Assembly (NCBI GenBank): GCA_017484085.1 | Contig: JAFUTW010000022.1 | Coordinates: 1 to 64,000 of the forward strand | Length of the DNA stretch: 64,000 nt | Origin: Clostridia bacterium | Lineage (GTDB): Bacteria; Bacillota; Clostridia; Christensenellales; Aristaeellaceae | Direction of reading: 5' to 3' | Shown: positions 1 to 64,000 of the stretch, piece after piece | Position numbering within the stretch: position 1 is the stretch's first letter | How the letters are laid out: every line of letters begins with the position of its first letter | Notes under the pieces: generated by a model | What the model saw: the letters and a program-made list of their open reading frames with translations, nothing else | Databases searched by the model: none | What the model was told of the DNA's origin: nothing | Position numbers and translations under genes: made by a program

Positions 1-1062
1 CCACACAGAGGACGGCTCAATGGTTTTCATTGTAAACGCGTATCCGTGGCGGGTATCGAGGTCATCCCACCGCACGAAGCCCCAGTACGGCTCTTCATAT
101 GCATAGGTCTCCACCAGCACCCAACCATTCATCTCGGCAAGGCAATGGATACTGTCGCCGGGCTGCAGGGGGTAGATGAAGTCCTGGTCAGACTCCAGCA
201 CATCTACCATTCGGGCATTTTGCCTGACCGTGGCATACACATATTCCGTGCCCTCATCCCCGGGAAAGATCAACTTCGGGCAGTATTCAAACATCGAGGC
301 GGGAAGCCCTGAGGTGCTGATCCAGCCATAGCGGGTGTGTCTGCCGTAGATGCCATAGCTGATGAGCATCCAGCCTCCGCGAACACCATATACCATGATG
401 GTGTCGTTGGTGGAAACGGAAGCCTTCCCATTGGCGCTGCGGACATAATTCTGCCCGGGGCCGCGATAGACCTCGTAGGTTTTCCCCTTCGGAAACTGTC
501 CTACATAGCCGGTTAAGCCCGGCATGGAAAACAGCGTTTGCTGCTGCTGTGACGCAAGGGCCAGCTCCGACTGGATCAGCCGGTATGCGTTTTCGTAAAT
601 CTCAACCTCCGGGGTCCGAAGATAGTTCTCATACCAGCTGACCGGGATCTGCGTCACGTCCCCGACCTCATCGCCCACGCAGACGCCGATGGCGCAGGGG
701 GTGAAGCGCAGCGCTACGCGGAAATGGGTTTCGGCTTCCCGGCCCCAGGCCAGAATAAAGTGCAGCGGCCCCTCCCAGTTCAGCCGCGTGCTGACCTCGG
801 TCACGCCCATGGTCTCCAGCCGGGCGGTCATGGTTCCGTCCATGGCATCCATGGCGAGATTGTCGAAAGCGTCTGCTGTACCATCGGCGCGTTTCTGCCC
901 GATGCCCGCCACGATGGCCGCTTCGCCGGGCTGCCGTTCGCGGACGGTAGAGTCCACATTGCCGGCGAGGGCTGCCGACTCGGGCATTTCGACGCCGGAT
1001 GCGCCAGAAGCACTGAACAGCATGAATATCAAAGCAACAAGGCATAGGATGGGTTTCTTCAT
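1..1062 (-). CDS. Secreted protein with SH3-like repeats (3' end outside window)
   Basis: The minus strand is open from an ATG at 1062 to base 1, 354 codons with no stop, so the C-terminus lies beyond the window. The start is supported by an AGAAGGA ribosome binding site about ten bases upstream. The first 20 residues (MKKPILCLVALIFMLFSASG) are a signal peptide. Residues about 25-190 form a domain I do not recognise. Two segments follow that read like bacterial SH3 domains: one around VYRGPGQNYVRSANG and GWMLISYG, and one around SIHCLAEMNGWVLVETYA. Such domains usually bind cell-wall or matrix ligands, so a role in the cell envelope is likely, but no catalytic domain is visible. The reading is firm; the function is inference. 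Confidence 0.75.
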   Translation of the reverse strand, partial: MKKPILCLVALIFMLFSASGASGVEMPESAALAGNVDSTVRERQPGEAAIVAGIGQKRADGTADAFDNLAMDAMDGTMTARLETMGVTEVSTRLNWEGPLHFILAWGREAETHFRVALRFTPCAIGVCVGDEVGDVTQIPVSWYENYLRTPEVEIYENAYRLIQSELALASQQQQTLFSMPGLTGYVGQFPKGKTYEVYRGPGQNYVRSANGKASVSTNDTIMVYGVRGGWMLISYGIYGRHTRYGWISTSGLPASMFEYCPKLIFPGDEGTEYVYATVRQNARMVDVLESDQDFIYPLQPGDSIHCLAEMNGWVLVETYAYEEPYWGFVRWDDLDTRHGYAFTMKTIEPSSVW

Positions 1063-1418
1063 CGTTGCGGTCCTTCTTTTCTTTCATCGCCGGTTATCCC
1101 GTTTTATCTTTCACTGATAAGACGCGGTATGTATGCTGTTTCTTCCATGAATCTCATTTTTTTCGATATGATTTGTACAGGTAATCCGGTTCAGTATATC
1201 ACGGATGCGTCCGTTTATCACCCTGTTCTGCAGAAAGCCGGTCTTGACGGGAGACTCTGCCCCATGTATGATCGCATCAAGGAAACCGGCGGCGTGGCTG
1301 CAGCGGGCAGGAGATCGCCAAATGGCCGGACGAATGGGCGGTAATGGCGAATTGAAGCGGTGATATAGCAAAAGGAGCCGATGCGTCTCATCGGCGTTTC
1401 GGCTCTCATGCAACTCCC
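1063..1418. other. Gene-poor stretch with possible frameshifted remnant
   Basis: No intact gene is convincing here. A plus-strand ORF at 1129-1344 begins MYAVSSMNLIFFDM and carries the stretch GLDGRLCPMYDRIKETGG. One reading-frame shift near 1300 would continue it into EIAKWPDEWAVMAN and a stop at about 1344-1346. This pattern looks like the decayed end of a real protein, but I cannot name the family and the ORF lacks a good ribosome binding site. In the same frame as that stop, 1347 onward reads into the acetyltransferase fragment described next. Confidence 0.3.
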
Positions 1419-1667
1419 AGCAATCCTGTCGGATACCTGGAAGGCGTCAGTGTCCGGGAAGGATACCGTCAACAGGGAATCGCCAGAAAACTGGTATCCG
1501 AGTGTGAGCAATGGGCACGAGAAAAAGGATGCACTGAATTTGCCAGTGACTGCGAGCTGACGAATACCGCATCGCTGAGCTTTCATTTAGGTATTGGTTT
1601 CCGGGAAGAAAACAGGCTCAATTGTTTTAAGAATTTTGTGGGAAAGTTATCCGCGGCATCATGGTGA
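1419..1667 (+). pseudogene. AAC(6')-like GNAT acetyltransferase, C-terminal fragment
   Basis: Starting at the codons for SNPVGYLEG the plus strand reads PVGYLEGVSVREGYRQQGIA, WAREKGCTEFASDCEL, FHLGIGFREENRLNCF. This matches the C-terminal half of the aminoglycoside 6'-N-acetyltransferase-like GNAT family: the R-x-x-G-I-A acetyl-CoA loop, the ASDCE motif and the GF-E-x-NR end. The N-terminal half of the domain is absent and there is no suitable start codon, so it cannot make a working enzyme. The reading frame runs on past the expected end (about CFK) through a few non-family residues and stops inside the next gene, consistent with a deletion joint near 1630-1640. Family assignment is from remembered motifs. 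Confidence 0.6.
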
Positions 1668-2140
1668 ACAACGCAGAGCGGGCAGATCATGCCATCGTGC
1701 TCGGCCTGGCGTTGGAAAACGGAAAACCGACAGACGACCTGATGGCGAGGCTGAACACCGCCCAGGCGTATCTGGAGAATTACCCGGAAGCGCAGCTTAT
1801 CCTGACCGGCGGCAATGCTGACGGATCAGGCCGCTCGGAAGCCGCCGTCATGCGCGATATTCTGGCTGAACGCGGTGTTTCGGATGACCGGATGCTTCTC
1901 GAGGATCAGTCGAAAAGCACCAAAGATAATTTCAAGAACACAGCACAGATCATCGATCCCGGTAAACCTGTCGTGTTGATCAGCAGCGATTACCATATGG
2001 ACAGGGCTGTTCAGGCAGCGAAAAGCGCCGGGTTTTCAGATATCCTGCGTCTGCCTGCTCCGTCATCCCTTTTCAGTTATGGCTCCAATGTCATGTCTGA
2101 AGTCGTTCTGGAATTGAATGAATTGACGCTCAGACAGTAA
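1661..2140 (+). CDS. YdcF/SanA-like DUF218 protein, N-terminally truncated
   Basis: The 159-residue product begins MVNNAERADHAIVLGLALEN and has the DUF218 landmarks AIVLG, the GG of LILTGGN, the conserved EA (SEAAVM), LLEDQSKSTKDN and the SSDYHM motif with its histidine. Family members are normally 200-260 residues with one or more N-terminal membrane helices that place the domain at the cell surface. Here the helices are missing: upstream in-frame residues (CGKVIRGI) look like the natural continuation but run into a stop codon at 1628-1630. The gene overlaps the end of the acetyltransferase fragment by seven bases. It may be expressed as a soluble stub or be a pseudogene. The family is implicated in envelope biogenesis; the role here is unknown. 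Confidence 0.6.
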   Translation: MVNNAERADHAIVLGLALENGKPTDDLMARLNTAQAYLENYPEAQLILTGGNADGSGRSEAAVMRDILAERGVSDDRMLLEDQSKSTKDNFKNTAQIIDPGKPVVLISSDYHMDRAVQAAKSAGFSDILRLPAPSSLFSYGSNVMSEVVLELNELTLRQ

Positions 2141-2175
2141 GGATATGGAAATAATTGAACCAAAAGGAGATTCCA

Positions 2176-2616
2176 ATGGATCAGATCTGGACACGGCTGT
2201 ATGAAGCCGCCAAAGCCGTGCAAAACGGCAGAAAGATTTCGGATTATGTGGAAGCCGGCGGCGTGGCTGCGGCGATCCTGTCCGCAAGCGGGCAGATCTA
2301 CACGGGCGTCTGCGTGGATACCTGCAGCACGCTGGGCATCTGCGCAGAGCGCAACGCCATCTTCAACATGCTGACCTGCGGTGAGCAGGAGATCGCCAAA
2401 GTGCTGGCCATCATGCCGGACGGCAAGACAGGAGCTCCCTGCGGCGCCTGCCGGGAGCTGATGGTGCAGCTGATGCCGGAAGGCTACAAGGATATTGAGA
2501 TCCTGCTCGACTACGAACAGGAAAGGATCGTTACCCTTGGCGAACTGACGCCGGAATGGTGGATTCCGCGCCGCAGTGAAAACAAGCCGGAACAGGGAGA
2601 TGACAGAGATGATTAA
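2176..2616 (+). CDS. Cytidine/blasticidin deaminase-like zinc hydrolase
   Basis: The 146-residue protein has the zinc signature of the cytidine deaminase fold: C56-A-E58 (LGICAERNA) and PCGACRE with C89 and C92. The zinc ligands are therefore three cysteines, as in tetrameric cytidine deaminases and blasticidin-S deaminase. The C-terminal part (DYEQERIVTLGELTPEWW) resembles the L-P-x-x-F/W ending of short cytidine deaminases. The start at ATG 2176 is chosen over the TTG at 2155 because AAAGGAG lies seven bases before it. The stop codon overlaps the start of the S66 peptidase gene by eight bases, so the two are translationally coupled. Substrate could be (deoxy)cytidine or another nucleoside; the sequence does not decide this. 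Confidence 0.85.
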   Translation: MDQIWTRLYEAAKAVQNGRKISDYVEAGGVAAAILSASGQIYTGVCVDTCSTLGICAERNAIFNMLTCGEQEIAKVLAIMPDGKTGAPCGACRELMVQLMPEGYKDIEILLDYEQERIVTLGELTPEWWIPRRSENKPEQGDDRDD

Positions 2617-3640
2617 GACCATAGGCATCGTCAGCCTCTCCAGCGGCATACTGGGTGAGGACTTTGTGCGCCACGAGCTTGAGATCGGCCTCTCCCGGCT
2701 GCAGGCAGCCGGTTTGGCAGTCCGCTTCATGCCCCATGCGCTAAGTGGGCTGGAATACGTCAAAGCACACCCCGAGAAGAGGGCGCAGGATCTCCTTGAG
2801 GCGCTGCGGGACCCCGAAATCGACATGATCCTGTGCGCCATCGGCGGAGACGATACCTACCGCCTCCTGCCCTATCTGTTTGAATCGGGCGAACTGGAAC
2901 AGGCCGTTTCGGACAAGGTGTTCCTCGGTTTTTCGGATACGACCCTCAATCATTTCATGCTGCACAAAGCCGGCATGCGCACCTTCTACGGCCAGAGCTT
3001 TCTCTCCGATATCTGCGAACCCGGTCCGGGGATGCTGCCCTATACCCGGCAGTATTGGGACGAACTGATTTCAAGCGGCCGCATCCGCAGGATCACGCCG
3101 AGCGGCGTCTGGTACAGGGAAAGAGAAAGCTTCGGGCCCGAACAGGTCGGCAAACCGCTGCAGCCGCTGCCCAACCGGGGATTTGAACTGCTGCAGGGTT
3201 CCCCGGTCTTCTCCGGAAAGATCCTCGGCGGCTGCATCGATTCCATGTACGACATGTTTGACGGCGGCCGTTATGCGGACATGCCCGCGCTCTGCCGCAA
3301 ATACAGCCTCTTCCCTGCCCCGGAAGACTGGCGCGGGCGCATCCTCCTGCTGGAATCCAGCGAAGAAAAAATGCCCCCGGAAAAATACCGGGAAGCGCTG
3401 ATCCATCTCAGGCAGACGGGGCTGTTCGGCGTCATATCGGGTGTCCTTGTCGGCAAGCCGATGGATGAAGCCTATGAAGCTGAATACAAAAAAGCGCTGA
3501 CGGACGAGATCGGCAACCCCGATCTTCCTGTCGTCTGCAACATCAGCATCGGCCATGCCCAGCCGCGCTGCATCATCCCCTTTGGGGTGAACGCCCGCGT
3601 GGATGCCGTACGCCAGCAGATCGTCTTTGATGATCCGTGA
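2609..3640 (+). CDS. S66 family peptidase (LD-carboxypeptidase/MccF-like)
   Basis: The 344-residue protein matches the S66 serine peptidase family, which includes LD-carboxypeptidases that trim murein tetrapeptides in the cytoplasm and MccF-type enzymes that inactivate peptide-nucleotide antibiotics. The catalytic triad can be read as Ser109 (FLGFSDTT), Glu249 (ILLLESSEE) and His316 (ISIGHAQPR). Length is typical. ATG 2609 is preferred over the in-frame 2576 and 2600 because ACAGGGAG sits about eight bases before it. The gene overlaps the deaminase gene. The longer substrate-binding insert and nearby deaminase (an antibiotic-detoxification family as well) make an MccF-like protective role possible, but this is inference. 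Confidence 0.85.
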   Translation: MIKTIGIVSLSSGILGEDFVRHELEIGLSRLQAAGLAVRFMPHALSGLEYVKAHPEKRAQDLLEALRDPEIDMILCAIGGDDTYRLLPYLFESGELEQAVSDKVFLGFSDTTLNHFMLHKAGMRTFYGQSFLSDICEPGPGMLPYTRQYWDELISSGRIRRITPSGVWYRERESFGPEQVGKPLQPLPNRGFELLQGSPVFSGKILGGCIDSMYDMFDGGRYADMPALCRKYSLFPAPEDWRGRILLLESSEEKMPPEKYREALIHLRQTGLFGVISGVLVGKPMDEAYEAEYKKALTDEIGNPDLPVVCNISIGHAQPRCIIPFGVNARVDAVRQQIVFDDP

Positions 3641-3656
3641 ACCGCTCGATACAAAT

Positions 3657-3697
3657 AAGAGGCCTCACGCCTGCCGTTCGCAAGCGTGAGGCCTCTT
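3657..3697. terminator. Hairpin between convergent genes
   Basis: A perfect 14-bp stem (AAGAGGCCTCACGC with its complement) and a 13-nt loop lie between the S66 peptidase and the convergent small gene. The flanking U-tract is weak on both strands, so it is probably a bidirectional terminator of moderate strength. Confidence 0.7.
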
Positions 3698-3706
3698 GGC
3701 TGCTGA

Positions 3707-3961
3707 TCAGGCTGCGTTGCTGATCATGTAATCCAGGTACATGGCAATGTCCTCCGCCGGGATGGAGAGATCCAACTCCGGCAGTTCTCCCTCATGCCCC
3801 AGCGCGCGGAGGATCCCCGCGCCGGGCATCTCCTCCCGCAGGTCGCAGAGCGCCCGCTGCCTGTCCATGAGGCACACCGGCCCATGGCTCCGCCTTGCAA
3901 GGTCGAGAAGCCCCTCCACATTCTGAATATGATAAAGCTTGATATTGGCTCGTTTGTCCAT
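3707..3961 (-). CDS. Small conserved-looking protein, possibly HPr-like
   Basis: The 84-residue protein starts MDKRANIKLYHIQNVEGLLD. The ATG at 3961 follows AAAGGAG with good spacing. I do not recognise a named family. The order strand (NIKLYHI), helix (VEGLLDLARRSHG), strand (PVCLMDRQRALCDL), helix (GILRAL) and strand (LPELDLSI) resembles the small HPr-related proteins of Clostridia that lack the phospho-histidine; there is no histidine in the expected position. It stands alone between a terminator hairpin and queH (163 bases away). Function unknown; the HPr resemblance is a weak structural guess. Confidence 0.65.
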   Translation of the reverse strand: MDKRANIKLYHIQNVEGLLDLARRSHGPVCLMDRQRALCDLREEMPGAGILRALGHEGELPELDLSIPAEDIAMYLDYMISNAA

Positions 3962-4124
3962 AATGATCGCTCCTTTCGCAACGCACCGGCGTCCCCGGTG
4001 CTGTGCGTATTTTAGCGAAAGCTGCCAGTTTGTCAAAGGCAGATGGACAAAATCTGCCGGTCTTCCCGCGGGCCGAAAACCGCCTCTTTGTGAGAACGAT
4101 CCATTTTGTTTCGTTTCAAACCGG

Positions 4125-4799
4125 TCAAATTTGGTTGTTTTGTACAAGCGACTGCTTTCCATCACAATCTTCCGCTGCCTTTTTCCGTTCGCGTTCCGCC
4201 CTGGAAAAGGCACAGCCGCAGTAATCCTGCCGGTACAGACTGTAGATGCGGGACAGCTCGATGGAGCGCTGGTAGCCACCCTTTTTCTTAAAATCAGAGT
4301 ACAGGTAAGGAACGCCGCTGGCCTGCGAGAGTTCCCCGCCCAGACGGCAGAGCAGCTGCGCGTCCTTGAGCGGTGAAATGGAGAGCGTCGTGGTGAAGTA
4401 ATCATATCCGCCTTCTTTGGCTGCCTGTGCGGTCTTATTAAGCCGCAGGCGGAAGCAGGCTTCACACCGCCTGCCCCCCTCCGGTTCGTTCTCCAGGCCG
4501 CGCACGGCCTCGCGCCAGAGCTCCGGCTCATACCTCGCGACCTGCAGGGCGACCGGCACCCCCATCTCGCGGATCAGCCGCGCGGCTTCCGCGGCGCGGC
4601 GCTCAAACTCCTCCCGGGGCGCGATATTGGGGTTGTAGTAGAACAGGGTGATGTCAAAGATCTCCGAGAGGTATTCCAGCACATAGGAAGAGCAGGGCGC
4701 GCAGCAGCCGTGCAGCAGCAGCCTCGGCCGTCGCCCTTCTGCTTTGATCTTTTTCAGTTCCTTTTCCAGTTCAAGCTGGTAGTTGATCTTCGGCTGCAT
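4125..4799 (-). CDS. queH: Epoxyqueuosine reductase QueH
   Basis: The 224-residue protein belongs to the QueH (formerly DUF208) family, which carries out the last step of queuosine biosynthesis, reducing epoxyqueuosine in tRNA to queuosine. Metal-binding cysteine motifs are all present: HGCCAPCSS near residue 30, CEACFRLRL near residue 133, and DYCGCAFS near residue 200. The conserved YYNPNI and DYFTTTLSISPLKD segments are also intact. The start at ATG 4799 has GAAGG upstream. The final 25 residues are a charged tail ending QSLVQNNQI. No other queuosine gene is nearby. Assignment is firm; it is the non-orthologous replacement of QueG found in many Bacillota. Confidence 0.93.
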   Translation of the reverse strand: MQPKINYQLELEKELKKIKAEGRRPRLLLHGCCAPCSSYVLEYLSEIFDITLFYYNPNIAPREEFERRAAEAARLIREMGVPVALQVARYEPELWREAVRGLENEPEGGRRCEACFRLRLNKTAQAAKEGGYDYFTTTLSISPLKDAQLLCRLGGELSQASGVPYLYSDFKKKGGYQRSIELSRIYSLYRQDYCGCAFSRAERERKKAAEDCDGKQSLVQNNQI

Positions 4800-4884
4800 T
4801 TAAAACCGCCTTCTTCCGGTTAATGTCAGTTTCGCAGATTCTCGGTCCCGTCCGCAATTCTTCGGCTGAACCCGTGTCCCGGGC

Positions 4885-4913
4885 TTTTCAAAAAAGCGTA
4901 AATGTACTATACT
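4885..4913 (+). promoter_or_regulatory. Promoter for the YuiD-like gene
   Basis: TTTTCA (4885-4890), 17 bases, TATACT (4908-4913). Predicted transcription start near 4920 lies downstream of the in-frame ATG at 4902, which supports 4956 as the real start codon. Confidence 0.55.
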
Positions 4914-4955
4914 ATATTCCCGCTTTCCCCCACGCGCAGAAAGGATCAAGAACTC

Positions 4956-5387
4956 ATGAGATATGTCCTGAACAATTATATGCTGAGCGTCACGGTCACG
5001 GCTTATCTGATCGCACAGATTTCCAAGTTTTTTCTCTATTCCTTCATCAGCGGCCGCTTTGAACTGTCCAGGATCCTCGGGTCCGGCGGCATGCCCAGCA
5101 GCCATTCCGCTTCCGTCACCGCGCTGGCCGTCTCCTGCATACGGCAGAACGGCATTTCCTCGCCGTTCTCCGCCATCGCCATCGTCCTGGCGATCATCGT
5201 GGTGCACGATGCCGTCGGCGTGCGCCGGCAGTCCGGCATCCACGCCCAGGTGCTCAACCAGGTGCTGGATCTTCTGCCGATCGAGATGACCAAGCAGCTC
5301 AACGAGTTCATCGGCCATACTTTTATGCAGTCGCTCGTCGGCTGCCTGCTCGGGACGGCCGTCGCGCTCCTCTTCCCGCTCCACTGA
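4956..5387 (+). CDS. YuiD-like divergent PAP2-family membrane protein (DUF212)
   Basis: The 143-residue integral membrane protein matches the DUF212 / 'divergent PAP2' family. It has four likely membrane segments and the conserved block GSGGMPSSHSASVTAL followed by HDAVGVRRQSGIHA. The SSHS-like motif is reminiscent of the acid phosphatase (PAP2) active site, so a lipid phosphate substrate has been proposed for the family, but none is proven. ATG 4956 is chosen over 4902 because GAAAGGA precedes it and the likely transcript starts after 4902. It is monocistronic and ends at a strong bidirectional terminator. Confidence 0.85.
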   Translation: MRYVLNNYMLSVTVTAYLIAQISKFFLYSFISGRFELSRILGSGGMPSSHSASVTALAVSCIRQNGISSPFSAIAIVLAIIVVHDAVGVRRQSGIHAQVLNQVLDLLPIEMTKQLNEFIGHTFMQSLVGCLLGTAVALLFPLH

Positions 5388-5400
5388 AGCTTATGCCGTA

Positions 5401-5448
5401 AACAAAGCCCTTTCTGCTGCGCCGCAGGGAAAGGGCTTTGTTCTTTTA
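5401..5448. terminator. Bidirectional terminator yuiD-like / nadD
   Basis: A 14-bp stem AACAAAGCCCTTTC / GAAAGGGCTTTGTT with a 14-nt loop, followed by TCTTTT on the plus strand. It separates two convergent transcription units. Confidence 0.8.
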
Positions 5449-6054
5449 CAGCCACTCGCGCGGATCCAGCTCCGCAGGCAGCATCTCTCTGGTTTCGCCA
5501 AGCAGCGTCCGCATTTCTTTGAGGCGCTGCCGGATCCCCGTGGAAGAGATGTTTTTCCAGTCCTCCGGCGTCTGCACCACATGGATATGCTCTGCCAGCT
5601 GCGACAGCAGCGCATCCTCCCGGATCATCTGCTCACACACGTCCCTGCCGCGGGCCAGGGCCACGATGCCGAATTCCCGGGCGATCTCCGGCACGTGCAG
5701 CCATCCTTCGCCCATCTCCTTCAGCTTGTCCGAGCCCACGAGCAGCGCCCCCCGCACCCCCTCCTCACGGAGGTGGCACAGGGTCTCATAGGTTCTGGGC
5801 TGGCGGCTCTGCCGGAGTTCCCAGTCGCATACGCTCATCCACGGGCGCGCGCCGGCGACCTTGCGCAGCATGGAAAGCCGCTCCTCCTCCGTAAAGGCGA
5901 AGTCCTTCCCCTGATCCTGCTCTATATACCGGCTCTGAGACGGGACGAAAACGACCTTCTCCCTGCCCGTCTCCCGCAGCGCGCACTCCGCCAGGGATAT
6001 GTGCGCGGCCGTAGGCGGATTAAAAGCCCCGACGAAGACCAGCGCCCGCGTCAT
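5446..6054 (-). CDS. nadD: Nicotinate-nucleotide adenylyltransferase-like protein
   Basis: The 202-residue protein is a nucleotidyltransferase of the HxGH superfamily: GAFNPPTAAH at residues 9-18 is the ATP-binding motif and ISSTGIR near residue 180 is the second signature. It should transfer AMP to nicotinate mononucleotide, giving deamido-NAD. Its ATG overlaps the nadE stop codon (ATGA), and pncB lies directly upstream, so the operon covers the salvage route nicotinate to NaMN to NaAD to NAD. The motif is somewhat diverged from standard NadD (GGTFDPIHYGH), so it may be a second, salvage-dedicated enzyme. Function rests on both family and context. Confidence 0.83.
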   Translation of the reverse strand: MTRALVFVGAFNPPTAAHISLAECALRETGREKVVFVPSQSRYIEQDQGKDFAFTEEERLSMLRKVAGARPWMSVCDWELRQSRQPRTYETLCHLREEGVRGALLVGSDKLKEMGEGWLHVPEIAREFGIVALARGRDVCEQMIREDALLSQLAEHIHVVQTPEDWKNISSTGIRQRLKEMRTLLGETREMLPAELDPREWL

Positions 6055-6830
6055 GCCTGCGCACCGAAACCCGGATCGATGACGGGCGGCATCCGGCGTT
6101 TGTGGGCTGCAGCCCGCTCTTTTGCGGCGATCTTTTCATCGGTCGCGGCGTCGCCGCTCGTTCCCTTCCGGATGTAATCATGGATGGCGCGGTAAGTGAC
6201 GCCCAGGCGTTCCTCATCGCTCTTGCCGGAAAGCCCGTCCGTCGGCGTTTTGACCACCAGGGAGCGCGGGATCTCCGGCATCGTCAGCCCGACCTCGACG
6301 ACCTCCAGGCTGGTGAGGCCCAGCAGCAGCGCAAAGTCGCAGGAGGTGTCGCCGTCTTTGGTGCAGTAGCCCACCGTCGCCTCCGACAGATTGCCGGTGC
6401 CCGCCAGCCTTGCGCCCAGCGCCTGCGCCGCGTAGCGCAGCGCCGTCATGCGCAGCCTGGGGCCCACGTTGATATCGCTCTCCGTGCTGTGCGGCACGGC
6501 GAACTCTCCCGCTTCCGGTTCCTTCTCAGGCTCAAACTGGGCGCGCAGCGCCCTGTGTATCTCCCCGATGTTCACTGTCCGGCTGTTGATGTCCAGCGCC
6601 CTGCAGACCTGCCTGCTGTCCTCGATATCCGCCTGCTGCCCGTCGGGCATCATGATGCCGTACACGTTCTCACTGCCCAGCGCACGCGCGCAGATCGCGG
6701 CGGTGACCGTGGAATCCTTCCCGCCCGAAATGCCGATGACCACGCGGGTAAAGCCCTGCTGCAAAGAGAGCGCCTTCACGCCCTCGACCAGCCGGTCGCG
6801 CACCTGTACCGCGTCAAATCCTTCCATCAT
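6051..6830 (-). CDS. nadE: NAD(+) synthetase, ammonia-dependent type
   Basis: The 259-residue protein is the short, glutaminase-less NadE that amidates deamido-NAD using ATP and ammonia. The pyrophosphatase P-loop ISGGKDST is at about residues 33-40. Further landmarks are MMPDGQQ, GNLSEATVGYCTKDGD and the C-terminal KTPTDGLSGKSDEE, which closes over the active site. The ATG overlaps the last codon and stop of pncB (AATGATG), and nadD overlaps its end. A second in-frame ATG follows immediately (MMEG). Cytoplasmic homodimer expected. Confidence 0.93.
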   Translation of the reverse strand: MMEGFDAVQVRDRLVEGVKALSLQQGFTRVVIGISGGKDSTVTAAICARALGSENVYGIMMPDGQQADIEDSRQVCRALDINSRTVNIGEIHRALRAQFEPEKEPEAGEFAVPHSTESDINVGPRLRMTALRYAAQALGARLAGTGNLSEATVGYCTKDGDTSCDFALLLGLTSLEVVEVGLTMPEIPRSLVVKTPTDGLSGKSDEERLGVTYRAIHDYIRKGTSGDAATDEKIAAKERAAAHKRRMPPVIDPGFGAQA

Positions 6831-8302
6831 TGCTTTGCCTCCTGTTTGCGGCTCTCGCTGGAGAGCATCTGCATCTTCATCTCATAGTATTCCGGGCTCA
6901 TGTCCAAGTAGTGCGGATGCGGGTTCTTGAAGCGCTGCTCCTCCTGCCAGATCTCATGCTCCAGCTGATCCTTTACGCGCGCCGCGATAGCCGTCACGCT
7001 CTCCGGCTCCTCCAGCCGTTTCCCGTTTTCCACCACCTGCCGCTGCAGCCGTTTGGCCGTGCAGCCTTCGAAATAGAGTAGCTTCCAGGGGCGCTCCGGA
7101 TCGACAAAGCGGTAGCGCTTGGAGAGATTCGGCTCCTCCCCGTAGCGCGTCAGCAGGTCCGCGACGGCCTTGCCCGTGCTGTCATAGATGCGCCAGACGT
7201 CCTTCCGTCCGGGGTTCGTAGTCTTCTCCAGCGTATCGCTGATCTTGATGCGTGGCGACCATTCGCCCTCCTTCTCCACGGCGCAGAGCTTATACACGCC
7301 GCCGAACACCGGCTCTGACTTGGCCGTGATCATCCTTTCGCCGACGCCGAAGCTGTCCACCTGACCGCCCTGCTGCAGGATGGAGGAAATCGTGAACTCG
7401 TCCAGGCTGTTGGAGATGACGATCTTCGCCTGCGGGAAGCCCGCTTCATCCAGCATGCGGCGTGCCTTCTTGGTGAGGTAAGCCAGGTCGCCGCTGTCGA
7501 TGCGGATGCCGAAGCTGCGGGACTCGATGCCCGCTTCCTGCATCTCCCTGAAGACGGTGATGGCGTTGGGCACGCCGGAGCCGACCACATCATACGTATC
7601 CACCAGCAGGATGCAGTTGTTCGGATAGCGCTGCGCGAATTTGCGGAATGCCGTCAGTTCATCGCCGTAGAACATCACCCAGCTGTGCGCCATGGTCCCG
7701 CCGACCGGGATGCCGAACTTCTGGCCAGCCAGCACGGTCGCCGTCGCGCCGACGCCGCCGATGGCGCAGGCCCTGGCGCCGTATACCGCGGCATCGTTGC
7801 CGTGGGCACGGCGGGCGCCGAAGTCGGAAACCGCCCTTCCCTCCGCAGCGCGCACGATGCGGTGCGCCTTGGTCGCGATGAGGCTCTGATGGTTGAACTG
7901 CGTCAGGATCTCCGTTTCCACCACCTGGGCCTCCACGATGTCCGCCACGACGGTGACGACCGGCTCGTTTGGATAGATGATCGTCCCCTCCGGGAAGGCG
8001 TAAACGTCGCCGCGGAAGCGGAAGTCCTTCAGGTAATCGAGGAAGGCGTCATCATAGAGTCCCAGGCTGCGGATATACTCCACGTCCCGCTTGTCAAAGT
8101 GCATCGTCGTCAGGTAGTCGACGATCTGCTCCAGCCCCGCGAAGATGGAGAAGCCTGCCTCATCCGGGTTTCGCCGGAAAAACACATCGAAAGCGACACG
8201 GGTATTCCGGATCTCCGGATCCAGGAAATAGCCGTTGGCCATCGTCATCTCATACAGATCCATCATCATTGCGCGGTTATCCGCCTTGCTGTTGGGTTTC
8301 AT
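6827..8302 (-). CDS. pncB: Nicotinate phosphoribosyltransferase
   Basis: The 491-residue protein makes nicotinate mononucleotide from nicotinate and PRPP, coupled to ATP hydrolysis. Family hallmarks are DLYEMTMANGY near the N-terminus, FDVFFRRNP, the DFGARRAHG segment, the GGTMAHSWVMFY motif with the phosphorylatable histidine region, and LLVDTYD and RIDSGDL for the phosphoribosyl site. The start is ATG 8302, which has a strong AAAGGAGG at eight bases; the longer frame to 8389 has no such site. It is the first gene of the pncB-nadE-nadD unit, 112 bases after the MATE transporter gene on the same strand. Confidence 0.93.
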   Translation of the reverse strand: MKPNSKADNRAMMMDLYEMTMANGYFLDPEIRNTRVAFDVFFRRNPDEAGFSIFAGLEQIVDYLTTMHFDKRDVEYIRSLGLYDDAFLDYLKDFRFRGDVYAFPEGTIIYPNEPVVTVVADIVEAQVVETEILTQFNHQSLIATKAHRIVRAAEGRAVSDFGARRAHGNDAAVYGARACAIGGVGATATVLAGQKFGIPVGGTMAHSWVMFYGDELTAFRKFAQRYPNNCILLVDTYDVVGSGVPNAITVFREMQEAGIESRSFGIRIDSGDLAYLTKKARRMLDEAGFPQAKIVISNSLDEFTISSILQQGGQVDSFGVGERMITAKSEPVFGGVYKLCAVEKEGEWSPRIKISDTLEKTTNPGRKDVWRIYDSTGKAVADLLTRYGEEPNLSKRYRFVDPERPWKLLYFEGCTAKRLQRQVVENGKRLEEPESVTAIAARVKDQLEHEIWQEEQRFKNPHPHYLDMSPEYYEMKMQMLSSESRKQEAKQ

Positions 8303-8414
8303 CGGTAATCCTCCTTTGGGTTTTCTCATGTCTTTATGGTTAATGACTGCATTCGCCGACTGCAGAAAGAATGCCGCTTTGGACCTCATCCACCGCAGGT
8401 GGTGGATGATATCC

Positions 8415-9770
8415 TCACCATCTCCTGTACTCCAGCAGCAGCATCGTGATAAAACACGCCCCGCCGCCGATCAGGTTCGATACCGGTTCCGCCAGGAAGA
8501 CGCCGTTCACTCCGAAGCCGAGGCCCGGCAGAAGCAGCGTCAGCGGTACGACCATGATGACCTTGCGCAGCAGCGAAAAGAAGATCGCGTACCGCTTGCG
8601 GCCCAGGGAACGGAAGACGTTCTGTCCGTTGTACTGGAGCGCCTGAAAGATGAACATCGAGAAATAGAGGCGCAGCGCCGGGCTTCCTGCCCGGAGCAGT
8701 TCCGAATCAGCAGAGAAAATGCGGATGAGCAGCCCGGGCGCCGTCAGGATCAGCAGCCAGACTGCGGCGGTGTACAGCACCGACCACCGTACGAGGATGC
8801 GCACCGTTTCCCGCATCCGTTCCGGCCTGCCTGCTCCGTAATGGTAGCTGAGCACCGGTGAGCCGCCGCTGGTGATCGCCTGCACCGGCACATCCAGGAT
8901 CTGCCTCACCGAGGAAATGACCGTATATACAGACACATACAGGCTGGAGCCCCAGATGCCCAGCATCCGGTTGCAGACGACGGCAACCAAGCTGTTGGTA
9001 AACTGCATGATGAAATTGACGATGCCGAGCCCCAGGATGTCAGTGACGACGCTGCCGCGCAGCCGTCCCGGCGCGATCAGGCGGAGGCGGAGCTCCGCCC
9101 TCGGGCTGCAAAGAAAAGCCAGCACGAAAACCGCAGACAGCGTCTGGGAGAGCACCGTTGCCAGTGCAGCCCCCTGCACGCCCATACCCAGCCCGAAGAT
9201 GAAGACCGGATCCAGGAGGATATTGACCCCCGCTCCGATCGCGATGGCCAGCATCCCGGCGCCGGCAAAACCCTGCGCATTGATGTATGGCCCCAGGCCG
9301 GATGCCAGCATTGCGGAAGGCGTGCCCAGCAGATATACCCGCAGGTAGGAAACAGCGTGCGGCATCAGTTCCGGCGCCGTCTCACCGCCGAGCAGCAGGA
9401 GCAGCGGGGCGGCCAGCGCTTCAAACAGCAAAAGCAGCGCGATACCGGTCAGGATCAGCAGCATGAAGGCGGTGTTCATCACCTCTGCCGCTTTGCCGCG
9501 CTGTCCCCTGCCGCGCGCCATCGCGCACAGCGGTGAGCCGCCCTGCCCGTACAGGTTCGTAAAGGCGGTCACCATCATGACGAAAGGAAAGCAAAGACCG
9601 ATGCCACCCAGCCCGGCAGCGCCTTCTCCCGGCAGCCTGCCGATATAGATCCTGTCCACGATGCTGTAGAGCAGCGCCAGTATATCCGCCACCAGCAGCG
9701 GGACCACTGCCCGCGCGATATTGCCTTTTGTATCCTCACCCGAAAAATCGATCTGTTTCATCTTCATCAT
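8415..9770 (-). CDS. MATE-family efflux transporter (first copy)
   Basis: A polytopic membrane protein of about 450 residues with twelve likely helices and the MATE layout: [33 protein letters not shown] at the N-terminus is the conserved helix pair, repeated in the second half at [24 protein letters not shown]. Such transporters export cationic compounds in exchange for Na+ or H+. The promoter's -10 box at 9800-9805 puts the transcription start near 9793, so ATG 9788 would be nearly leaderless; 9770 (or 9767, 9761) is more likely. It lies upstream of pncB on the same strand and may be co-transcribed with the NAD genes. Substrate unknown. Confidence 0.85.
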
Positions 9771-9799
9771 CAATCGTCCCGTACGCATTTATCATGCTG

Positions 9800-9828
9800 A
9801 TTATACTCTGCAACTCTTTTGAAAACAA
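9800..9828 (-). promoter_or_regulatory. Promoter for the first MATE gene
   Basis: On the minus strand TTGTTT (9828-9823), 17 bases, TATAAT (9805-9800). Divergent from the guaB promoter 100 bases away. Confidence 0.55.
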
Positions 9829-9923
9829 GCACAATCCATCGCTTTATGCCTATTGTCGGCCGCTGTGTCCGGCCGGGGAACTTTCCGATTGCAGCGGCTG
9901 CCGTAAAAGACCGCGGATTTTCG

Positions 9924-9953
9924 TTGACAAACCCCCTGAAAGTGTGGTAATGT
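9924..9953 (+). promoter_or_regulatory. Promoter for guaB
   Basis: TTGACA (9924-9929), 18 bases, TAATGT (9948-9953). The remaining leader of about 60 bases shows no purine riboswitch-like fold. Confidence 0.55.
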
Positions 9954-10018
9954 ATGCGAAATATTTCGCAGCAGGGAGGGGCGAAACCTGCCGCGGCGCG
10001 AATGAGGAGGGAACGCGA

Positions 10019-11527
10019 ATGGCCACTTTCTATACCGAACCCAGCCGCACGTTCAGCGAGTATCTGCTGATCCCCGGCTATACCGGCGAGGGCTGCATCC
10101 CCGCCAACGTCTCCCTTTGCACCCCGCTGGTCAAATACCGCAGGGGACAGGAAGAGCCCGCTATTTCTCTGAACATCCCGCTGACCAGCGCGATCATGCA
10201 GTCCGTTTCGGATGATAAGCTGGCCATTGCGCTGGCCAGGGAAGGCGGGCTTTCGTTTATCTACGGCGCCCAGAGCATCGAGAGCGAGGCCGCGATGGTC
10301 GCGCGGGTCAAGAACCATAAGGCCGGCTTTGTCGTCTCCGCCTCCAACCTCACCCCGGACAACACCCTGTCCGACGTGCTCGCGCTGAAGGCCAAAAACG
10401 GCTTTTCCACCGTCGCCATCACGGAGGACGGAACGGCGAACGGCCGCCTGCTCGGCATCGTGACCAGCCGGGATTACCGCGTCAGCCGCATGGATCCGAA
10501 TGAAAAGGTGGCCAACTTCATGACGCCCCTCCGCAAGCTGATCACGGCCCCTGCGGAGACGACGCTCAAGGTCGCCAACGACATCATCTGGGAGCATAAG
10601 CTGAACTCCCTGCCCATCGTCGATGCAAACGGCTGTCTCCTCTATTTCGTCTTCCGCAAGGATTACGCCTCCCACAAGGAAAACCCGCTGGAGCTGCTGG
10701 ACAGCAAGAAGCGCTACCTCGTCGGCGCGGGCATCAACAGCCGCGACTATGAAGAGCGCGTGCCCGCCTTGGTGGATGCCGGTGCGGACGTTCTGTGCAT
10801 CGACAGTTCGGAGGGTTACAGCGTCTGGCAGGCCAAGACGATCCGCTGGATCCGCGAGAAGTACGGCGACAGCGTCAAGGTCGGCGCCGGCAACGTGGTA
10901 GACCGCGACGGCTTCCTCTTTCTCGCCCGCGCGGGCGCCGATTTCGTCAAGGTCGGCATCGGCGGCGGCTCCATCTGCATCACCCGCGAGACCAAGGGCA
11001 TCGGCCGCGGCCAGGCCACTGCGGTCATCGAAGTCGCCGCAGCCAGGGACGAGTACTTCCGCGAGACGGGCATTTACGTCCCCATCTGCTCCGACGGCGG
11101 CATCGTCCATGACTATCACATGACGCTCGCCCTTGCCATGGGCGCGGACTTCCTCATGCTGGGCCGCTACTTCGCGCGCTTCGACGAGAGCCCCGGAGCA
11201 AAGGTGATGGTCAACGGTGTCTATATGAAGGAGTACTGGGGCGAAGGCTCCAACCGCGCGCGCAACTGGCAGCGCTACGACCTCGGCGGCGCACAGCGCC
11301 TCTCCTTTGAGGAGGGCGTGGATTCCTATGTCACCTACGCCGGCTCGCTGCACGACAACGTGGAGGTTTCCCTCTACAAGGTCAAGAGTACCATGTGCAA
11401 CGTCGGCGTGCTGAATCTGCCCGACCTGCAGAAGAACGCCAGGCTGACGCTGGTCAGCTCCACTTCCATCGTGGAAGGCGGCTACCACGACGTGACGCTC
11501 CATACCTCCGCCCAGCCGAGCCGCTGA
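10019..11527 (+). CDS. guaB: Inosine-5'-monophosphate dehydrogenase, T. foetus-like subtype
   Basis: The 502-residue enzyme oxidises IMP to XMP with NAD, the committed step to GMP. The catalytic loop [12 protein letters not shown] has Cys320. A pair of CBS domains sits at about residues 105-220. The flap reads [20 protein letters not shown], with the catalytic Arg-Tyr pair, and [12 protein letters not shown] replaces the EGVEGRVPYKG of ordinary bacterial enzymes. This whole pattern is that of the Tritrichomonas foetus enzyme as I remember it (503 residues, Cys319, Arg418-Tyr419). ATG 10019 is chosen because GGAGGG precedes it. Single-gene unit with own promoter and terminator. Confidence 0.95.
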
Positions 11528-11561
11528 GTTTCAGGACAGCTGACCGTATACCGCAAAACAT

Positions 11562-11590
11562 CCCGCCCCTTGAAGGGGCGGGGTTTCTTT
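11562..11590. terminator. Bidirectional terminator guaB / second MATE gene
   Basis: Stem CCCGCCCC / GGGGCGGG around TTGAA, followed by TTTCTTT on the plus strand and GTTTTG on the minus strand. Confidence 0.85.
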
Positions 11591-11613
11591 ATTTGTGCGG
11601 ATAAACCCTGCGG

Positions 11614-12960
11614 CTACCTTTTTCGTCCGGCGGATACGCCGCCCGGAGTGTCCGGCCTCTCTTTTCTTAAAAACGGCAGAGACAGGGCGAGGCACAGCGC
11701 TTCCGAGAGCGTCGCCGCCCACCAGATGCCCGTTCCCCCGAAGACAGCGGTCAGCGCCCACAGCGAAGCAGCGATGAAGACCAGCCCCCTGGCCAGCGAA
11801 ACCGCAAACGAACGGCCCGCCCGTTCAATGGCGGCAAGGCAGCCGCTTGCCCCCACGTTGAGGCCGACCAGGAGAAAGGATACCGCAAACACGCGGAAGC
11901 AGGCTGCAGAACTGCTGCGCAGCGGCTCCAGTTCTCCGCGGATGAACAGGCCGACCAATAAGCCGGCACCGGCTTGTGAGAGTGCAAAGGCGATCGTCCC
12001 GAGGGCCATAGCGCTCAGCAGGGTGTACTGCAGGAGCCGCCGCACGGCGTCCTCTTCCCCTCTTCCGTAGTAATAGCTGATCATGGGCTGTGCGCCCTGG
12101 GCGATGCCCGCCATCCCCATGACCACGATCATGTTGACGTAACTGATCACCGTGTAGCTGATCAGCGCCTCCTCGCCGAGATAACGCAGGATCATGTGGT
12201 TGAACAGGAAGGTCGTGATCCCCGCGGAAAATTCCGTCAGGCCGGCAGGCAGGCCCAGGCAGAAGACGCGACGGAGCTCCGCCCAGTCCGGCGGCGCAGC
12301 GTGCCATCGCAGCGTCGCTTTCGGGCTGATGAAATACAGGATGTACGCCGCCACCAGCAAAACCTGTGCGGTGCCTGTCGCGGTCGCCGCTCCCTTTATG
12401 CCCCATCCGAGGTGCAGGATGAGCACGATATCCAGCAGGCAGTGGATCAGGCATCCCAGGATGATAGCAAAGGTGGCAAGGCGCGGCCTCCCGTCCGTCT
12501 TAAGCAGCACTTCAAACGCATAGGAGAGGACAAAGCCGAAGCTGAAGGGCGCAAGCCGCAGCAGGTAATCGCGCACATAGGGCATCGTCAGCTCCGTCGC
12601 GCCGAGAAAAGCCGCTATTCTCTCCGGCATTGCCAGCACGATCAGCGTCAGCGCAGCTGAGATCAGCGTCAGCAGGATAAGGTTCTGGGTTACCACGCGG
12701 TCCGCTTTTTCCTTTTCTCCCTTACCCAGGTAGATGGAAGCCGCCGTCGAGGTACCTGCCGTAAAGAGCAGTGAGACCGAGAAGAGAAAGCTGATGTAGG
12801 GCGACGCGAGATTGACAGCCGAAAGCGCCACCTCATCCACGCCCCTCGCTACGAACATGCCGTCCACTGCGCTGTAGAGCGCAAAAATCCACTGCGCCAG
12901 CATGGATGCAGCAGCATAGCGCAGAAAATCCCTTTTCAGATTCTGCAGTTCGAGATTCAA
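11614..12960 (-). CDS. MATE-family efflux transporter (second copy)
   Basis: A 448-residue, twelve-helix membrane protein of the MATE family. It starts with a cytosolic end (MNLELQNLKRDFLRYAAASM) followed by the hallmark FALYSAVDGMFVARGVDEVALSAVNLASP. Translation most likely begins at a TTG (12960), six bases after GGAGGGG. It shares family but little sequence with the first MATE protein at 8415-9770, so the two are not a recent duplication. It has no obvious partner genes: guaB converges on its 3' end and the glycan genes behind it are about 100 bases upstream on the same strand. Substrate unknown. Confidence 0.85.
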   Translation of the reverse strand: MNLELQNLKRDFLRYAAASMLAQWIFALYSAVDGMFVARGVDEVALSAVNLASPYISFLFSVSLLFTAGTSTAASIYLGKGEKEKADRVVTQNLILLTLISAALTLIVLAMPERIAAFLGATELTMPYVRDYLLRLAPFSFGFVLSYAFEVLLKTDGRPRLATFAIILGCLIHCLLDIVLILHLGWGIKGAATATGTAQVLLVAAYILYFISPKATLRWHAAPPDWAELRRVFCLGLPAGLTEFSAGITTFLFNHMILRYLGEEALISYTVISYVNMIVVMGMAGIAQGAQPMISYYYGRGEEDAVRRLLQYTLLSAMALGTIAFALSQAGAGLLVGLFIRGELEPLRSSSAACFRVFAVSFLLVGLNVGASGCLAAIERAGRSFAVSLARGLVFIAASLWALTAVFGGTGIWWAATLSEALCLALSLPFLRKERPDTPGGVSAGRKR

Positions 12961-13066
12961 AACATCCCCTCCGTACCATTACGAAGGGGAGTTTACATCT
13001 TCTGTTCGCTTCAATCAAGTATAATCTTCCGCGCAAGGGCAAAATCCTGTTTTTTGCCGGTGCGAG

Positions 13067-13825
13067 TCATTTCCTGCCGCCGGCAAACTTCCTGTGCAGG
13101 AAGGCGGCCCCCTTCTTCAGCCAGTTCTGGTGTTCCAGAAAGACGTACGGTATATCGCGGTACCGGCAGCCCTTCCAAGCCAGCCATACATCCAGGAGCC
13201 TTTCTCCCACAAAGCCGAACACCCGAGCATCGTAGGCGCTGTAGCCGGAGATGTCCAGCCGCGCCTCCAGCTCGAACAGGATCGGGAACAGCCAGGCGCA
13301 GTAGGCGTCGGCAAACTTCCTCTTCATGATGAACATATTGAAGCGGTGTCCCGCCGTTTTTGACATCACCGCATCCCAGGAGCCCAGCGCCTGCGGACAG
13401 CGCTCGGACAGGATCTGCCGGGTCACCCGCAGATCCTCCGCGTGATGCGCATGCTCATACTGCTGCCGGGTCGTCTCGATCCAGTAGTGGCGCTTTTTCG
13501 GCAGCAGAATATCATTTTCGGCCAACAGCGCTTCGATCTCGCTCCCGGAAAGGATGCGCGAAAACTTGTCTCCCGCGCCCCGCCTGGCAAAGTGCCTGCG
13601 GTAATGGCACAGCCCCAGCGCATCCGATTCCGTGTTCTTCCAGGCCCAGTACAGGCCTGTCAGTTCACAGTAATAGGGATTCTTTTCGCTGATGCTCTCC
13701 CCTTCGCAGTCGCGCTGAAAGCCCAGCGGCGGCTTGCCTGCCGCGCCGACCTGCAGGGGCAGATAGCAGGGATCCTCCGGCATGCGGTACGGCTTATGGG
13801 CCGCCACGATCATGATCGTCTTCAT
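13067..13825 (-). CDS. DUF4422 glycan-biosynthesis protein
   Basis: The 252-residue protein has the DUF4422 pattern common in capsule and exopolysaccharide clusters: IMIVAAHKPYRMP at the N-terminus, NPYYCELTGLYWAWKN and LGLCHYRRHF in the middle, and a C-terminal NMFIMKR segment. The family is regarded as a glycosyltransferase, though no reaction is assigned from sequence. Its ATG overlaps the stop codon of the upstream phosphotransferase gene (ATGA), so the two are co-translated and probably act on the same lipid-linked sugar. Confidence 0.8.
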   Translation of the reverse strand: MKTIMIVAAHKPYRMPEDPCYLPLQVGAAGKPPLGFQRDCEGESISEKNPYYCELTGLYWAWKNTESDALGLCHYRRHFARRGAGDKFSRILSGSEIEALLAENDILLPKKRHYWIETTRQQYEHAHHAEDLRVTRQILSERCPQALGSWDAVMSKTAGHRFNMFIMKRKFADAYCAWLFPILFELEARLDISGYSAYDARVFGFVGERLLDVWLAWKGCRYRDIPYVFLEHQNWLKKGAAFLHRKFAGGRK

Positions 13826-15228
13826 GGTTTCGCCTTCCCGTACGTGCCGAGCGATTCCTGGTTGATCATCCCGCCGAAGGCTGTCTTGAAGAGGATGCGG
13901 AGATCCAGCAGGGGCGACCAGTTTTCGATGTAATAGATGTCGTACTTCACGCGGTCGCGGATGGATGTATCCCCGCGCAGGCCGTTGACCTGCGCCCAGC
14001 CGGTGATCCCCGGGCGCACCTGCTGGCGCACGAGGTAGCGCGGGATCTCTTCCCGGAAGGTCTTAACGTGGTACGGTACCTCCGGCCTGGGGCCGATGAG
14101 GCTCATATCCCCGCAGAGCACGTTGAAAAACTGCGGCAGCTCGTCGATGGAGAACTTGCGGATGAAAGCGCCGAAGCGCGTCTTGCGCGGGTCCTCGTTC
14201 CGGCTCCAGCCCGTCTGCTCCGTGCCCGTTACGCGCATGCTGCGGAATTTCAGCATACGGAAGGGCTTTTTGTCCTTTCCGATGCGTTCCTGCCGGAAGA
14301 GGATGGGCCCCGGGCTGCTCAGCTTGACGCCGATAGCGGTCAGAAGCATGATCGGACTCGTGAGGATGATGAGCAGCAGGGACGCGATGATGTCAAAGGT
14401 GCGCTTGAAGGTCGCGGCAAACAGGTTGTCCAGCGGCGTCGCGCGCAGGTCGATGAGCTTCGTGCGCCCCACGTTGTCGATGACGGGGTGGCTGGGATAG
14501 AAATCGTTGAAAAACGGGATCAGGCTGACGCGGACGCCTTCCTTGTCGGTCGCCGCGAAGATGCGCTGCATGAACTGCGTCTCATGCGGCTCCAGCGCGA
14601 TGATCACCTCATCCACCGGCAAGTCCTGCAGGATCTGTTCCAGGTCTTCATAGCTGCCCAGGCACCGGCCGAGCTCCTCTTTGCGCACGGCGGAAAGGTA
14701 GCCGTCCACCGTATAGCCGTACTGCGGGTTTTCCCGGATCGTTGCGATGTACTGCGCCGCGAGGTGTCCGTTGCCGACGACCGCGACGTGGCGCGTATGC
14801 CGGCTCAGGGTGTGCGAACGGATCCGCCGCAGCAGCATCCGTTCAAGGATGATGAAAACGCAGCTGAGCGCCCAGAAGACCACGAAGATGAGACGCGAAA
14901 AGTCCAGCAGCCGCCGCAGGAACATGAGCGCCGTCAGCAGCACGACGCCGATGCCGTTCACGATCAGCACCCACTGGATTTCCCAGGAGAGGGTCCTGCG
15001 CGGGCTGACCTTATACAGGTGCAGGCAATAGAAGACAAAGACGATGGTCAGCGCATAAACCGCGATCAGCGCAAGAAAGCCCCTGCTGTAAAAATCAAGG
15101 CGCGCGGCGCCGCCCATCACGCCGAAGCGCAGGGATACCGACAAAAGATACGCACAGACGATCAGAAACGCTTCCGCAATCATGCAGAGCGCCTCCCGTA
15201 TCCTGCGATTATCCGAACGCATAGTCAT
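13822..15228 (-). CDS. Polyprenyl glycosyl-phosphotransferase initiating polysaccharide synthesis
   Basis: The 468-residue protein starts surface-polysaccharide assembly by moving a sugar phosphate from a nucleotide sugar to undecaprenyl phosphate at the membrane. The N-terminal third holds four or five membrane helices, then a CoA-binding-like Rossmann segment (HVAVVGNGHLAAQYI), one more helix, and the C-terminal catalytic domain with KRTFDIIASLLLIILTSP, SSPGPILFRQERIGKDK, KFRSMR and the terminal GLRGDTS motif followed by YDIYYIENWS. ATG 15228 follows AAAGAGG; the longer frame to 15399 covers the promoter and is rejected. The sugar (glucose, galactose or a diamino sugar) cannot be told from sequence. 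Confidence 0.88.
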   Translation of the reverse strand: MTMRSDNRRIREALCMIAEAFLIVCAYLLSVSLRFGVMGGAARLDFYSRGFLALIAVYALTIVFVFYCLHLYKVSPRRTLSWEIQWVLIVNGIGVVLLTALMFLRRLLDFSRLIFVVFWALSCVFIILERMLLRRIRSHTLSRHTRHVAVVGNGHLAAQYIATIRENPQYGYTVDGYLSAVRKEELGRCLGSYEDLEQILQDLPVDEVIIALEPHETQFMQRIFAATDKEGVRVSLIPFFNDFYPSHPVIDNVGRTKLIDLRATPLDNLFAATFKRTFDIIASLLLIILTSPIMLLTAIGVKLSSPGPILFRQERIGKDKKPFRMLKFRSMRVTGTEQTGWSRNEDPRKTRFGAFIRKFSIDELPQFFNVLCGDMSLIGPRPEVPYHVKTFREEIPRYLVRQQVRPGITGWAQVNGLRGDTSIRDRVKYDIYYIENWSPLLDLRILFKTAFGGMINQESLGTYGKAKP

Positions 15229-15267
15229 GCCTCTTTTCAGGTAAGCTGAAATGCTTTTATCTTTATT

Positions 15268-15297
15268 ATTATAACCGTTACGCTCCCTTTCTGACAA
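15268..15297 (-). promoter_or_regulatory. Promoter for the polysaccharide phosphotransferase gene
   Basis: On the minus strand TTGTCA (15297-15292), 18 bases, TATAAT (15273-15268). It is back-to-back with the larA promoter 30 bases away. Confidence 0.65.
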
Positions 15298-15326
15298 GCC
15301 CTGCTGCCTTTTCCTGCGCACGCCTG

Positions 15327-15356
15327 TTGTCACTTTCCCGCCCTTCGTGCTATAAT
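15327..15356 (+). promoter_or_regulatory. Promoter for larA-aminotransferase
   Basis: TTGTCA (15327-15332), 18 bases, TATAAT (15351-15356), placing the start of transcription about 38 bases before the larA ATG. Confidence 0.65.
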
Positions 15357-15400
15357 CGCTGCAATTGCTGCCCAACGTTTCTTCTTTCAAGGAGGTCACT

Positions 15401-16678
15401 ATGACCGATTATTCTTTTGCCTACGGCGATGCAAGCGTCACGATCTCCCTGGATGAGCGCCAGGTGCTGGATGTCGTCCGCGGCAACCGCATCCCGCCGG
15501 TCACCGATATCGCGGAGGCGCTCCGGTCGTCTCTGGATCACCCGATCGATTCGGCGCCCCTCTCCCAACTCGTCCGCCCCGGCAAACGCATCGCGCTGAT
15601 CGTCTCGGACATGACCCGCTTCTGGATGCGCCAGGACCGGGTCGTCCCGCACCTGATCAGCTATCTGAACCGCTGCGGGGCGCGTGACGGCGACATCACG
15701 ATCCTCATCGCCTGCGGGACCCATGAAGGCGGCGACGAGCAGGAACTGCGAAAGCTCGTCACCGATGGGATTTACGACCGCATCCGGGTCGTCAACCACG
15801 ACTGCGAGGCCGATGATCTGGTTTCCATCGGCACGACCGCGCACGGCACCGCCGTCGAAATCAACCGGATCGCGGCCGAGGCCGACCTGGTCATCGCGCT
15901 GGGCGCGGCAACCTACCACGTGATGGCCGGCTACGGCGGCGGCCGCAAGAGCATCGTCCCCGGCATCAGCAGCCTTTCCACCATCCGGCACAACCACGCG
16001 TTTGCGCTGGATCCGCAGCATTTCCGCTCCAATCCGCTCATCGGCAACGGCGTCACCCGGGGCAATCCGCTCAATGAGGACATGTGCGAGGCCGCCGCGC
16101 TCCTGCCGAACCTGTTCGTCATCAACCTGGTGATGAACGCCGACATGCAGCTCTCCTCCATCTTCAGCGGGCATTACCTCACCAGCTGGCAGCGCGCCTG
16201 CCGCGCGGTGGACGAGGCCATGCGCGTCCCTGTCCCGCAGCGGGCCGACGTCATCGTGGCCTCCTGCGGCGGCTTTCCGAAGGACATGTCCCTCTATCAG
16301 GGCACCAAGACCATCGACAACATCGAATTCGCCCTGAAGCCCGGCGGGACCCTCATCATCGTCATGGAAGCCAGGGACGGCGGCGGCCCCGCCGAGTACT
16401 TCGACTGGATCGGCCCGCTCGTCGACGGCAGCTTTGAGGAAAAGCTGCGCAGCAGCTTTACCATCCCCGGCTACATCTTCCTGCTGAACTGCGAGCAGGC
16501 GCAGCGCTACCGCATCCTGATGCTGACCGGCGTTGCGCCGGAGGTCCTCGCCCCCATGGGCATCCGGGCCTTCAGCGACCCGGACGCGCTGCTTGCCGCC
16601 GCCGATCTCGCCGGGAAGAGCATCTACGTCATTCCGAACGGCTCCGCCGTCATGCCTTATGTGGAGGGAGAATCATGA
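15401..16678 (+). CDS. larA: LarA-family (nickel-pincer) racemase/epimerase
   Basis: The 425-residue protein matches the lactate racemase LarA family (DUF2088). These enzymes use a nickel-pincer nucleotide bound to lysine to racemise or epimerise 2-hydroxy acids. Visible landmarks are SDMTR near residue 70, CGTHEGG with a catalytic histidine, the GYGGGRKSIVPG stretch with the cofactor lysine, and the RHNHAFALD histidines. ATG 15401 has AAGGAGG eight bases before it. It overlaps the aminotransferase gene by four bases. No larB, larC or larE cofactor genes are visible here. Paralogues in Clostridia act on substrates other than lactate, so the specific acid is open; the neighbours suggest a hydroxy acid related to an amino acid. 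Confidence 0.85.
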   Translation: MTDYSFAYGDASVTISLDERQVLDVVRGNRIPPVTDIAEALRSSLDHPIDSAPLSQLVRPGKRIALIVSDMTRFWMRQDRVVPHLISYLNRCGARDGDITILIACGTHEGGDEQELRKLVTDGIYDRIRVVNHDCEADDLVSIGTTAHGTAVEINRIAAEADLVIALGAATYHVMAGYGGGRKSIVPGISSLSTIRHNHAFALDPQHFRSNPLIGNGVTRGNPLNEDMCEAAALLPNLFVINLVMNADMQLSSIFSGHYLTSWQRACRAVDEAMRVPVPQRADVIVASCGGFPKDMSLYQGTKTIDNIEFALKPGGTLIIVMEARDGGGPAEYFDWIGPLVDGSFEEKLRSSFTIPGYIFLLNCEQAQRYRILMLTGVAPEVLAPMGIRAFSDPDALLAAADLAGKSIYVIPNGSAVMPYVEGES

Positions 16679-17820
16679 AACTGATCGCTGACCGCTTTGA
16701 AAACGCCAAGGCCGGGCTGATGCTGGACGCGGACGCGGTAAACCGCTATCCCGACCTCGTCGACCTTTCCATCGGCGATACGGACTTCGTCACCGACCGC
16801 CGCATCATCGATGCCGCCATGAGGGACGCCGCAGCAGGCCATACGCACTACGGTTTCCCGCAGGGGGACCCGGAGCTGATCCGCGCCGTCTGCGAAGCCT
16901 GGAAAGAGGACTTCGGCCAGGAAATCGCAAAGGAAGAAGTCTTTATCACCGCCTCTTCCTGCCTCGGCATGGCCGAGGTGCTGATGACCCTGCTGAACCC
17001 CGGCGATGAGGTCATCGTCTTCGGGCCTTATTTCGCCGTATACCGCGACCAGATCCGCCTTGCGGGCGGCGTCTGCGTCGAGGTGCCCTCCTGCGAAGAG
17101 GAAGGCTATGCGCTGAACCGTGAGTGCCTCCTTGCCGCGCTGACGCCGCGCACCCGGGCTGTCATCCTCAACAACCCCTGCAACCCGACCGGCATCGCCT
17201 ACACCCGGGAGGATCTGGAACTCCTCGCCTCCATCGCCGGGGAGCGGGATCTGGTGCTGATCGCCGATGAGATCTACACGCGCTACGTGTTCGAAGGGGA
17301 ATTCATCCCGCTGCGCACGCTGCCCGGCCTCAGCGGCCGGGTCATCACCCTCAACAGTTTTTCCAAAAACTTTATGATGACCGGCTGGCGCGTCGGCTAT
17401 GTCATCGCCCCCGCCGCGTTCTGCAGCGCGCTGCAGCAGGTCAACGGCTCCATGATCTACACGGCGCCTTCCGTCAGCCAGCGTGCGGCCATCGAGGCGC
17501 TCCGGCTGCGCGGGGACGTCGAGCGGCTGTACATCACCCGCTACCGGGACCGGCTGAACTATGCGGCAGACCGCATCGAGTCCATCCCCTACATGAGCCT
17601 GGCGCGGCCGAAGGGGACCTTCTATCTCTTTCCCGGCATTGAAAAGACAGGGCTGGATTCCGCCGGTTTCTGCAAAGCCGCGCTCGAGCAGGCGCACGTC
17701 CTCATGAGCCCCGGCAGCGCCTTCGGTGAAAGCGGCGCGGGCCATGTGCGCATCGCCGTCACACAGCCGATGGAGAAGCTGGAAGCCGCCTTTGACCGCC
17801 TTGAGAAGCTGGCTTTCTGA
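16675..17820 (+). CDS. PLP-dependent class I/II aminotransferase
   Basis: The 381-residue protein is a fold-type I aminotransferase. Landmarks are HTHYGFPQGDPELI (substrate arm), NNPCNPTG (cofactor pocket), LIADEIYTRYVFEG with the PLP-pairing aspartate, and SFSKNFMMTGWRVG with the Schiff-base Lys231. The terminal HVRIAVTQP supplies the carboxylate-binding arginine. The ATG overlaps the larA stop codon, so the two are translationally coupled. Together with the ABC transporter downstream it suggests uptake of an amino acid, transamination and a hydroxy-acid step; the amino acid is not identifiable. Confidence 0.87.
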   Translation: MKLIADRFENAKAGLMLDADAVNRYPDLVDLSIGDTDFVTDRRIIDAAMRDAAAGHTHYGFPQGDPELIRAVCEAWKEDFGQEIAKEEVFITASSCLGMAEVLMTLLNPGDEVIVFGPYFAVYRDQIRLAGGVCVEVPSCEEEGYALNRECLLAALTPRTRAVILNNPCNPTGIAYTREDLELLASIAGERDLVLIADEIYTRYVFEGEFIPLRTLPGLSGRVITLNSFSKNFMMTGWRVGYVIAPAAFCSALQQVNGSMIYTAPSVSQRAAIEALRLRGDVERLYITRYRDRLNYAADRIESIPYMSLARPKGTFYLFPGIEKTGLDSAGFCKAALEQAHVLMSPGSAFGESGAGHVRIAVTQPMEKLEAAFDRLEKLAF

Positions 17821-17878
17821 TCTTTCGGGTGAATAATTCAAATTTATACATCAATTTATTCGTTTATTCACATTTTAT

Positions 17879-17919
17879 TGCATAAAACCGCTTGACAAAG
17901 GCGGTTTTATGCATATAAT
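17879..17919 (+). promoter_or_regulatory. Near-consensus promoter embedded in a 13-bp palindrome
   Basis: TTGACA (17892-17897), 16 bases, TATAAT (17914-17919). The -35 box is the loop of an inverted repeat: TGCATAAAACCGC (17879-17891) and its exact complement (17901-17913). Upstream 17829-17870 is AT-rich with repeated TTATTC/TGAATA motifs. The arrangement suggests a repressor operator overlapping the promoter of the ABC transporter genes. It is not a terminator, as no U-tract follows. Confidence 0.75.
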
Positions 17920-17965
17920 GGGGTTTGTTTCACATTTTCAGGATATCAAACAGGAGGAAACTGAT

Positions 17966-18760
17966 ATGAAGAAGATTCTCGCTCTCGTGCTGGCGCTCGC
18001 GCTGGTGCTCGCCCTTTCCTGCGCTTCCGCTGAAACGGCCCTTGAAAAGGTCAAGGCCGCCGGCAAGCTCGTCGTCGGCACGGAAGCCACTTATCCCCCT
18101 TACGAGTATCTGGATGACAATGCCCAGATGGCCGGCTGCGATATCTGGCTCGCCCAGCAGATCGCCGATGCGCTCGGCGTGGAGCTTGTGATGCAGGATA
18201 TGGCCTTCGACGGCATCATCCCCGCCGTACAGGCCGGCCAGGTCGACCTTGGCATCGCCGCTTTCACCGTAACGCCGGAGCGCGCCGAGGTCATCGACTT
18301 CTCCAACCAGTATGAGCTCTCCAACCAGCTGCTCATCGTCAAGGCCGGCAATGCCGAGAAGTACGCCACGAAGGAAAGCCTTGCCGGCCTGCGTGTCGGC
18401 GCTCAGCTGGGCACCATCCAGAGCCAGCTGGTCGAATCCGCCCTGCCGGACAGCGAGCTCTTCGAACTGCCCACCTATCCGGAACTCGGTCTTGAGACCG
18501 TCAACGGCAACATCGCCGGCTTCGTGGTCGATCAGGCCGTCGGCGAGGCGATGGTCGCTTCCGGCGACGGCAGCCTGGAAGTCTCCGCTTTTGCCTTCAC
18601 CGCTGAAGAAGCTTCCTTCGGCAAGGCCGCCGTTCTCCAGAAGGGCTCCGACGACCTGCTCGCGGCCGTCAACGAAGTCATCGACAAAGTCGTGAATGAC
18701 GGCAGCTACAAGGCCGCCTATGACGAGGCTGTCGCCGCCACCGGTGCCACCGGCGAGTAA
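17966..18760 (+). CDS. Polar amino-acid ABC transporter, substrate-binding protein
   Basis: The 264-residue protein begins with a signal peptide (MKKILALVLALALVLALSCASA) and continues as a family-3 solute-binding protein: KLVVGTEATYPPYEYLD, GCDIWLAQQIADALG, FDGIIPAVQAGQVDLGIAAFTVTPER, and a hinge near residue 120. It captures an amino acid outside the cell for the permease. Cleavage could follow ASA; the cysteine just before is in ALSC, a poor lipobox. ATG 17966 has AGGAGG before it. It is first in the transporter operon, behind its own strong promoter, and is followed by a hairpin that probably raises its expression above the downstream genes. Confidence 0.92.
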   Translation: MKKILALVLALALVLALSCASAETALEKVKAAGKLVVGTEATYPPYEYLDDNAQMAGCDIWLAQQIADALGVELVMQDMAFDGIIPAVQAGQVDLGIAAFTVTPERAEVIDFSNQYELSNQLLIVKAGNAEKYATKESLAGLRVGAQLGTIQSQLVESALPDSELFELPTYPELGLETVNGNIAGFVVDQAVGEAMVASGDGSLEVSAFAFTAEEASFGKAAVLQKGSDDLLAAVNEVIDKVVNDGSYKAAYDEAVAATGATGE

Positions 18761-18806
18761 TCGTTTGGCAGCCGCTTTCAGGACCCGCAGAACCCACACA
18801 GCATAA

Positions 18807-18840
18807 GCCTCCCCACTTTGGGGAGGCAGTCCCTTTATTT
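18807..18840 (+). terminator. Intra-operon attenuator hairpin
   Basis: Stem GCCTCCCC / GGGGAGGC with loop ACTTT, followed by an imperfect U-rich run (CCCTTTATTT). It lies between the binding-protein gene and the permease gene, a usual place for partial termination that makes the binding protein more abundant. Confidence 0.6.
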
Positions 18841-18865
18841 CCCTACCGTCACGCGGAGAAAACTC

Positions 18866-19564
18866 ATGCAGTTTATTCAGACAATCATTAAAATCCTGTC
18901 CAAATACGGCAACTTCTATGCCGAAGGCGTGCGCAACACGCTGATCATCTCGCTGATGGCCGTGGTCTTCGGTACCCTTCTGGGCGCTTTGATGGCTCTG
19001 GCAAGGATGAGCAAGATCAAGCCCCTGCGCTGGCTGGCCACCGCTTACATCGAGTTCTTCCGCGGTACGCCCCTCATGGTGCAGCTGACCTTTATCTTCT
19101 ACGGCCTGCCCATGGTGGGGATCTCCTTTCCGGAGGTCTCCTTCATCCCGGACTTCTCCCGGTTCATGGCCGGCGTCGTCGCGATGAGCCTCAACAGCTG
19201 CGCATATGTGGCGGAAGTCATCCGCAGCGGCATACAGGCCGTCGATCCCGGGCAGATGGAAGCCGCCAGATGCCTCGGCCTCTCCGGCGGCCAGGGCATG
19301 ACGATGGTCGTTCTCCCCCAGGCGATCCGCAACATCCTCCCCGCGCTGGGCAACGAATTCATCACCGTCATCAAGGAGTCCTCCGTGGTATCGGTCATCG
19401 GCATCGCAGACCTGATGTACCGCACCAACGGCGTCAAAGCAAAGACCTACAACGTCCTCGAATGTCTGGCCACCGCGGCCATCATCTACTTCATCCTGAC
19501 CTTTACCTTCAGCAAGCTGGTCGCCTGGGCAGAAAGGAGAATGGCACATGGCCGCAAATCCTGA
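18866..19564 (+). CDS. Amino-acid ABC transporter permease
   Basis: The 232-residue membrane protein is a HisM/GlnP-type permease: [55 protein letters not shown] and the EAA loop ([24 protein letters not shown]) that contacts the ATPase. Five membrane helices are expected. ATG 18866 is taken because a GGAG precedes it and the longer frame begins inside the upstream hairpin. It overlaps the ATPase gene by 17 bases. With a single permease gene it should work as a homodimer. Confidence 0.92.
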
Positions 19565-20303
19565 CAGCAACATCAGTGAGATCATCCGCGTGGAGCATCT
19601 CACCAAGAAATTTGAGAACCTGCTCGTCCTCGACGACATTTCCACCTCTTTCCGCACGCATGAGGTCGTCAGCGTGATCGGTCCCTCCGGCGGCGGCAAA
19701 TCCACCTTCCTGCGCTGCCTCAACCTCATGGAGACGCCCACGTCCGGTGCGATCTATGTGGACGGCGTGGATATCTGCAAGAAGGGCGTGGACATCAACC
19801 GTCACCGGGAAAAGATGGGCATGGTCTTCCAGCAGTTCAACCTGTTCAACAACATGAACGTCATGAAGAACCTCACCGCCGCGCCCGTCAAGCTGAAGAA
19901 AATGACCGCGGAGGAGGCCGAGACAAAGGGCATCACGCTGCTGCGCCGCGTCGGCCTTGAGGATAAGCGCAACAGCTATCCCTACGAGCTCTCCGGCGGA
20001 CAGAAGCAGCGTATCGCCATCGTCCGCGCGCTGATGATGAACCCGGAGGTCATGCTCTTTGACGAGCCCACCTCCGCCCTGGATCCCGAGATGATCGGCG
20101 AGGTTCTGGACGTCATGCGCGAGCTGGCCGAGGAAGGCATGACCATGATCGTGGTCACCCACGAGATGCGCTTTGCGCGCGAGGTTTCCAGCCGCACGCT
20201 TTTCCTCTCCGACGGACATATCGAAGAGGACAAGCCCAGCCACGAGCTCTTCGATCACCCCGAGAGCCCGAGGCTCATTTCATTCCTGCAGAAGGTTCTG
20301 TGA
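19548..20303 (+). CDS. Amino-acid ABC transporter ATP-binding protein
   Basis: The 251-residue protein is a GlnQ/HisP-type ATPase that energises the transporter from the cytoplasmic face. Walker A is GPSGGGKS at about residues 45-52, the Q-loop is MVFQQFNLF, the signature is LSGGQKQR, Walker B is [12 protein letters not shown] and the switch histidine is in VVTHEM. The start lies inside the permease gene, so translation is coupled. The gene ends just ahead of a strong terminator. Confidence 0.94.
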
Positions 20304-20324
20304 TTGCCTTCAGCGTATACAAAA

Positions 20325-20355
20325 GGATCTCCGCAAACTGCGGAGATCCCTTTTT
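20325..20355. terminator. Bidirectional terminator, ABC transporter / uronate operon
   Basis: Stem GGATCTCCGC / GCGGAGATCC around AAACT, with CTTTTT on the plus strand and CTTTTG on the minus strand. Ends two convergent units. Confidence 0.9.
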
Positions 20356-20364
20356 GTCTGTCTC

Positions 20365-21321
20365 TTACTTCTGCACGAGGTGCACGGCGAAGCCGGCGAC
20401 TTCGTCCTTGAGGTAGATCGCCTTCAGCTGGCCGTCCTTCACGTTGGCGCTGGAAGGATCGAACTCAAAGCCCTGGCTCTCCAGGAAGAACTTGGCGCGC
20501 TCGATGAAGTTGGTGCGGATGCCGATGTGGCCGTTCGTGCCGCGGAAAGGCGTCTTCATCACTTCAACAGCCGTGCCCGCGAAGATGGAGCTGTTGCCGA
20601 CCTTGATGGGCCAGCCGAACATCTTGCACAGCAGCGTCGCGGTCTTCATCGCCTCTTCCTCATTGGCAGAGTTGATGCCGACGTGCGCGATCTCCAGGCC
20701 CAGCATCAGCTGAACAGCGGAGCTCACGAGGCTGCGGATGCGGTCCCAGTCCTTGGCCGCGATGGCGTCCTTCGGTACCATCCAGCTGCCGCCGCAGCAG
20801 ATGATCTTCTTGAAGGAGAGGTAATCGAGCAGGTTCTTCTCGTTGACTCCGCCCGTGGGCATGAAGGTCACATCCACATAGGGAGCAGCGATGGACTTGA
20901 TGTACTTGAGGCCGCCGGCCGCTTCCGCCGGGAAGAACTTCACGGTCTTGAGGCCGAGGGAGAGCGCGACTTCGATGTCGCTGGGGTTGCTCGTGCCGGG
21001 GCAGACCGGGATGCCGATCTCCTGGCAGTGGCGCACGGTCTCAGGGTTGAGGCCCGGGGAGACGATGAACTTCGCTCCGGCCGCAACAGCCCTGTCGACC
21101 TGCTCATTGGTCAGGACCGTGCCGGCGCCGACCAGCATATCCGGGAAAGCCTTCGTCATGTTGGCGATGGCATCCGCGGCAGCGGCGGTGCGGAAGGTGA
21201 CCTCCGCGCAGGGCAGGCCGCCCTCGCAGAGCGCCTGCGCCAGCGGCACGGCATCCGCCGCATCGTCAATAGCGATAACCGGCACGATGCCGATGAGAGA
21301 AAGCTGCTTCATGATATCCAT
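20365..21321 (-). CDS. eda: KDPG/KHG aldolase fused to a VOC domain
   Basis: The 318-residue protein has two parts. Residues 1-205 are a class I 2-keto-3-deoxy-6-phosphogluconate aldolase, with Glu40 in EVTFRT, GAGTVL, and the Schiff-base Lys128 in TVKFFPAEAAGG; it cleaves KDPG to pyruvate and glyceraldehyde-3-phosphate. Residues 210-318 (from EIAHVGINSANEEE to GFAVHLVQK) look like a vicinal-oxygen-chelate / glyoxalase-type domain: paired beta-alpha-beta units with HVGIN and GHIGIRTNFIERAKFFLE. Stand-alone aldolases are about 205-215 residues. The start has AAGGAGG. It is last in the uxaA-uxaC-kdgF-eda unit. The role of the VOC part is unknown; both parts are in one frame without a stop. Confidence 0.9.
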   Translation of the reverse strand: MDIMKQLSLIGIVPVIAIDDAADAVPLAQALCEGGLPCAEVTFRTAAAADAIANMTKAFPDMLVGAGTVLTNEQVDRAVAAGAKFIVSPGLNPETVRHCQEIGIPVCPGTSNPSDIEVALSLGLKTVKFFPAEAAGGLKYIKSIAAPYVDVTFMPTGGVNEKNLLDYLSFKKIICCGGSWMVPKDAIAAKDWDRIRSLVSSAVQLMLGLEIAHVGINSANEEEAMKTATLLCKMFGWPIKVGNSSIFAGTAVEVMKTPFRGTNGHIGIRTNFIERAKFFLESQGFEFDPSSANVKDGQLKAIYLKDEVAGFAVHLVQK

Positions 21322-21408
21322 AGGTAATTCCTCCTTTTCATAGTTGCCGTTTTGATCGGAGCCTACGACTCCGGGTTTACCGTTCGTTTGTTCAGCAGCG
21401 CTGCGGCC

Positions 21409-21738
21409 TCAGCTGATGAAGTCCTCGCGCATCGGGGTGAAGACATCCAGCAGCATGCCCGCCTTCACGCAGGTGCAGCCGTGGGTCTTCCCTCCGTCCA
21501 CCACGATGGAGTCCCCGCAGTTCAGGTGCCAGGTTTCCCCTTCGATCTCGTAAGTGAACTCGCCGGAGAGCACATAGGAAATCTGCGTATGCGGATGGCT
21601 GTGCAGCGCGCCGACGGCACCCGTTTCAAAATCCACCATGACCGCCATCTCGTCGGCGTTATAGGCGCACACCTTGCGGCGCTGTCCCAGGCCGACGTCC
21701 TGCCAGGGGATACCGGCAGGCCTTCCCACTCTGTTCAT
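21409..21738 (-). CDS. kdgF: KdgF-like cupin
   Basis: The 109-residue protein is a single-domain cupin. Metal ligands are seen in ALHSHPHTQISYVLSGE (three histidines/glutamine) and GKTHGC. KdgF proteins speed the opening of unsaturated uronate monomers from pectin or alginate to the linear keto form. Its place directly after uxaC in the galacturonate operon supports this role over other small cupins. It starts two bases after the uxaC stop codon, so coupling is likely. Confidence 0.8.
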   Translation of the reverse strand: MNRVGRPAGIPWQDVGLGQRRKVCAYNADEMAVMVDFETGAVGALHSHPHTQISYVLSGEFTYEIEGETWHLNCGDSIVVDGGKTHGCTCVKAGMLLDVFTPMREDFIS

Positions 21739-21739
21739 A

Positions 21740-23149
21740 TCAGTCGACCTTCATGCCGAAGTACTCGACGGCGTTGTTGTAGCAGATGCCCTGCACCAGC
21801 TCGCCCAGCGTATCGAAGTCCGCCGGATACTCGCCGTTCTCCACCCAGCTGCCGATCAGCTCGCAGAGCACACGGCGGAAATACTCGTGGCGCGGATAGG
21901 AGATGAACGACCGGGAGTCCGTCAGCATGCCGACGAAACGGCCCAGCAGGCCCAGCACTGCCAGTGTCTTCATCTGATCCTGCATGCCGTACTTCTGGTC
22001 GCAGAACCACCAGCCGGATCCGAACTGGATCTTGCCGGGGATGCCGTCGCCCTGGAAGTTGCCCAGCATGGTGCCGATGACGTAGTTATCCTTCGGGTTC
22101 AGGCAGTACAGGATGGTCTTGGGCAGATCGCCGGTGCGCTCCTGCTCTGCCAGCAGCTTGGCCAGGTTCTCCGCGATGCAGGTGTCCTGCGTGGAGTCGA
22201 AGCCGACGTCCGGGCCGTACTTCTCAAACATGCGCGGGTTCGCGTTGCGCAGCGCGCCGATGTGGTACTGCTGCGCCCAGCCGCGGGCCTTGTACATACG
22301 GGCGAGTTCCACCAGCACGTACGTCTTGTAGGAATCCACCTCAGCTTCCGTCAGCGGGGCGCCGCTCATCGCCTTGCGGAAGGCCTCACCCGCGATATGG
22401 GTGCTCGGCACACCGAAGGGCACCGTGTCCAGCGCGTGGTCGGACAGACGCGCGCCGCAGGCATGGAAGTAATCCAGCCTGGACTCCAGCGCCTTCATCA
22501 TGCTCTCCAGATTCAGGCACTGGATGCCGGAGACGCGGGAGAGCTTGTTCATGTAGTCCACGAAGCCGCCGCGGTCGATGTTGATGACCTTGTCAGGGCG
22601 CCAGGCGGGATAGACCTTGAAGGAGCACTTGCCCTCTTCCGCGATCTTCTTCTGGAACTCCAGATCGTCCACAGGGTCGTCCGTCGTGCAGATCAGCTTT
22701 ACGCCGAACTTCTCGATCAGCCCGCGGCAGCGGTACTCATCGGTCGCCAGCAGCGCGTTGGCCCTGTTCCAGATATCCTCCGCGGTGTTCTCGTTCAGGA
22801 TGTCATAGATGCCGAAGACGCGGCGCAGCTCCAGATGAGTCCAATGGTACATCGGGTTGCCGATGCAGTACTTGAGGGAGCCGGCGAAGGCCTTCCACTT
22901 TTCAAACCACGGCGCATCGCCGCGGATGTACTTCTCCTCCACGCCGTTGGAGAGCATCACGCGCCACTTGTAATGGTCGCCGCCCAGCATGAGCTCGCCG
23001 ATGTTCTGGAACTTGTAGTTCTCCCAGATCATGCGCGGGCTGATATGGCAGTGGAAATCGTAAATCGGCATCTTTTCCGCATAGTCGTGATAGAGCTTCT
23101 TCGCCGTATCACTGGTCAGCAGAAAGTCTTCGTCCATAAAGGGTCTCAT
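21740..23149 (-). CDS. uxaC: Uronate isomerase
   Basis: The 469-residue amidohydrolase-fold enzyme converts galacturonate to tagaturonate and glucuronate to fructuronate. Signatures are YDFHCHISPRMIW near residue 33 (metal-binding HxH), GGDHYKWRVMLSNGV, LICTTDDP and PDKVINID, and the C-terminal DSRSFISYPRHEYFRR. Length matches the family (465-470). ATG 23149 follows AAGGAGG at seven bases. It sits between altronate dehydratase and the cupin gene, all on the minus strand. Confidence 0.95.
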   Translation of the reverse strand: MRPFMDEDFLLTSDTAKKLYHDYAEKMPIYDFHCHISPRMIWENYKFQNIGELMLGGDHYKWRVMLSNGVEEKYIRGDAPWFEKWKAFAGSLKYCIGNPMYHWTHLELRRVFGIYDILNENTAEDIWNRANALLATDEYRCRGLIEKFGVKLICTTDDPVDDLEFQKKIAEEGKCSFKVYPAWRPDKVINIDRGGFVDYMNKLSRVSGIQCLNLESMMKALESRLDYFHACGARLSDHALDTVPFGVPSTHIAGEAFRKAMSGAPLTEAEVDSYKTYVLVELARMYKARGWAQQYHIGALRNANPRMFEKYGPDVGFDSTQDTCIAENLAKLLAEQERTGDLPKTILYCLNPKDNYVIGTMLGNFQGDGIPGKIQFGSGWWFCDQKYGMQDQMKTLAVLGLLGRFVGMLTDSRSFISYPRHEYFRRVLCELIGSWVENGEYPADFDTLGELVQGICYNNAVEYFGMKVD

Positions 23150-23211
23150 GCATCTTCCTCCTTAACTGTTGATCGCTGTATGTTCTCCCGCACCCCGGCG
23201 GGTCAGCCGTA

Positions 23212-24684
23212 TTAAAGCGTTACGCCGTCCTTGAAGATGGCGATCTCCCGGTACCCGTGCTCTTCCGACTTGGTTTTAACCTCTCCGGAGGCCAGGCGCA
23301 ACAGCCAGGCAAAGAACTTCTCCGTCGTCTCCTCCGGATCGGCGCCCTGCACCAGCACGCCCGCATTGAAGTCGATCCAGTTCTTCTTCTTCTCGGCCAG
23401 CGCCGTGTTGGTCGCCACCTTTACGGTGGGGATGGGCGCGCCCAGCGGCGTGCCGCGGCCCGTCGTAAAGAGGATGAACTGTGCGCCAGCCGCCATCAGC
23501 GCCGTGCAGGCGCAGATGTCGTTGCCCGGGCCCTGAACCAGGTTGAGCCCCTTCTCCTGCACCCGCTCGCAGTATTTCAGCACGCCGCGCACCTCGCTGC
23601 TGCCGCCCTTCTGCGTGCATCCGAGGGATTTGTCCTCCAGCGTGGTGATGCCGCCGGCTTTGTTTCCCGGCGAAGGATTCTCATAGACTTCCTGCCCGTG
23701 GCGGATGAAGTAGCCTTTGAAGTCGTTGATGAGCGAGACGCACTTTTCAAAGGTCGCCGCGTCCTTGCAGCGGTCCATGAGCAGCGTCTCCGCACCGAAC
23801 ATCTCCGGCACCTCAGTGAGCAGCGTCGTCCCGCCGTGGCGGCAGAGCAGATCGGAAATGCGCCCCAGCAGCGGGTTGGCCGTGATGCCGGAAAGCCCGT
23901 CGCTGCCGCCGCACTTGAGGCCGATGATGAGGCTGGATGCCGGGACCGTCTGCCGCTTCTGGCTGCCCGCATAGGCCGTCAGCTCGTCCAGAAGGCGCAT
24001 CCCTTCTTCGATCTCGTCCTCGTGCTCCTGCGTCACCAGGAACTTCACCCGGCGCTCGTCCACCTCGCCCAGGACGGGTTTGAAGACGTTCAGGTTGTTG
24101 TTTTCGCAGCCCAGGCTCAGCACCAGAACGCCGCCCGCATTGGGGTGATGCACCATGGCAGCGAGCAGCTTCTGCGTGTTTTTGTGATCCTCGCCCAGCT
24201 GGGAACAGCCGTAGGGATGCACAAAGCAGTGGATGCCGTCCACCCGGTCGCCGTACGCTTCCTGCGCCAGGCGTTCCAGCGTCTTGGCCGTGCCGTTCAC
24301 GCAGCCGACGGTGTTGACGATCCACACTTCGTTGCGGATGCCCACGCGCCCGTCTTCACGCACATAGCCTTCATAGGTCGCGCTCCTGTCCTGCGGCATG
24401 GCACAGGGGTGCGGATGATAGCTGTATTCCAGCATGCCGGAGAGGTTGGTCTTCACATTGTGCGTATGCACCCAGCAGCCTTTGCCGATCGCCTGTGTCG
24501 CATGGCCGATCGGCGCCGCATACTTCATGATGTTTTCCCCTTCGGCGATGTCCCGCAGGGCGAATTTATGACCCGCGGGGATATCCTCGCAGAGCTTTAC
24601 GCCGAGGATTTCTTCGCCCGCTGTAAGCGGCACAAGCGCCACAGCGACGTTATCCGCCTCATTGATCCGGATGAATCTGTCCAT
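23212..24684 (-). CDS. uxaA: Altronate dehydratase
   Basis: The 490-residue enzyme dehydrates altronate to 2-keto-3-deoxygluconate. It has the N-terminal SAF-like domain (residues 1-100, with CWVHTHNVKTNLSG) and the C-terminal UxaA domain (from YVREDGRVGIRNEVWIVNTVGCVN, through HCFVHPYGCSQLGED, GLKCGGSDGLSGITANP and GCTQKGGSS). Length fits full-length UxaA. GGGAGG precedes the ATG at 24684. It is the first gene of the uronate operon and has its own promoter. No tagaturonate reductase (uxaB) or KDG kinase is present in the window. Confidence 0.95.
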   Translation of the reverse strand: MDRFIRINEADNVAVALVPLTAGEEILGVKLCEDIPAGHKFALRDIAEGENIMKYAAPIGHATQAIGKGCWVHTHNVKTNLSGMLEYSYHPHPCAMPQDRSATYEGYVREDGRVGIRNEVWIVNTVGCVNGTAKTLERLAQEAYGDRVDGIHCFVHPYGCSQLGEDHKNTQKLLAAMVHHPNAGGVLVLSLGCENNNLNVFKPVLGEVDERRVKFLVTQEHEDEIEEGMRLLDELTAYAGSQKRQTVPASSLIIGLKCGGSDGLSGITANPLLGRISDLLCRHGGTTLLTEVPEMFGAETLLMDRCKDAATFEKCVSLINDFKGYFIRHGQEVYENPSPGNKAGGITTLEDKSLGCTQKGGSSEVRGVLKYCERVQEKGLNLVQGPGNDICACTALMAAGAQFILFTTGRGTPLGAPIPTVKVATNTALAEKKKNWIDFNAGVLVQGADPEETTEKFFAWLLRLASGEVKTKSEEHGYREIAIFKDGVTL

Positions 24685-24735
24685 CCTCTTCTCCTCCCTG
24701 ATCTGTAAATGAGAACCCGCATTTTTCCGTATAAA

Positions 24736-24764
24736 AGTATATCATTCATCTTCCGGCGGGTCAA
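24736..24764 (-). promoter_or_regulatory. Promoter of the uronate operon
   Basis: On the minus strand TTGACC (24764-24759), 17 bases, TATACT (24741-24736). No regulator gene adjoins it. Confidence 0.65.
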
Positions 24765-24795
24765 GGAAAAGGCACCGGAGAAGTCACGTTTGCCC

Positions 24796-24826
24796 ATACA
24801 AAAAGCCCCGGCACAGCCCGGAGCCC
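24796..24826 (-). terminator. Terminator of the CorC-like gene
   Basis: Read on the minus strand: GCTCCGGG, loop CTGTG, CCGGGGC, then TTTTTG. One G-U pair in the stem. Confidence 0.7.
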
Positions 24827-24836
24827 AAACGGTATT

Positions 24837-26099
24837 TTACTTGTCCTTGTCTTCTTCCTGCTGCGGCACAAGGCGCAGACGGATGCGCCGCACGCGCTTT
24901 TCCTCCATCTCGAGGACGGTGATCCGCATCCCGTCTCGGTCCAGCTCTTCCCCCTGCACCGGCAGATGGCCCGCAGCCTCCAACACCCAGCCGGAAACGG
25001 TCAGCGCATCGGAATCCGTCGTCCGCTCCAGTTCGTCCATCAGCTTTTCCAGATTGGTGCCGCCCATCACGAGGTACTCATCGTCTGCGATCTTCTCGAT
25101 CTCATTGACGACCTCGTCATGCTCGTCCCAAATCTCGCCCACCAGTTCCTCCAGGATGTCCTCCATGGTGACGATACCGCGCGTTCCGCCGAACTCATCG
25201 AGCACAACAGCGATCTGCATCTTTTTCTGCTGCAGCTCGCGCAGCAGGTTCCCCAGCTTGCGGTGCTCGGAGACGAAGATCACCGGGCGGATGATGGAGG
25301 AGACGTCCTTCCCCTCATCCTGATAGAACTTGTTGTAAAAATCCTTTTGGTACAGGATGCCGACGATATGGTCGAGATCGCCTTCGTAGACAGGCAGTCG
25401 CGAATACCCCGTTTCGGCAAAGCGCTCCGCGATCGCTTCGCGGCTTTCGCCCTTCTCCACGCCCTCGATATCCACGCGCGGCGTCAGAATGTCCTGCGCC
25501 TCCTGATCCATAAAGTCGATGGAATTGCGCAGCAGGGCGCTCTCCTGCTCGTTGATGCCGCCCTCGTCCTCCGCGACGTCCACCATCGTGAGCAGCTCGT
25601 CCTCTGTGATGCTCCTGTCCTCCTCGTCCTTGACGATCATCGTGAGGAGCTTCTTCCACAGGCTGAACAGCGCTGTCAGGGGGGTCATCAGGACCATCAG
25701 CACGCGCAGCGCCGGCGCGGAAAGCCCTGCCGTGCGCTCTGGAAAGCGCGCCGCCAGCGATTTGGGCGTCACCTCGCCGAAGATGAGCAGCACCAGGGTG
25801 ATGACCAGCGTTGCCACGCCGGTGCCCCTGTCTTCGCCCAGCATGCGCACAAAAATAACGGTCGCCAAAGCGGTGGCCGCGATATTCACCAGATTGTTGC
25901 CGATGAGTATAGTGGTCAGGAGCTTGTCATACTCCTCCAGCAGCTTCAGTACCAGCGCCGCTTTTTCGTCCCCTTTCTCCGCCAGGCTCTTCAGCCGGAT
26001 CCGGTTGACAGAATTGAAAGCCGTCTCCGTCGCCGAGAAATATGCGGAGAGCACGACGCACAGGATGATCAGGATCTGCGATATGCCGCTGCTTACCAT
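24837..26099 (-). CDS. CNNM/CorC (HlyC-type) membrane protein with CBS pair
   Basis: The 420-residue protein has the layout of the CNNM/CorC family: a DUF21 domain with about four membrane helices (residues 1-185, with SATETAFNSVNRIRLKSLAEKG), two CBS domains (from about 205, DILTPRVDIEGVEKGE and PVIFVSEHRKLGNLLREL), and a C-terminal CorC/HlyC domain (LGGTNLEKLMDEL; GGWVLEAAGHLP-type). Members are linked with magnesium or sodium efflux, often tuned by ATP binding to the CBS pair. The older name hemolysin is not meaningful. The ribosome binding site is weak. Single-gene unit. Confidence 0.88.
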   Translation of the reverse strand: MVSSGISQILIILCVVLSAYFSATETAFNSVNRIRLKSLAEKGDEKAALVLKLLEEYDKLLTTILIGNNLVNIAATALATVIFVRMLGEDRGTGVATLVITLVLLIFGEVTPKSLAARFPERTAGLSAPALRVLMVLMTPLTALFSLWKKLLTMIVKDEEDRSITEDELLTMVDVAEDEGGINEQESALLRNSIDFMDQEAQDILTPRVDIEGVEKGESREAIAERFAETGYSRLPVYEGDLDHIVGILYQKDFYNKFYQDEGKDVSSIIRPVIFVSEHRKLGNLLRELQQKKMQIAVVLDEFGGTRGIVTMEDILEELVGEIWDEHDEVVNEIEKIADDEYLVMGGTNLEKLMDELERTTDSDALTVSGWVLEAAGHLPVQGEELDRDGMRITVLEMEEKRVRRIRLRLVPQQEEDKDK

Positions 26100-26303
26100 A
26101 AAATGGTCTGATTGCCTTCCCTTCAGGGCTAATACCCCATAGTTTTTCTAGAGTGTATCAGGAAATCGCCCCAAGGTCAAGTTTTACCGCCTTTCTTTTC
26201 CCGTAAGTCCTTGCTTTCTCACGGTTTTTTCACTTTCAGGCCCGTAAAACCCGCGCCGCTGCTGATTTCCCGGTAAAAAAAGCGGAAAAACCCCGCTGAT
26301 CTG

Positions 26304-26332
26304 TTGACTTTTCACCCAACCATGGTTATAGT
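26304..26332 (+). promoter_or_regulatory. Promoter of the HU gene
   Basis: TTGACT (26304-26309), 17 bases, TATAGT (26327-26332); start of transcription about 38 bases before the ATG. Near consensus, as expected for an abundant protein. Confidence 0.75.
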
Positions 26333-26375
26333 ATAGGCGCAACCAAATCAACACAACATACAGGAGGTTTTAACC

Positions 26376-26675
26376 ATGACCAAGACTGAACTGATCGCAA
26401 AGGTCGCTGAGAGCGCGAACATCTCCAAGAAGGATGCCGGCGCTGCCGTCGCCGCCGTTTTCGGCGCCATCTCCGCAGAACTCGTCAAGGGCGAGAAGGT
26501 TTCCCTCATCGGCTTCGGCACCTTCGAAGTCCGTGAACGTCCTGCCCGTCAGGGCCGCAACCCCCAGACCGGCGAGTCCATCAAGATCAAGGCCAGCAAG
26601 GCGCCTGCCTTCAAGGCCGGCAAGGCTCTCAAGGATGCCGTGAACGCCCCCAAGAAGAAGAGCAAGAAGAAGTAA
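26376..26675 (+). CDS. hup: HU-family nucleoid protein
   Basis: The 99-residue DNA-binding protein starts [20 protein letters not shown] and carries the beta-arm signature [24 protein letters not shown] dimers bend and compact DNA. Compared with the usual 90-92 residues it has a short lysine-rich tail (APKKKSKKK) that should add non-specific DNA affinity. Strong AGGAGG site, strong promoter and strong terminator make a high-output single-gene unit. Confidence 0.96.
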
Positions 26676-26694
26676 TTCATCCGATTGCAAAAGA

Positions 26695-26727
26695 GGATCC
26701 GGAAGCGACGCTTCCGGATCCTTTTAT
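26695..26727 (+). terminator. Terminator of the HU gene
   Basis: Perfect 12-bp stem GGATCCGGAAGC / GCTTCCGGATCC with loop GAC, then TTTTAT. The stop codon of the convergent CARF-nuclease gene lies at its 3' edge, so it probably serves both. Confidence 0.9.
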
Positions 26728-27884
26728 CATATACCCAGGATCATTTCGTTGATGCGCTCTCCGGCCGCCCCCGCGGTGAGATCCGCAAGGTCGATGACGC
26801 CGATTCTCAGCTCCGCCGCCCTGTTGCGGACTGCCGCATTGGCGTTTTCCGCCGTAACGATCGCCGCCCGGGCCATCTCGCCTCCGAAGCGGTCGCGCAG
26901 GACCGCAAGCTCGTTGAGCGCCTCTGTCTTGATCTCGCTTGTCTTGCAGCTGATGAAAAAGGGGGTCAGCCCTCTGCTGGCCATGACGTCGATCTCATTG
27001 GATACGCCGTCCTGCTCCTGCTGCCCCGCCCAGTCGACGACGACGCTCGTCCTGACGTCGTTGAACAGCCCCGTATCCAGGCACGTTTTATAGATATAGA
27101 GTTCCAGAACGCTGCCGACATCGCGTAGCCAGGCGCGGATCTGTTTGTCCGCGAAGGTAAAGCGCACCGTATCTCCAAGGCTGAGTCCGTTGATGAGGCC
27201 GATCTGCTTCAGCCCTTCCAGCGTTTCCGGATTCGCGCGTACGCGTTCCCTGCCGGCTTTCAGTTCCGGCTTCGCCTCTACCGTCAGCGACTCTTCCCCC
27301 TGCGAAGCTGCCTGCATATAGCCGACTGTCTGGTTCCAGTTCTTCCGCCCTGCAAGGAAGACGGAAAAGAAAGGCTCCATCATCCACATGTAGCGCGAGA
27401 GGATCCCGTTGTCCACGCGCCCCCTTCGCATGGAGCCGCCCGCCATGCGCAAAAAGTCTTCGACGGAGAAGCGGACAAAACCCGTATCCACCTCCGCATA
27501 CGGCGCCCCCTGCAGGTTAAAGAAGCGCCCTTTGCGCCGGCTGTAGGTGAAGACGGGCAGCTCATGCCCGGCGGCAAACAGGCCGCCCGCAAACAGCGCT
27601 GCGTCCGTGCCGCCGCAGATATCCAGCGCGCAGTCCTCATAGCGTTCCTGTATCGCCTGCAGGGCTTCCGCTACCGCCTGCGGATCGTTCATGTCCACTT
27701 TCTGCACGAGCAGCCGGCTGCCGATCCCGCGCCCCTCCAGAAAGGCACGCATCGCCGCAATCAGCGCTTCGTTTTCCGCTACTTCCGGCGAAGCCAGAAA
27801 GACCGTGCGCTCAGGCCGGAAGACCTCCGTCGCCAGGATGTTCTCCAGCGGCCGCTCATCGTAAAGCTCAATCAGCGTCTTCAT
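26727..27884 (-). CDS. Card1-like CARF-nuclease (DUF1887), stand-alone
   Basis: The 385-residue protein fits DUF1887, the family of the CRISPR ancillary nucleases Card1/Can2. Residues 1-130 look like a CARF domain: strand LIELYDERP, TVFLASPE, and the ligand-loop motif ICGGTDAALFAGG at 90-100. The C-terminal 130 residues look like a PD-(D/E)xK nuclease: Glu261 in GSVLELYIY, E297/D299 in NEIDVMAS, and C313-K314 in FFISCKT. A linker domain lies between. ATG 27884 has GGGAGG at six bases; the longer frame covers the promoter. No cas gene or repeat array is in the window. It has its own promoter and is divergent from a flavodoxin-type gene. The cyclic-oligonucleotide ligand is inferred from family only. 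Confidence 0.82.
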   Translation of the reverse strand: MKTLIELYDERPLENILATEVFRPERTVFLASPEVAENEALIAAMRAFLEGRGIGSRLLVQKVDMNDPQAVAEALQAIQERYEDCALDICGGTDAALFAGGLFAAGHELPVFTYSRRKGRFFNLQGAPYAEVDTGFVRFSVEDFLRMAGGSMRRGRVDNGILSRYMWMMEPFFSVFLAGRKNWNQTVGYMQAASQGEESLTVEAKPELKAGRERVRANPETLEGLKQIGLINGLSLGDTVRFTFADKQIRAWLRDVGSVLELYIYKTCLDTGLFNDVRTSVVVDWAGQQEQDGVSNEIDVMASRGLTPFFISCKTSEIKTEALNELAVLRDRFGGEMARAAIVTAENANAAVRNRAAELRIGVIDLADLTAGAAGERINEMILGI

Positions 27885-27914
27885 GGCTGACCTCCCTGTC
27901 CGTTGCTGCTGTTC

Positions 27915-27943
27915 ATTATATAGGCTGTTATTCCCGCCGTCAA
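27915..27943 (-). promoter_or_regulatory. Promoter of the CARF-nuclease gene
   Basis: On the minus strand TTGACG (27943-27938), 17 bases, TATAAT (27920-27915). The 5' leader is only about 25 bases. Confidence 0.75.
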
Positions 27944-27953
27944 TCGGCCCCTC

Positions 27954-27983
27954 TTGCGGGAAGAAGCCCCTGCGATTTATAAT
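27954..27983 (+). promoter_or_regulatory. Promoter of the flavodoxin-type reductase gene
   Basis: TTGCGG (27954-27959), 18 bases, TATAAT (27978-27983). Its -35 box is only ten bases from that of the divergent CARF-nuclease promoter, so occupancy of one may affect the other. Confidence 0.65.
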
Positions 27984-28016
27984 AACGCCAGCTTGACACA
28001 GGTGAGGAGGATTGTT

Positions 28017-28634
28017 ATGAACGTTCTTTTGATCAACGCCAGCCCGCACCCGAACGGCAACACCGCCCTTGCGCTTCGCGAGATGGAAGCCGTCTTTAGC
28101 GCAGCCGGTGTCCACACGGATGTGATGCGCATCGGCAGCAGCGCGATCCGCGGCTGCATCGCCTGCGGCACCTGCGCGACCAAAGGCAGGTGCGTCTTTG
28201 AAGACGAGGTCAACCGGGCTGCGCCGCTGTTTGAAGCCGCGGACGGGCTCGTGCTGGCCACCCCCGTCTATTATGCTTCCGCCAATGCGACCCTGATCGC
28301 CTTCCTGGACAGGCTTTTCTACTCCACTTCCTTCGACAAGACGATGAAGGTCGGCGCGGGGATCGCCGTCGCCAGGCGCGGCGGCTGCAGCGCCACCTTC
28401 GACGAAATCAACAAGTACTTCACCATCTCAGGGATGCCCGTCGCTTCCTCCCAGTACTGGAACAGCGTGCACGGCCGTGCGCCCGGAGAGGCCGCCGAAG
28501 ATGCGGAAGGCCTGCAGACCGTACGGACGCTGGCCCGCAACATGGTCTTCCTCATGCGCGCCATCGGGGACGCGAAGGAAAAATACGGGCTCCCCGAAAA
28601 GGAAGAGCACGTCTGGACCCACTTCATCCATTGA
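28017..28634 (+). CDS. Flavodoxin-fold NAD(P)H-dependent oxidoreductase
   Basis: The 205-residue protein is an iron-sulfur-flavoprotein-like FMN reductase. LLINASPHPNGNTALAL at residues 4-20 binds the FMN phosphate; CIACGTCATKGRCVFEDE near residue 45 is a cysteine-rich segment seen in many family members, and ATPVYYASANATLIAFLDRLFY is the second FMN loop. The electron partner and substrate are not known; azo, nitro or quinone reduction is typical for relatives. ATG 28017 is chosen because GGTGAGGAGG lies before it. Single-gene unit. Confidence 0.87.
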   Translation: MNVLLINASPHPNGNTALALREMEAVFSAAGVHTDVMRIGSSAIRGCIACGTCATKGRCVFEDEVNRAAPLFEAADGLVLATPVYYASANATLIAFLDRLFYSTSFDKTMKVGAGIAVARRGGCSATFDEINKYFTISGMPVASSQYWNSVHGRAPGEAAEDAEGLQTVRTLARNMVFLMRAIGDAKEKYGLPEKEEHVWTHFIH

Positions 28635-28651
28635 GCCCGGCAAAAACGAAG

Positions 28652-28682
28652 GGCAGCCCGCTCAGGGCTGCCTGATTTGTTT
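28652..28682. terminator. Terminator between convergent reductase and manA
   Basis: Stem GGCAGCCC / GGGCTGCC with loop GCTCA followed by TGATTTGTTT. Confidence 0.65.
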
Positions 28683-28715
28683 GGAGGGCCGCAGCGTCTG
28701 GCAGAAGTCCGCTTT

Positions 28716-29684
28716 TTACGGTGCCATCAGCAAAACGTCCAGCTCGCCCGAGAGGACCGTATCGGTGAGGCAGGCCGGCAGGAAGACGCTGCTGCCGCGG
28801 GATACGCGCACTTCTGTATCCTCCCAGGACAATGTGCCCTCTCCCAGCGCCATGAGGATGCGGAAACGCTCCGGTGTTTCACTCAGCTGCATCCGCCCGC
28901 TGACAGCATACCGTTCCAGCGAAAAGGGCGGCCCTGATACGTAGCGCGCTCCTTCACAGCCGCCGAGGCGTACGGGCGTTCCGGAGCTTCGCTGCGGCTC
29001 CTTGCCCAGCCGGGTCACAGCCAGCCCTTTTTCGACGTGCAGTTCCCGCCCCTTGCCCTTGGCATCGACCCGGTCCCAGTCATAGAAGCGGTAAGTCAAA
29101 TCGCTGGACTGCTGGATTTCCGCCAGGGTGATCCCTCCGCCCAGCGCGTGGATCGTTCCGGCCGGAATGTAGTACACCTCTCCCTCCCGCACCTCGACAT
29201 AGCGCAGACAGTTCTGCAATACCGCTCCGCCCGCCCGGCAGGCCGCTTCCAGCTGTGCGTGGCTCACTCCCTCCCGGATGCCGTAGACGATCCGGGCGCC
29301 GGGCTCCGCCTCCAGGATGACCCACGCCTCCGCCTTACCCAGCTTTCCGCTTTCATGAAGCTTTGCATACGCGTCGTCCGGGTGCACCTGCACCGAGAGC
29401 CAGTCCCTGGCGCTGATCAGCTTCAGCAGCAGGGGGAATCTCTCCCCGACCGCCGTGCCGCGCAACGCTTTACCGTACCGGAAGAGCCATTGCGTCAGCG
29501 GGATGCCCCGTGCGTCCCGGCTCTCCAGACCGGGCAGTACGGACACCTCCAGGCTTTCACCCGTCCGCGGATCGGGGATTGGCTTGCCGAACCGCCGCAG
29601 CCCCTCCCCGCCCCACGGCGTCGCCGAGCCGAAGCGGAAGGCCGGCGTCATCGGTATCGGCGGCAGTTTTTGCATCGTTTCCAT
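28716..29684 (-). CDS. manA: Mannose-6-phosphate isomerase, class I
   Basis: The 322-residue zinc cupin interconverts mannose-6-phosphate and fructose-6-phosphate. Zinc ligands are visible in SVQVHPDDAYA (Gln/His) and YYIPAGTIHALGGG (His), with the glutamate in GKAEAWVILEAEPGA. The N-terminal segment SATPWGGEGLRRFGK is the usual start of the fold. Length is that of the short Bacillota form (about 315). ATG 29684 is taken, with AAAGG upstream; 29675 is the alternative. Divergent from the cation transporter gene. Confidence 0.9.
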   Translation of the reverse strand: METMQKLPPIPMTPAFRFGSATPWGGEGLRRFGKPIPDPRTGESLEVSVLPGLESRDARGIPLTQWLFRYGKALRGTAVGERFPLLLKLISARDWLSVQVHPDDAYAKLHESGKLGKAEAWVILEAEPGARIVYGIREGVSHAQLEAACRAGGAVLQNCLRYVEVREGEVYYIPAGTIHALGGGITLAEIQQSSDLTYRFYDWDRVDAKGKGRELHVEKGLAVTRLGKEPQRSSGTPVRLGGCEGARYVSGPPFSLERYAVSGRMQLSETPERFRILMALGEGTLSWEDTEVRVSRGSSVFLPACLTDTVLSGELDVLLMAP

Positions 29685-29747
29685 TTTTGAGTGCCTTTCC
29701 GTCGTTATCCGACCGCACCGCTGGGTGCGGCTTTCTTTCTGCCGTTC

Positions 29748-29776
29748 TTGACCCGGCAGAACTGCAGTTTTATAAT
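29748..29776 (+). promoter_or_regulatory. Promoter of the cation diffusion facilitator gene
   Basis: TTGACC (29748-29753), 17 bases, TATAAT (29771-29776). Confidence 0.7.
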
Positions 29777-29811
29777 AAGCCAAACACAATCATCCTATGG
29801 GAGGGATTCCT

Positions 29812-30960
29812 TTGCCGTATATCGAGACAAAAACCCAGTCCAAAGAAGAAGCGTCCCGCGACAGCGTCATCGTCCGTACCAGCGTCCTCGGCATCGCAGC
29901 CAATCTTTTTCTCGCCGCCTTCAAGGCTGCTGCCGGGCTGCTGTCCGGCTCCATTGCCGTCGTACTGGATGCCGTCAACAACCTGTCCGACGCAGCCTCT
30001 TCCGTCATCACGATCGTTGGGACCCGCCTTGCAGCCCGCCAGCCGGACAAAAAGCACCCCTTCGGGTACGGCCGTATCGAGTACCTCTCGGCCATGATCA
30101 TCTCGGTCATCGTCCTGTACGCCGGCATCACCAGCTTTGTGGAGTCCGTCAAGGCCATCCTCCATCCGGAAGCGCCGGATTACTCTCCCCTCACGCTGGT
30201 CATCATCGCGGTCGGCGTCGCCGTCAAGATCGTGCTCGGCCGGCATGTCAAGGCCGTCGGCGAGCGCGTTCATTCCGATTCGCTCGTCGCCTCCGGAGAA
30301 GACGCACGGCTGGATGCCGTTATCTCGGCCTCCACGCTCGTGGCTGCCGTCCTCTTTATCCTGTTCTCCGTTTCTCTGGAAGCCTGGCTCGGCACCGTGA
30401 TCTCCGTCATCATCATCCGTTCCGGTGTCGGCATGCTTCGGGATACGCTCTCCCAGATCCTGGGGGAACGGGCGGAAGCCTCGCTTGCCCGCGAGATCCG
30501 CCAGACGGTGTGCTCCTTCCCGGAGGTGCAGGGGGCTTATGACCTCATCCTCAACAATTACGGCCCGGACGCCTTCAACGGATCCATCCACATCGAAGTG
30601 GCGGACACGATGACGGCCGATCAGCTGGACGTGCTGATCCGCACGATCACGAGGACGGTCTACGAAAAGCACAACATCATCCTCACCGCCATCGGGCTCT
30701 ACGCCGTGAACACGAAGGATCAGGAAGCGGCCGCGCTGCAGAAAGAGGTGTACCGCATCGCGCTGTCCAACCCGCATGTCCGTGAGATCCACGGCTTCTA
30801 CTATGAGCGCGAAGAGCACCTCATGCGCATGGATCTCGTCGTCAGCCTGGATGCGCCGGACCGCCCGGCGGTCGTGCTCGAGGTCTGTGATGCGCTGAAA
30901 GCCGCCTATCCGGACATCAAACCGCTTATCACGCTGGACACCGATTTCGCCGAGGACTGA
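29812..30960 (+). CDS. Cation diffusion facilitator (CDF) transporter
   Basis: A 382-residue metal exporter of the CDF family, with six membrane helices and a long cytosolic part. The metal site is LDAVNNLSDAASS (N-D type) in helix 2 and its partner GEDARLDAVISAS in helix 5; KKHPFGYGRIEYLSA is the conserved loop. The N/D and D/D ligands suggest Mn or Fe rather than Zn (which prefers HxxxD), but this is inference. The C-terminal 180 residues hold two copies of the cytosolic metallochaperone-like domain, more than usual. TTG 29812 is the likely start, six bases after GGGAGGG; ATG 29797 would overlap that site. Confidence 0.87.
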   Translation: MPYIETKTQSKEEASRDSVIVRTSVLGIAANLFLAAFKAAAGLLSGSIAVVLDAVNNLSDAASSVITIVGTRLAARQPDKKHPFGYGRIEYLSAMIISVIVLYAGITSFVESVKAILHPEAPDYSPLTLVIIAVGVAVKIVLGRHVKAVGERVHSDSLVASGEDARLDAVISASTLVAAVLFILFSVSLEAWLGTVISVIIIRSGVGMLRDTLSQILGERAEASLAREIRQTVCSFPEVQGAYDLILNNYGPDAFNGSIHIEVADTMTADQLDVLIRTITRTVYEKHNIILTAIGLYAVNTKDQEAAALQKEVYRIALSNPHVREIHGFYYEREEHLMRMDLVVSLDAPDRPAVVLEVCDALKAAYPDIKPLITLDTDFAED

Positions 30961-31005
30961 TTTGGCAGCAGCCATCCCCGGCACTGCCCATCATCATAGC
31001 TAAAG

Positions 31006-31048
31006 TCCCCTCCCGTTTCAAGCCTTTTGGGACGGGAGGGGGATTTTT
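31006..31048 (+). terminator. Terminator of the CDF gene
   Basis: Stem TCCCCTCCCGT / ACGGGAGGGGGA with a 15-nt loop, followed by TTTTTAT. Confidence 0.85.
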
Positions 31049-31063
31049 ATCTCCCGCTCTTCC

Positions 31064-31092
31064 TTGAATTCCCCACAGGCCGGCATTATAAT
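31064..31092 (+). promoter_or_regulatory. Promoter of the metF-metH operon
   Basis: TTGAAT (31064-31069), 17 bases, TATAAT (31087-31092). The leader is only about 25 bases, too short for a SAM or T-box riboswitch. Confidence 0.7.
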
Positions 31093-31123
31093 GATGGATA
31101 ATCAAGAAGCACGGAGGCCTTCT

Positions 31124-32008
31124 ATGAAACTGTCAGAACTGCTTTGCAGGGACCGCTACACCCTCTCCTTTGAGGTCTTCCCGCCCAAGACGGATGCCGC
31201 GTTCGCCAGCGTCGGCGAAGCCGCCGTCGCCTGTGCGCGGCTCTCCCCCGCCTTTGTCAGCGTCACCTACGGCGCTGGCGGCGGGCGCAGCCGCTTCACG
31301 CTGGAACTGGCGCAGCGCATCCACCGGGAAACCGGCGTGCCCACACTGGCCCACCTCACCTGTGTTTCCTCCACCCGGGAGACGGTGGAAGCCCAGATTG
31401 CCGCCATGCGTGAGGCCGGCATCGAAAACGTGATGGCCCTGCGCGGCGATCTCACCCCCGAGATGGAAGAGCAGGACCGCTCCGGCTGGCATTACCGCCA
31501 CGCCGTTGAACTGGTGCGCGAGCTCCGGGAAAGCGGAGCGGATTTCTGCATCGGCGGCGCGTGTTATCCGGAAGTGCATCCCGAAAGTGCGAGCCAGAAG
31601 GAAGATATTCTCCGCCTGCGCGAGAAGGTCGACGCCGGCTGCGATTTTCTCACCACGCAGATGTTCTTTGACAACAATCTGTTCTACAGCTTTCTCTATA
31701 AGATCCGTGAGGCGGGCATCACCGTGCCTGTGCTGCCCGGCATCATGCCCATCACGAGCGCGACCCAGATCGACCGCGCCATCCACCTCTCCGGCTCCTT
31801 CATGCCGCAGCGCTTCCGCACTCTCGTGGACCGGTTCGGCAACACGCCGGAGGCCATGAAGCAGGCCGGCATCGCCTATGCGACGGATCAGATCATCGAT
31901 CTGTTCGCCAACGGCATCCGCAACGTCCACATCTATACGATGAACAAGCCGGAGGTGGCGGGCGCCATTCAGCGCAACGTTTCGGCCATCCTCGGCCTGC
32001 CGCTGTGA
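31124..32008 (+). CDS. metF: 5,10-Methylenetetrahydrofolate reductase
   Basis: The 294-residue flavoprotein reduces methylene-THF to methyl-THF for methionine synthesis. Family landmarks are LSFEVFPPKTDA at the N-terminus, FVSVTYGAGGG, LAHLTCVSSTRE, NVMALRGDLTP, FCIGGACYPEVHPES and DFLTTQMFFDN. ATG 31124 has GGAGG eight bases before it; the earlier in-frame ATG (31064) overlaps the promoter. Its stop overlaps the GTG start of the next gene, and metH follows, so the methyl donor and its user are co-expressed. Confidence 0.95.
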   Translation: MKLSELLCRDRYTLSFEVFPPKTDAAFASVGEAAVACARLSPAFVSVTYGAGGGRSRFTLELAQRIHRETGVPTLAHLTCVSSTRETVEAQIAAMREAGIENVMALRGDLTPEMEEQDRSGWHYRHAVELVRELRESGADFCIGGACYPEVHPESASQKEDILRLREKVDAGCDFLTTQMFFDNNLFYSFLYKIREAGITVPVLPGIMPITSATQIDRAIHLSGSFMPQRFRTLVDRFGNTPEAMKQAGIAYATDQIIDLFANGIRNVHIYTMNKPEVAGAIQRNVSAILGLPL

Positions 32009-32664
32009 ACGTCGCCTTTCCCGCGGAGCCACCGGTCAGCCGGCGCGAGGTCCTGCGCTACGCAGGATGCAGAAACGGCGAGGCGCAGGGGCTGCCGCTG
32101 GACGAATGTCTCCTGCTGCTCAAGGACCATCTGTCCTGCCGGGTGGTATGGGAAATCTTTCCCCTTTCTCTGGAGGGAGACGTAGTGGATCTCGGCTTTG
32201 CCCGCGTTGCCTCCGCGAAGCTCTCCTCCGCGCTCTCCGGCTGCCGGCAGGCCCTGGTCTTCGCCGCGACTGTCGGGCTGGGGATGGACAGGCTCATCGC
32301 CCGATACGAGCGCGTCAGCCCCGCAACAGCGCTGCTGCTGCACGCCATCGGCGCGGAGCGCATCGAAAGCCTGTGCGATGCTTTCTGCCGTGAGCGGGAT
32401 GAAGCGCTTTCTCCGTCCGGCCTTGCGCTGCGGCCGCGCTTCTCCCCGGGATACGGGGATCTTCCCCTTTCCTTTCAGCGGGACATCTTCCGCGCGCTGG
32501 AATGTGAAAAGCGGATCGGCCTCACGCTGACGGATACCCTGCTCATGTCCCCTTCCAAAAGCGTTACCGCCATTGCGGGCATCTCTCCGTGTCCCGCGCA
32601 GCCGGCGGGCGGCCGCTGTGCCGCCTGCGGCAAACCGGATTGTGCATTCAGACAGCAGTCCTGA
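32005..32664 (+). CDS. Methionine synthase reactivation-domain protein
   Basis: The 219-residue protein corresponds to the C-terminal activation (AdoMet-binding) domain of cobalamin-dependent methionine synthase, made here as a separate polypeptide. Supporting segments are REVLRYAGCRNGE near residue 15, VFAATVGLGMDRLI, LLLHAIGAERIESLCDAFC, RFSPGYGDLPLSFQRDIF (the R-x-S-P-G-Y motif for AdoMet), MSPSKSVTAIAGIS and a C-terminal CAACGKPDCAFR. The role is to re-methylate oxidised cobalamin in MetH. It starts at GTG 32005 inside the metF stop (GTGA) and lies 23 bases before metH. Confidence 0.88.
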   Translation: MNVAFPAEPPVSRREVLRYAGCRNGEAQGLPLDECLLLLKDHLSCRVVWEIFPLSLEGDVVDLGFARVASAKLSSALSGCRQALVFAATVGLGMDRLIARYERVSPATALLLHAIGAERIESLCDAFCRERDEALSPSGLALRPRFSPGYGDLPLSFQRDIFRALECEKRIGLTLTDTLLMSPSKSVTAIAGISPCPAQPAGGRCAACGKPDCAFRQQS

Positions 32665-32687
32665 CGGCAGAATCGAAAGGGTCTCAT

Positions 32688-35114
32688 ATGGATTTCACAA
32701 GCTTTCTCAAAAACAACATCGTTATGCTGGACGGCGGTATGGGCAGCCTGCTGCAGGCCCGCGGCCTGGCTGCCGGAGAAGCGCCGGAACGGTGGAACCT
32801 CACCCGCCCCGGGGATATTCTGGCCGTGCAGCGCGCCTACTTCGATGCGGGGTCCAATTTGGTGATCGCCAACACCTTCGGCGCCAATCCCCTCCGCTTC
32901 AGTGAAGAGGAGCTCTCCCGGATCATCCCCGCCGCCGTCGCCATCGCAAGGCAGGCCGCGGCCGAAAGCCTCGGCAGCCAGGAGAAGTTCGTCGCGCTGG
33001 ATGTCGGCCCCTGCGGGCAGCTGCTCGCCCCCTACGGGACGCTCGGCTTCGAGGAGGCTGTCCGCCTCTTTTCCAGGGCCGTCGCGCTGGGCGCCGCAGC
33101 CGGCGTGGACTGCATCTTCATCGAGACGATGAACGACAGCTACGAGACCAAGGCCGCACTGCTGGCCGCAAAGGAAACCTGTGACCTTCCCGTGATCGTC
33201 TCCAACGCGTACGGCGAGGACGGCAAGCTGATGACCGGCGCCTCGCCGGAGGCCATGGTCGCCATGCTGGAAGGGATGGGTGCCGCGGCCGTCGGCGTCA
33301 ACTGCTCCCTGGGGCCGGACGCGCTCGCGCCGGTCGTGAGGCGCTACCTTTCCGCCGCTTCCGTCCCCGTTCTGCTCAAGCCCAACGCAGGCCTTCCCCG
33401 TGTGGAAGACGGGCGGACGGTCTACGACGTCACTCCGGACGCTTTCGCGGCGTCCGTCTCTGAATTGGTGCGGGAAGGCGTCCGCCTCTGCGGCGGGTGC
33501 TGCGGCACGACCCCCGAATATATCGCCGCCCTGCGCGCCGGCATTGCCGGCATACAGCCGGTGCCGGTCGAGCCAAAGGATACGACCGTCGTCTCCTCCT
33601 ACACGCATGCGCTCACCTTCGGCAAAAGGCCGCTCGTCATCGGAGAACGCATCAATCCCACCGGCAAGAAGCGCTTTCGGCAGGCGCTCGCGGAGCGCGA
33701 TATGGGTTATCTTCTCTTCGAGGGCATCCGCCAGCAGGAGGCCGGCGCGGACATCCTGGACGTCAACGTCGGCGCTCCGGGCATCGACGAGCCTGCCCTG
33801 CTGGAAGAATCGGTCCGTGAAATCCAGGCCGTTCTGGATCTGCCGCTGTGTATCGACACCTCCGATCCCGCCGCGATGGAGCGGGCCATGCGCCTGTACA
33901 ACGGCAAGCCGCTGGTCAATTCCGTGAACGGCAAGCCGGAAAGTCTTGAGGCTGTGCTGCCGCTGGTCGCCAAATACGGCGGCGTGGTCATCGGCCTTAC
34001 GCTGGATGAAAACGGCATCCCGCCCACGGCACAGGGGCGCCTCGCAGTCGCGCGCCGCATCCTTGAAGCCGCACAGCGTTACGGCATCCCCCGAAAGAAC
34101 GTGATCTTCGATACCCTCACCATGACGGTCAGCGCCGCATCCGACGCGGCAGCCGTCACACTGGACAGCTTGGAAGGCGTCCGCCGGGAGCTCGGCTGCC
34201 ACACCTCGCTGGGCGTATCCAACATTTCCTTCGGGTTGCCTGCCCGCGACCGGGTGAACGCCGCCTTTTTCACGCTTGCCCTTGCGCGCGGGCTCTCCGC
34301 CGGCATCATCAATCCGCTCAGTGAAAGCATGATGGGCGCGCTGCGTGCCTACTGCGCGCTATCCGGTCTGGATGAAAGCTGTCTGGATTACGTGGCCTGG
34401 TCTCAGGCGCATCCCCTCACTGCCGGAGCAGAGGCCGCCAAGCCTGCCGCCGCAGGCCACGCAGCAGCTGCCGGTGAAGAGCCGGTTTCCGCTTTGCGCC
34501 GCGCGATCGAGCGCGGGCTGACCCGCGACGCCGCACGGCTGGCTGCCGAAGCGCTCCAGACCCGCGAGCCCCTGTCGCTCATCAGTGAAGAGGTCATTCC
34601 CGCGCTGAACGACGTCGGAGAGGGCTTTGAAAAAGGTCGGATTTTTCTCCCCCAGCTGATGATGGCCGCTGAGGCTGCCGGCAGCGCGTGCGCGGAGATC
34701 AAAGCCGCCCTCAAGGGCGGCAAGACGGCCTCCCGCAGCGCCTTCGTGCTGGCCACCGTTCAGGGCGACATCCACGACATCGGTAAGAACATCGTCCGCC
34801 TGCTGCTGGAAAACTACGGCTTCGCGGTGAACGACCTGGGCAAGGACGTCCCCCCGGAGACAGTGGCGGAGGCCGTTGTCCGCCTTCACGCCCCCCTGTG
34901 CGGCCTCTCCGCGCTGATGACCACGACCGTACCCGCCATGGAGGAGACCATCCGCCTGCTCCGTCAGCGCGCGCCCTGGTGCCGCATCGTGGTCGGCGGT
35001 GCGGTGCTGACGGAGGAGTATGCCAGGGCCATCGGCGCGGATGCCTACGGCAGGGACGCCATGGCCACCGTACGCTATGCTGAGCAGGTGGAAGCTGAAC
35101 TCTCCGCCGGATGA
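32688..35114 (+). CDS. metH: Cobalamin-dependent methionine synthase (without activation domain)
   Basis: The 808-residue enzyme moves the methyl group of methyl-THF to homocysteine. Domains in order: homocysteine-binding barrel (1-300; zinc cysteines in GVNCS and GGCCGTTP), pterin-binding barrel (about 310-570; GERINPTGKKRFR, DVNVGAPG), cobalamin cap (about 590-680) and cobalamin-binding Rossmann domain (DIHDIGKNIV with the lower-ligand histidine, and VVGGAVLT near the end). The usual fourth domain is missing and is supplied by the preceding gene. ATG 32688 is chosen by homology; GAAAGG lies upstream. The operon ends at a good terminator. Confidence 0.95.
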   Translation: MDFTSFLKNNIVMLDGGMGSLLQARGLAAGEAPERWNLTRPGDILAVQRAYFDAGSNLVIANTFGANPLRFSEEELSRIIPAAVAIARQAAAESLGSQEKFVALDVGPCGQLLAPYGTLGFEEAVRLFSRAVALGAAAGVDCIFIETMNDSYETKAALLAAKETCDLPVIVSNAYGEDGKLMTGASPEAMVAMLEGMGAAAVGVNCSLGPDALAPVVRRYLSAASVPVLLKPNAGLPRVEDGRTVYDVTPDAFAASVSELVREGVRLCGGCCGTTPEYIAALRAGIAGIQPVPVEPKDTTVVSSYTHALTFGKRPLVIGERINPTGKKRFRQALAERDMGYLLFEGIRQQEAGADILDVNVGAPGIDEPALLEESVREIQAVLDLPLCIDTSDPAAMERAMRLYNGKPLVNSVNGKPESLEAVLPLVAKYGGVVIGLTLDENGIPPTAQGRLAVARRILEAAQRYGIPRKNVIFDTLTMTVSAASDAAAVTLDSLEGVRRELGCHTSLGVSNISFGLPARDRVNAAFFTLALARGLSAGIINPLSESMMGALRAYCALSGLDESCLDYVAWSQAHPLTAGAEAAKPAAAGHAAAAGEEPVSALRRAIERGLTRDAARLAAEALQTREPLSLISEEVIPALNDVGEGFEKGRIFLPQLMMAAEAAGSACAEIKAALKGGKTASRSAFVLATVQGDIHDIGKNIVRLLLENYGFAVNDLGKDVPPETVAEAVVRLHAPLCGLSALMTTTVPAMEETIRLLRQRAPWCRIVVGGAVLTEEYARAIGADAYGRDAMATVRYAEQVEAELSAG

Positions 35115-35135
35115 TCTCTGCGTCTCCCATATCAG

Positions 35136-35168
35136 AAGGACCGCTCTCGCGAAAGAGCGGTCCTTGCT
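35136..35168. terminator. Terminator between metH and pfkA
   Basis: Stem AAGGACCGCTCT / AGAGCGGTCCTT with loop CGCGAA; the U-tract is interrupted (TTGCTTAT). The genes converge, so it probably serves both. Confidence 0.75.
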
Positions 35169-35180
35169 TATGGTCATCTG

Positions 35181-36254
35181 TTATTCGCCGAAGGAGATGC
35201 CCATGGAACGGGCAGCCTTGACGGCCTGCGCATCATCCGGCACGAACTTCGTCTTGCCCGCCACCTCGGAGAGCGGATTGTGGCCGACCTGGTTGCCGAT
35301 CATGGCGACCGCCTGGCCATAGTTGCCGTCCGCGATGAGCTGGGCCGCATGTACGCCGAAGACGGTGGAGAGCATGCGATCGTACGCGCTGGGTGTTCCG
35401 CCGCGCTGCACGTGTCCGGGGATGACGGCGCGCGCTTCCACGCCCACCATCTGCTGGAGCTCGGCTGCAAGGCGGTTCGCTGCGCCGCTAAAGCCCGTCT
35501 CCTGACGGAAGGCCGCGCGCTCTTTCTTCTTCATCTTCGCTTCTTTCTGGGTCATCGCCCCTTCGGCGATCGCGACGATGGAGAAGTCCTTGCCGGCTTC
35601 CGCGCGCTTTTCGATCGCCTTGGCGACGGCCTTGGGATCATACGGGATCTCGGGCAGCAGGATGACGTCCGCGCCGCCCGCGATGCCGGAATACAGGGTC
35701 AGCCAGCCGGCTTTGTTGCCCATGATCTCAATGACCATGCAGCGCCCGTGGCTCGCAGCGGTGGTGTGGATGCGGTCGATGACATCGGTAGCGATGTCCA
35801 CCGCCGTATGGAAGCCGAAGGTGACGTCCGTGCCCCAGATGTCGTTGTCGATGGTCTTGGGCAGGCCGATGACGTTCAGCCCTTCTTCGGAGAGCAGGTT
35901 GGCCGTCTTGTGGGTGCCATTGCCGCCCAGCGTCACGAGGCAGTCAAGGCGCATCTTCTTGTAGTTTTCCTTCATCGCCTTGACCTTGTCCACATTGTCC
36001 TCTTCGATGACGCGCATGTTGCGGAAGGGGGTGCGGCGCGTGCCGAGGATCGTTCCGCCCAGGGTGAGGATGCCGGAGAAGTCGGACTGCTTCATCTCCC
36101 GGTAATCGCCGGAGATGAGCCCCGCATAGCCGTCCTGGATGCCGATGATCTCGGTATCAAAGAGCGAATAGCTCGCGCGGGCAACGCCGCGGATGCAGGC
36201 ATTGAGGCCGGGGCAGTCGCCGCCGCTGGTAAGGATGCCGATGCGCCTTTTCAT
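35181..36254 (-). CDS. pfkA: 6-Phosphofructokinase, ATP/PPi specificity uncertain
   Basis: The 357-residue enzyme phosphorylates fructose-6-phosphate. ILTSGGDCPGLNACIRG is the N-terminal nucleotide loop; PKTIDNDIWGTDVTFGFHTA is the catalytic loop; MGNKAGWL and PGHVQRGGTPSAYDR bind the sugar phosphate. At the phosphate-donor site it reads LGGNGT, not the GGDGS of E. coli PFK: glycine in the position that is Asp in PPi enzymes, but Asn in place of the Mg-binding Asp. The catalytic loop has PKTIDND (Lys), as in PPi-dependent and some actinobacterial ATP enzymes. So the donor cannot be called from sequence. Single gene with its own promoter. Confidence 0.92.
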   Translation of the reverse strand: MKRRIGILTSGGDCPGLNACIRGVARASYSLFDTEIIGIQDGYAGLISGDYREMKQSDFSGILTLGGTILGTRRTPFRNMRVIEEDNVDKVKAMKENYKKMRLDCLVTLGGNGTHKTANLLSEEGLNVIGLPKTIDNDIWGTDVTFGFHTAVDIATDVIDRIHTTAASHGRCMVIEIMGNKAGWLTLYSGIAGGADVILLPEIPYDPKAVAKAIEKRAEAGKDFSIVAIAEGAMTQKEAKMKKKERAAFRQETGFSGAANRLAAELQQMVGVEARAVIPGHVQRGGTPSAYDRMLSTVFGVHAAQLIADGNYGQAVAMIGNQVGHNPLSEVAGKTKFVPDDAQAVKAARSMGISFGE

Positions 36255-36298
36255 GCTGAATTCCTCCGTTTCTCGGATGATGATTATCTTTGCGATTT

Positions 36299-36327
36299 AG
36301 TGTAGCATTTTGTCAGATGGTTGACAA
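36299..36327 (-). promoter_or_regulatory. Promoter of pfkA
   Basis: On the minus strand TTGTCA (36327-36322), 17 bases, TACACT (36304-36299). Confidence 0.6.
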
Positions 36328-36348
36328 GAAGAACCTGAACCGCGGGGT

Positions 36349-37431
36349 TTACAGCGACCCGAAGATCATCTGCACCGCGTCCTCCGCTGTCATGCCCTGC
36401 ACGCCGTCCGGATCCGTGAGGCCGCCTTCCGCGCCGCTTCGCCACCGGAAGACGCCCGTCTCCTCTCTTGAAAAGTCAAAATACACCGCCGGATCCTTGA
36501 GGCAGGCGGGATAGCGGCTGTACCACGCGGGATATACGGATCGAAGGATGCCGTCAGCCAGCCGGTACGCCGCGCAGGCTTCATCCTTCCCGACGGCCCC
36601 GATCTGTACCCCGCCGCCCGGCTGTCCCGCCCGGCTGGGGCTGGGTGTCGAATGGGCGATCAGGACGCTTCCGTCCGCGCAGGTCCCAAGCGCCATATAG
36701 ACGTGGCCCGAGATGCTGACGATGTCCCCGGGGCAAAGCCGCGGCCATTCTCCCGCAGCCGGCTTGAACCATTCTCCGAAGCCGCAGACGGAGAGCTTCT
36801 TCGCCATCCCCGTAGAGCTGCTGACGAACCCCGTCTCACCGCTTCTCACGTGCATGGTGTTGTAGACCGTCCAGCCAACGTAGCCGGAGCAGTCGAGGCC
36901 CGCATAGCCGTACTGGTTGAAGCCGCCGTACGGATAAAAGCTCGTGCGTGCGTCCTTCTTATTTTCGTCTCCGTCCGGGTCCCTGTAGGTGTAAGACGCA
37001 TCCTGTGCGTCAAAAAAGCGCTGCCAGTCCGGCGAGATGCCGATGTGCCGCGCGTTTTCATGCGCGCCCGTATCCTGCCAGTTCCAGCCCCCGCCGAAGA
37101 TATACAGTACGCGCCCCACGGGCTCCATTGCGGTCTTCAGCAGGTTGGAAAGCGTGCAGACCCCGGGCTCTCCCCCGACAGGGGACGGCGCAGGCGAAAC
37201 CGCCGGCTCTACGCACTCCGCCTCCGTCAGTTCGTCAGCGCGAAGGGTGAGCCGGTAGGCATATCCCACCTTCAGCCTGTTCTGAAGCGCATACCCGTCA
37301 CCCTCCGTCTGACCGATCCGGAAGAGCTTCTCCCCGGCATCCGTCCGGAACCTGTAACGGAAATCCGCTGCGTTTTCGCGGCGCACCTCCGCCTCGCCGT
37401 ATCGCCACACACCCAGATAAACCGCCCGCAT
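36349..37431 (-). CDS. NlpC/P60-like cysteine hydrolase domain protein
   Basis: The 360-residue protein has no signal peptide. Residues 1-90 are an uncharacterised N-terminal region with a proline-rich linker (SPAPSPVGG). Residues about 110-330 look like an NlpC/P60-type papain-fold hydrolase: the nucleophile is in GLDCSGYVGW, a histidine in SISGHVYMALG, and a third polar site in IAHSTPS. Such enzymes cut the D-Glu to diamino-acid bond of murein peptides. A tryptophan-rich insert (GGGWNWQDTG) precedes the cysteine. AAAGGAGC precedes the ATG. It is the last gene of the long minus-strand array, 15 bases behind the GT14 gene. A cytosolic recycling role or non-classical export must be assumed. 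Confidence 0.72.
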   Translation of the reverse strand: MRAVYLGVWRYGEAEVRRENAADFRYRFRTDAGEKLFRIGQTEGDGYALQNRLKVGYAYRLTLRADELTEAECVEPAVSPAPSPVGGEPGVCTLSNLLKTAMEPVGRVLYIFGGGWNWQDTGAHENARHIGISPDWQRFFDAQDASYTYRDPDGDENKKDARTSFYPYGGFNQYGYAGLDCSGYVGWTVYNTMHVRSGETGFVSSSTGMAKKLSVCGFGEWFKPAAGEWPRLCPGDIVSISGHVYMALGTCADGSVLIAHSTPSPSRAGQPGGGVQIGAVGKDEACAAYRLADGILRSVYPAWYSRYPACLKDPAVYFDFSREETGVFRWRSGAEGGLTDPDGVQGMTAEDAVQMIFGSL

Positions 37432-37446
37432 AGCCAGCTCCTTTCG

Positions 37447-38295
37447 CTACTCCGAAAGCCAGCGCCTCTCCAGCTGCTCATACAGCGCCGAATGTGCATC
37501 CACCTTCCGGCAGAACAGACAGCCGGAGGCGTCGATGGCCGGGAGATCCTCCCCGTTTAAAAGCGCCGGCGTTCCCCGCTCCGGCTCGTCCCATACGGAG
37601 AAGCGCAGCGCGTCTCCCGTGATGCGCTGCTGCCACCCGGTCCCCTCGAAGGCGTTCTGGAAGAAAAACTCCTCCGGGATATAGGTATACCGCAGCCGCC
37701 GCAGCAGGCGCAGATTTCTTTCCGCATACACCGCATATTCCGCAGCCTCCCGCGGCAGGGAGAGCCAGACAAGCCCCTTTCCCGGCAGGGAGAGCCTCCT
37801 GCTGATGTGCAGCCTGTCCTGCCAGCGGTCGATCCGCCCCACCCAGTTCTGGGCGCGCTCGCTCATGTCCCTGTAATTGAGCAGGTGCATGAAATGGTAA
37901 TGCCGCCAGCGGTGCTCCAGTTCCGGATAGTCCGCGGTGCGCAGCATCTGCATATGGATCCTCTCGTCGCCCTCGAACCGGCGCTCCAGCTCCCCTGCTG
38001 AAACGCAGGGGAAGTCCTGCGCGCTGATGAGGTGCAGGTGTGTCACCCGGGGATCGTCCAGCGCCATCCGGATGAGGTCACAGAGCGCGTACAGGTGATG
38101 GATGCTCCCCCAGTTGACCTTGTAGCGCCGGATCGCACGAACGCCCGGGATGCCGTTCATCCGCTTCACCTGCGCCGCGGTGATCTCCCCCTTGGCATCG
38201 GCGTGGACAAAGCACAGTGCGTGCCGGGACAGGGCGCGCAGCATGCGCTCCGTCCCCTCCGCATCCCGGTAAGCGGTGATGATCATCGCCTGCAT
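37447..38295 (-). CDS. Core-2/I-branching type glycosyltransferase (GT14-like)
   Basis: The 282-residue protein resembles bacterial members of the beta-1,6-N-acetylglucosaminyltransferase family (GT14, core-2/I-branching). Indicative segments are AMIITAYRDAEGTERMLRAL, CFVHADAKGEI, VNWGSIHHLYALCDLIRMAL, HLHLISAQDFPCVS and the late YTYIPEEFFFQNAF with an acidic catalytic residue. No membrane helix. Sits 13 bases after hslU and 15 before the NlpC/P60-like gene, so it is probably co-transcribed. Acceptor unknown; cell-wall or surface glycan branching is inference. Confidence 0.8.
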   Translation of the reverse strand: MQAMIITAYRDAEGTERMLRALSRHALCFVHADAKGEITAAQVKRMNGIPGVRAIRRYKVNWGSIHHLYALCDLIRMALDDPRVTHLHLISAQDFPCVSAGELERRFEGDERIHMQMLRTADYPELEHRWRHYHFMHLLNYRDMSERAQNWVGRIDRWQDRLHISRRLSLPGKGLVWLSLPREAAEYAVYAERNLRLLRRLRYTYIPEEFFFQNAFEGTGWQQRITGDALRFSVWDEPERGTPALLNGEDLPAIDASGCLFCRKVDAHSALYEQLERRWLSE

Positions 38296-38308
38296 CGGCT
38301 TTCTCCCC

Positions 38309-39673
38309 TTACAGAATATACCGTTTGAGATCCATCTTCTTCGCGTCTTCGCCCAGATGCTCTCTCACATAAGCGCCGTTGATCGCCACCTCCACGTCGG
38401 GCATATCCCCCGCCGCGTTGAAGGAGATGTCCTCCAGCACCTTTTCGAAGAGCGTATGCAGGCGACGGGCGCCGATGTCCTCCTTGGTAGCGTTCTCCTC
38501 CTCCGCCGCCTCCGCCAGGACCTCCAGCGCGGAGTCGTCGAAGCTGAGATGCACGTGATCCACACCCAGCAGCGCGGCGTACTGCCGCGTCAGCGCGTTG
38601 TCCGTCTGGCTGAGGATCGCCTTGAAGTCCGCGCGGGTCAGCGGTTTCAGACTGACGCGGACGGGGAAGCGGCCCTGCAGCTCCGGGATGAGGTCGCTCG
38701 GCTTGGAGACGTGGAAGGCGCCGGCTGCGATAAAGAGGATGTAGTCCGTATGCACCGGCCCATATTTCGTGTTGACGGTCGTACCCTCCACGATGGGCAG
38801 GATGTCGCGCTGCACGCCTTCACGGCTGACGTCCGGTCCGCCCTGCGCGGAGCGGCCGGCCACCTTGTCGATCTCGTCGATGAAGACGATGCCGTCCTGC
38901 TCCGCGCGGCGCACCGCCTCGTCCTTCACCTCGCCCATATCGATGAGGTTCTGGGATTCCTCCGCCTCCAGCACACGCCGGGCGTCGCGGATCTTCATGC
39001 GCCGCATGCGCGTCTTCTTGGGCATCATATCGCCCATGATCGTCCCGATGGAGACGCTGGCGCCGTTGATTTCTACTTCCTGCGGCGCTTCTTCCACTTC
39101 CACCTGGATCTCCGTATCCTCCAGCTCGCCGTGGCGAAGCCGCTCCCGCAGCTCGTCCGCGCGGCCGGTCAGCCTGCGGCGCTCCTCCTCGGAAGGCGCC
39201 GGCTCCTGCTGCGGCCGCTGGTTTCCCAGCAGCATATCGATCGGGTTCTGCGGCTTGCGGTTCGGGTGCAGTATGAGGTCGATGATCTTCTCCTCTGCCA
39301 GTACCTGCGCCCGCGTCTTCACCTTTTCCGCCGCCTGCTCCTTGCAGATGCGGATGCTGGCTTCCACCAGGTCCCGCACGATGCTCTCCACGTCGCGGCC
39401 GACGTAGCCCACCTCCGTGAACTTCGTCGCCTCCACCTTGACAAACGGCGCATCCACGAGGCGCGCAAGGCGCCTGGCGATCTCCGTCTTGCCCACGCCG
39501 GTGGGCCCGATCATAAGGATGTTCTTGGGCACGATCTCCCGCCGCACCTCGTCCGGCAGCTGCGCGCGCCTGTAGCGGTTGCGGAGCGCCACGGCCACCG
39601 CCCGCTTCGCCTCTTCCTGTCCGATGATGTATCTGTCCAGTTCCCGCACGATCTGTTTGGGTGTCAGTTCCAT
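38309..39673 (-). CDS. hslU: ATP-dependent protease ATPase subunit HslU
   Basis: The 454-residue AAA+ unfoldase feeds proteins to HslV. Walker A is GPTGVGKTE at about residues 57-65, Walker B is DGIVFIDEIDK, and the intermediate I domain spans about 110-240. The sensor and C-terminal HslV-docking tail (KKMDLKRYIL) are present. It follows hslV by 14 bases and precedes the GT14-like gene. Complex: hexameric rings on both ends of HslV in the cytoplasm. Confidence 0.96.
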   Translation of the reverse strand: MELTPKQIVRELDRYIIGQEEAKRAVAVALRNRYRRAQLPDEVRREIVPKNILMIGPTGVGKTEIARRLARLVDAPFVKVEATKFTEVGYVGRDVESIVRDLVEASIRICKEQAAEKVKTRAQVLAEEKIIDLILHPNRKPQNPIDMLLGNQRPQQEPAPSEEERRRLTGRADELRERLRHGELEDTEIQVEVEEAPQEVEINGASVSIGTIMGDMMPKKTRMRRMKIRDARRVLEAEESQNLIDMGEVKDEAVRRAEQDGIVFIDEIDKVAGRSAQGGPDVSREGVQRDILPIVEGTTVNTKYGPVHTDYILFIAAGAFHVSKPSDLIPELQGRFPVRVSLKPLTRADFKAILSQTDNALTRQYAALLGVDHVHLSFDDSALEVLAEAAEEENATKEDIGARRLHTLFEKVLEDISFNAAGDMPDVEVAINGAYVREHLGEDAKKMDLKRYIL

Positions 39674-39687
39674 GGTTGCTCCTCCCT

Positions 39688-40221
39688 TCAGGCGTCTTCC
39701 ACGATGACGTTGTGGTTGGTGTATACGCAGATGTCCGCCGCGATGTGCAGCGCCTTTTCCGCGATCTCGTGCGCGGAAAGCTCCGTGTTCTCTGCAAGCG
39801 CCCGGGCCGCGGCCAGCGCATAGTTGCCGCCGGACCCCACCGCCGCGATGCCGTCATCCGGCGTGATCACCTCACCCGTGCCGGAGATGATCATGAGTTC
39901 TTCACCCGCGGCCACGATCAGCATGGCCTCCAGCTTGCGCATCACCTTGTCCGCTCGCCATTCCTGCGCCAGCTCCACCGCAGCGCGCTCCAGGTTGCCG
40001 GAATACTGCTCCAGCTTGCCCTCAAAGCGCTCGCAGAGCGCGAAGGCATCCGCCACGCTGCCTGCAAAACCCGTCACCACGCGCCCGCCGTAGATGCGAC
40101 GCACCTTATGGGCGTTCGCCTTGAAGATGGTATGCTCGCCCATCGTCACCTGGCCGTCGCCGGCGACGGCGATATGCCCGTCCTTGCGGACGGCGCAGAT
40201 TGTCGTTCCCATCAATGCCAT
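39688..40221 (-). CDS. hslV: ATP-dependent protease peptidase subunit HslV
   Basis: The 177-residue proteasome-type peptidase is part of HslUV. The N-terminus reads [16 protein letters not shown]; the catalytic threonine is the first or second Thr of GTTICAV, preceded by five residues, against one (Met) in E. coli. The AGGAGG site places the start at ATG 40221 rather than the later ATG 40212. The rest ([50 protein letters not shown]) matches the family. The extension must be cut to expose Thr1. Starts 24 bases after trmFO. Confidence 0.94.
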
Positions 40222-40245
40222 ATTCTTTCCTCCTGTAGCGGTCTG

Positions 40246-41562
40246 TCACTCGAAGTCACAGGCGAGCGGATTGCTGCGCAGCCCTTCGATCAGGTTGAGG
40301 GAGCGCACCGCCATGGCGGCGTAGCGTTCCTGTTTGTTGCGGATGCGCGTTTCAAGCGGCTTCATCAGGCCGAAGTTCGCGTTCATCGGCTGGAAATCGC
40401 CCGAAGCCTTCGCGACGTATTTGCCGAGCGCGCCGATCGCCGTCTCCGCCCCGAAATCCACTGCGGGAAGGCCAAGGAGTTCCCTGGCCAGGGAGATGCC
40501 CGCCACAAGGCCGCTGGCAGCGCTTTCCACATAGCCCTCCACACCCGTCATCTGGCCAGCAAAGTACACCGTCGGCCGGGACAGCATCCGGTAATGCTCG
40601 TCCAGAAAGCCCGGAGAGTGCAGGAAGGTGTTGCGGTGCATCACGCCGTAGCGCAGAAACTCCGCGTTTTCAAGGCCGGGGATCATGGAGAAGACCCGCT
40701 TCTGCTCCCCCCACTTGAGGCGCGTCTGGAAGCCGACGAGGTTGAACATCGTCCCCGCCTCATTCTCCGCGCGCAGCTGTACCGCTGCATACGGCTCTCT
40801 CCCCGTCCGGGGATCGGTCAGGCCGACCGGCTTCATGGGTCCGAAGGCCATCACCATCTCTCCGCGCTGCGCCATCACCTCGATGGGCATGCAGCCCTCG
40901 AAGACCTGGCTGCCGTCAAACCCGTGCACCTCCGCCTTTTCGGCGAGCAGCAGCGCCTCGCGGAAGGCCGTATACTCCTCCCTGGTCATGGGGCAGTTGA
41001 GGTAATCGTCCCCCCTGCCATAGCGGCTCTGCCGGAAAACCTTTACCATATCCAGCGAATCCGCAGAGACGATGGGCGCCGCCGCGTCAAAGAAGCTGAG
41101 CGTCGTAAGCCCCGGCAGCGAAGCGATCTTCTCCGCCAGTACGTCGCTCGTCAGCGGCCCGGTCGCGATGACGGCGTTCTCCTGCGGGATTTCCGACACC
41201 TCTTCGCAGATCATCTCGATCAGCGGGTGACTTAAGATGCGGCGGGTCACCGTCTCCGAAAAGGCCTGCCTGTCCACCGCCAGCGCGCCGCCCGCCGGCA
41301 CGCGCGTCGCATCCGCGCAGGAGAGGATGAGGCTGCCCAGCTGGCGCATTTCCTCCTTCAGCAGGCCCACCGCATTGGTCAGCCTGTCGCTTCTCAGGCT
41401 GTTGGAACAGACCAGTTCAGCAAAGCCCGCGCTGTGATGCGCGGGCGTGTAGCGCTGTGGTTTCATTTCCGTGAGGGTCACGGGGATGCCGCGCTGCGCC
41501 AGCTGCCAGGCAGCCTCGCATCCGGCCAGCCCCGCGCCGATCACCCGAACGCGTGCGCTCAT
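40246..41562 (-). CDS. trmFO: Methylenetetrahydrofolate-tRNA-(uracil-5-)-methyltransferase TrmFO
   Basis: The 438-residue FAD protein makes m5U54 in the T-loop of tRNAs from methylene-THF. The dinucleotide loop is [16 protein letters not shown] at residues 6-21, then [13 protein letters not shown] with the conserved catalytic cysteine, [10 protein letters not shown], and [11 protein letters not shown]. Length is typical. Its ATG overlaps the topA stop by four bases, and hslV follows closely. Gene order topA-trmFO-hslV is characteristic of Bacillota. Confidence 0.95.
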
Positions 41563-43679
41563 GCTTCCTCCCCTTCATCCGGCAGCGCGATGCGGAAGCG
41601 GCACTGCTCGTTGGCGCAGACGTGGAAGCGCCCCCTGCGCGTCTCCGAAAGCGTCATATACCCGCCGCACTTGGGGCAGCGCTCCTCCACCGGGGGATTC
41701 CACGCGACGAAGTCGCACTCCGGCCACCGCTCGCAGCCGTAGAACTTTTTGCCCCTGTGAGAGTGTTTTTCCAGGACCTTTGCCCCGCACTTGGGGCAGG
41801 GCACCGTGATCTCCTGCTGGATGTTCTTGGTATTGCGGCAGGCCGGGAAATTGGGACAGGCCAGGAACTTGCCGAAGCGCCCCATCTTGTATACCATGCG
41901 CGCGCCGCACTTGTCGCAGATGACATCCGACTCCTCGTCGGGGATCTCCACCTTCTCGATCTTCGATTCCGCCTTCTCCAGCGTCTTCTCGAAGGGGCCG
42001 TAGAACTTCGCGATGACGTCGTGCCATTCCCGTTTACCGGCCTCGACGTCGTCCAGCTCGGCTTCCATGGCCGCCGTAAAGGCGGTATCGACGATGTCCG
42101 GGAAGTACTCCTTCATGAGATCGGTCGTCATGATGCCCAGCTCGCCGGGTACCAGCTGCTTTTTCTCCCGCAGGACGTAGCCGCGGGCCAGGATGGTGGA
42201 GATCGTCGGCGCGTAGGTAGACGGGCGTCCGATCCCCATCTCCTCCATGGCGCGCACGAGCGTCGCTTCGCTGTAGCGCGCTGGCGGCTGGGTAAAGTGC
42301 TGCGCCGCATCGACGCCGGCGCAGGCGAGCGCGGTCCCTTCCGCGATCTCCTGCAGCTGGGTCATCGTCTCCTCCGGCTCGCTCTCTTCGTCGCGGGAGG
42401 CCTCGTAGACCGCCGTAAAACCAGGGAATTTCATGCGCTCCGCAGTGGCGCGCAGCTGCACGCCCTTGTCGGAGGCGATGTCGATCTGCTGCGTCTCATA
42501 GACGGCGTCCGCCATCTGGCAGGCGACGAACCGGTTGTAAATAAGCTTGTACAGGTTATGCTGATCCCGTGTCAGGGAAGCCTTGACAGCCTCCGGGCTG
42601 AAATCCAGGTTCGTGGGGCGGATGGCCTCATGCGCATCCTGTGCGCCGCTGCGGCCTTTGTATACGACCGGTTTGCCGGGCACGTAATCCGCGCCGTACT
42701 GCTCTGCGATTCTCTCCCGCACGGCGCTGACCGCTTCGTCGCTCAGGCGCACGCTGTCCGTACGGATGTAGGAAATAAGGCCCTGCGTTCCGTGTCCCTG
42801 TATGTCGATGCCCTCATAGAGCTGCTGGGCCAGCTGCATCGTCTTTGCGGTGGAGAAGCCCAGCTTCCGGCCCGCCTCCTGCTGCAGGTTGGAGGTCGTA
42901 AACGGCGGCGCGGGATGCCTGCGGCGCTCGCTGCGCTTCACGCCCGTGACGCGCAGGCCTCCTTCAAGGATGCGCCTGCGCGCTTCCTCCGCTTCCGCCC
43001 CGCAGGTCAGGCGCGGCTTTTCGCCGTCCAGCGCGGCAAGGCGGGCCGTCAGCCTGCTGCCGCCGCCCTCCAGCTGCGCTTCGACCGTCCAGTACTCCTC
43101 CGGGATAAAGCTTTCGATCTCCTGTTCTCTGTCCACGATCATCCGCGTCGCGACGGACTGCACGCGCCCGGCCGAGAGACCCTTGCGGATCTTTGCCCAG
43201 AACAGCGGGCTGATCTTATAGCCGACGAGCCTGTCCAGCACACGGCGCGCCTGCTGCGCGTCCACAAGCTGCATGTTGACGCTGCGCGGCTTCTTCACCG
43301 CAGCCTTGACCGTCTTTTCGGTGATCTCGTTGAACTCCACGCGGCACGCGCTCTCCGGGTCAATGCCCAAGATCCCCGCCAGGTGCCAGGAAATCGCCTC
43401 TCCCTCACGGTCCGGGTCAGTCGCGAGGATGACCTGCTTTGCGCCCTTCGCGTCCTTGCGGATGCGCTCCAGCACCTCTCCGCGCCCGCGGATGGTGATG
43501 TATTTGGGCTCAAAGTTTGCTTCCGTATCCACGCCCAGCTGGGACTTGGGCAGGTCGCGCACGTGGCCGTTGGATGCCTCCACCTTGTACGTTTTGCCCA
43601 GGAATCTGCCGATCGTCCTCGCCTTTGCCGGCGATTCCACAATGATCAATTTATAAGAAGGTTTTTTTGCGGTAGCCAA
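41559..43679 (-). CDS. topA: DNA topoisomerase I
   Basis: The roughly 706-residue enzyme relaxes negative supercoils. The Toprim domain is at the N-terminus ([32 protein letters not shown]), the active tyrosine is in [14 protein letters not shown] near residue 300, and three zinc-ribbon motifs end the protein (CDKCGARM to [15 protein letters not shown] to [15 protein letters not shown] to CANEQC). TTG 43679 is favoured over ATG 43685 because GGAGG lies seven bases before the TTG but only one before the ATG. It sits between dprA (66 bases upstream) and trmFO (overlapping). Confidence 0.96.
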
Positions 43680-43751
43680 TGTCATTCCTCCGTGCCGCAG
43701 CCGGGCGGCGTTTTTTAACGGGAAAAAGAATAGCAGTCAAATTCCCCGCTG

Positions 43752-44936
43752 TCAAGCCCGATGCGGTGAAAACCGCTCTCCAGGGGAAAAGCGGTTCCCC
43801 GGCAGCGCCTCAATGAGGCCGTCCAGCTCCATTTCGATGAGCAGCGCGCCCAGTTCGTCATCCGCAAGGCCGGTTGCCGCGGTCAGTTCGTCAAAATCCT
43901 GCGTGCCGGAAAGAAGCGCGCGGCATACGCTCTCCTCACGCTCCCCGATTCCCTCCGGGACCGACAGGACGGCCTGCTGCGCCTCAGGCTGCTGCGCTGC
44001 CGGATGGGGTTTCGCCGGTCTTTTTGTGCTCGTCTGTGCAGGTGCTCCACTCCTCCTCTTGATCGCAGGAGCGCTCTCTGTAAGCCTCAGCTCGCAGAGG
44101 ATGTCCGAAGCGCACGTCACCGGCTTTGCGCCTTCCGAAATCAGCTGGTTGGGCAGGCTAGAGGTCGCTTCATCGATGTTCCCGGGCAGGGCAAAGACAT
44201 CCCTGCCCTCCTCCAGGGCGCAGCCCGCCGTGCGGAGCGCGCCGCTTCGCTGCCGGCCTTCCGCCACGAAGACGCCCAGAGCCATGCCGGCGATGATGCG
44301 GTTGCGGTGCAGGAAGCTGTAGCGGCTGGGCTTAGTCCCGGGCGGGTATTCCGAAACCACGCTGCCGCCCTCCGAAAGGATGCGTTCCATCAGCGGCCGG
44401 TTTTCCTTCGGATAGAATTCGTCCAGCGCGCCGCCCAGCACGGCGACCGTGCGCCCCCGCGCGTCCAGCGCGCCCCTGTGGCAGGCGGCGTCGATGCCCA
44501 GCGCGAGTCCCGATACCACGCAGCATCCGGCCTCCGCCAGTTCCGAAGCGATCCTTCTGGCATGCCGCAGGCCGTATTCGGACGGTTCCCGCGTCCCGAC
44601 CGCGGCGATGCAGACGGGATCCGACAGTTCCGGCTCCCCGGCGACGAACAGAACGTGCGGCGGGTTGTGGATCTCGCGGAGGAGCGACGGGTAGCCCGCG
44701 TCATCCCGCAGCAGCAGAGTGATCCGCTCGCGCTCCAGCGTCCCGGCCAGGCGTTCTGCCTCCAGCCAGCCCTTTCGCACCGCAGCGACGGCTTCCGGCC
44801 CCAGCAGTTCTCCGAAGGCGCCGGGATCCCGGCAAAGCCGCTCCGCACTGCCGCCCGCCGCAAGGAGCGCGCGGTTTCGCCTGCCGTAGGCCGGCAGCGC
44901 GCCTGCCAGAACGGCCATGGCCAACGCTTCCGTCAT
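43752..44936 (-). CDS. dprA: DNA-processing protein DprA
   Basis: The 394-residue protein loads RecA onto single-stranded DNA taken up by transformation. After a SAM-like N-terminal part comes the Rossmann core: AAVGTREPSEYGLRHARRIASELA, VSGLALGIDAACHRGAL, VAVLGGALDEFYPKENRPL, ISEYPPG-type loop (VVSEYPPGTKP) and ALPGNIDEATSSLPNQLISEGAKPV. A linker rich in alanine and proline leads to a C-terminal winged helix (residues 335-385). GGGGGAAGGA precedes the ATG. The rfbC stop is 18 bases upstream, so it may be read through from the rhamnose genes. Confidence 0.94.
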   Translation of the reverse strand: MTEALAMAVLAGALPAYGRRNRALLAAGGSAERLCRDPGAFGELLGPEAVAAVRKGWLEAERLAGTLERERITLLLRDDAGYPSLLREIHNPPHVLFVAGEPELSDPVCIAAVGTREPSEYGLRHARRIASELAEAGCCVVSGLALGIDAACHRGALDARGRTVAVLGGALDEFYPKENRPLMERILSEGGSVVSEYPPGTKPSRYSFLHRNRIIAGMALGVFVAEGRQRSGALRTAGCALEEGRDVFALPGNIDEATSSLPNQLISEGAKPVTCASDILCELRLTESAPAIKRRSGAPAQTSTKRPAKPHPAAQQPEAQQAVLSVPEGIGEREESVCRALLSGTQDFDELTAATGLADDELGALLIEMELDGLIEALPGNRFSPGERFSPHRA

Positions 44937-44954
44937 TCCTTCCCCCTCTTCCTG

Positions 44955-45539
44955 TTAAAAGCGCCAGACGCCGTCAAGGCCGGGCCAGCGCCCGTCCTTC
45001 TCACTCAGCACCAGCGGCGTGCCGTCCTCAAGGCACCACCCTTCCTGCGTGCGGCAGACGCCCGGCCAGTCGATCCCCACCGCAGCGTCATGCCACAGCA
45101 GGCCCCCCTCGTCCTCGGGATGATAGACGTCCGTGCATTTATAAGCGAATTCCGCCGTTTCGCTCAGCACAAGGAACCCGTGGGCAAAACCCGGTGCGAT
45201 ATAAAACTGCAGCCGGTTTTCCGCCGTCAGCCGAACGCCGTACCACTTGCCGAAAGTCGGGCTTGACGCGCGCAGGTCGACAGCCACGTCAAACACGCAG
45301 CCGGAAAGCACCCGCACCAGCTTGCCCTGCGGGTGCCGCGTCTGGAAATGCAGTCCACGCAAAACGCCCCTGCGGCTCATGCTCTGGTTGTCCTGCACAA
45401 ATTCCATATCGAGGCCCGCGCGCTGAAAGTCCTCGTTGTTGTACGTCTCCATGAACCAGCCGCGCGCATCCCCGTGGAGCGCCGGTTCAACGATATACAG
45501 CCCCTCGATGGGGCAGCGTGTCACCTTCAGTTCACCCAT
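44955..45539 (-). CDS. rfbC: dTDP-4-dehydrorhamnose 3,5-epimerase
   Basis: The 194-residue cupin-fold epimerase is the third step of dTDP-L-rhamnose synthesis. Landmarks are DARGWFMETYNNEDF, FVQDNQSMSRRGVLRGLHFQ with the catalytic histidine, GCVFDVAVDLR, and FYIAPGFAHGFLVLSE. ATG 45539 follows GAAGGAGA; its first codons overlap the end of rfbD. The product is a rhamnose donor precursor for surface polysaccharide. Confidence 0.95.
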   Translation of the reverse strand: MGELKVTRCPIEGLYIVEPALHGDARGWFMETYNNEDFQRAGLDMEFVQDNQSMSRRGVLRGLHFQTRHPQGKLVRVLSGCVFDVAVDLRASSPTFGKWYGVRLTAENRLQFYIAPGFAHGFLVLSETAEFAYKCTDVYHPEDEGGLLWHDAAVGIDWPGVCRTQEGWCLEDGTPLVLSEKDGRWPGLDGVWRF

Positions 45540-46416
45540 TCTCCTTCTCCCATGCAAGATAGCGGGACAGCGCGTCCCGCCAGTCCGGCAGACGGCTGAA
45601 GCCCGCCTGCTCAAGGCAATCCGTCGAAAGCCGGCTGTTTGCCGGCCGCTCCGCCGCGGCCGGGCCGTACGCAGCCGTCGTCACCGGGATGATTTGGGTC
45701 TTCAGCCCCGCCTGCCTCATGATCTCCTGCGCAAAAGCTGCCCGGGATACAAAAGGCCCTTCGTTTGCCGCGTGCAGCACGCCCCGCCGGGGTGCCTCCG
45801 CCGCGTCGATCAGCAGCGCCGCCAGATCCGGTGCGTAAGCCGGCCTGCCGGTCTGATCGGACACGACCCTGAGACTCGCATGCGTCCTGCCCAGGCGCAG
45901 CATCGTCCGCACAAAGTTATCCCCCTTGCCGAAGAGCCACGAGGTGCGCACGACACAGTGGTTTTCACACAGCGCGGCAGCCCGCTCCCCTTCCAGCTTG
46001 CTTTTGCCGTATACGCTGAGCGGGGACGGCTCATCCTCCGGCAGGATCTCAGCATCGTCCGTCCGCCCGAAGACGTAGTCCGTGGAAACCTGGATGAGCC
46101 TTGCGCCCTGCGCCCGGCACAGCAGGGCCAGCGTCTTTACAGCCGTGCTGTTGACAGCCCATACGGCCTCCCGGTTTTCCGGCGCCTCAGCTGCGTCCAC
46201 CGCCGTCCACGCCGCGCAGTTGATCACCGCGTCCGGCCTGAAATCCTCCGTCACCCGCTGCAGCGATCGTTCGTCTGTCAGGTCCGCACGGGCGCAGGCA
46301 AAGCCGGGCACGCCTTCACCGCGCACAAGCCCCAGCACCTCAGCGCCCCGGTCCGCCGCTTTTTCAAGCACCTCCCGGCCCAGCTGGCCGGCGGCGCCTG
46401 TCACCAGTATCCGCAT
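45532..46416 (-). CDS. rfbD: dTDP-4-dehydrorhamnose reductase
   Basis: The 294-residue short-chain dehydrogenase-type enzyme carries out the last step to dTDP-L-rhamnose. LVTGAAGQLGREV at residues 4-16 binds NAD(P)H; STDYVFGRTDD and YGKSKLEGE contain the catalytic Tyr-Lys pair. Start at ATG 46416, two bases after the rfbB stop codon. Overlaps rfbC. Confidence 0.95.
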   Translation of the reverse strand: MRILVTGAAGQLGREVLEKAADRGAEVLGLVRGEGVPGFACARADLTDERSLQRVTEDFRPDAVINCAAWTAVDAAEAPENREAVWAVNSTAVKTLALLCRAQGARLIQVSTDYVFGRTDDAEILPEDEPSPLSVYGKSKLEGERAAALCENHCVVRTSWLFGKGDNFVRTMLRLGRTHASLRVVSDQTGRPAYAPDLAALLIDAAEAPRRGVLHAANEGPFVSRAAFAQEIMRQAGLKTQIIPVTTAAYGPAAAERPANSRLSTDCLEQAGFSRLPDWRDALSRYLAWEKENG

Positions 46417-46418
46417 GC

Positions 46419-47438
46419 TCACCGCCCCGCGTACATCCGCTCGTAGTAATGCCGGTACTCGCCGCTCGTGATCGTCTGCCACCAGCTGCGGTTGTCCAGG
46501 TACCAGCGGATCGTCTGCCGGATCCCCGTCTCGAAGGTATGCTGCGGCTCCCAGCCCAGTTCTCTCCGGATCTTTCCCGCGTCGATGGCGTAGCGCAGGT
46601 CGTGCCCTTTGCGGTCCGTCACGAAGGTGATGAGGCTCTCCGGCTGTCCCAGTTCCCGGCAGATGAGGCGCACCACGTCGATGTTGGCGCGCTCGCTGTT
46701 ACCGCCCACGTTGTAGACCTCTCCCGGCGTGCCGCGCAGCAGGACCGCCTCGATCGCGCGGCAGTGATCCTCCACGTGCAGCCAGTCGCGCACGTTCTTC
46801 CCTTCCCCGTAGACGGGCATCGACTGCCCCGCTTCGCATCTCGCGATCATGAGTGGGATGAGCTTCTCAGGGAACTGGTAAGGCCCGTAGTTGTTGGAGC
46901 AGCGGCTGATGGTCACCGGCAGCCCGTAGGTGCGGTGATACGCCATCACCAGAAGGTCCGCCGAAGCCTTGGACGCGCTGTAGGGCGAGGATGCCCGAAG
47001 GGGCGTCTCCTCCGTAAAGCGCAGGTCCGGCCGGTCCAGCGGCAGGTCGCCGTACACCTCGTCCGTGCTGACCTGATGAAAGCGCACACCGCCGTGGGCG
47101 CGGCACGCATCCATCAGCGCCGCCGTACCCAGGATGTTGGTCGAAAGGAAGACCTCCGGCGCTTCGATGGATCTGTCCACGTGCGTCTCGGCGGCAAAGT
47201 TTACCACGGCATCCGGATTCTCCTCGCAAAAGAGCGTCTCCAGCAGCTGACGGTCACAGATGCTGCCCCGGACAAACCGGAAACAAGGGCCTTCCGCAAT
47301 GCCCTCCAGCGAGGACAGGTTCCCGGCATAGGTCAGCGCGTCCAGGCAGACGATGCGCCAGGTTGGATGCGCAGCCGCCATACAGCGGATAAAATTGGCG
47401 CCGATAAATCCGGCACCGCCCGTCACCAGCAGCGTCAT
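46419..47438 (-). CDS. rfbB: dTDP-glucose 4,6-dehydratase
   Basis: The 339-residue enzyme converts dTDP-glucose to dTDP-4-keto-6-deoxyglucose. LVTGGAGFIGANFIRCM binds NAD; FAAETHVDRSIEAPE and YSASKASADLLVMAYHRTYGLP give the catalytic residues including the Y-x-x-x-K pair; STDEVYGDL provides the acid/base residues. Its ATG overlaps the gpsA stop (ATGA). No rfbA (glucose-1-phosphate thymidylyltransferase) is in the window; it must be elsewhere. Confidence 0.95.
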   Translation of the reverse strand: MTLLVTGGAGFIGANFIRCMAAAHPTWRIVCLDALTYAGNLSSLEGIAEGPCFRFVRGSICDRQLLETLFCEENPDAVVNFAAETHVDRSIEAPEVFLSTNILGTAALMDACRAHGGVRFHQVSTDEVYGDLPLDRPDLRFTEETPLRASSPYSASKASADLLVMAYHRTYGLPVTISRCSNNYGPYQFPEKLIPLMIARCEAGQSMPVYGEGKNVRDWLHVEDHCRAIEAVLLRGTPGEVYNVGGNSERANIDVVRLICRELGQPESLITFVTDRKGHDLRYAIDAGKIRRELGWEPQHTFETGIRQTIRWYLDNRSWWQTITSGEYRHYYERMYAGR

Positions 47439-48475
47439 ACGCCGGCCTCCCCTCTCCTGCGCACGCCCCGCGCCTCGGTCCGCTTCTCACGCTGCATCAG
47501 CTTCGCCACGGCGTCCGCAGGATCGGCGCCGCCGCTCACCACGGCATCCACCGCCTGCACGATGGGCATTTCCACGTCATACCGTTTCGCCAGCGTCATG
47601 GCCGCCGGCAGCGCATTGATGCCTTCCACCACCATGCCGATCTGCCGCACCGCCTCCTGCGGAGGCACGCCCTGCCCGATGAGGAAGCCTGCGCGGTTGT
47701 TGCGGCTGTGCCGGCTGGTCGCCGTCACGATGAGGTCGCCCATGCCCGCCAGCCCGGCAAAGGTCTCCGCCCTGCAGCCCATGCAAAGGCCCAGCCGCTC
47801 CATCTCCGCCAGTCCGCGCGTGATGAGCGCCGCCTTTGTGTTGTCGCCGTAGCCCAGACCCGCCGAGATGCCGGCCGCCAGCGCGATGATGTTCTTCAGC
47901 GCGCCGCACAGCTCCACGCCGCGGATGTCGGTGTTGGTGTACACGCGCATGCACGTGTTCATAAACACGTCCTGCACCAGTTCCGCCGCCGTCTCATCCG
48001 CGCAGGCGGATACGATGGTCGTCGGCAGGTCGATGGCGACCTCCTCCGCATGGGTCGGACCGGAGAGCGCCACCACCTTCACGCCCGCATGCTTCCCATC
48101 ACGGTTCAGCTCGTCGGCGATGACCTCGCTCAGCGTCATCAGCGTGTCCTTTTCGATCCCCTTCGCCACATCCGCCACGATCTGCCCGTCCGGGATGAAG
48201 GGCCGCGCCTTCGCCGCCGTCTGCCGCAGGAAGACCGACGGCACGGCAAACAGCACGATGTCGCGGTCTCTGCACGCCTCCGCCAGCTCCTTCGTAAAAC
48301 AGATCCCCTCGGGGATGGCGACGCCGGGGAGATTGGGATGCTCATGTTTTTCGCAGAGCGTATCGATTTCCTGCGGGATGGCCGACCAGCAGGCGACCTC
48401 ATGTCCCGATTTCGACAGCATCCTGGCCAGCGCTACGCCCCAGGTTCCCGTCCCCAATATACCGATAGAACTCAT
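47435..48475 (-). CDS. gpsA: Glycerol-3-phosphate dehydrogenase [NAD(P)+]
   Basis: The 346-residue enzyme reduces dihydroxyacetone phosphate to sn-glycerol-3-phosphate for phospholipids. ILGTGTWGVALARMLS at residues 5-20 binds the nucleotide; VADVAKGIEKDTL, LSGPTHAEEV and LCGALKNIIALAAGISAGLGYGDNTKAALI hold the catalytic lysine. ATG 48475 is taken for the family start; the in-frame ATG at 48502 would add nine basic residues. First gene of the minus-strand array running to 36.3 kb. The C-terminal tail (REKRTEARGVRRRGEAGV) is basic and longer than usual. Confidence 0.94.
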   Translation of the reverse strand: MSSIGILGTGTWGVALARMLSKSGHEVACWSAIPQEIDTLCEKHEHPNLPGVAIPEGICFTKELAEACRDRDIVLFAVPSVFLRQTAAKARPFIPDGQIVADVAKGIEKDTLMTLSEVIADELNRDGKHAGVKVVALSGPTHAEEVAIDLPTTIVSACADETAAELVQDVFMNTCMRVYTNTDIRGVELCGALKNIIALAAGISAGLGYGDNTKAALITRGLAEMERLGLCMGCRAETFAGLAGMGDLIVTATSRHSRNNRAGFLIGQGVPPQEAVRQIGMVVEGINALPAAMTLAKRYDVEMPIVQAVDAVVSGGADPADAVAKLMQREKRTEARGVRRRGEAGV

Positions 48476-48510
48476 TGTCCTGTCACTCCGTTTCTTCCGC
48501 ACAGGCGGAT

Positions 48511-48547
48511 AAAAAAACTGTCCGTTGATTCATCTTACAACGGACAG
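48511..48547 (-). terminator. Terminator of the AT-rich island genes
   Basis: Read on the minus strand: CTGTCCGTTG, ten-base loop, CAACGGACAG, then seven T. It lies 224 bases past the stop of the 658-residue membrane protein gene and just before gpsA. Confidence 0.85.
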
Positions 48548-48770
48548 CAGGGGATGTCAAACATCGCTTTTCAGTAGCAAAAACAAAGGTAGCCAAGATG
48601 AAGTGACCAGACTATGACAGCGGAAAAAGTCATTGAACGGAGAGCCTATACAAGATGCTTTAATCAATAATAAGGCAACGCTTTTTCATCTTTTCAATCA
48701 ATTAGCCTTTCTTGAAGTAAAACTATATATCAGTTTATCCTTTGTTTAGTCCATATCATATACATATACA
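48548..48770. other. AT-rich spacer at the left edge of the island
   Basis: Between the terminator and the island gene. A plus-strand mini-frame near 48.61-48.67 kb (MTAEKVIERRAYTRCFNQ) has no ribosome binding site. The rest is AT-rich with TATA-like repeats (ATATCATATACATATACA). I see no gene, tRNA or clear repeat. Confidence 0.5.
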
Positions 48771-50747
48771 CTACTCGCTACATTTAAAAATCCTAACTGT
48801 CTCACTTGAGAAGCACTGATCAAAAAACGCTCCTAAGTCGGAATTAAAGTCTCCCTTATAATCCACCTGAATCAAATAATCAATTCCTAAATCTTTAGCT
48901 TTTTCTTGCCTATTCCCCTTACCAAAGAAGATTTCATCATTAATCTTTAACCTGTTTTCTAAATCAGAGGCTAACACACCTGAATTCTTTGAATAAGTAG
49001 TAGTCTCAATAAAAAACTGTCGCTCCGAAAACGCAGAATAATAGAATTGTTTCCCATTTTCACTATGATCATTAATTGAGAGTATAGCGTGCTCAGGTGT
49101 GTTTTGTTTAATCCAGCGAGTTGCTTTTATATCATCTTTTGAAAGCGTTCCGCTTCCAAAATATAACTTTGGATTCCTTACGCCATTGGATATAGATATG
49201 ATCAATAAAAAAGCACTTATCGATAATACACTGATTAGCTTTTTCTTGTATGCAGCGTGATCAAAAATCCATTTTGTTGCTATTGAAGCAATAATGGGGG
49301 TCGCCAGCATTGCAAAATACACCCGGTTTTGTGCTACTGCTAAGAGGTAAAACATTCCAATTGAAACCAATGAAACGATTATCAAAAGAACTTCTGAATG
49401 GTCAAGGTTCCTTTTCATAACATAGCTAATCAGTGCGGCAAAATATGGAACTATAAGAAATCCGAATGCATATGCCAAACTGCAAGGTAACACAAGCAAA
49501 TCTTTTAGGTGCTTGTTAGTTACAGTGTTCAATATCTGTGGCGTATTTATATATGGTTTGATCAGTCCAAAAAACCTACTCCCCTCTTCCAAGTTTTCAT
49601 GATTAACGGCAGTCTTCAAAAGTAAAAAGTATACTATCGCAAAGGATGCAGAGAGGACAATCGTTCCTATCAAGAACGGACTCTTTTTATCTGTAAACCA
49701 AAGATAAGCCGAATAAGCCATGCAACTAGCTGTTATTGCCATTGAAAACGGCCCCTTTAGTCCAGTAAGCACGATACCAACACCGAAAATGAGAAAACAA
49801 TCTGCTATATGCTGTCTTTTGCCTTGATTATCCAACATACGAATCAGAAGAAAACAGAGTGTAATAGCGCAAGGTAATGCAAAACCAACCGCATTGATAT
49901 TTGTCCCAATATGGCTAGTCATATGCGTATATCCTGGCAGTAAATCTGAGAAGAATAGCGATATCATCGTTAAGCCAGAAATGATAATTCTATTCGCCCC
50001 TTTTCTACCTATTAATTTATAAAAGCTTCCACAGGCAAGAGGCGGTACCAAAAGTATAGGATATCTAAAAACACAATTAAAGACTGAAGCTGGAAAAACT
50101 CTTTTTAAAATAGCATAGAACAATTCCATGAAGAAATGATATCGCAGTGGCACACCTGATAAGCGAATATCAGTCACATGTCCACCCCTAGTTAGGCTTA
50201 TGATATTACCCATGTGATACGTGTAATCCAAGAAAACAGTCGTCTCGGCATTAGGTACCGTTTTTTTCATCATCCAATAGCAATACAATGTGAATACACT
50301 CAAACAAGTCAAAAACGGTATTCCGTCACGAGTTGTGCTCCAACTCAGTCCTGCTTTATTTGATAGTAATTGTATCAAGTCTTCATGAGAATGCTTTCTA
50401 ATAACGATATAAGCCTCGATTATAAGCAAGATAAGAGGTGAAATACGTATCCATTCCAAATGGTTCAGAGAATTCAAGATAAGGTATTGGATTATCAGCA
50501 TAAAGAATCCAAAATACATAGACAGTAATATAGACCATCCCTTATCAGCTTTACAGAGCGAATGATTAAAGATGTACAAAAAGCCATATCCGGGTGCCAA
50601 TACATAAATTAAAACGAAAAGAAGAAGATATAGCCCTTGAGAATGGTAGCATAAATCAAACAAGACCCCTGTCAGTATAGAGATCGAGACAGTAAACGCT
50701 ATTACAGATAGTCTTCCCAAATTATAGCTATTCCTGATATCTTTCAA
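48771..50747 (-). CDS. Large polytopic membrane protein, probably glycan-related
   Basis: The 658-residue protein has a dozen or more hydrophobic segments in its first 500 residues, then a soluble C-terminal part of about 140 residues. The layout resembles C-type membrane glycosyltransferases (GT39/YfhO-like): an early extracytosolic loop (FLDYTYHMGNIISLTRGGHV with acidic residues), many helices, then a periplasmic-type domain (LSKDDIKATRWIKQNTPEHAILSI) typical of such proteins. I cannot name the family with certainty. It starts at TTG 50747, nine bases after AGAGG. It lies 17 bases after the tandem acyltransferase gene and shares its AT-rich composition. Confidence 0.72.
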   Translation of the reverse strand: MKDIRNSYNLGRLSVIAFTVSISILTGVLFDLCYHSQGLYLLLFVLIYVLAPGYGFLYIFNHSLCKADKGWSILLSMYFGFFMLIIQYLILNSLNHLEWIRISPLILLIIEAYIVIRKHSHEDLIQLLSNKAGLSWSTTRDGIPFLTCLSVFTLYCYWMMKKTVPNAETTVFLDYTYHMGNIISLTRGGHVTDIRLSGVPLRYHFFMELFYAILKRVFPASVFNCVFRYPILLVPPLACGSFYKLIGRKGANRIIISGLTMISLFFSDLLPGYTHMTSHIGTNINAVGFALPCAITLCFLLIRMLDNQGKRQHIADCFLIFGVGIVLTGLKGPFSMAITASCMAYSAYLWFTDKKSPFLIGTIVLSASFAIVYFLLLKTAVNHENLEEGSRFFGLIKPYINTPQILNTVTNKHLKDLLVLPCSLAYAFGFLIVPYFAALISYVMKRNLDHSEVLLIIVSLVSIGMFYLLAVAQNRVYFAMLATPIIASIATKWIFDHAAYKKKLISVLSISAFLLIISISNGVRNPKLYFGSGTLSKDDIKATRWIKQNTPEHAILSINDHSENGKQFYYSAFSERQFFIETTTYSKNSGVLASDLENRLKINDEIFFGKGNRQEKAKDLGIDYLIQVDYKGDFNSDLGAFFDQCFSSETVRIFKCSE

Positions 50748-50764
50748 TTCAATATACCTCTTCT

Positions 50765-52864
50765 TTAGCTATTCATTATTTCATTCCACGGCTTTACAAA
50801 CCTTCTAATTCTATAGCATATTTCGCCTAAGGCCACACCCAATACTGTCTGAAAAAGAAGCGCAAGTATAAGCGTTACAAACCACTCTTCATAAAAGTAT
50901 TGATTAGCAAGCGCGACTATCTTTCCATTAAACAGTGTATGTACCATTAGAATAGGCATCGAAAACCTGCCTGACAAGCTAAGAAACCTAGCAATAACAG
51001 GCATCTTGAAGCTAATATAAGCTGACAACTTATAAACAATAAGTGTCCCCGCAACTGCTCCTAACAATACAACTCCATAATTGCCGTAATTTCGTACAGC
51101 AATCTCCATACTTCCTGCATAGATCATATACGCCCAAATCGGAGATAGAATGAAATACACAGCATCCCATTCTCTAATTCTTCTGAGTAAGTCATAGCGT
51201 CGAATTAGCACCCCAATATGATAGAACACAAGACTATAGCACGCTACATCAATGCTCCAGAACAACCATAGGCCTTCTTTTCCAAGAATCATTCCAAAAA
51301 CAGATATGCAAAGCACAGCAGCTGATAGATGCCTTTCTTCTTTTATTATCTTCGCTAGAATAGTATAAACCAGCCTTGCAACAAACAGCATTAGAATGAA
51401 GTACACAGGGCCAACCGAGCCAATTTCTCCAAACAGTTTCTTTGTGTAAGAGATGCCATATATATACCGTACGATAGCTTCTCTGAAGTATGCTCTGCTC
51501 CAAAGTCTGTTCTCTAAGAGCAATTTGGCTACAACAAATAAGAGATATGGAAATAGATAGGAGCGGATCATCTTTTTGATGGTTTTAGAGAGAGGCGTAT
51601 GTTCACTATAGAAGTATCCTGAAAAGATTACGAAAGCCATCATATGGCATGAAAAGATCATCTTTCGCAGAAGAGAATCAATAGAAAAATGGCCGACTAT
51701 CATCAAGCAAATGAACAAACCCCTGGCGATGTCTATTGCCTGATCTCGCGTAGTGTCTCCTTCTTTAGTCTTCGTCTGTCCAAACGGCTGTTTACGATCC
51801 ATAATTCTATTCTTAAAAACTGAAATCAGCATTGCAATACCAATCGCAAAAATGATGTGTAGCATCATAAAAGCCAGTGCTCTTTTGTTACCAATCAATT
51901 GCATCTGATCCAAGAATAGATTGAAGTATCTGCCCATAGTTTCCAGTGCATACAAATGCACACATAATACGATTAAAGAATTCTTTCCAATATAGGGCAA
52001 CAATCGCGCACGGGTAATTATCTTTGACACCAGATAAATGAGAAGACATCCCGCTAAACCAACCGGAATAGATAAAAGCAAGTCATTTAGATTTGCCGTT
52101 ACAATACCAATATTGCAATACCCGTAGTGAATTCCCAGCACTAGAATCACTTGTGCAATTATATAATGATACCATCGCAAGTTGTTCAATAATTGATTCT
52201 TTTTAATCAAATATCCTATGCAGAGAAAAAAAGTGGCAAGCATTCCGGACTGGACACTAAATGGAAACCAAATAAACCTGCCGGTCACAAAACCTACATA
52301 GGCAACAACTCCCGTGGTCACTATAAGAACTCGTTTGTCCTCTGTTCTTGAAAGCAGGTACTGAAAGATCATTATTGCAAAGAACAAAGCTGGCAAAAAC
52401 CAAATTGCACCTATTCGTGTACCAATTTCGATCGTTCCAAATGACTTATAGGAACCAGAAGCAAAAAAGCTTCTTAGTAAATCTCGACCGATGATAGAAG
52501 TAATTGTGAAAATGGATGTATCATGATTTAAACACCAACTGTTGAAAACATCTGTTGCCATCACAGCTAGACAGGTAAAAAAATACGGAGACATTAGGCG
52601 TGCAAATTTAGCATTTACATAATCCTTCGTTATCTTTTTCTTTTTTAATGTATATCCACTCAACAAGAAAAAGCAGCAAAGGTGCACTCCATACACAAAA
52701 CTAAAGTCAAATGTCCCTTTATAGGCTCCTGTTGTATGACCGATTATGACAAGCAGTATTGCTATTCCTTTTGCGTTATCTATCCATTTTTCCCTCGTCT
52801 TCTTATTTATCTCTGGTATTGAATCGTTTAGATGAATTGTTGGATTGTTTTCTAACCTTTGCAT
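50765..52864 (-). CDS. Tandem (double) acyltransferase-3 family membrane protein
   Basis: The 699-residue protein contains two complete acyltransferase-3 (OafA/NolL-type) domains in one chain. Copy one spans about residues 25-350 and starts REKWIDNAKGIAILLVIIGH; copy two spans about 372-699 and starts RDQAIDIARGLFICLMIVGH. Each has the R/D-x-x-x-G-I/L-x-x-L-x-x-x-x-G-H motif with the catalytic histidine, a later FFLLSGY or FVIFSGY motif, and about ten helices. A hydrophilic linker (DRKQPFGQTKTKEGDTT) joins them. Single-domain members are 330-400 residues and acetylate or succinylate cell-surface sugars. AT-rich, in an island. It heads the unit and the next gene follows after 17 bases. Confidence 0.85.
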   Translation of the reverse strand: MQRLENNPTIHLNDSIPEINKKTREKWIDNAKGIAILLVIIGHTTGAYKGTFDFSFVYGVHLCCFFLLSGYTLKKKKITKDYVNAKFARLMSPYFFTCLAVMATDVFNSWCLNHDTSIFTITSIIGRDLLRSFFASGSYKSFGTIEIGTRIGAIWFLPALFFAIMIFQYLLSRTEDKRVLIVTTGVVAYVGFVTGRFIWFPFSVQSGMLATFFLCIGYLIKKNQLLNNLRWYHYIIAQVILVLGIHYGYCNIGIVTANLNDLLLSIPVGLAGCLLIYLVSKIITRARLLPYIGKNSLIVLCVHLYALETMGRYFNLFLDQMQLIGNKRALAFMMLHIIFAIGIAMLISVFKNRIMDRKQPFGQTKTKEGDTTRDQAIDIARGLFICLMIVGHFSIDSLLRKMIFSCHMMAFVIFSGYFYSEHTPLSKTIKKMIRSYLFPYLLFVVAKLLLENRLWSRAYFREAIVRYIYGISYTKKLFGEIGSVGPVYFILMLFVARLVYTILAKIIKEERHLSAAVLCISVFGMILGKEGLWLFWSIDVACYSLVFYHIGVLIRRYDLLRRIREWDAVYFILSPIWAYMIYAGSMEIAVRNYGNYGVVLLGAVAGTLIVYKLSAYISFKMPVIARFLSLSGRFSMPILMVHTLFNGKIVALANQYFYEEWFVTLILALLFQTVLGVALGEICYRIRRFVKPWNEIMNS

Positions 52865-53057
52865 CCTTCACTCTTCCCTCTCCTGTTGTTTATTCATTTT
52901 TCATATGTCATCAAACACTAATCTATAATATCATTAAAACGCATATTATGAAAGCAGTTCTTCTCATAACTGCTTCCGATAAACTCCCATTCTTGTATCA
53001 TATAAAGGCTTAAGTACACCATTTACAGATTCCTTTCCCGGGCCGTTTGTCCAGATC

Positions 53058-53101
53058 AAAAGCCCGCGGCATGGACTCTTTTCACCATGCCGCGGGCTTT
53101 G
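53058..53101. terminator. Terminator of the CaCA exchanger gene
   Basis: Stem of 16 bp (AAAGCCCGCGGCATGG with its complement), ten-base loop, ending in TTT on either side. GC-rich, so it belongs to the host side of the island boundary. Confidence 0.85.
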
Positions 53102-53124
53102 TTATATCATTTGCTTATTATCTC

Positions 53125-54087
53125 TTACATGAAGAACTGGAACAGGCAGAACGCCGCGTAGATGCAAAGCAGCGTCACGCCCTGCCAGCGGAATAGCCGG
53201 CCGCGCCGGAGCGCCGGGAGGGTCAGCAGGGCCATCACGGCAAACATCACCGGGATGTCGACCACCAGAGAAGCGTTCATTCCCGCAATCATCTTGCCGG
53301 CGGGGATGCTGAAGGGCGCCAGCGCGGTCGCAAGGCCGCTGACCAGCACGAGGTTGAACAGGTTGGCCCCAATGACGTTGCCCAGCGACAGCGCACTGTG
53401 TCCCTTGGCCAGCGAGGTGATCGCCGTCACCAGCTCCGGCAGGGATGTGCCCAGCGCAACGAAGGTCAGCGCGATGACCGATTCCGGAACGCCCAGCGCG
53501 CTGGCGATCAGCGTGCCGTTGTCCACCAGCAGGTTGGCGCCCCAGGCGATCAGCGCAGCGCCCACGGCGAGCAGAAGGATCAGCCGGCCCAGCGGCCGTT
53601 CCTCCGTCTCTCCGTCATCCTGCCCCGAGCCGGAAGCGCTCACCGCCCGCCGCACCGTCAGGACCATGTAGCAGACGAAGAGCACCAGCAGCAGGATGCC
53701 GACCGTCCTCGAGAAGTACCCCGTGGTATACGCCACGGCGCTGTAAAAGACGGCGGCCGCGAAGAAGAACAGCACCGGTACCCGCAGGCTGTCCTTTTCC
53801 ACCTTGCCGGGGCGGATCGCCGCCGTCAGCGCCGCGATGAGCGCCGTATTGCAGATGACAGAACCGATCGCATTGCCGTATGCGATCTCCCCGTGTCCGC
53901 TCAGCGCGGATGTCGCGGAGACCATCACCTCGGGCAGCGTCGTCCCGATGGAAACCACCGTCGCACCGATCAAAATCTCCGGGACGCGGAAACGCTTGGC
54001 GATCCCCGCCGCGCCGTCCACAAACCAGTCTCCGCCCTTGATGAGCAGCACAAGACCCAGACAGAACCAAAGAACCGGAATCAGCAT
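53125..54087 (-). CDS. CaCA-family cation antiporter under Mn riboswitch
   Basis: The 320-residue membrane protein has two homologous halves of five helices, each with the alpha-repeat: GATVVSIGTTLPEVMVSATSA and ALTFVALGTSLPELVTAITSLAKGHSALSLGN. The two glutamates form the ion site. By homology it would be a Ca2+/Na+ (YrbG-like) exchanger. It is, however, directly behind a manganese riboswitch and next to mntP, so Mn2+ export is a reasonable alternative. A GGAGG site lies seven bases before the ATG. The gene ends at a strong terminator. Confidence 0.9.
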   Translation of the reverse strand: MLIPVLWFCLGLVLLIKGGDWFVDGAAGIAKRFRVPEILIGATVVSIGTTLPEVMVSATSALSGHGEIAYGNAIGSVICNTALIAALTAAIRPGKVEKDSLRVPVLFFFAAAVFYSAVAYTTGYFSRTVGILLLVLFVCYMVLTVRRAVSASGSGQDDGETEERPLGRLILLLAVGAALIAWGANLLVDNGTLIASALGVPESVIALTFVALGTSLPELVTAITSLAKGHSALSLGNVIGANLFNLVLVSGLATALAPFSIPAGKMIAGMNASLVVDIPVMFAVMALLTLPALRRGRLFRWQGVTLLCIYAAFCLFQFFM

Positions 54088-54123
54088 CTTTTTTCCTCCA
54101 TCTTTTCAATAGTCTTCAGCGGC

Positions 54124-54245
54124 AAAAAAAGAGACCCCGCCGCCGTTGCGGCAAAGTCTCGTCTATATCCTTGCAGGCCGGGCAAAGCCGTGATGACGAC
54201 GCTGCAATCGCGGCATAGCCGCGCTGACTACTCCCTTTGACGGAA
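54124..54245 (-). ncRNA. yybP-ykoY manganese riboswitch with intrinsic terminator
   Basis: Read on the minus strand the leader holds the yybP-ykoY landmarks in order: TCAAAGGGAGTAG (about 54240-54229), GTCGTCATCACGG (about 54201-54189), a paired GGCTTTGCCCGGCC element, and the closing AGACTTTGCCG (about 54160-54150). The terminator follows: GAGACTTTGCCGC / GGCGGCGGGGTCTC and seven T (54130-54124). In known members Mn2+ binding stabilises the anti-terminator, so downstream expression rises with Mn2+. It has its own promoter and controls the exchanger gene at 53125-54087. Recognised by eye, not by a covariance model. Confidence 0.88.
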
Positions 54246-54248
54246 CGC

Positions 54249-54277
54249 ATGATAGCAGAAAGCGCGACTTCTGTCAA
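54249..54277 (-). promoter_or_regulatory. Promoter of the Mn riboswitch and exchanger
   Basis: On the minus strand TTGACA (54277-54272), 17 bases, TATCAT (54254-54249). The -35 box overlaps the mntP stop codon; transcription should start at the 5' edge of the riboswitch. Confidence 0.75.
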
Positions 54278-54855
54278 GATAATCCTCTCAGAACGGCAAG
54301 CAGGATCCGGATCCCGATAGCGACGAGGATGCCGCCGCCCACAAGCGATGCGCCCGAAGAGAGCCGAAGCCCGAAGACACGCCCCAGGCGGATGCCGGCG
54401 AGGCAGATGACCAGGGTGACAGCTGCGATGATGAGCGCCGATGCAAACGCCATCCCCGCGCTGTAGCCCGCGATGGCAAAGCCGACGGACAGCGCGTCGA
54501 TGGAGGTGGCCACACCCTGCAGCAGCAGCGTGCCAGAAGCGAGCTTTGCCTCCTCCTGCTCCTCATGCCGGATCCCCTCCAGGATCATCTTGCCGCCGAT
54601 ATAAAACAGCAGCAGTGCGCCGATGAGCGGGATGTAGCGCTGCGCGGCCGAAAAGGTTTCCGCCACCGTATGCACGCAGAACCAGCCCAGCAGCGGCATG
54701 AGAAACTGGAAACCGGCGTAAACGCCTGCCATGCACAGCCGCCGCTTCCCGCGCATATGCGGCTCCCGCAGGCCGTTGGCCAGGGATACCGTGAACGCAT
54801 CCATCGCCAGGCCGACGCCCAGCAGCGCGCTTTCAACAACAAAAGCGAAAGACAA
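54274..54855 (-). CDS. mntP: Manganese efflux pump MntP
   Basis: The 193-residue, six-helix membrane protein exports Mn2+. The two duplicated metal motifs are seen: GVGLAMDAFTVSLANG near residue 14 and GVATSIDALSVGFAIAG near residue 110, each with the essential aspartate. Translation should start at TTG 54855, as GGGGAGG lies eight bases upstream and no ATG is in frame. lysC ends 48 bases before, so mntP may be read through from it; it is not itself downstream of the riboswitch seen here. Confidence 0.93.
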   Translation of the reverse strand: MSFAFVVESALLGVGLAMDAFTVSLANGLREPHMRGKRRLCMAGVYAGFQFLMPLLGWFCVHTVAETFSAAQRYIPLIGALLLFYIGGKMILEGIRHEEQEEAKLASGTLLLQGVATSIDALSVGFAIAGYSAGMAFASALIIAAVTLVICLAGIRLGRVFGLRLSSGASLVGGGILVAIGIRILLAVLRGLS

Positions 54856-54903
54856 TAAAAAGCCTCCCCTTTAAAGTGCGCCCCGGGCCCGGCCGGGTCC
54901 TTC

Positions 54904-56238
54904 TCAGTGCCGCGGCGTATCCTTGGTGACAAAAGCCCGGTAGATCGCGCGGGTCGCGTTTTCAAAATCCAGGTTGTCCACACCGACGATGATGTTCTGC
55001 TCGCTGGAGCCCTGATCGATCAGGCGCACGTTGATGCCCGCCTTGTCCAGCGCGTTGAAGAGTCTGGCGCTGGTACCCTTGGCCCGGACCATGCCCCTGC
55101 CAACGGTGGCGATCAGCGCAAGACCGGAATGGATCTCCACCGTATCCGGCTGGCACAGCTCATGGATGCGGGCCATCAGCTTGGCCTTTTTGCCCGCAAT
55201 GGCGTCCTCGTGCACCACGATGCACATGGTGTCGATGCCGCTGGGCATGTGCTCAAAGGAAATGCCCTGCTCCTCGATCGCCTGCAGCACACGCCGGCCG
55301 AAGCCCAGTTCGCTGTTCATCATCGTCTTTTCCACGTTGATGATGGCAAAGTCCTTGTGTCCCGCGATGCCCGTGATGCTGTACTCGCTGTCGTGATCCT
55401 CCGCCTCGTAGCCGATGACGGTGCCCGGCTCCTCCGGCTTGTTGGTGTTGCGGATGTTGGTCGGGATGCCCGCCAGGCGCACCGGGAAGATCGCGTCCTC
55501 GTGCAGGACGGAAGCGCCCATATAAGAAAGCTCCCGAAGCTCCTGATAGGTCACGTAGCGGATAGGCTCTGGATTGCGCACGATACGCGGGTCGGCCATC
55601 ATGCACCCGTCCACGTCCGTCCAGTTCTCATAGACGTCTGCGTCGAGCGCGCGGGCGGCAATCGCGCCCGTGATGTCGCTGCCGCCGCGGGAGAAGGTTT
55701 TCACCTTTCCGTTGGTATCACAGCCGTAGAAGCCCGGCAGCACGGCATAGGGATGCGCGCGGAGCAGCGCGCCCAGCTCCCGCTGCGTGCGTTCGCTGTC
55801 CAGCTTGCCCTCAGCATCAAAGAATACGCCGTCTTTGGCGTCGATAAAATCCCAGCCCAAATAGTCGGCCAGGAGGATGCCGTTCAGGTACTCGCCGCGG
55901 CTGGCCGCATAATCCGCGCCCGCGCCCAGCTGGATATCCCTGCGGATATCGCCCAGCAGCGCATCCAAATCGGTTGTAAGCGACAGATCCCTGGCGATCT
56001 CGCGGTATCTTTCGCCGATCACGGCAAAAACCTCGTCCATCGCGCCGCCGGAAGCCGCGCGCCGGTTGCACTCATAAAACAGATCCGTGATCTTGTCGTC
56101 CACCGGGCTGCGCCGGCCGGGCGCGCTGGGCACGACGACGCGCCTGTCCGGATCGGACAGGAGGATCGCTTTGACTTTTTCAAACTGCTTCGCGTCAGCC
56201 AGCGAGCTGCCGCCGAATTTTGCGACCTTGATCCCCAT
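54904..56238 (-). CDS. lysC: Aspartate kinase
   Basis: The 444-residue enzyme phosphorylates aspartate at the head of the lysine, threonine and methionine pathways. KVAKFGGSSLADAKQF at residues 4-19, LTTDLD, TFSRGGSDITGAIAARALDADVYENWTDVDG and the C-terminal paired ACT domains (from about 305: AIINVEKTMMN; ALIATVGRGMVRAKG) are as in the monofunctional Bacillus YclM-type kinases. ATG 56238 follows GGAGG; the longer frame to 56280 lacks a site. No lysine riboswitch is seen in the short upstream region. Confidence 0.94.
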   Translation of the reverse strand: MGIKVAKFGGSSLADAKQFEKVKAILLSDPDRRVVVPSAPGRRSPVDDKITDLFYECNRRAASGGAMDEVFAVIGERYREIARDLSLTTDLDALLGDIRRDIQLGAGADYAASRGEYLNGILLADYLGWDFIDAKDGVFFDAEGKLDSERTQRELGALLRAHPYAVLPGFYGCDTNGKVKTFSRGGSDITGAIAARALDADVYENWTDVDGCMMADPRIVRNPEPIRYVTYQELRELSYMGASVLHEDAIFPVRLAGIPTNIRNTNKPEEPGTVIGYEAEDHDSEYSITGIAGHKDFAIINVEKTMMNSELGFGRRVLQAIEEQGISFEHMPSGIDTMCIVVHEDAIAGKKAKLMARIHELCQPDTVEIHSGLALIATVGRGMVRAKGTSARLFNALDKAGINVRLIDQGSSEQNIIVGVDNLDFENATRAIYRAFVTKDTPRH

Positions 56239-56342
56239 ACGGGAAACCTCCGAATGCTGAAAAATACGCCGTATCCCCATACAGCGCGTATCATTCTATG
56301 AAATAACACGCGCAAAGTCAAGCCCTTCCGGCTTCATTCCCC

Positions 56343-56371
56343 TTTTCATCGCGCCGCTTCTCCGTTATAAT
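56343..56371 (+). promoter_or_regulatory. Promoter of exoA-yfcE
   Basis: TTTTCA (56343-56348), 17 bases, TATAAT (56366-56371). Confidence 0.65.
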
Positions 56372-56405
56372 GGGCGTGTTTCAAAACCCCTCAGGAGGTG
56401 CTGAT

Positions 56406-57161
56406 ATGAAGTTTGTATCCTGGAATGTCAACGGCCTGCGCGCCTGCCTATCCAAGGGCTTTGCCGATGTGCTCTCCGCCTCGCAGGCGGACTTCTTCTG
56501 CCTGCAGGAGACCAAGATGCAGGCGGGGCAGGCCGAGGTGCCCGCACCGGGCTATGCCTCTTACTGGACTTCCGCGGAAAAGAAGGGCTACTCCGGTACC
56601 GCCGTTTTCACCCGGCACGAACCGCTCTCCGTCCGCTATGGGATGGACAACGAGCTGCACGACCATGAAGGCCGGCTCATCACCCTGGAATACCCGGAGT
56701 TTTATCTGGTGACCTGCTATACCCCCAACAGCCAGCGCGGCCTCACCCGACTGCAGTACCGCATGTGCTGGGAGGAGGACTTCCGCATGTACCTGAAGCG
56801 GCTGGACGCCGAGAAGCCCGTCGTCGTCTGCGGGGACCTGAACGTCGCGCACCGGCCCATCGACCTCAAGAACCCGAAGACCAACGAGCAGAACGCGGGC
56901 TTCACCCCGCAGGAGCGCGCCTGCATGACGCGCCTGCTGGAGAGCGGCTTTACCGATACCTTCCGCCTGCTGCATCCGGATGCCGAAGGGCGCTACAGCT
57001 GGTGGAGCTACATGTTCCACGCCAGAGAGAACAACGCCGGGTGGCGCATCGATTATTTCCTCGTTTCCGACCGGCTGAAGGACCGCGTGCGGGCCGCCGA
57101 CATCGAAGACCAGGTTTTCGGCAGCGACCACTGTCCCGTCACCCTGGAACTCGATATCTGA
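56406..57161 (+). CDS. exoA: Exodeoxyribonuclease III (AP endonuclease)
   Basis: The 251-residue Mg-dependent enzyme nicks DNA 5' of abasic sites in base-excision repair. Active-site residues are seen in SWNVNGLRA (Asn), CLQETKM (Glu), YTPNSQ, CGDLNVAHRPIDL (Asp-Asn), and GSDHCPVTLEL (Asp-His). ATG 56406 is chosen for the family start, with AGGAGG eight bases before it. Thirteen bases separate it from the phosphodiesterase gene, so they form a two-gene operon. Confidence 0.96.
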   Translation: MKFVSWNVNGLRACLSKGFADVLSASQADFFCLQETKMQAGQAEVPAPGYASYWTSAEKKGYSGTAVFTRHEPLSVRYGMDNELHDHEGRLITLEYPEFYLVTCYTPNSQRGLTRLQYRMCWEEDFRMYLKRLDAEKPVVVCGDLNVAHRPIDLKNPKTNEQNAGFTPQERACMTRLLESGFTDTFRLLHPDAEGRYSWWSYMFHARENNAGWRIDYFLVSDRLKDRVRAADIEDQVFGSDHCPVTLELDI

Positions 57162-57174
57162 GGAGGTGCCTGCC

Positions 57175-57720
57175 ATGAAGCTGATGTTTGCCTCCGATAT
57201 CCACGGCTCGCTTTCGGCCGCCCGCGCCATGGCGGAGCGTTACCGCGCCGAGCGGTGCGACCGTCTCATTCTGCTGGGGGATCTGCTTTACCACGGCCCC
57301 CGCAACGATCTGCCGGACGCGTACGATCCCAAGGGCGTCATCGCCCTGCTGAACGGCATGAAGGATGAGCTGCTGTGCGTGCGCGGCAACTGCGATGCCG
57401 AGGTGGACCAGATGGTCCTTTCCATCCCCATCCTTGCGGATTACGCGCTGCTCTGGCTCTCCGGCCGGTGCGTCTTTCTGACGCACGGCCACCTGCACAG
57501 CCCGGACAGCCTGCCCCCGCTGAAGAGCGGCGACCTGTTCATCTCCGGGCACACGCACATCCCCGGGTGCTGGGAGCGCTCCGGCATCACCTGCCTCAAT
57601 CCGGGGTCCGTCGCCCTGCCCAAGCAGGGGCATCCCGCAACCTACATGGTCTGGGAAGACGGCGTCTTCTCCATCCGTCGGATGGACGGCAGTGAGTACC
57701 TGAGATACCCTGTACAATAA
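57175..57720 (+). CDS. yfcE: YfcE-type metallophosphodiesterase
   Basis: The 181-residue calcineurin-like phosphoesterase has the full set of metal motifs: SDIHGS (D-x-H), LLGDLLYHGP (G-D), RGNCD (G-N-C/H-D), FLTHGHLH and SGHTHIP. E. coli YfcE acts on bis-pNPP and other phosphodiesters in vitro; the natural substrate is unknown. ATG 57175 follows AGGAGG with eight bases; it is the second gene of the exoA operon and ends before a terminator. Confidence 0.9.
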   Translation: MKLMFASDIHGSLSAARAMAERYRAERCDRLILLGDLLYHGPRNDLPDAYDPKGVIALLNGMKDELLCVRGNCDAEVDQMVLSIPILADYALLWLSGRCVFLTHGHLHSPDSLPPLKSGDLFISGHTHIPGCWERSGITCLNPGSVALPKQGHPATYMVWEDGVFSIRRMDGSEYLRYPVQ

Positions 57721-57725
57721 ACCGA

Positions 57726-57758
57726 GGGAGCTGAACTGTCAGCTCCCTTCTCTTTCTG
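57726..57758 (+). terminator. Terminator of exoA-yfcE
   Basis: Stem GGGAGCTGA / TCAGCTCCC, loop ACTG, followed by TTCTCTTTCT. Confidence 0.75.
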
Positions 57759-57815
57759 TATATGAAATCAGGGCCGGCATCCGCGTGCGCGGTTCCGGTC
57801 CTCTTTTTGCCATGC

Positions 57816-58688
57816 TCAGGTCCTCTCTCTGAAGGTGCCCTCGTAGACGATCCCCACTGCGTCAGGGCCTGTATTGGACTGGACCGCGGCGCCCAGATCA
57901 AAAACGCATACAGGCGGATAACCGACAGCCTCCGTGCAGGCGGCCTTGTACTCCTCCTCGTACAGCGCCCGGTCGGTTACACCGATGTAATAGGGCACTC
58001 CCGGAACCATGCGGGTCTTCAGCAGCGAGGTCATCGCACCAAGGACGGCTTTCTCCCCGCGCACCTTGCGCACCACGTGGCTGACGCCGTCGTTGAGCGT
58101 AAACACCGGATGGATGCCCAGCACCTCGCCGGCGATAGCCGCCGCAGCGCTGATGCGCCCCGACTTGCGGATGACCTTTAATGAATACGCAGTCAGCAGG
58201 ATCTCCATGCGCGCATACCGGTCCCGCAGCCAGTCAACGACGCTGTCCATCGGCTCCCCTGCTTCCAGTTTTTCACAGGCCTCCAGGATCGGCTGACCCT
58301 GGGCCATGGAATAGCCGCGGCTGTCCACGACGGTGATGTGCATCGCGCTTTCGGGATGCTGCTTATAGAATTCTTCCCTGGCAAACTGCGCGTTTGCATT
58401 AGTAGCGGAGCCGCCTGCGTTGATGGAGACGTAAATCACCTCATCGGCGCCTTCCTCCGCGTAGCGCTCAAAGCGCTCCAGGAACTCATACTCCGTGATC
58501 TGGGCTGTCGTGGGCAGGCTCTTGGCCGCGCGCAGCATCCTGCAGAACTCGCTGGGCGCAAAATCCTGCCGCTCCACGTAGCCCTGTCCGTCCAGCGCCA
58601 GCTTGAAGCAGATGACGTCGATGCCGTGCGCGCGCACGGCCTCTTCCGGCAGATCGCAGGTCGAATCGGTCAGTACTTTATATTTCAT
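57816..58688 (-). CDS. DegV-family fatty-acid-binding protein
   Basis: The 290-residue protein has the DegV fold: VLTDSTCDLPEEAVRAHGIDVICFKL at the N-terminus, LPTTAQITEYEFLERFERYAEEGADEVIYVSIN, and the central VDSRGYSMAQG. In Bacillota these proteins (FakB-like) hold a fatty acid for phosphorylation by FakA. No fakA is nearby, so the lipid or partner is not clear. The ribosome binding site before ATG 58688 is weak. Between the yfcE and fba genes as its own unit. Confidence 0.88.
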   Translation of the reverse strand: MKYKVLTDSTCDLPEEAVRAHGIDVICFKLALDGQGYVERQDFAPSEFCRMLRAAKSLPTTAQITEYEFLERFERYAEEGADEVIYVSINAGGSATNANAQFAREEFYKQHPESAMHITVVDSRGYSMAQGQPILEACEKLEAGEPMDSVVDWLRDRYARMEILLTAYSLKVIRKSGRISAAAAIAGEVLGIHPVFTLNDGVSHVVRKVRGEKAVLGAMTSLLKTRMVPGVPYYIGVTDRALYEEEYKAACTEAVGYPPVCVFDLGAAVQSNTGPDAVGIVYEGTFRERT

Positions 58689-58712
58689 ATCGTTATCACC
58701 AAGGATCGGAAG

Positions 58713-58745
58713 AAAGCCGCTTCACGCGAAGCGGCTTTTCTTTCC
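58713..58745 (-). terminator. Terminator of fba
   Basis: Stem AAAGCCGCTT / AAGCGGCTTT with loop CACGCG; on the minus strand the hairpin is followed by TCTTCC, on the other side by TTCTTT, so the U-tract is short. Confidence 0.6.
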
Positions 58746-58754
58746 GCAGTTTAA

Positions 58755-59720
58755 TCAGGCTTTCCCGTTGCAGCCCAGCACGTCCACCATCTTGTGGCGC
58801 ACCATGTCGCGGAGCGCAGCACGCGCGTCCGTCAGGTACTGACGCGGGTCAAAGTGATCCGGATGCTCCGCCATGTGCTTGCGGATCATCGCGGTGAAGG
58901 CGAGACGCAGATCGCTGTCGATGTTGATCTTGCAGACAGCCATGGTCGCCGCCTTGCGCAGCTGCTCCTCCGGGATGCCGACGGCGTCGGGCATCTTTCC
59001 GCCGTACTCGTTGATGATCTTCACGAACTCCTGCGGTACGCTGGATGCGCCGTGCAGGACGATCGGGAAGCCGGGCAGGCGGCGGGAGACTTCCTCCAGC
59101 ACGTCAAAGCGCAGCGGCGGCGGAACGAGGATGCCGTCCGCATTGCGCGTGCACTGTTCGGGCGTGAACTTGTACGCGCCGTGGCTGGTGCCGATGGCGA
59201 TGGCCAGGGAGTCGCAGCCCGTGCGGGTCACGAACTCTTCCACCTCTTCGGGATGCGTGTAGGAGGAATCCTCGGCGGAAACCTTCACTTCGTCCTCCAC
59301 GCCGGCCAGGGTGCCCAGCTCCGCCTCGACCACGACGCCGTGATCGTGCGCATACTCCACCACGCGGCGGGTTTCCTTGATGTTCTCCTCGAAGGGCAGG
59401 CCGCTCTTGTCGATCATGACAGAGGTGAAGCCGCCGTCGATGCAGCTCTTGCAGGTCTCAAAATCGGGGCCGTGATCCAGATGCAGCACGATGGGCAGAT
59501 CCGTCTCCTGGACGGCCGCCTTGACCATGTTGACGAGGTAGGTGTGGTTCGCATATGCACGCGCGCCCTTGCTGACCTGCAGGATCACAGGGGCGTTTTC
59601 CATCTTCGCCGCTTCCGTAATGCCCTGCACGATCTCCATATTGTTTACGTTGAACGCGCCGATGGCATAGTGGCCTTCATAAGCCTTTTTAAACATTTCC
59701 GTAGACGTTACGAGCGCCAT
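58755..59720 (-). CDS. fba: Class II fructose-bisphosphate aldolase
   Basis: The 321-residue zinc aldolase splits fructose-1,6-bisphosphate. Zinc ligands are in VLHLDHGPDFETCKSCIDGGFTSVMIDKS (His-Asp), AELG (Glu), AIGTSHGAYKF (His) and FPIVLHGASSVP (His). Length (about 310-325) is that of the common bacterial type. Start at ATG 59720 with AAGGAG. A weak -10 (TATACT) upstream suggests its own promoter. It pairs functionally with pfkA at 35.2 kb. Confidence 0.95.
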   Translation of the reverse strand: MALVTSTEMFKKAYEGHYAIGAFNVNNMEIVQGITEAAKMENAPVILQVSKGARAYANHTYLVNMVKAAVQETDLPIVLHLDHGPDFETCKSCIDGGFTSVMIDKSGLPFEENIKETRRVVEYAHDHGVVVEAELGTLAGVEDEVKVSAEDSSYTHPEEVEEFVTRTGCDSLAIAIGTSHGAYKFTPEQCTRNADGILVPPPLRFDVLEEVSRRLPGFPIVLHGASSVPQEFVKIINEYGGKMPDAVGIPEEQLRKAATMAVCKINIDSDLRLAFTAMIRKHMAEHPDHFDPRQYLTDARAALRDMVRHKMVDVLGCNGKA

Positions 59721-59831
59721 TGGGATTCACTCCTTTTCCTTTAACACTCACGAATGTTCGGACAACATCATTAGTATATCAATTTTCACAGGTTTTGAAC
59801 AGTCCCCTTTGCGGATTTCTTTTTTCGCAGC

Positions 59832-61964
59832 TCACTTCTTCCGGCCGCTGCCGAGCAGCCTCTGCAGGCGCAAGGCCAGTCGGTACGCCCGGCTTCCCCT
59901 GATTTTCTCCAGCTCGGCCTCAAGCTGTGCCGCTTTCCGGCTGTATTCTTCCAGCGTTCTCGCCTTCTCCTCTGCCTCCCTCCGTCTCTCCTCTTCCCGC
60001 AGCACCGGCTCTGCAATCAGCTTGCGGAAGAGGCCGCCGTCATCCGTCAGCGCATACATCTTGCCGCGGTCGTAGGGAGAGCATCTTGCGAAGTCTTTCT
60101 GCGCGTTGTTATAGGCCAGTCTCGCCCGGTTCATCATATGCGCTCTCACGCGTTCATCCGTCTTTCCCGCATACTCCCTTATGCTGCTGAGAATCACATT
60201 ACCGACAACATAAAAGCTGTATGCGCTGCGGAAGTAATTGGCGGAGGTGATGATCGATCCCGGCCGGATCCGTCTGCGGTACAGCCTTTCTTTCAGATAC
60301 CCCGCCCGCTTTGCGCTGCAGACAGCCCGGAAGGTGAAATCCGTGTCGTTATGCACGGTCCTCGTCACGAACCGGAGTCGGTTTTCCTCCAGCATCTCCC
60401 GCCTGTAAAGAGCGTTCCACAGCGTGACAAAAAACTCCCTGTTGTCACAGAAATCCGCAAAAAGTGAAAGACCGTCCGTTACTGCCGGATAAGCCTTCCG
60501 TCTGGCATACACCGGACGGAAAGCGCGTTCCTTTTCACCGCAGCGCTCATCGTAGAAGGCATCCGCGTCAAAGTACAGGGCGTCCAGTTCCCCTTCCCGG
60601 GCTGTACGGACGACCGTTTCCAGCGCCTGCTGCACCAGGATGTCGTCACTGTCCATAAAGTAAATGTACTCCCCTGCCGCTTCCGCAAGGCCCGCATTGC
60701 GCGCGTCGCCGACGCCCAGATGCGGCTGGCTGTATACGCAGACCCGTTCGTCCTTTGCGGCATACTGCAGCAGGATCTCCAGAGAGCCGTCCGTGGAACC
60801 GTCGTCGATGCACAGCACCTCCATATCCCGGAAGGTCTGCCCGAGAATGGAATCCATCGCCTCCCGCAGATAATCTGCCGACTGGTATACCGGAAGGATG
60901 AGGGTCAATGCGCATCCTCCGGTTTTCTTTTGGCCGGCCAGAAGCGTGGCTTTACCGTTCTTGGGTTTGCTGCAGAGCTGATCAAACTGATCCAGCGCAC
61001 CTCTCAGGCTGAGCAGCTGACAGGCGGCTTCCGGAGGCATCAGTACTTCACAATTCCGCAGCCAGCTTTGAAGGTCCCTGCTTGCTGTCAATTCCGCCAG
61101 CAACTGTCTTACATATTCCGGCCGGGGCGAATTTTCCAGCGCGATCGTCAGGAGTTCCAAGGCCTTTTCGGCAAATCCGGTCATTTCCGCCTCAGAGCAG
61201 CCGTCCGCCCGCAGCGTCGTCATCACGGTCCGGATCGGACGAAGGAGCATCCCGGCGTCCGCCCACCGGTCGTGCACACGGCTCTCCCTTCGTTTCCGGT
61301 GACAGTACAGCGGTCCTGTTATGCAGGCGATGCGTTCCGCCCGCTCCAGGCTGATGAAACCCGGGACGATGTCGTCATAGTATCCGTCATCCGTAAAAAC
61401 CAGATCATTCTTCCGCATGAAATCCGCGCGCCAGAGCCTTGCGAACGGCTTTCTGTTTGAGAGTTTAAACAGGCTTTCCGGTTTCGTGTCACGGTCGAAC
61501 AGGCCGTTTTCCTCCACCAGTTCCGTGTCTAAAAAATGAAGGCCCGAAATTGTCCGGTCTGTTATGCTGTCGTATCGCACACACGAAAAGCAGACGAGTT
61601 CCGCATTCGTCTCCTCTGCAAGGCTTACCGTCTCTGCCAGCATCTGCGGCAACGCGGTATCGTCGCCGTCGATGAAAGCGATATATTTACCCCGCGCCAG
61701 CCGGATGCCTGCGTTTCTGGCGGCTGACAAGGGTGCAACAGCGCCTTCCGCCAGTTTGAAGCGGCTGTCCAGCTTTGCATACTCTTCGGCGATCTTACGG
61801 CTACCGTCCGTCGACCCGCCATCGTAACAGAGCACTTCAAATTCCGTCATCGTCTGGCTGCGGATGCTCTCAAGGCATTCCGTCAGATACTGCGCTGTAT
61901 CCAGAAAAGGAACGATGATGCTGACCGCCGTTCCCTGTTTTGCGGCTTTTCTTTCCTCGCTCAT
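59832..61964 (-). CDS. Tandem GT2 glycosyltransferase with C-terminal coiled coil
   Basis: The 710-residue protein has two GT-A (GT2) domains. Domain one (residues 14-225) shows VSIIVPFLDTAQYLTECLES, DGGSTDGS and the metal D-x-D in AFIDGDDT. Domain two (about 352-565) shows LTLILPVYQSADYLREAMDS, DDGSTDGS and FMDSDD. Between them lies a 100-residue helical stretch. The last 60 residues (EEERRREAEEKARTLEEYSR onward) are a coiled coil ending in a basic tail. Likely a cytosolic, membrane-associated transferase adding two sugars to a surface glycan. ATG 61964 has GGAAAAAG upstream; it lies 11 bases after the GT8 gene. Confidence 0.88.
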   Translation of the reverse strand: MSEERKAAKQGTAVSIIVPFLDTAQYLTECLESIRSQTMTEFEVLCYDGGSTDGSRKIAEEYAKLDSRFKLAEGAVAPLSAARNAGIRLARGKYIAFIDGDDTALPQMLAETVSLAEETNAELVCFSCVRYDSITDRTISGLHFLDTELVEENGLFDRDTKPESLFKLSNRKPFARLWRADFMRKNDLVFTDDGYYDDIVPGFISLERAERIACITGPLYCHRKRRESRVHDRWADAGMLLRPIRTVMTTLRADGCSEAEMTGFAEKALELLTIALENSPRPEYVRQLLAELTASRDLQSWLRNCEVLMPPEAACQLLSLRGALDQFDQLCSKPKNGKATLLAGQKKTGGCALTLILPVYQSADYLREAMDSILGQTFRDMEVLCIDDGSTDGSLEILLQYAAKDERVCVYSQPHLGVGDARNAGLAEAAGEYIYFMDSDDILVQQALETVVRTAREGELDALYFDADAFYDERCGEKERAFRPVYARRKAYPAVTDGLSLFADFCDNREFFVTLWNALYRREMLEENRLRFVTRTVHNDTDFTFRAVCSAKRAGYLKERLYRRRIRPGSIITSANYFRSAYSFYVVGNVILSSIREYAGKTDERVRAHMMNRARLAYNNAQKDFARCSPYDRGKMYALTDDGGLFRKLIAEPVLREEERRREAEEKARTLEEYSRKAAQLEAELEKIRGSRAYRLALRLQRLLGSGRKK

Positions 61965-61974
61965 ATCTTTTTCC

Positions 61975-62970
61975 TTATACCCGGCCCCTGCAAAGCGATG
62001 CAATCACCCTGCGCAGCGGCAATTGAGCGCTGTGTCTCAGTTTAAGAGCTGTTTTGACTCCGCGTTTCGTTTTCCCGCCCAGCGGCTGCCTGAGTTTGGG
62101 GGATGCCGTCCTGGCCAGAGGATTTGCTTCGCGGATACGTCGTGGAAGACGGCTGTAATAGTAAAGCCAGAGTTCTGCTTTCCATATATCCCCGTACTGC
62201 CACGGCTTTTTGGATGAAGCATAATGGAGGATCGTGCTTCTGTCGCATACCTCGTCCCAGCTGCCGGCTACCGGCACGCCGTATCGCCTGCACGCCTCCT
62301 CCGGTTTCAGGCGTGTAACCGTCGTACACTGGAGATTGTATTCGATCGGCAGAAAGACAACCTCCTCGTGGAAGACTGCGTTCAGCGCATCCTGATCCAT
62401 GAAACAGTTCCATCCGTTCAGACGGTAATCGACAAGCTTTTCGCACAGGTTCTCTTCCCTCATCCGCTTCAGGTTCAGCAGCATCATGCCGGAACTGAAG
62501 TAATGCCGCACCCTCAGATTCGGCAGGAGTTCCGGCAGGTATACCGGCGCCGTGAAACTCTCCACCGCCGCCGCATAGGCCCCGTTCAATTCTGTCTGCA
62601 GTAGCTTCTCCGGGTCGCGCAGAAACAGGACATCCGAATCGATATACAGCGCTTTGTCCTCGTCCTTCAGGATCTCCGCCAGGTAGAATTTGTACAAGGC
62701 AGCCGTGGAGACGTGTTGTACCGCACTGGGCGCAGGAAACAGTGTCCTGACGGGTTCCACCGGACAGACTTTTACATAGGGCGCGACCTGCTCCAGCGCT
62801 CTCCGGTTGTCTTCTGTCAAATCCTCCGCTGCAAAAACGATGATACGGTAAGGCTTCAGCAGCCTGCTGTTCAGATACAGCGAGCGGATCGCCACCATCG
62901 TAGGCAGGGCGTACCGGTTATCCGTAATAAAACAAACCGGCACATGCCCGGCATTCTTCTCTTCTTTCAC
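61975..62970 (-). CDS. Family 8 glycosyltransferase
   Basis: The 331-residue protein is a GT8 transferase (general stress protein A/LgtC type). VCFITDNRYALPTMVAIRSLYLNSR at the N-terminus and KALYIDSDVLFLRDPEKLL with the metal D-x-D (near residue 113) are the main signatures; FSSGMMLLNLKRM and FMDQDALNAVF follow. It most likely adds glucose or galactose to a cell-surface glycan. The start is GTG 62970, one base after the stop of the preceding gene. No membrane helix is present. Confidence 0.88.
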   Translation of the reverse strand: MKEEKNAGHVPVCFITDNRYALPTMVAIRSLYLNSRLLKPYRIIVFAAEDLTEDNRRALEQVAPYVKVCPVEPVRTLFPAPSAVQHVSTAALYKFYLAEILKDEDKALYIDSDVLFLRDPEKLLQTELNGAYAAAVESFTAPVYLPELLPNLRVRHYFSSGMMLLNLKRMREENLCEKLVDYRLNGWNCFMDQDALNAVFHEEVVFLPIEYNLQCTTVTRLKPEEACRRYGVPVAGSWDEVCDRSTILHYASSKKPWQYGDIWKAELWLYYYSRLPRRIREANPLARTASPKLRQPLGGKTKRGVKTALKLRHSAQLPLRRVIASLCRGRV

Positions 62971-62971
62971 T

Positions 62972-64000
62972 TCAGTCCTTCCTCCCTAAAAGCCTGCCCA
63001 GCATTCCGCTCTTCCGTACAGGGGACTCCCTGCTGTATGCAGCTTCAAAACAGGCTTCCGGTCCTGTCACCCGGCACAATACCGTATTCCGCTTCCTGTC
63101 CGCCGGGTTGGACGGCGTCCTTGCGATAAAGATGCTCATCCCCGGGGGTACGCGAAGCTGCAGATGCCACGCGCATCCGTTGTTATCCGTGATCTTCGCC
63201 TCAAAAATCTCCTTGCAGTCGGCTTTTCTCACATCCTCAAACAGTCGGAATGCTCCCTTTTCTCCAAGCGAAGCCGGTGTTTGTTTCACCCTGCAGTCAA
63301 GCCGCCCTTCCGCGTGGAATATCCAATCGATGACATGCACGCTTTCCAGCTTCACGCTCATCCTGTCCCGGATAAGCCCCTTTTCACAGCAGAGCGCCCG
63401 GCTCGCATGGATCTCCTCCCCGCAGCAGGTTCCATCTGCCATGGCTTCAGCGCCGTCGTCTGTCAAACAGGCAGCGTTCCGGGAAAACTCGCCCTTCAGG
63501 TTGCCGTCTATGGCAAAGCCGTTGTGGGAAAGCGAGCTCCGGTACCATCTCTTAATGAGCGGGGATGCGTAGCCCGGCGTGCCCAGGTCCTCCGAAAGCC
63601 CTGCGATCGTGACAGACAGCAGGTCCCTGTGTGCATGTGTGTCTACTGCAGACCCGCTCTTCAGCGTCATGAAAAAGGGGTCCCGCAAGACCGCCACATG
63701 GCCGTCAAAACAAAGCTCCCCTCTGTTTTGCGTTGGGGCGTCCAGCATCGCCACGGCCGGCTCTTCAGCGATTCCGGGCGCATGGGCAAGGATCCTCTCC
63801 GCCTGTCTTTTCAGCGTTTCATCCCCGGTAAGCTGGGCTGCCTGCACGATTTCGCTCCCGTATGTTTCCAGCGTCAGCGGATACCAGCCGTCGTTCAACG
63901 ACGTGATCGTCCAGCCGTCGCACGAAAGCCTGGCAGGAGAAACGTACATCCGCGCCAGCAACAGCAGCAGCGGGTGCTTCGGTTCCTTCTTTTTCAGCAC
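62972..64000 (-). CDS. Heparinase II/III-like protein (5' end outside window)
   Basis: The reading frame is open from base 64000 to the stop at 62972 (342 codons) and surely begins beyond the window; the first in-window codon (GTG) is probably internal. The visible part resembles the C-terminal beta-sandwich of heparinase II/III-family lyases: a H-x-x-D stretch in VDTHAHRDLLSVTIAGLSEDLGTPGYASP, SSLSHNGFAIDG and a repeat of short beta strands. A helical N-terminal toroid is expected before it. In glycan clusters such proteins cleave or edit uronic-acid-containing polysaccharides. Linked to the GT8 gene with one base between. Confidence 0.72.
   Translation of the reverse strand: MLKKKEPKHPLLLLLARMYVSPARLSCDGWTITSLNDGWYPLTLETYGSEIVQAAQLTGDETLKRQAERILAHAPGIAEEPAVAMLDAPTQNRGELCFDGHVAVLRDPFFMTLKSGSAVDTHAHRDLLSVTIAGLSEDLGTPGYASPLIKRWYRSSLSHNGFAIDGNLKGEFSRNAACLTDDGAEAMADGTCCGEEIHASRALCCEKGLIRDRMSVKLESVHVIDWIFHAEGRLDCRVKQTPASLGEKGAFRLFEDVRKADCKEIFEAKITDNNGCAWHLQLRVPPGMSIFIARTPSNPADRKRNTVLCRVTGPEACFEAAYSRESPVRKSGMLGRLLGRKD

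Follow-up and report, generated by a model that had tools for sequence, protein, structure and literature searches.

A stand-alone clostridial CARF4/DUF1887 nuclease clade with an intact catalytic motif and an altered CARF pocket

According to a domain survey of 2014, CARF domains typically carry a Ser or Thr where strand 1 ends and a Lys or Arg after strand 4; the RtcR and RV2818 families, for which other ligands were suggested, mostly lack the strand-4 Lys/Arg. Examples of CARF genes that lie outside CRISPR have been on record since that survey (PMC4012209). The conserved contacts of Can2 with cA4 are Ser19, Thr42, Lys99 and Tyr118, and the equivalent residues in the Vibrio cholerae protein VC1899 are Asp9, Asp34, Arg96 and Val115. 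VC1899 showed only a weak RNase activity, which cA4 did not regulate, and has been called possibly degenerate (PMC7969007). The present study concerns a relative of these proteins encoded in a 64,000-nucleotide stretch of DNA from a clostridial gut bacterium, referred to throughout as the window.

The nuclease gene and its surroundings

The nuclease gene occupies positions 26727..27884 of the window on the minus strand, with its ATG at 27884 and its stop codon ending at 26727, and the open reading frame, profile matches and predicted fold identify the 385-residue product as a CARF4/DUF1887 (Card1/Can2-like) CARF protein with a PD-(D/E)xK nuclease. Residues 257-365 match PF09002 (E 5.7e-9), and residues 1-382 match the PADLOC CARF4 model (E 1.3e-39). 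The AF2 model (pLDDT 91.6) has the architecture of the family, an N-terminal Rossmann-like CARF domain and a C-terminal PD-(D/E)xK domain, and matches both VC1899 and Can2 over the full length (VIA-align), which was the structural check proposed in the earlier note. As that note had also held, this is a stand-alone Card1/DUF1887 nuclease, neither Cas10 nor RAMP being matched in its own, 80.75%-complete assembly. The CARF domain covers approximately residues 1-145 (27450..27884, minus strand), with D9 at the end of strand 1, the strand-4 loop GGTD (D94) and the hairpin TYSRRK (residues 113-118) as landmarks. The linker and nuclease part, again with approximate limits, covers residues 161-385 (26727..27404, minus strand) and contains E261, NEID (E297 and D299) and SCK (K314). 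Family assignment and nuclease are firm at the level of sequence and predicted fold.

Conservation was assessed in two sets, one of 81 sequences, comprising the window protein and the best 80 of 113 relatives from a scan of genome contigs, and one of 45 sequences from an independent protein search, which includes the window copy and partly overlaps the first. The proposed catalytic residues E261, E297, D299 and K314 are invariant in both (81/81 and 45/45), as are S312 and C313 in the larger set. Comparison with the closest relative, the 76%-identical orthologue L032, gave a dN/dS of 0.17 at a dS of 0.94 (Nei-Gojobori style). The frame is interrupted in a few carriers, by one internal TAG in G060 and as two adjacent pieces in G002 and G011; these interruptions may be assembly errors.

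The near-consensus promoter reported for the gene was confirmed. It consists of a -35 box TTGACG (27938..27943) and a -10 box TATAAT (27915..27920), both on the minus strand, separated by 17 bp, matching 11 of 12 consensus bases and lying 30 nt ahead of the ATG; an RBS-like AGGGAGG (27891..27897, minus strand) was recognised by reading the sequence. Of the 30 top-scoring upstream regions listed, that of L032 alone carries both hexamers unchanged and equally spaced. Promoter scores of at least 10 were obtained for 22 of 80 family upstream regions versus approximately 2.6 for mononucleotide shuffles. The divergent gene on the other side, likewise as described earlier, has its own -35 sequence, TTGCGG (27954-27959), ten bases from that of the nuclease; it encodes a flavodoxin-fold FMN reductase (28017..28634, plus strand), the L032 orthologue of which matches PF03358. 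Downstream, the nuclease gene converges with a gene for what we take to be an HU-type DNA-binding protein (26376..26675, plus strand), and between the two lies an inverted repeat resembling a bidirectional terminator (26694..26722, found by reading the sequence), with 13-base arms, a 3-base loop and runs of A and T on its sides. Both flanking genes are considered to be outside the system. Genes that are presumably for methylenetetrahydrofolate reductase and a methionine synthase-like protein lie a few kb from the nuclease (31064-35114); they do not recur beside relatives, and their proximity is probably a coincidence.

Systematic alteration of the CARF pocket

Aligned by hmmsearch, Lys99 of Can2 falls on D94 of the window protein. 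This residue belongs to the GGTDA at residues 91-95, which the earlier note had correctly located together with the gene, while missing that GGTDA is an anomaly relative to the canonical GGTK and that the gene is a member of a large conserved clade. Residue 94 is Asp in 76 and Glu in five of the 81 sequences, and Asp in 44 and Glu in one of the 45. Residue 9, which pairs with Can2 Ser19 by an ungapped extension three residues beyond the hmmsearch alignment, a pairing with which the VC1899 numbering agrees, is Asp throughout (81/81 and 45/45). The canonical residues for cyclic-oligoadenylate phosphates, the strand-1 Ser/Thr and the strand-4 Lys, are absent from every sequence of the clade in both sets (81/81 and 45/45). 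The invariance of MKTLIELYD among the 81 is partly an artefact, because MKTLIELY was among the search patterns for the 80 loci and is exact in 80/80 through selection. In the 45-sequence set residues 2-5 and 8 vary (K2 in 35/45, Y8 in 40/45) and E6, L7 and D9 are fixed; E6, D9, D88, G91, G92 and Asp/Glu94 are all kept in 45/45, and D88 in 80/81 of the larger set.

The hairpin that bears Tyr118 in Can2 reads mostly TYSR[KR][KR] in the window group, with T113 in 81, Y114 in 78 and S115 in 81 of the 81 sequences, followed by the basic positions R116 (68), K/R117 (72) and K/R118 (68 of 81). Y114 sits at about the position of the phosphate-binding Tyr118. Judged from the alignments, the pocket region of the window group has one acidic and one basic side. 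Some phosphate binding could persist, because the hairpin is basic (R116, K/R117, K/R118) and Y114 is present. The ligand is nevertheless probably other than a canonical cyclic oligoadenylate, since the pocket has lost both the strand-4 Lys/Arg and the strand-1 Ser/Thr. The suggestion that the protein might respond to another nucleotide signal thus gains support, the lysine that holds the phosphate of cyclic oligoadenylates being replaced by an invariant Asp/Glu. What appears new here, on the evidence of the alignments, is the sensor: an intact nuclease joined to a systematically altered CARF pocket.

Distribution and relation to CRISPR

The window assembly (2.43 Mb, 49 contigs, 80.75% complete) has a single PF09002 match. 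In a survey of 200 genomes of the same taxonomic family the nuclease was found in 67 (E 0.001 or better), distributed over 16 of 50 genera, and in 26 of the 103 high-quality genomes; the 67 carriers include the window genome, the distant relatives G164 (31%) and G115 (28%), both high-quality genomes, and a weak partial match in G045. Two genera selected for their many carriers in this survey had the gene in 10 of 12 (g44, the two misses being 66% and 72% complete) and eight of eight genomes (g7), with its position varying inside both, and this near-fixed presence looks more like that of a resident gene. The window's own genus had it in two of 11 sampled genomes. The window and L032 are largely syntenic. 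An empty site was sought in the own genus via the flavodoxin gene (29 genomes, 25 loci read) and none was demonstrable, because no neighbouring genes accompany the flavodoxin gene outside the window and G116. A second DUF1887 group without the lysine, 28-31% identical, was observed in the same taxonomic family (L184, L185 and L186), and G118, the source of L186, carries both kinds.

No conserved partner gene was found across the 81 loci. The most widespread neighbour cluster, of ABC-transporter type, occurs at 21 of 81 loci in scattered positions, and the only neighbours of consistent position, a metallo-beta-lactamase/RMMBL protein (eight loci, at +1) and one other protein (nine loci, eight of them at +2), belong to one group of related loci. 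At eight of 81 loci (L070, L072, L077-L081 and L098) the nuclease gene is convergent with this +1 metallo-beta-lactamase gene at a distance of 3-20 bases, and most of the metallo-beta-lactamase proteins there bear the RNA-specificity (RMMBL) domain. Immediate neighbours were compiled as 138 proteins of 80-900 aa from 80 loci, dropping unsupported ones below 150 aa and leaving out the two of the window. By raw counts they represent 161 Pfam families and are mostly metabolic; their PADLOC matches are scattered, each family occurring in one or two members among the 25 families listed. A defence island was considered and rejected, no defence gene recurring among these 138 proteins (raw counts). 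Plasmids and phages gave no match to the window protein (tblastn, E 1e-5), and two peptide patterns matched 141 stretches of viral contigs, none of which encodes a relative. The earlier idea of an abortive-infection nuclease is less supported by this picture: defence neighbours do not recur (raw counts), the gene was not found in the phages, plasmids and viral contigs searched, and its frequency in the many-carrier genera is high (10/12 and 8/8), though only 2/11 in its own genus.

The window assembly yielded no Cas10, RAMP, mCpol or SMODS match, and because it is only 80.75% complete the argument for the absence of CRISPR is carried by its relatives. Among the 200 family genomes the Cas10 palm (PF22335) was found over cut-off in nine (25 at E 0.001) and RAMP (PF03787) in seven. 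The carriers with Cas10 over cut-off were G101, in which nuclease and Cas10 are on separate contigs, and G060 (borderline at 26.2 bits; 27.2 with neighbours), with matches below cut-off in G079, G083 and G163; those with RAMP were G101 and, marginally, G199 (22.3 bits). With two RAMP and two over-cut-off Cas10 cases among 67 carriers, CRISPR elsewhere in the genome, another explanation offered earlier, does not account for the gene. The nuclease is associated with neither Cas10 (Fisher p 0.72) nor RAMP (p 1.0) across the 200 genomes. RAMP occurs in none of the 26 high-quality carriers, the only high-quality genome with RAMP being the non-carrier G148, and Cas10 in one of the 26, the borderline G060. 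Cas10 alongside or in the genome, a feature of type III ancillary effectors, was not found in the window assembly (80.75% complete) and showed no association with the gene across the 200 genomes. The feature of CBASS and Panoptes, a co-occurring SMODS CD-NTase or mCpol, was likewise absent: SMODS was found in 0/200 family genomes by a model that detected it in three of 14 control genomes, and mCpol in 0/200 with a weak control (1/14, below cut-off), while a synthase of some other family would escape both searches. Independence of the nuclease from CRISPR is well supported at the population level.

At the order level 20 of 396 genomes matched, 14 of them outside the window's taxonomic family. 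All 14 proteins keep the nuclease motif and lack Lys/Arg at position 94, nine being acidic there. Acidity is not universal in this wider clade, since position 94 is Val, Pro, Ala or Thr in L199-L203, which also lack the Asp of position 9, and since L204 reads GGKD, with Lys one place before position 94. Only one of the 14 genomes has Cas10 (G540), on a different contig. In a phylum sample, 20 of 398 genomes besides the window matched PF09002, and the strand-4 residue was readable in 16 proteins as Lys (nine), Arg (one, G908) or other (six); G807, G813, G852 and G875 were dropped as unreadable, G852 and G813 lying at most 2 kb from a Cas10 match. All nine Lys-type genes share a contig with Cas10, seven within 7 kb and two at 17.5 kb (G821) and 30.5 kb (G854), where sharing a contig means little as these are single-contig genomes. 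The Arg-type G908 has no Cas10. Linkage to Cas10 was seen in two of 20 Lys-less cases (six plus 14), the Glu-type G872 and the Thr-type G732; among the other 18, Cas10 matches occur only on contigs apart from the nuclease, in G540 and, at a borderline 28.4 bits, in G777. Lys is associated with Cas10 linkage (Fisher p 3.5e-5, a statistic that ignores relatedness).

A tree of all columns, made by a quick method, placed 37 Lys-less rows including the window on one side of a branch (SH-aLRT 96). After removal of the strand-1 and strand-4 columns, omission of four rows and addition of an Arcobacter protein, the remaining 35 Lys-less rows still grouped together (bootstrap 81, SH-aLRT 98), and a single origin was recovered in 80% of 200 bootstrap trees, which is below the usual 95. 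G872 falls inside this clade on a long branch beside L204-L208 and L210 (92/98). Loss of the lysine seems to have occurred repeatedly, because the Pro-type G703, G753 and G777, together with the Thr-type G732, are separated from this clade by the branch. The three Pro-type proteins (L221, L218 and L225, respectively) form a one-genus DUF1887 group in which strand 4 is followed by SNG[NH]P and Cas10 is not linked, probably representing a second loss.

The locus of G872 (L240:3083-13386) is a type III-B CRISPR operon with CorA beside a Lys-less DUF1887 nuclease, the order of transcription being leuS, DUF1887, CorA, Cmr1, Cas10, Cmr3, Cmr4, Cmr6, a 187-aa protein and Cas6; open reading frames of at least 140 aa were listed, hence Cmr5 could not show. 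The 187-aa protein has, by eye, what we take to be DEDD-like motifs (DAETNG, HNALYDAA). Pfam, PADLOC and PDB gave this identity no support and the best NCBIfam match was a 3'-5' exonuclease at E 0.2, so that DEDD-exonuclease-like is offered as a suggestion. When the CorA of G872 was compared with plasmids, four records matched, three equal-length Arcobacter plasmids and one from Haliscomenobacter. The Arcobacter plasmids carry an NrN(DHH)-CorA fusion, an arrangement named for A. butzleri in a study that describes SAM-AMP as the signal of the CorA III-B systems in the cluster it examined and NrN, DEDD or lyase enzymes as the means of degrading it (PMC10600005). On one of them (CP134857.1, L246:2032-10617) a DUF1887 gene lies approximately 5 kb from CorA on the opposite strand; its product lacks the Lys (DGLV), ends strand 1 with Asp and, in the tree, stands apart from the window's clade at the tip of a very long branch. 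No DUF1887 is annotated in the Haliscomenobacter stretch. A profile built from three sequences, these CorAs themselves, detected no CorA in the other Cas10-linked stretches retrieved, where a crude membrane-helix check flagged only two shorter proteins, one of 322 aa (G715) and one of 286 aa (G738). Among readable Cas10-linked cases, 2/2 with CorA are Lys-less and 9/10 without it have Lys (p 0.045), an association that is suggestive only.

These two Lys-less copies near CorA-type III-B loci hint weakly (n = 2) at SAM-AMP signalling. In Cas10s that make SAM-AMP, a conserved pair of acidic residues lies close to the methionine portion of SAM, at which point the bound molecule's local charge shifts from negative to positive (PMC10600005); the change to acidic residues in the CARF pocket would form a receptor-side counterpart. 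The Cas10 of G872 has GGED and the two plasmid Cas10s have GGDD. Against this lead, one clade of CorA effectors has been proposed to be activated by cA6 (PMC11229360). That the Lys-less, mostly acidic CARF4 nucleases are receptors of S-adenosyl messengers such as SAM-AMP instead of cyclic oligoadenylates, the orphan clostridial clade with the window protein reading a Cas10-independent one made by an unrecognised synthase, is a doubtful proposition at this stage, and SAM-AMP-like sensing is speculation. A literature search confined to an open-licence library without most subscription papers returned no title or abstract on a CARF4 clade devoid of the Lys, nor any proposing that CARF nucleases serve as receptors for SAM-AMP.

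Proposed mode of action and comparison with known systems

Our favoured interpretation, held with moderate confidence, is that a single chromosomal gene encodes an intact CARF-PD-(D/E)xK nuclease which operates independently of CRISPR and probably responds to a non-canonical ligand. The protein would most likely form a dimer, like Can2/Card1, with a small molecule binding in the CARF groove and shifting the C-terminal nuclease domains so that nucleic acid is cut. In the pocket of the clostridial clade the strand-4 Lys/Arg has given way to Asp/Glu and the strand-1 Ser/Thr to Asp, the strand-5/6 hairpin having turned basic in the window's group, and the ligand would then be another signal, probably of adenosyl or nucleotide type, suited to the acidic and basic sides. 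The output would be to damage or slow down nucleic acid, whether that of the cell itself or of an invader.

A constitutive or substrate-gated housekeeping nuclease acting in DNA repair or RNA turnover, with the CARF part serving as a structural dimerisation domain and no signal involved, would fit the presence of the gene in nearly every genome of two genera, its strong own promoter, its mostly metabolic immediate neighbours and the failure to find a known signal synthase. However, it occurs in only 2/11 sampled genomes of its own genus, and a mere scaffold hardly needs pocket residues, given that E6, D9, D88, G91 and G92 are conserved like catalytic ones (45/45; D88 80/81), and we regard this alternative as unlikely. 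Degeneration, as proposed for VC1899, would leave a cast-adrift defence enzyme with residual activity and no regulated function. The nearest solved relative is indeed such an orphan, a weak cA4-independent RNase, and frames are interrupted in G060, G002 and G011, but catalytic residues invariant in 81/81 and 45/45, a dN/dS of 0.17 and retention across genera make degeneration quite improbable.

The relatives of the protein are defence effectors and the family is included in PADLOC, which would suit an effector in a short CBASS- or Panoptes-like defence pathway, the dedicated but unrecognised synthase of which lies elsewhere in the genome; yet the 81 loci share no conserved neighbour, PADLOC matches are scattered among the 138 neighbours, SMODS and mCpol are each 0/200 (the mCpol control being weak) and the mobile elements gave no match, so we give this possibility little credence. 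Least probable of all, in our estimation, is an ordinary Card1/Can2 using cyclic oligoadenylate whose type III CRISPR system was missed in assembly or is acquired intermittently. The 80.75% completeness of the window assembly would allow for this, as would RAMP in G101 and G199, Cas10 in G101 and G060 and the sub-cut-off matches in G079, G083 and G163, whereas RAMP is found in 0/26 high-quality carriers, G132, G163 and G185 (1-2 contigs, 97-98% complete) have neither RAMP nor over-cut-off Cas10, and the pocket Lys is replaced by Asp/Glu.

The orphan of this family that has been assayed, VC1899, was set aside as possibly degenerate; the clade described here is large and conserved, and combines an intact nuclease with a systematically altered pocket. 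CARF sensing outside CRISPR becomes directly testable with one purified protein, and the strand-4 residue, Lys versus Asp/Glu, may serve to predict the use of cyclic oligoadenylate by CARF proteins. The SAM-type reading, if true, would imply a CRISPR-independent signalling pathway.

Compared with described systems, the window protein is 17% identical to the orphan DUF1887 protein VC1899 (PDB 1XMX), in which the residue that follows strand 4 is still basic (Arg96), as opposed to the Asp/Glu of the window group. RtcR resembles it in mostly lacking the strand-4 Lys/Arg and in lying outside CRISPR; RtcR, however, is an AAA+ regulator whose CARF domain binds 5' fragments of tRNA that end in a 2',3'-cyclic phosphate, whereas the window protein is a nuclease. 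The CorA-type III-B SAM-AMP systems have two Lys-less DUF1887 proteins in or near their loci (G872 and the Arcobacter plasmid CP134857), that of G872 being only 27% identical to the nearest row of the tree, and unlike these loci the window assembly (80.75% complete) has no Cas10 match. With Can2, Card1 and Cdn1 the window protein shares the architecture, the nuclease motif, including intact counterparts of Can2 E276/D278, the strand-4 GG loop and the hairpin Tyr; those proteins belong to type III CRISPR loci and use Ser/Thr and Lys for the phosphates of cyclic oligoadenylates, and the window protein has neither residue and no such locus in its assembly.
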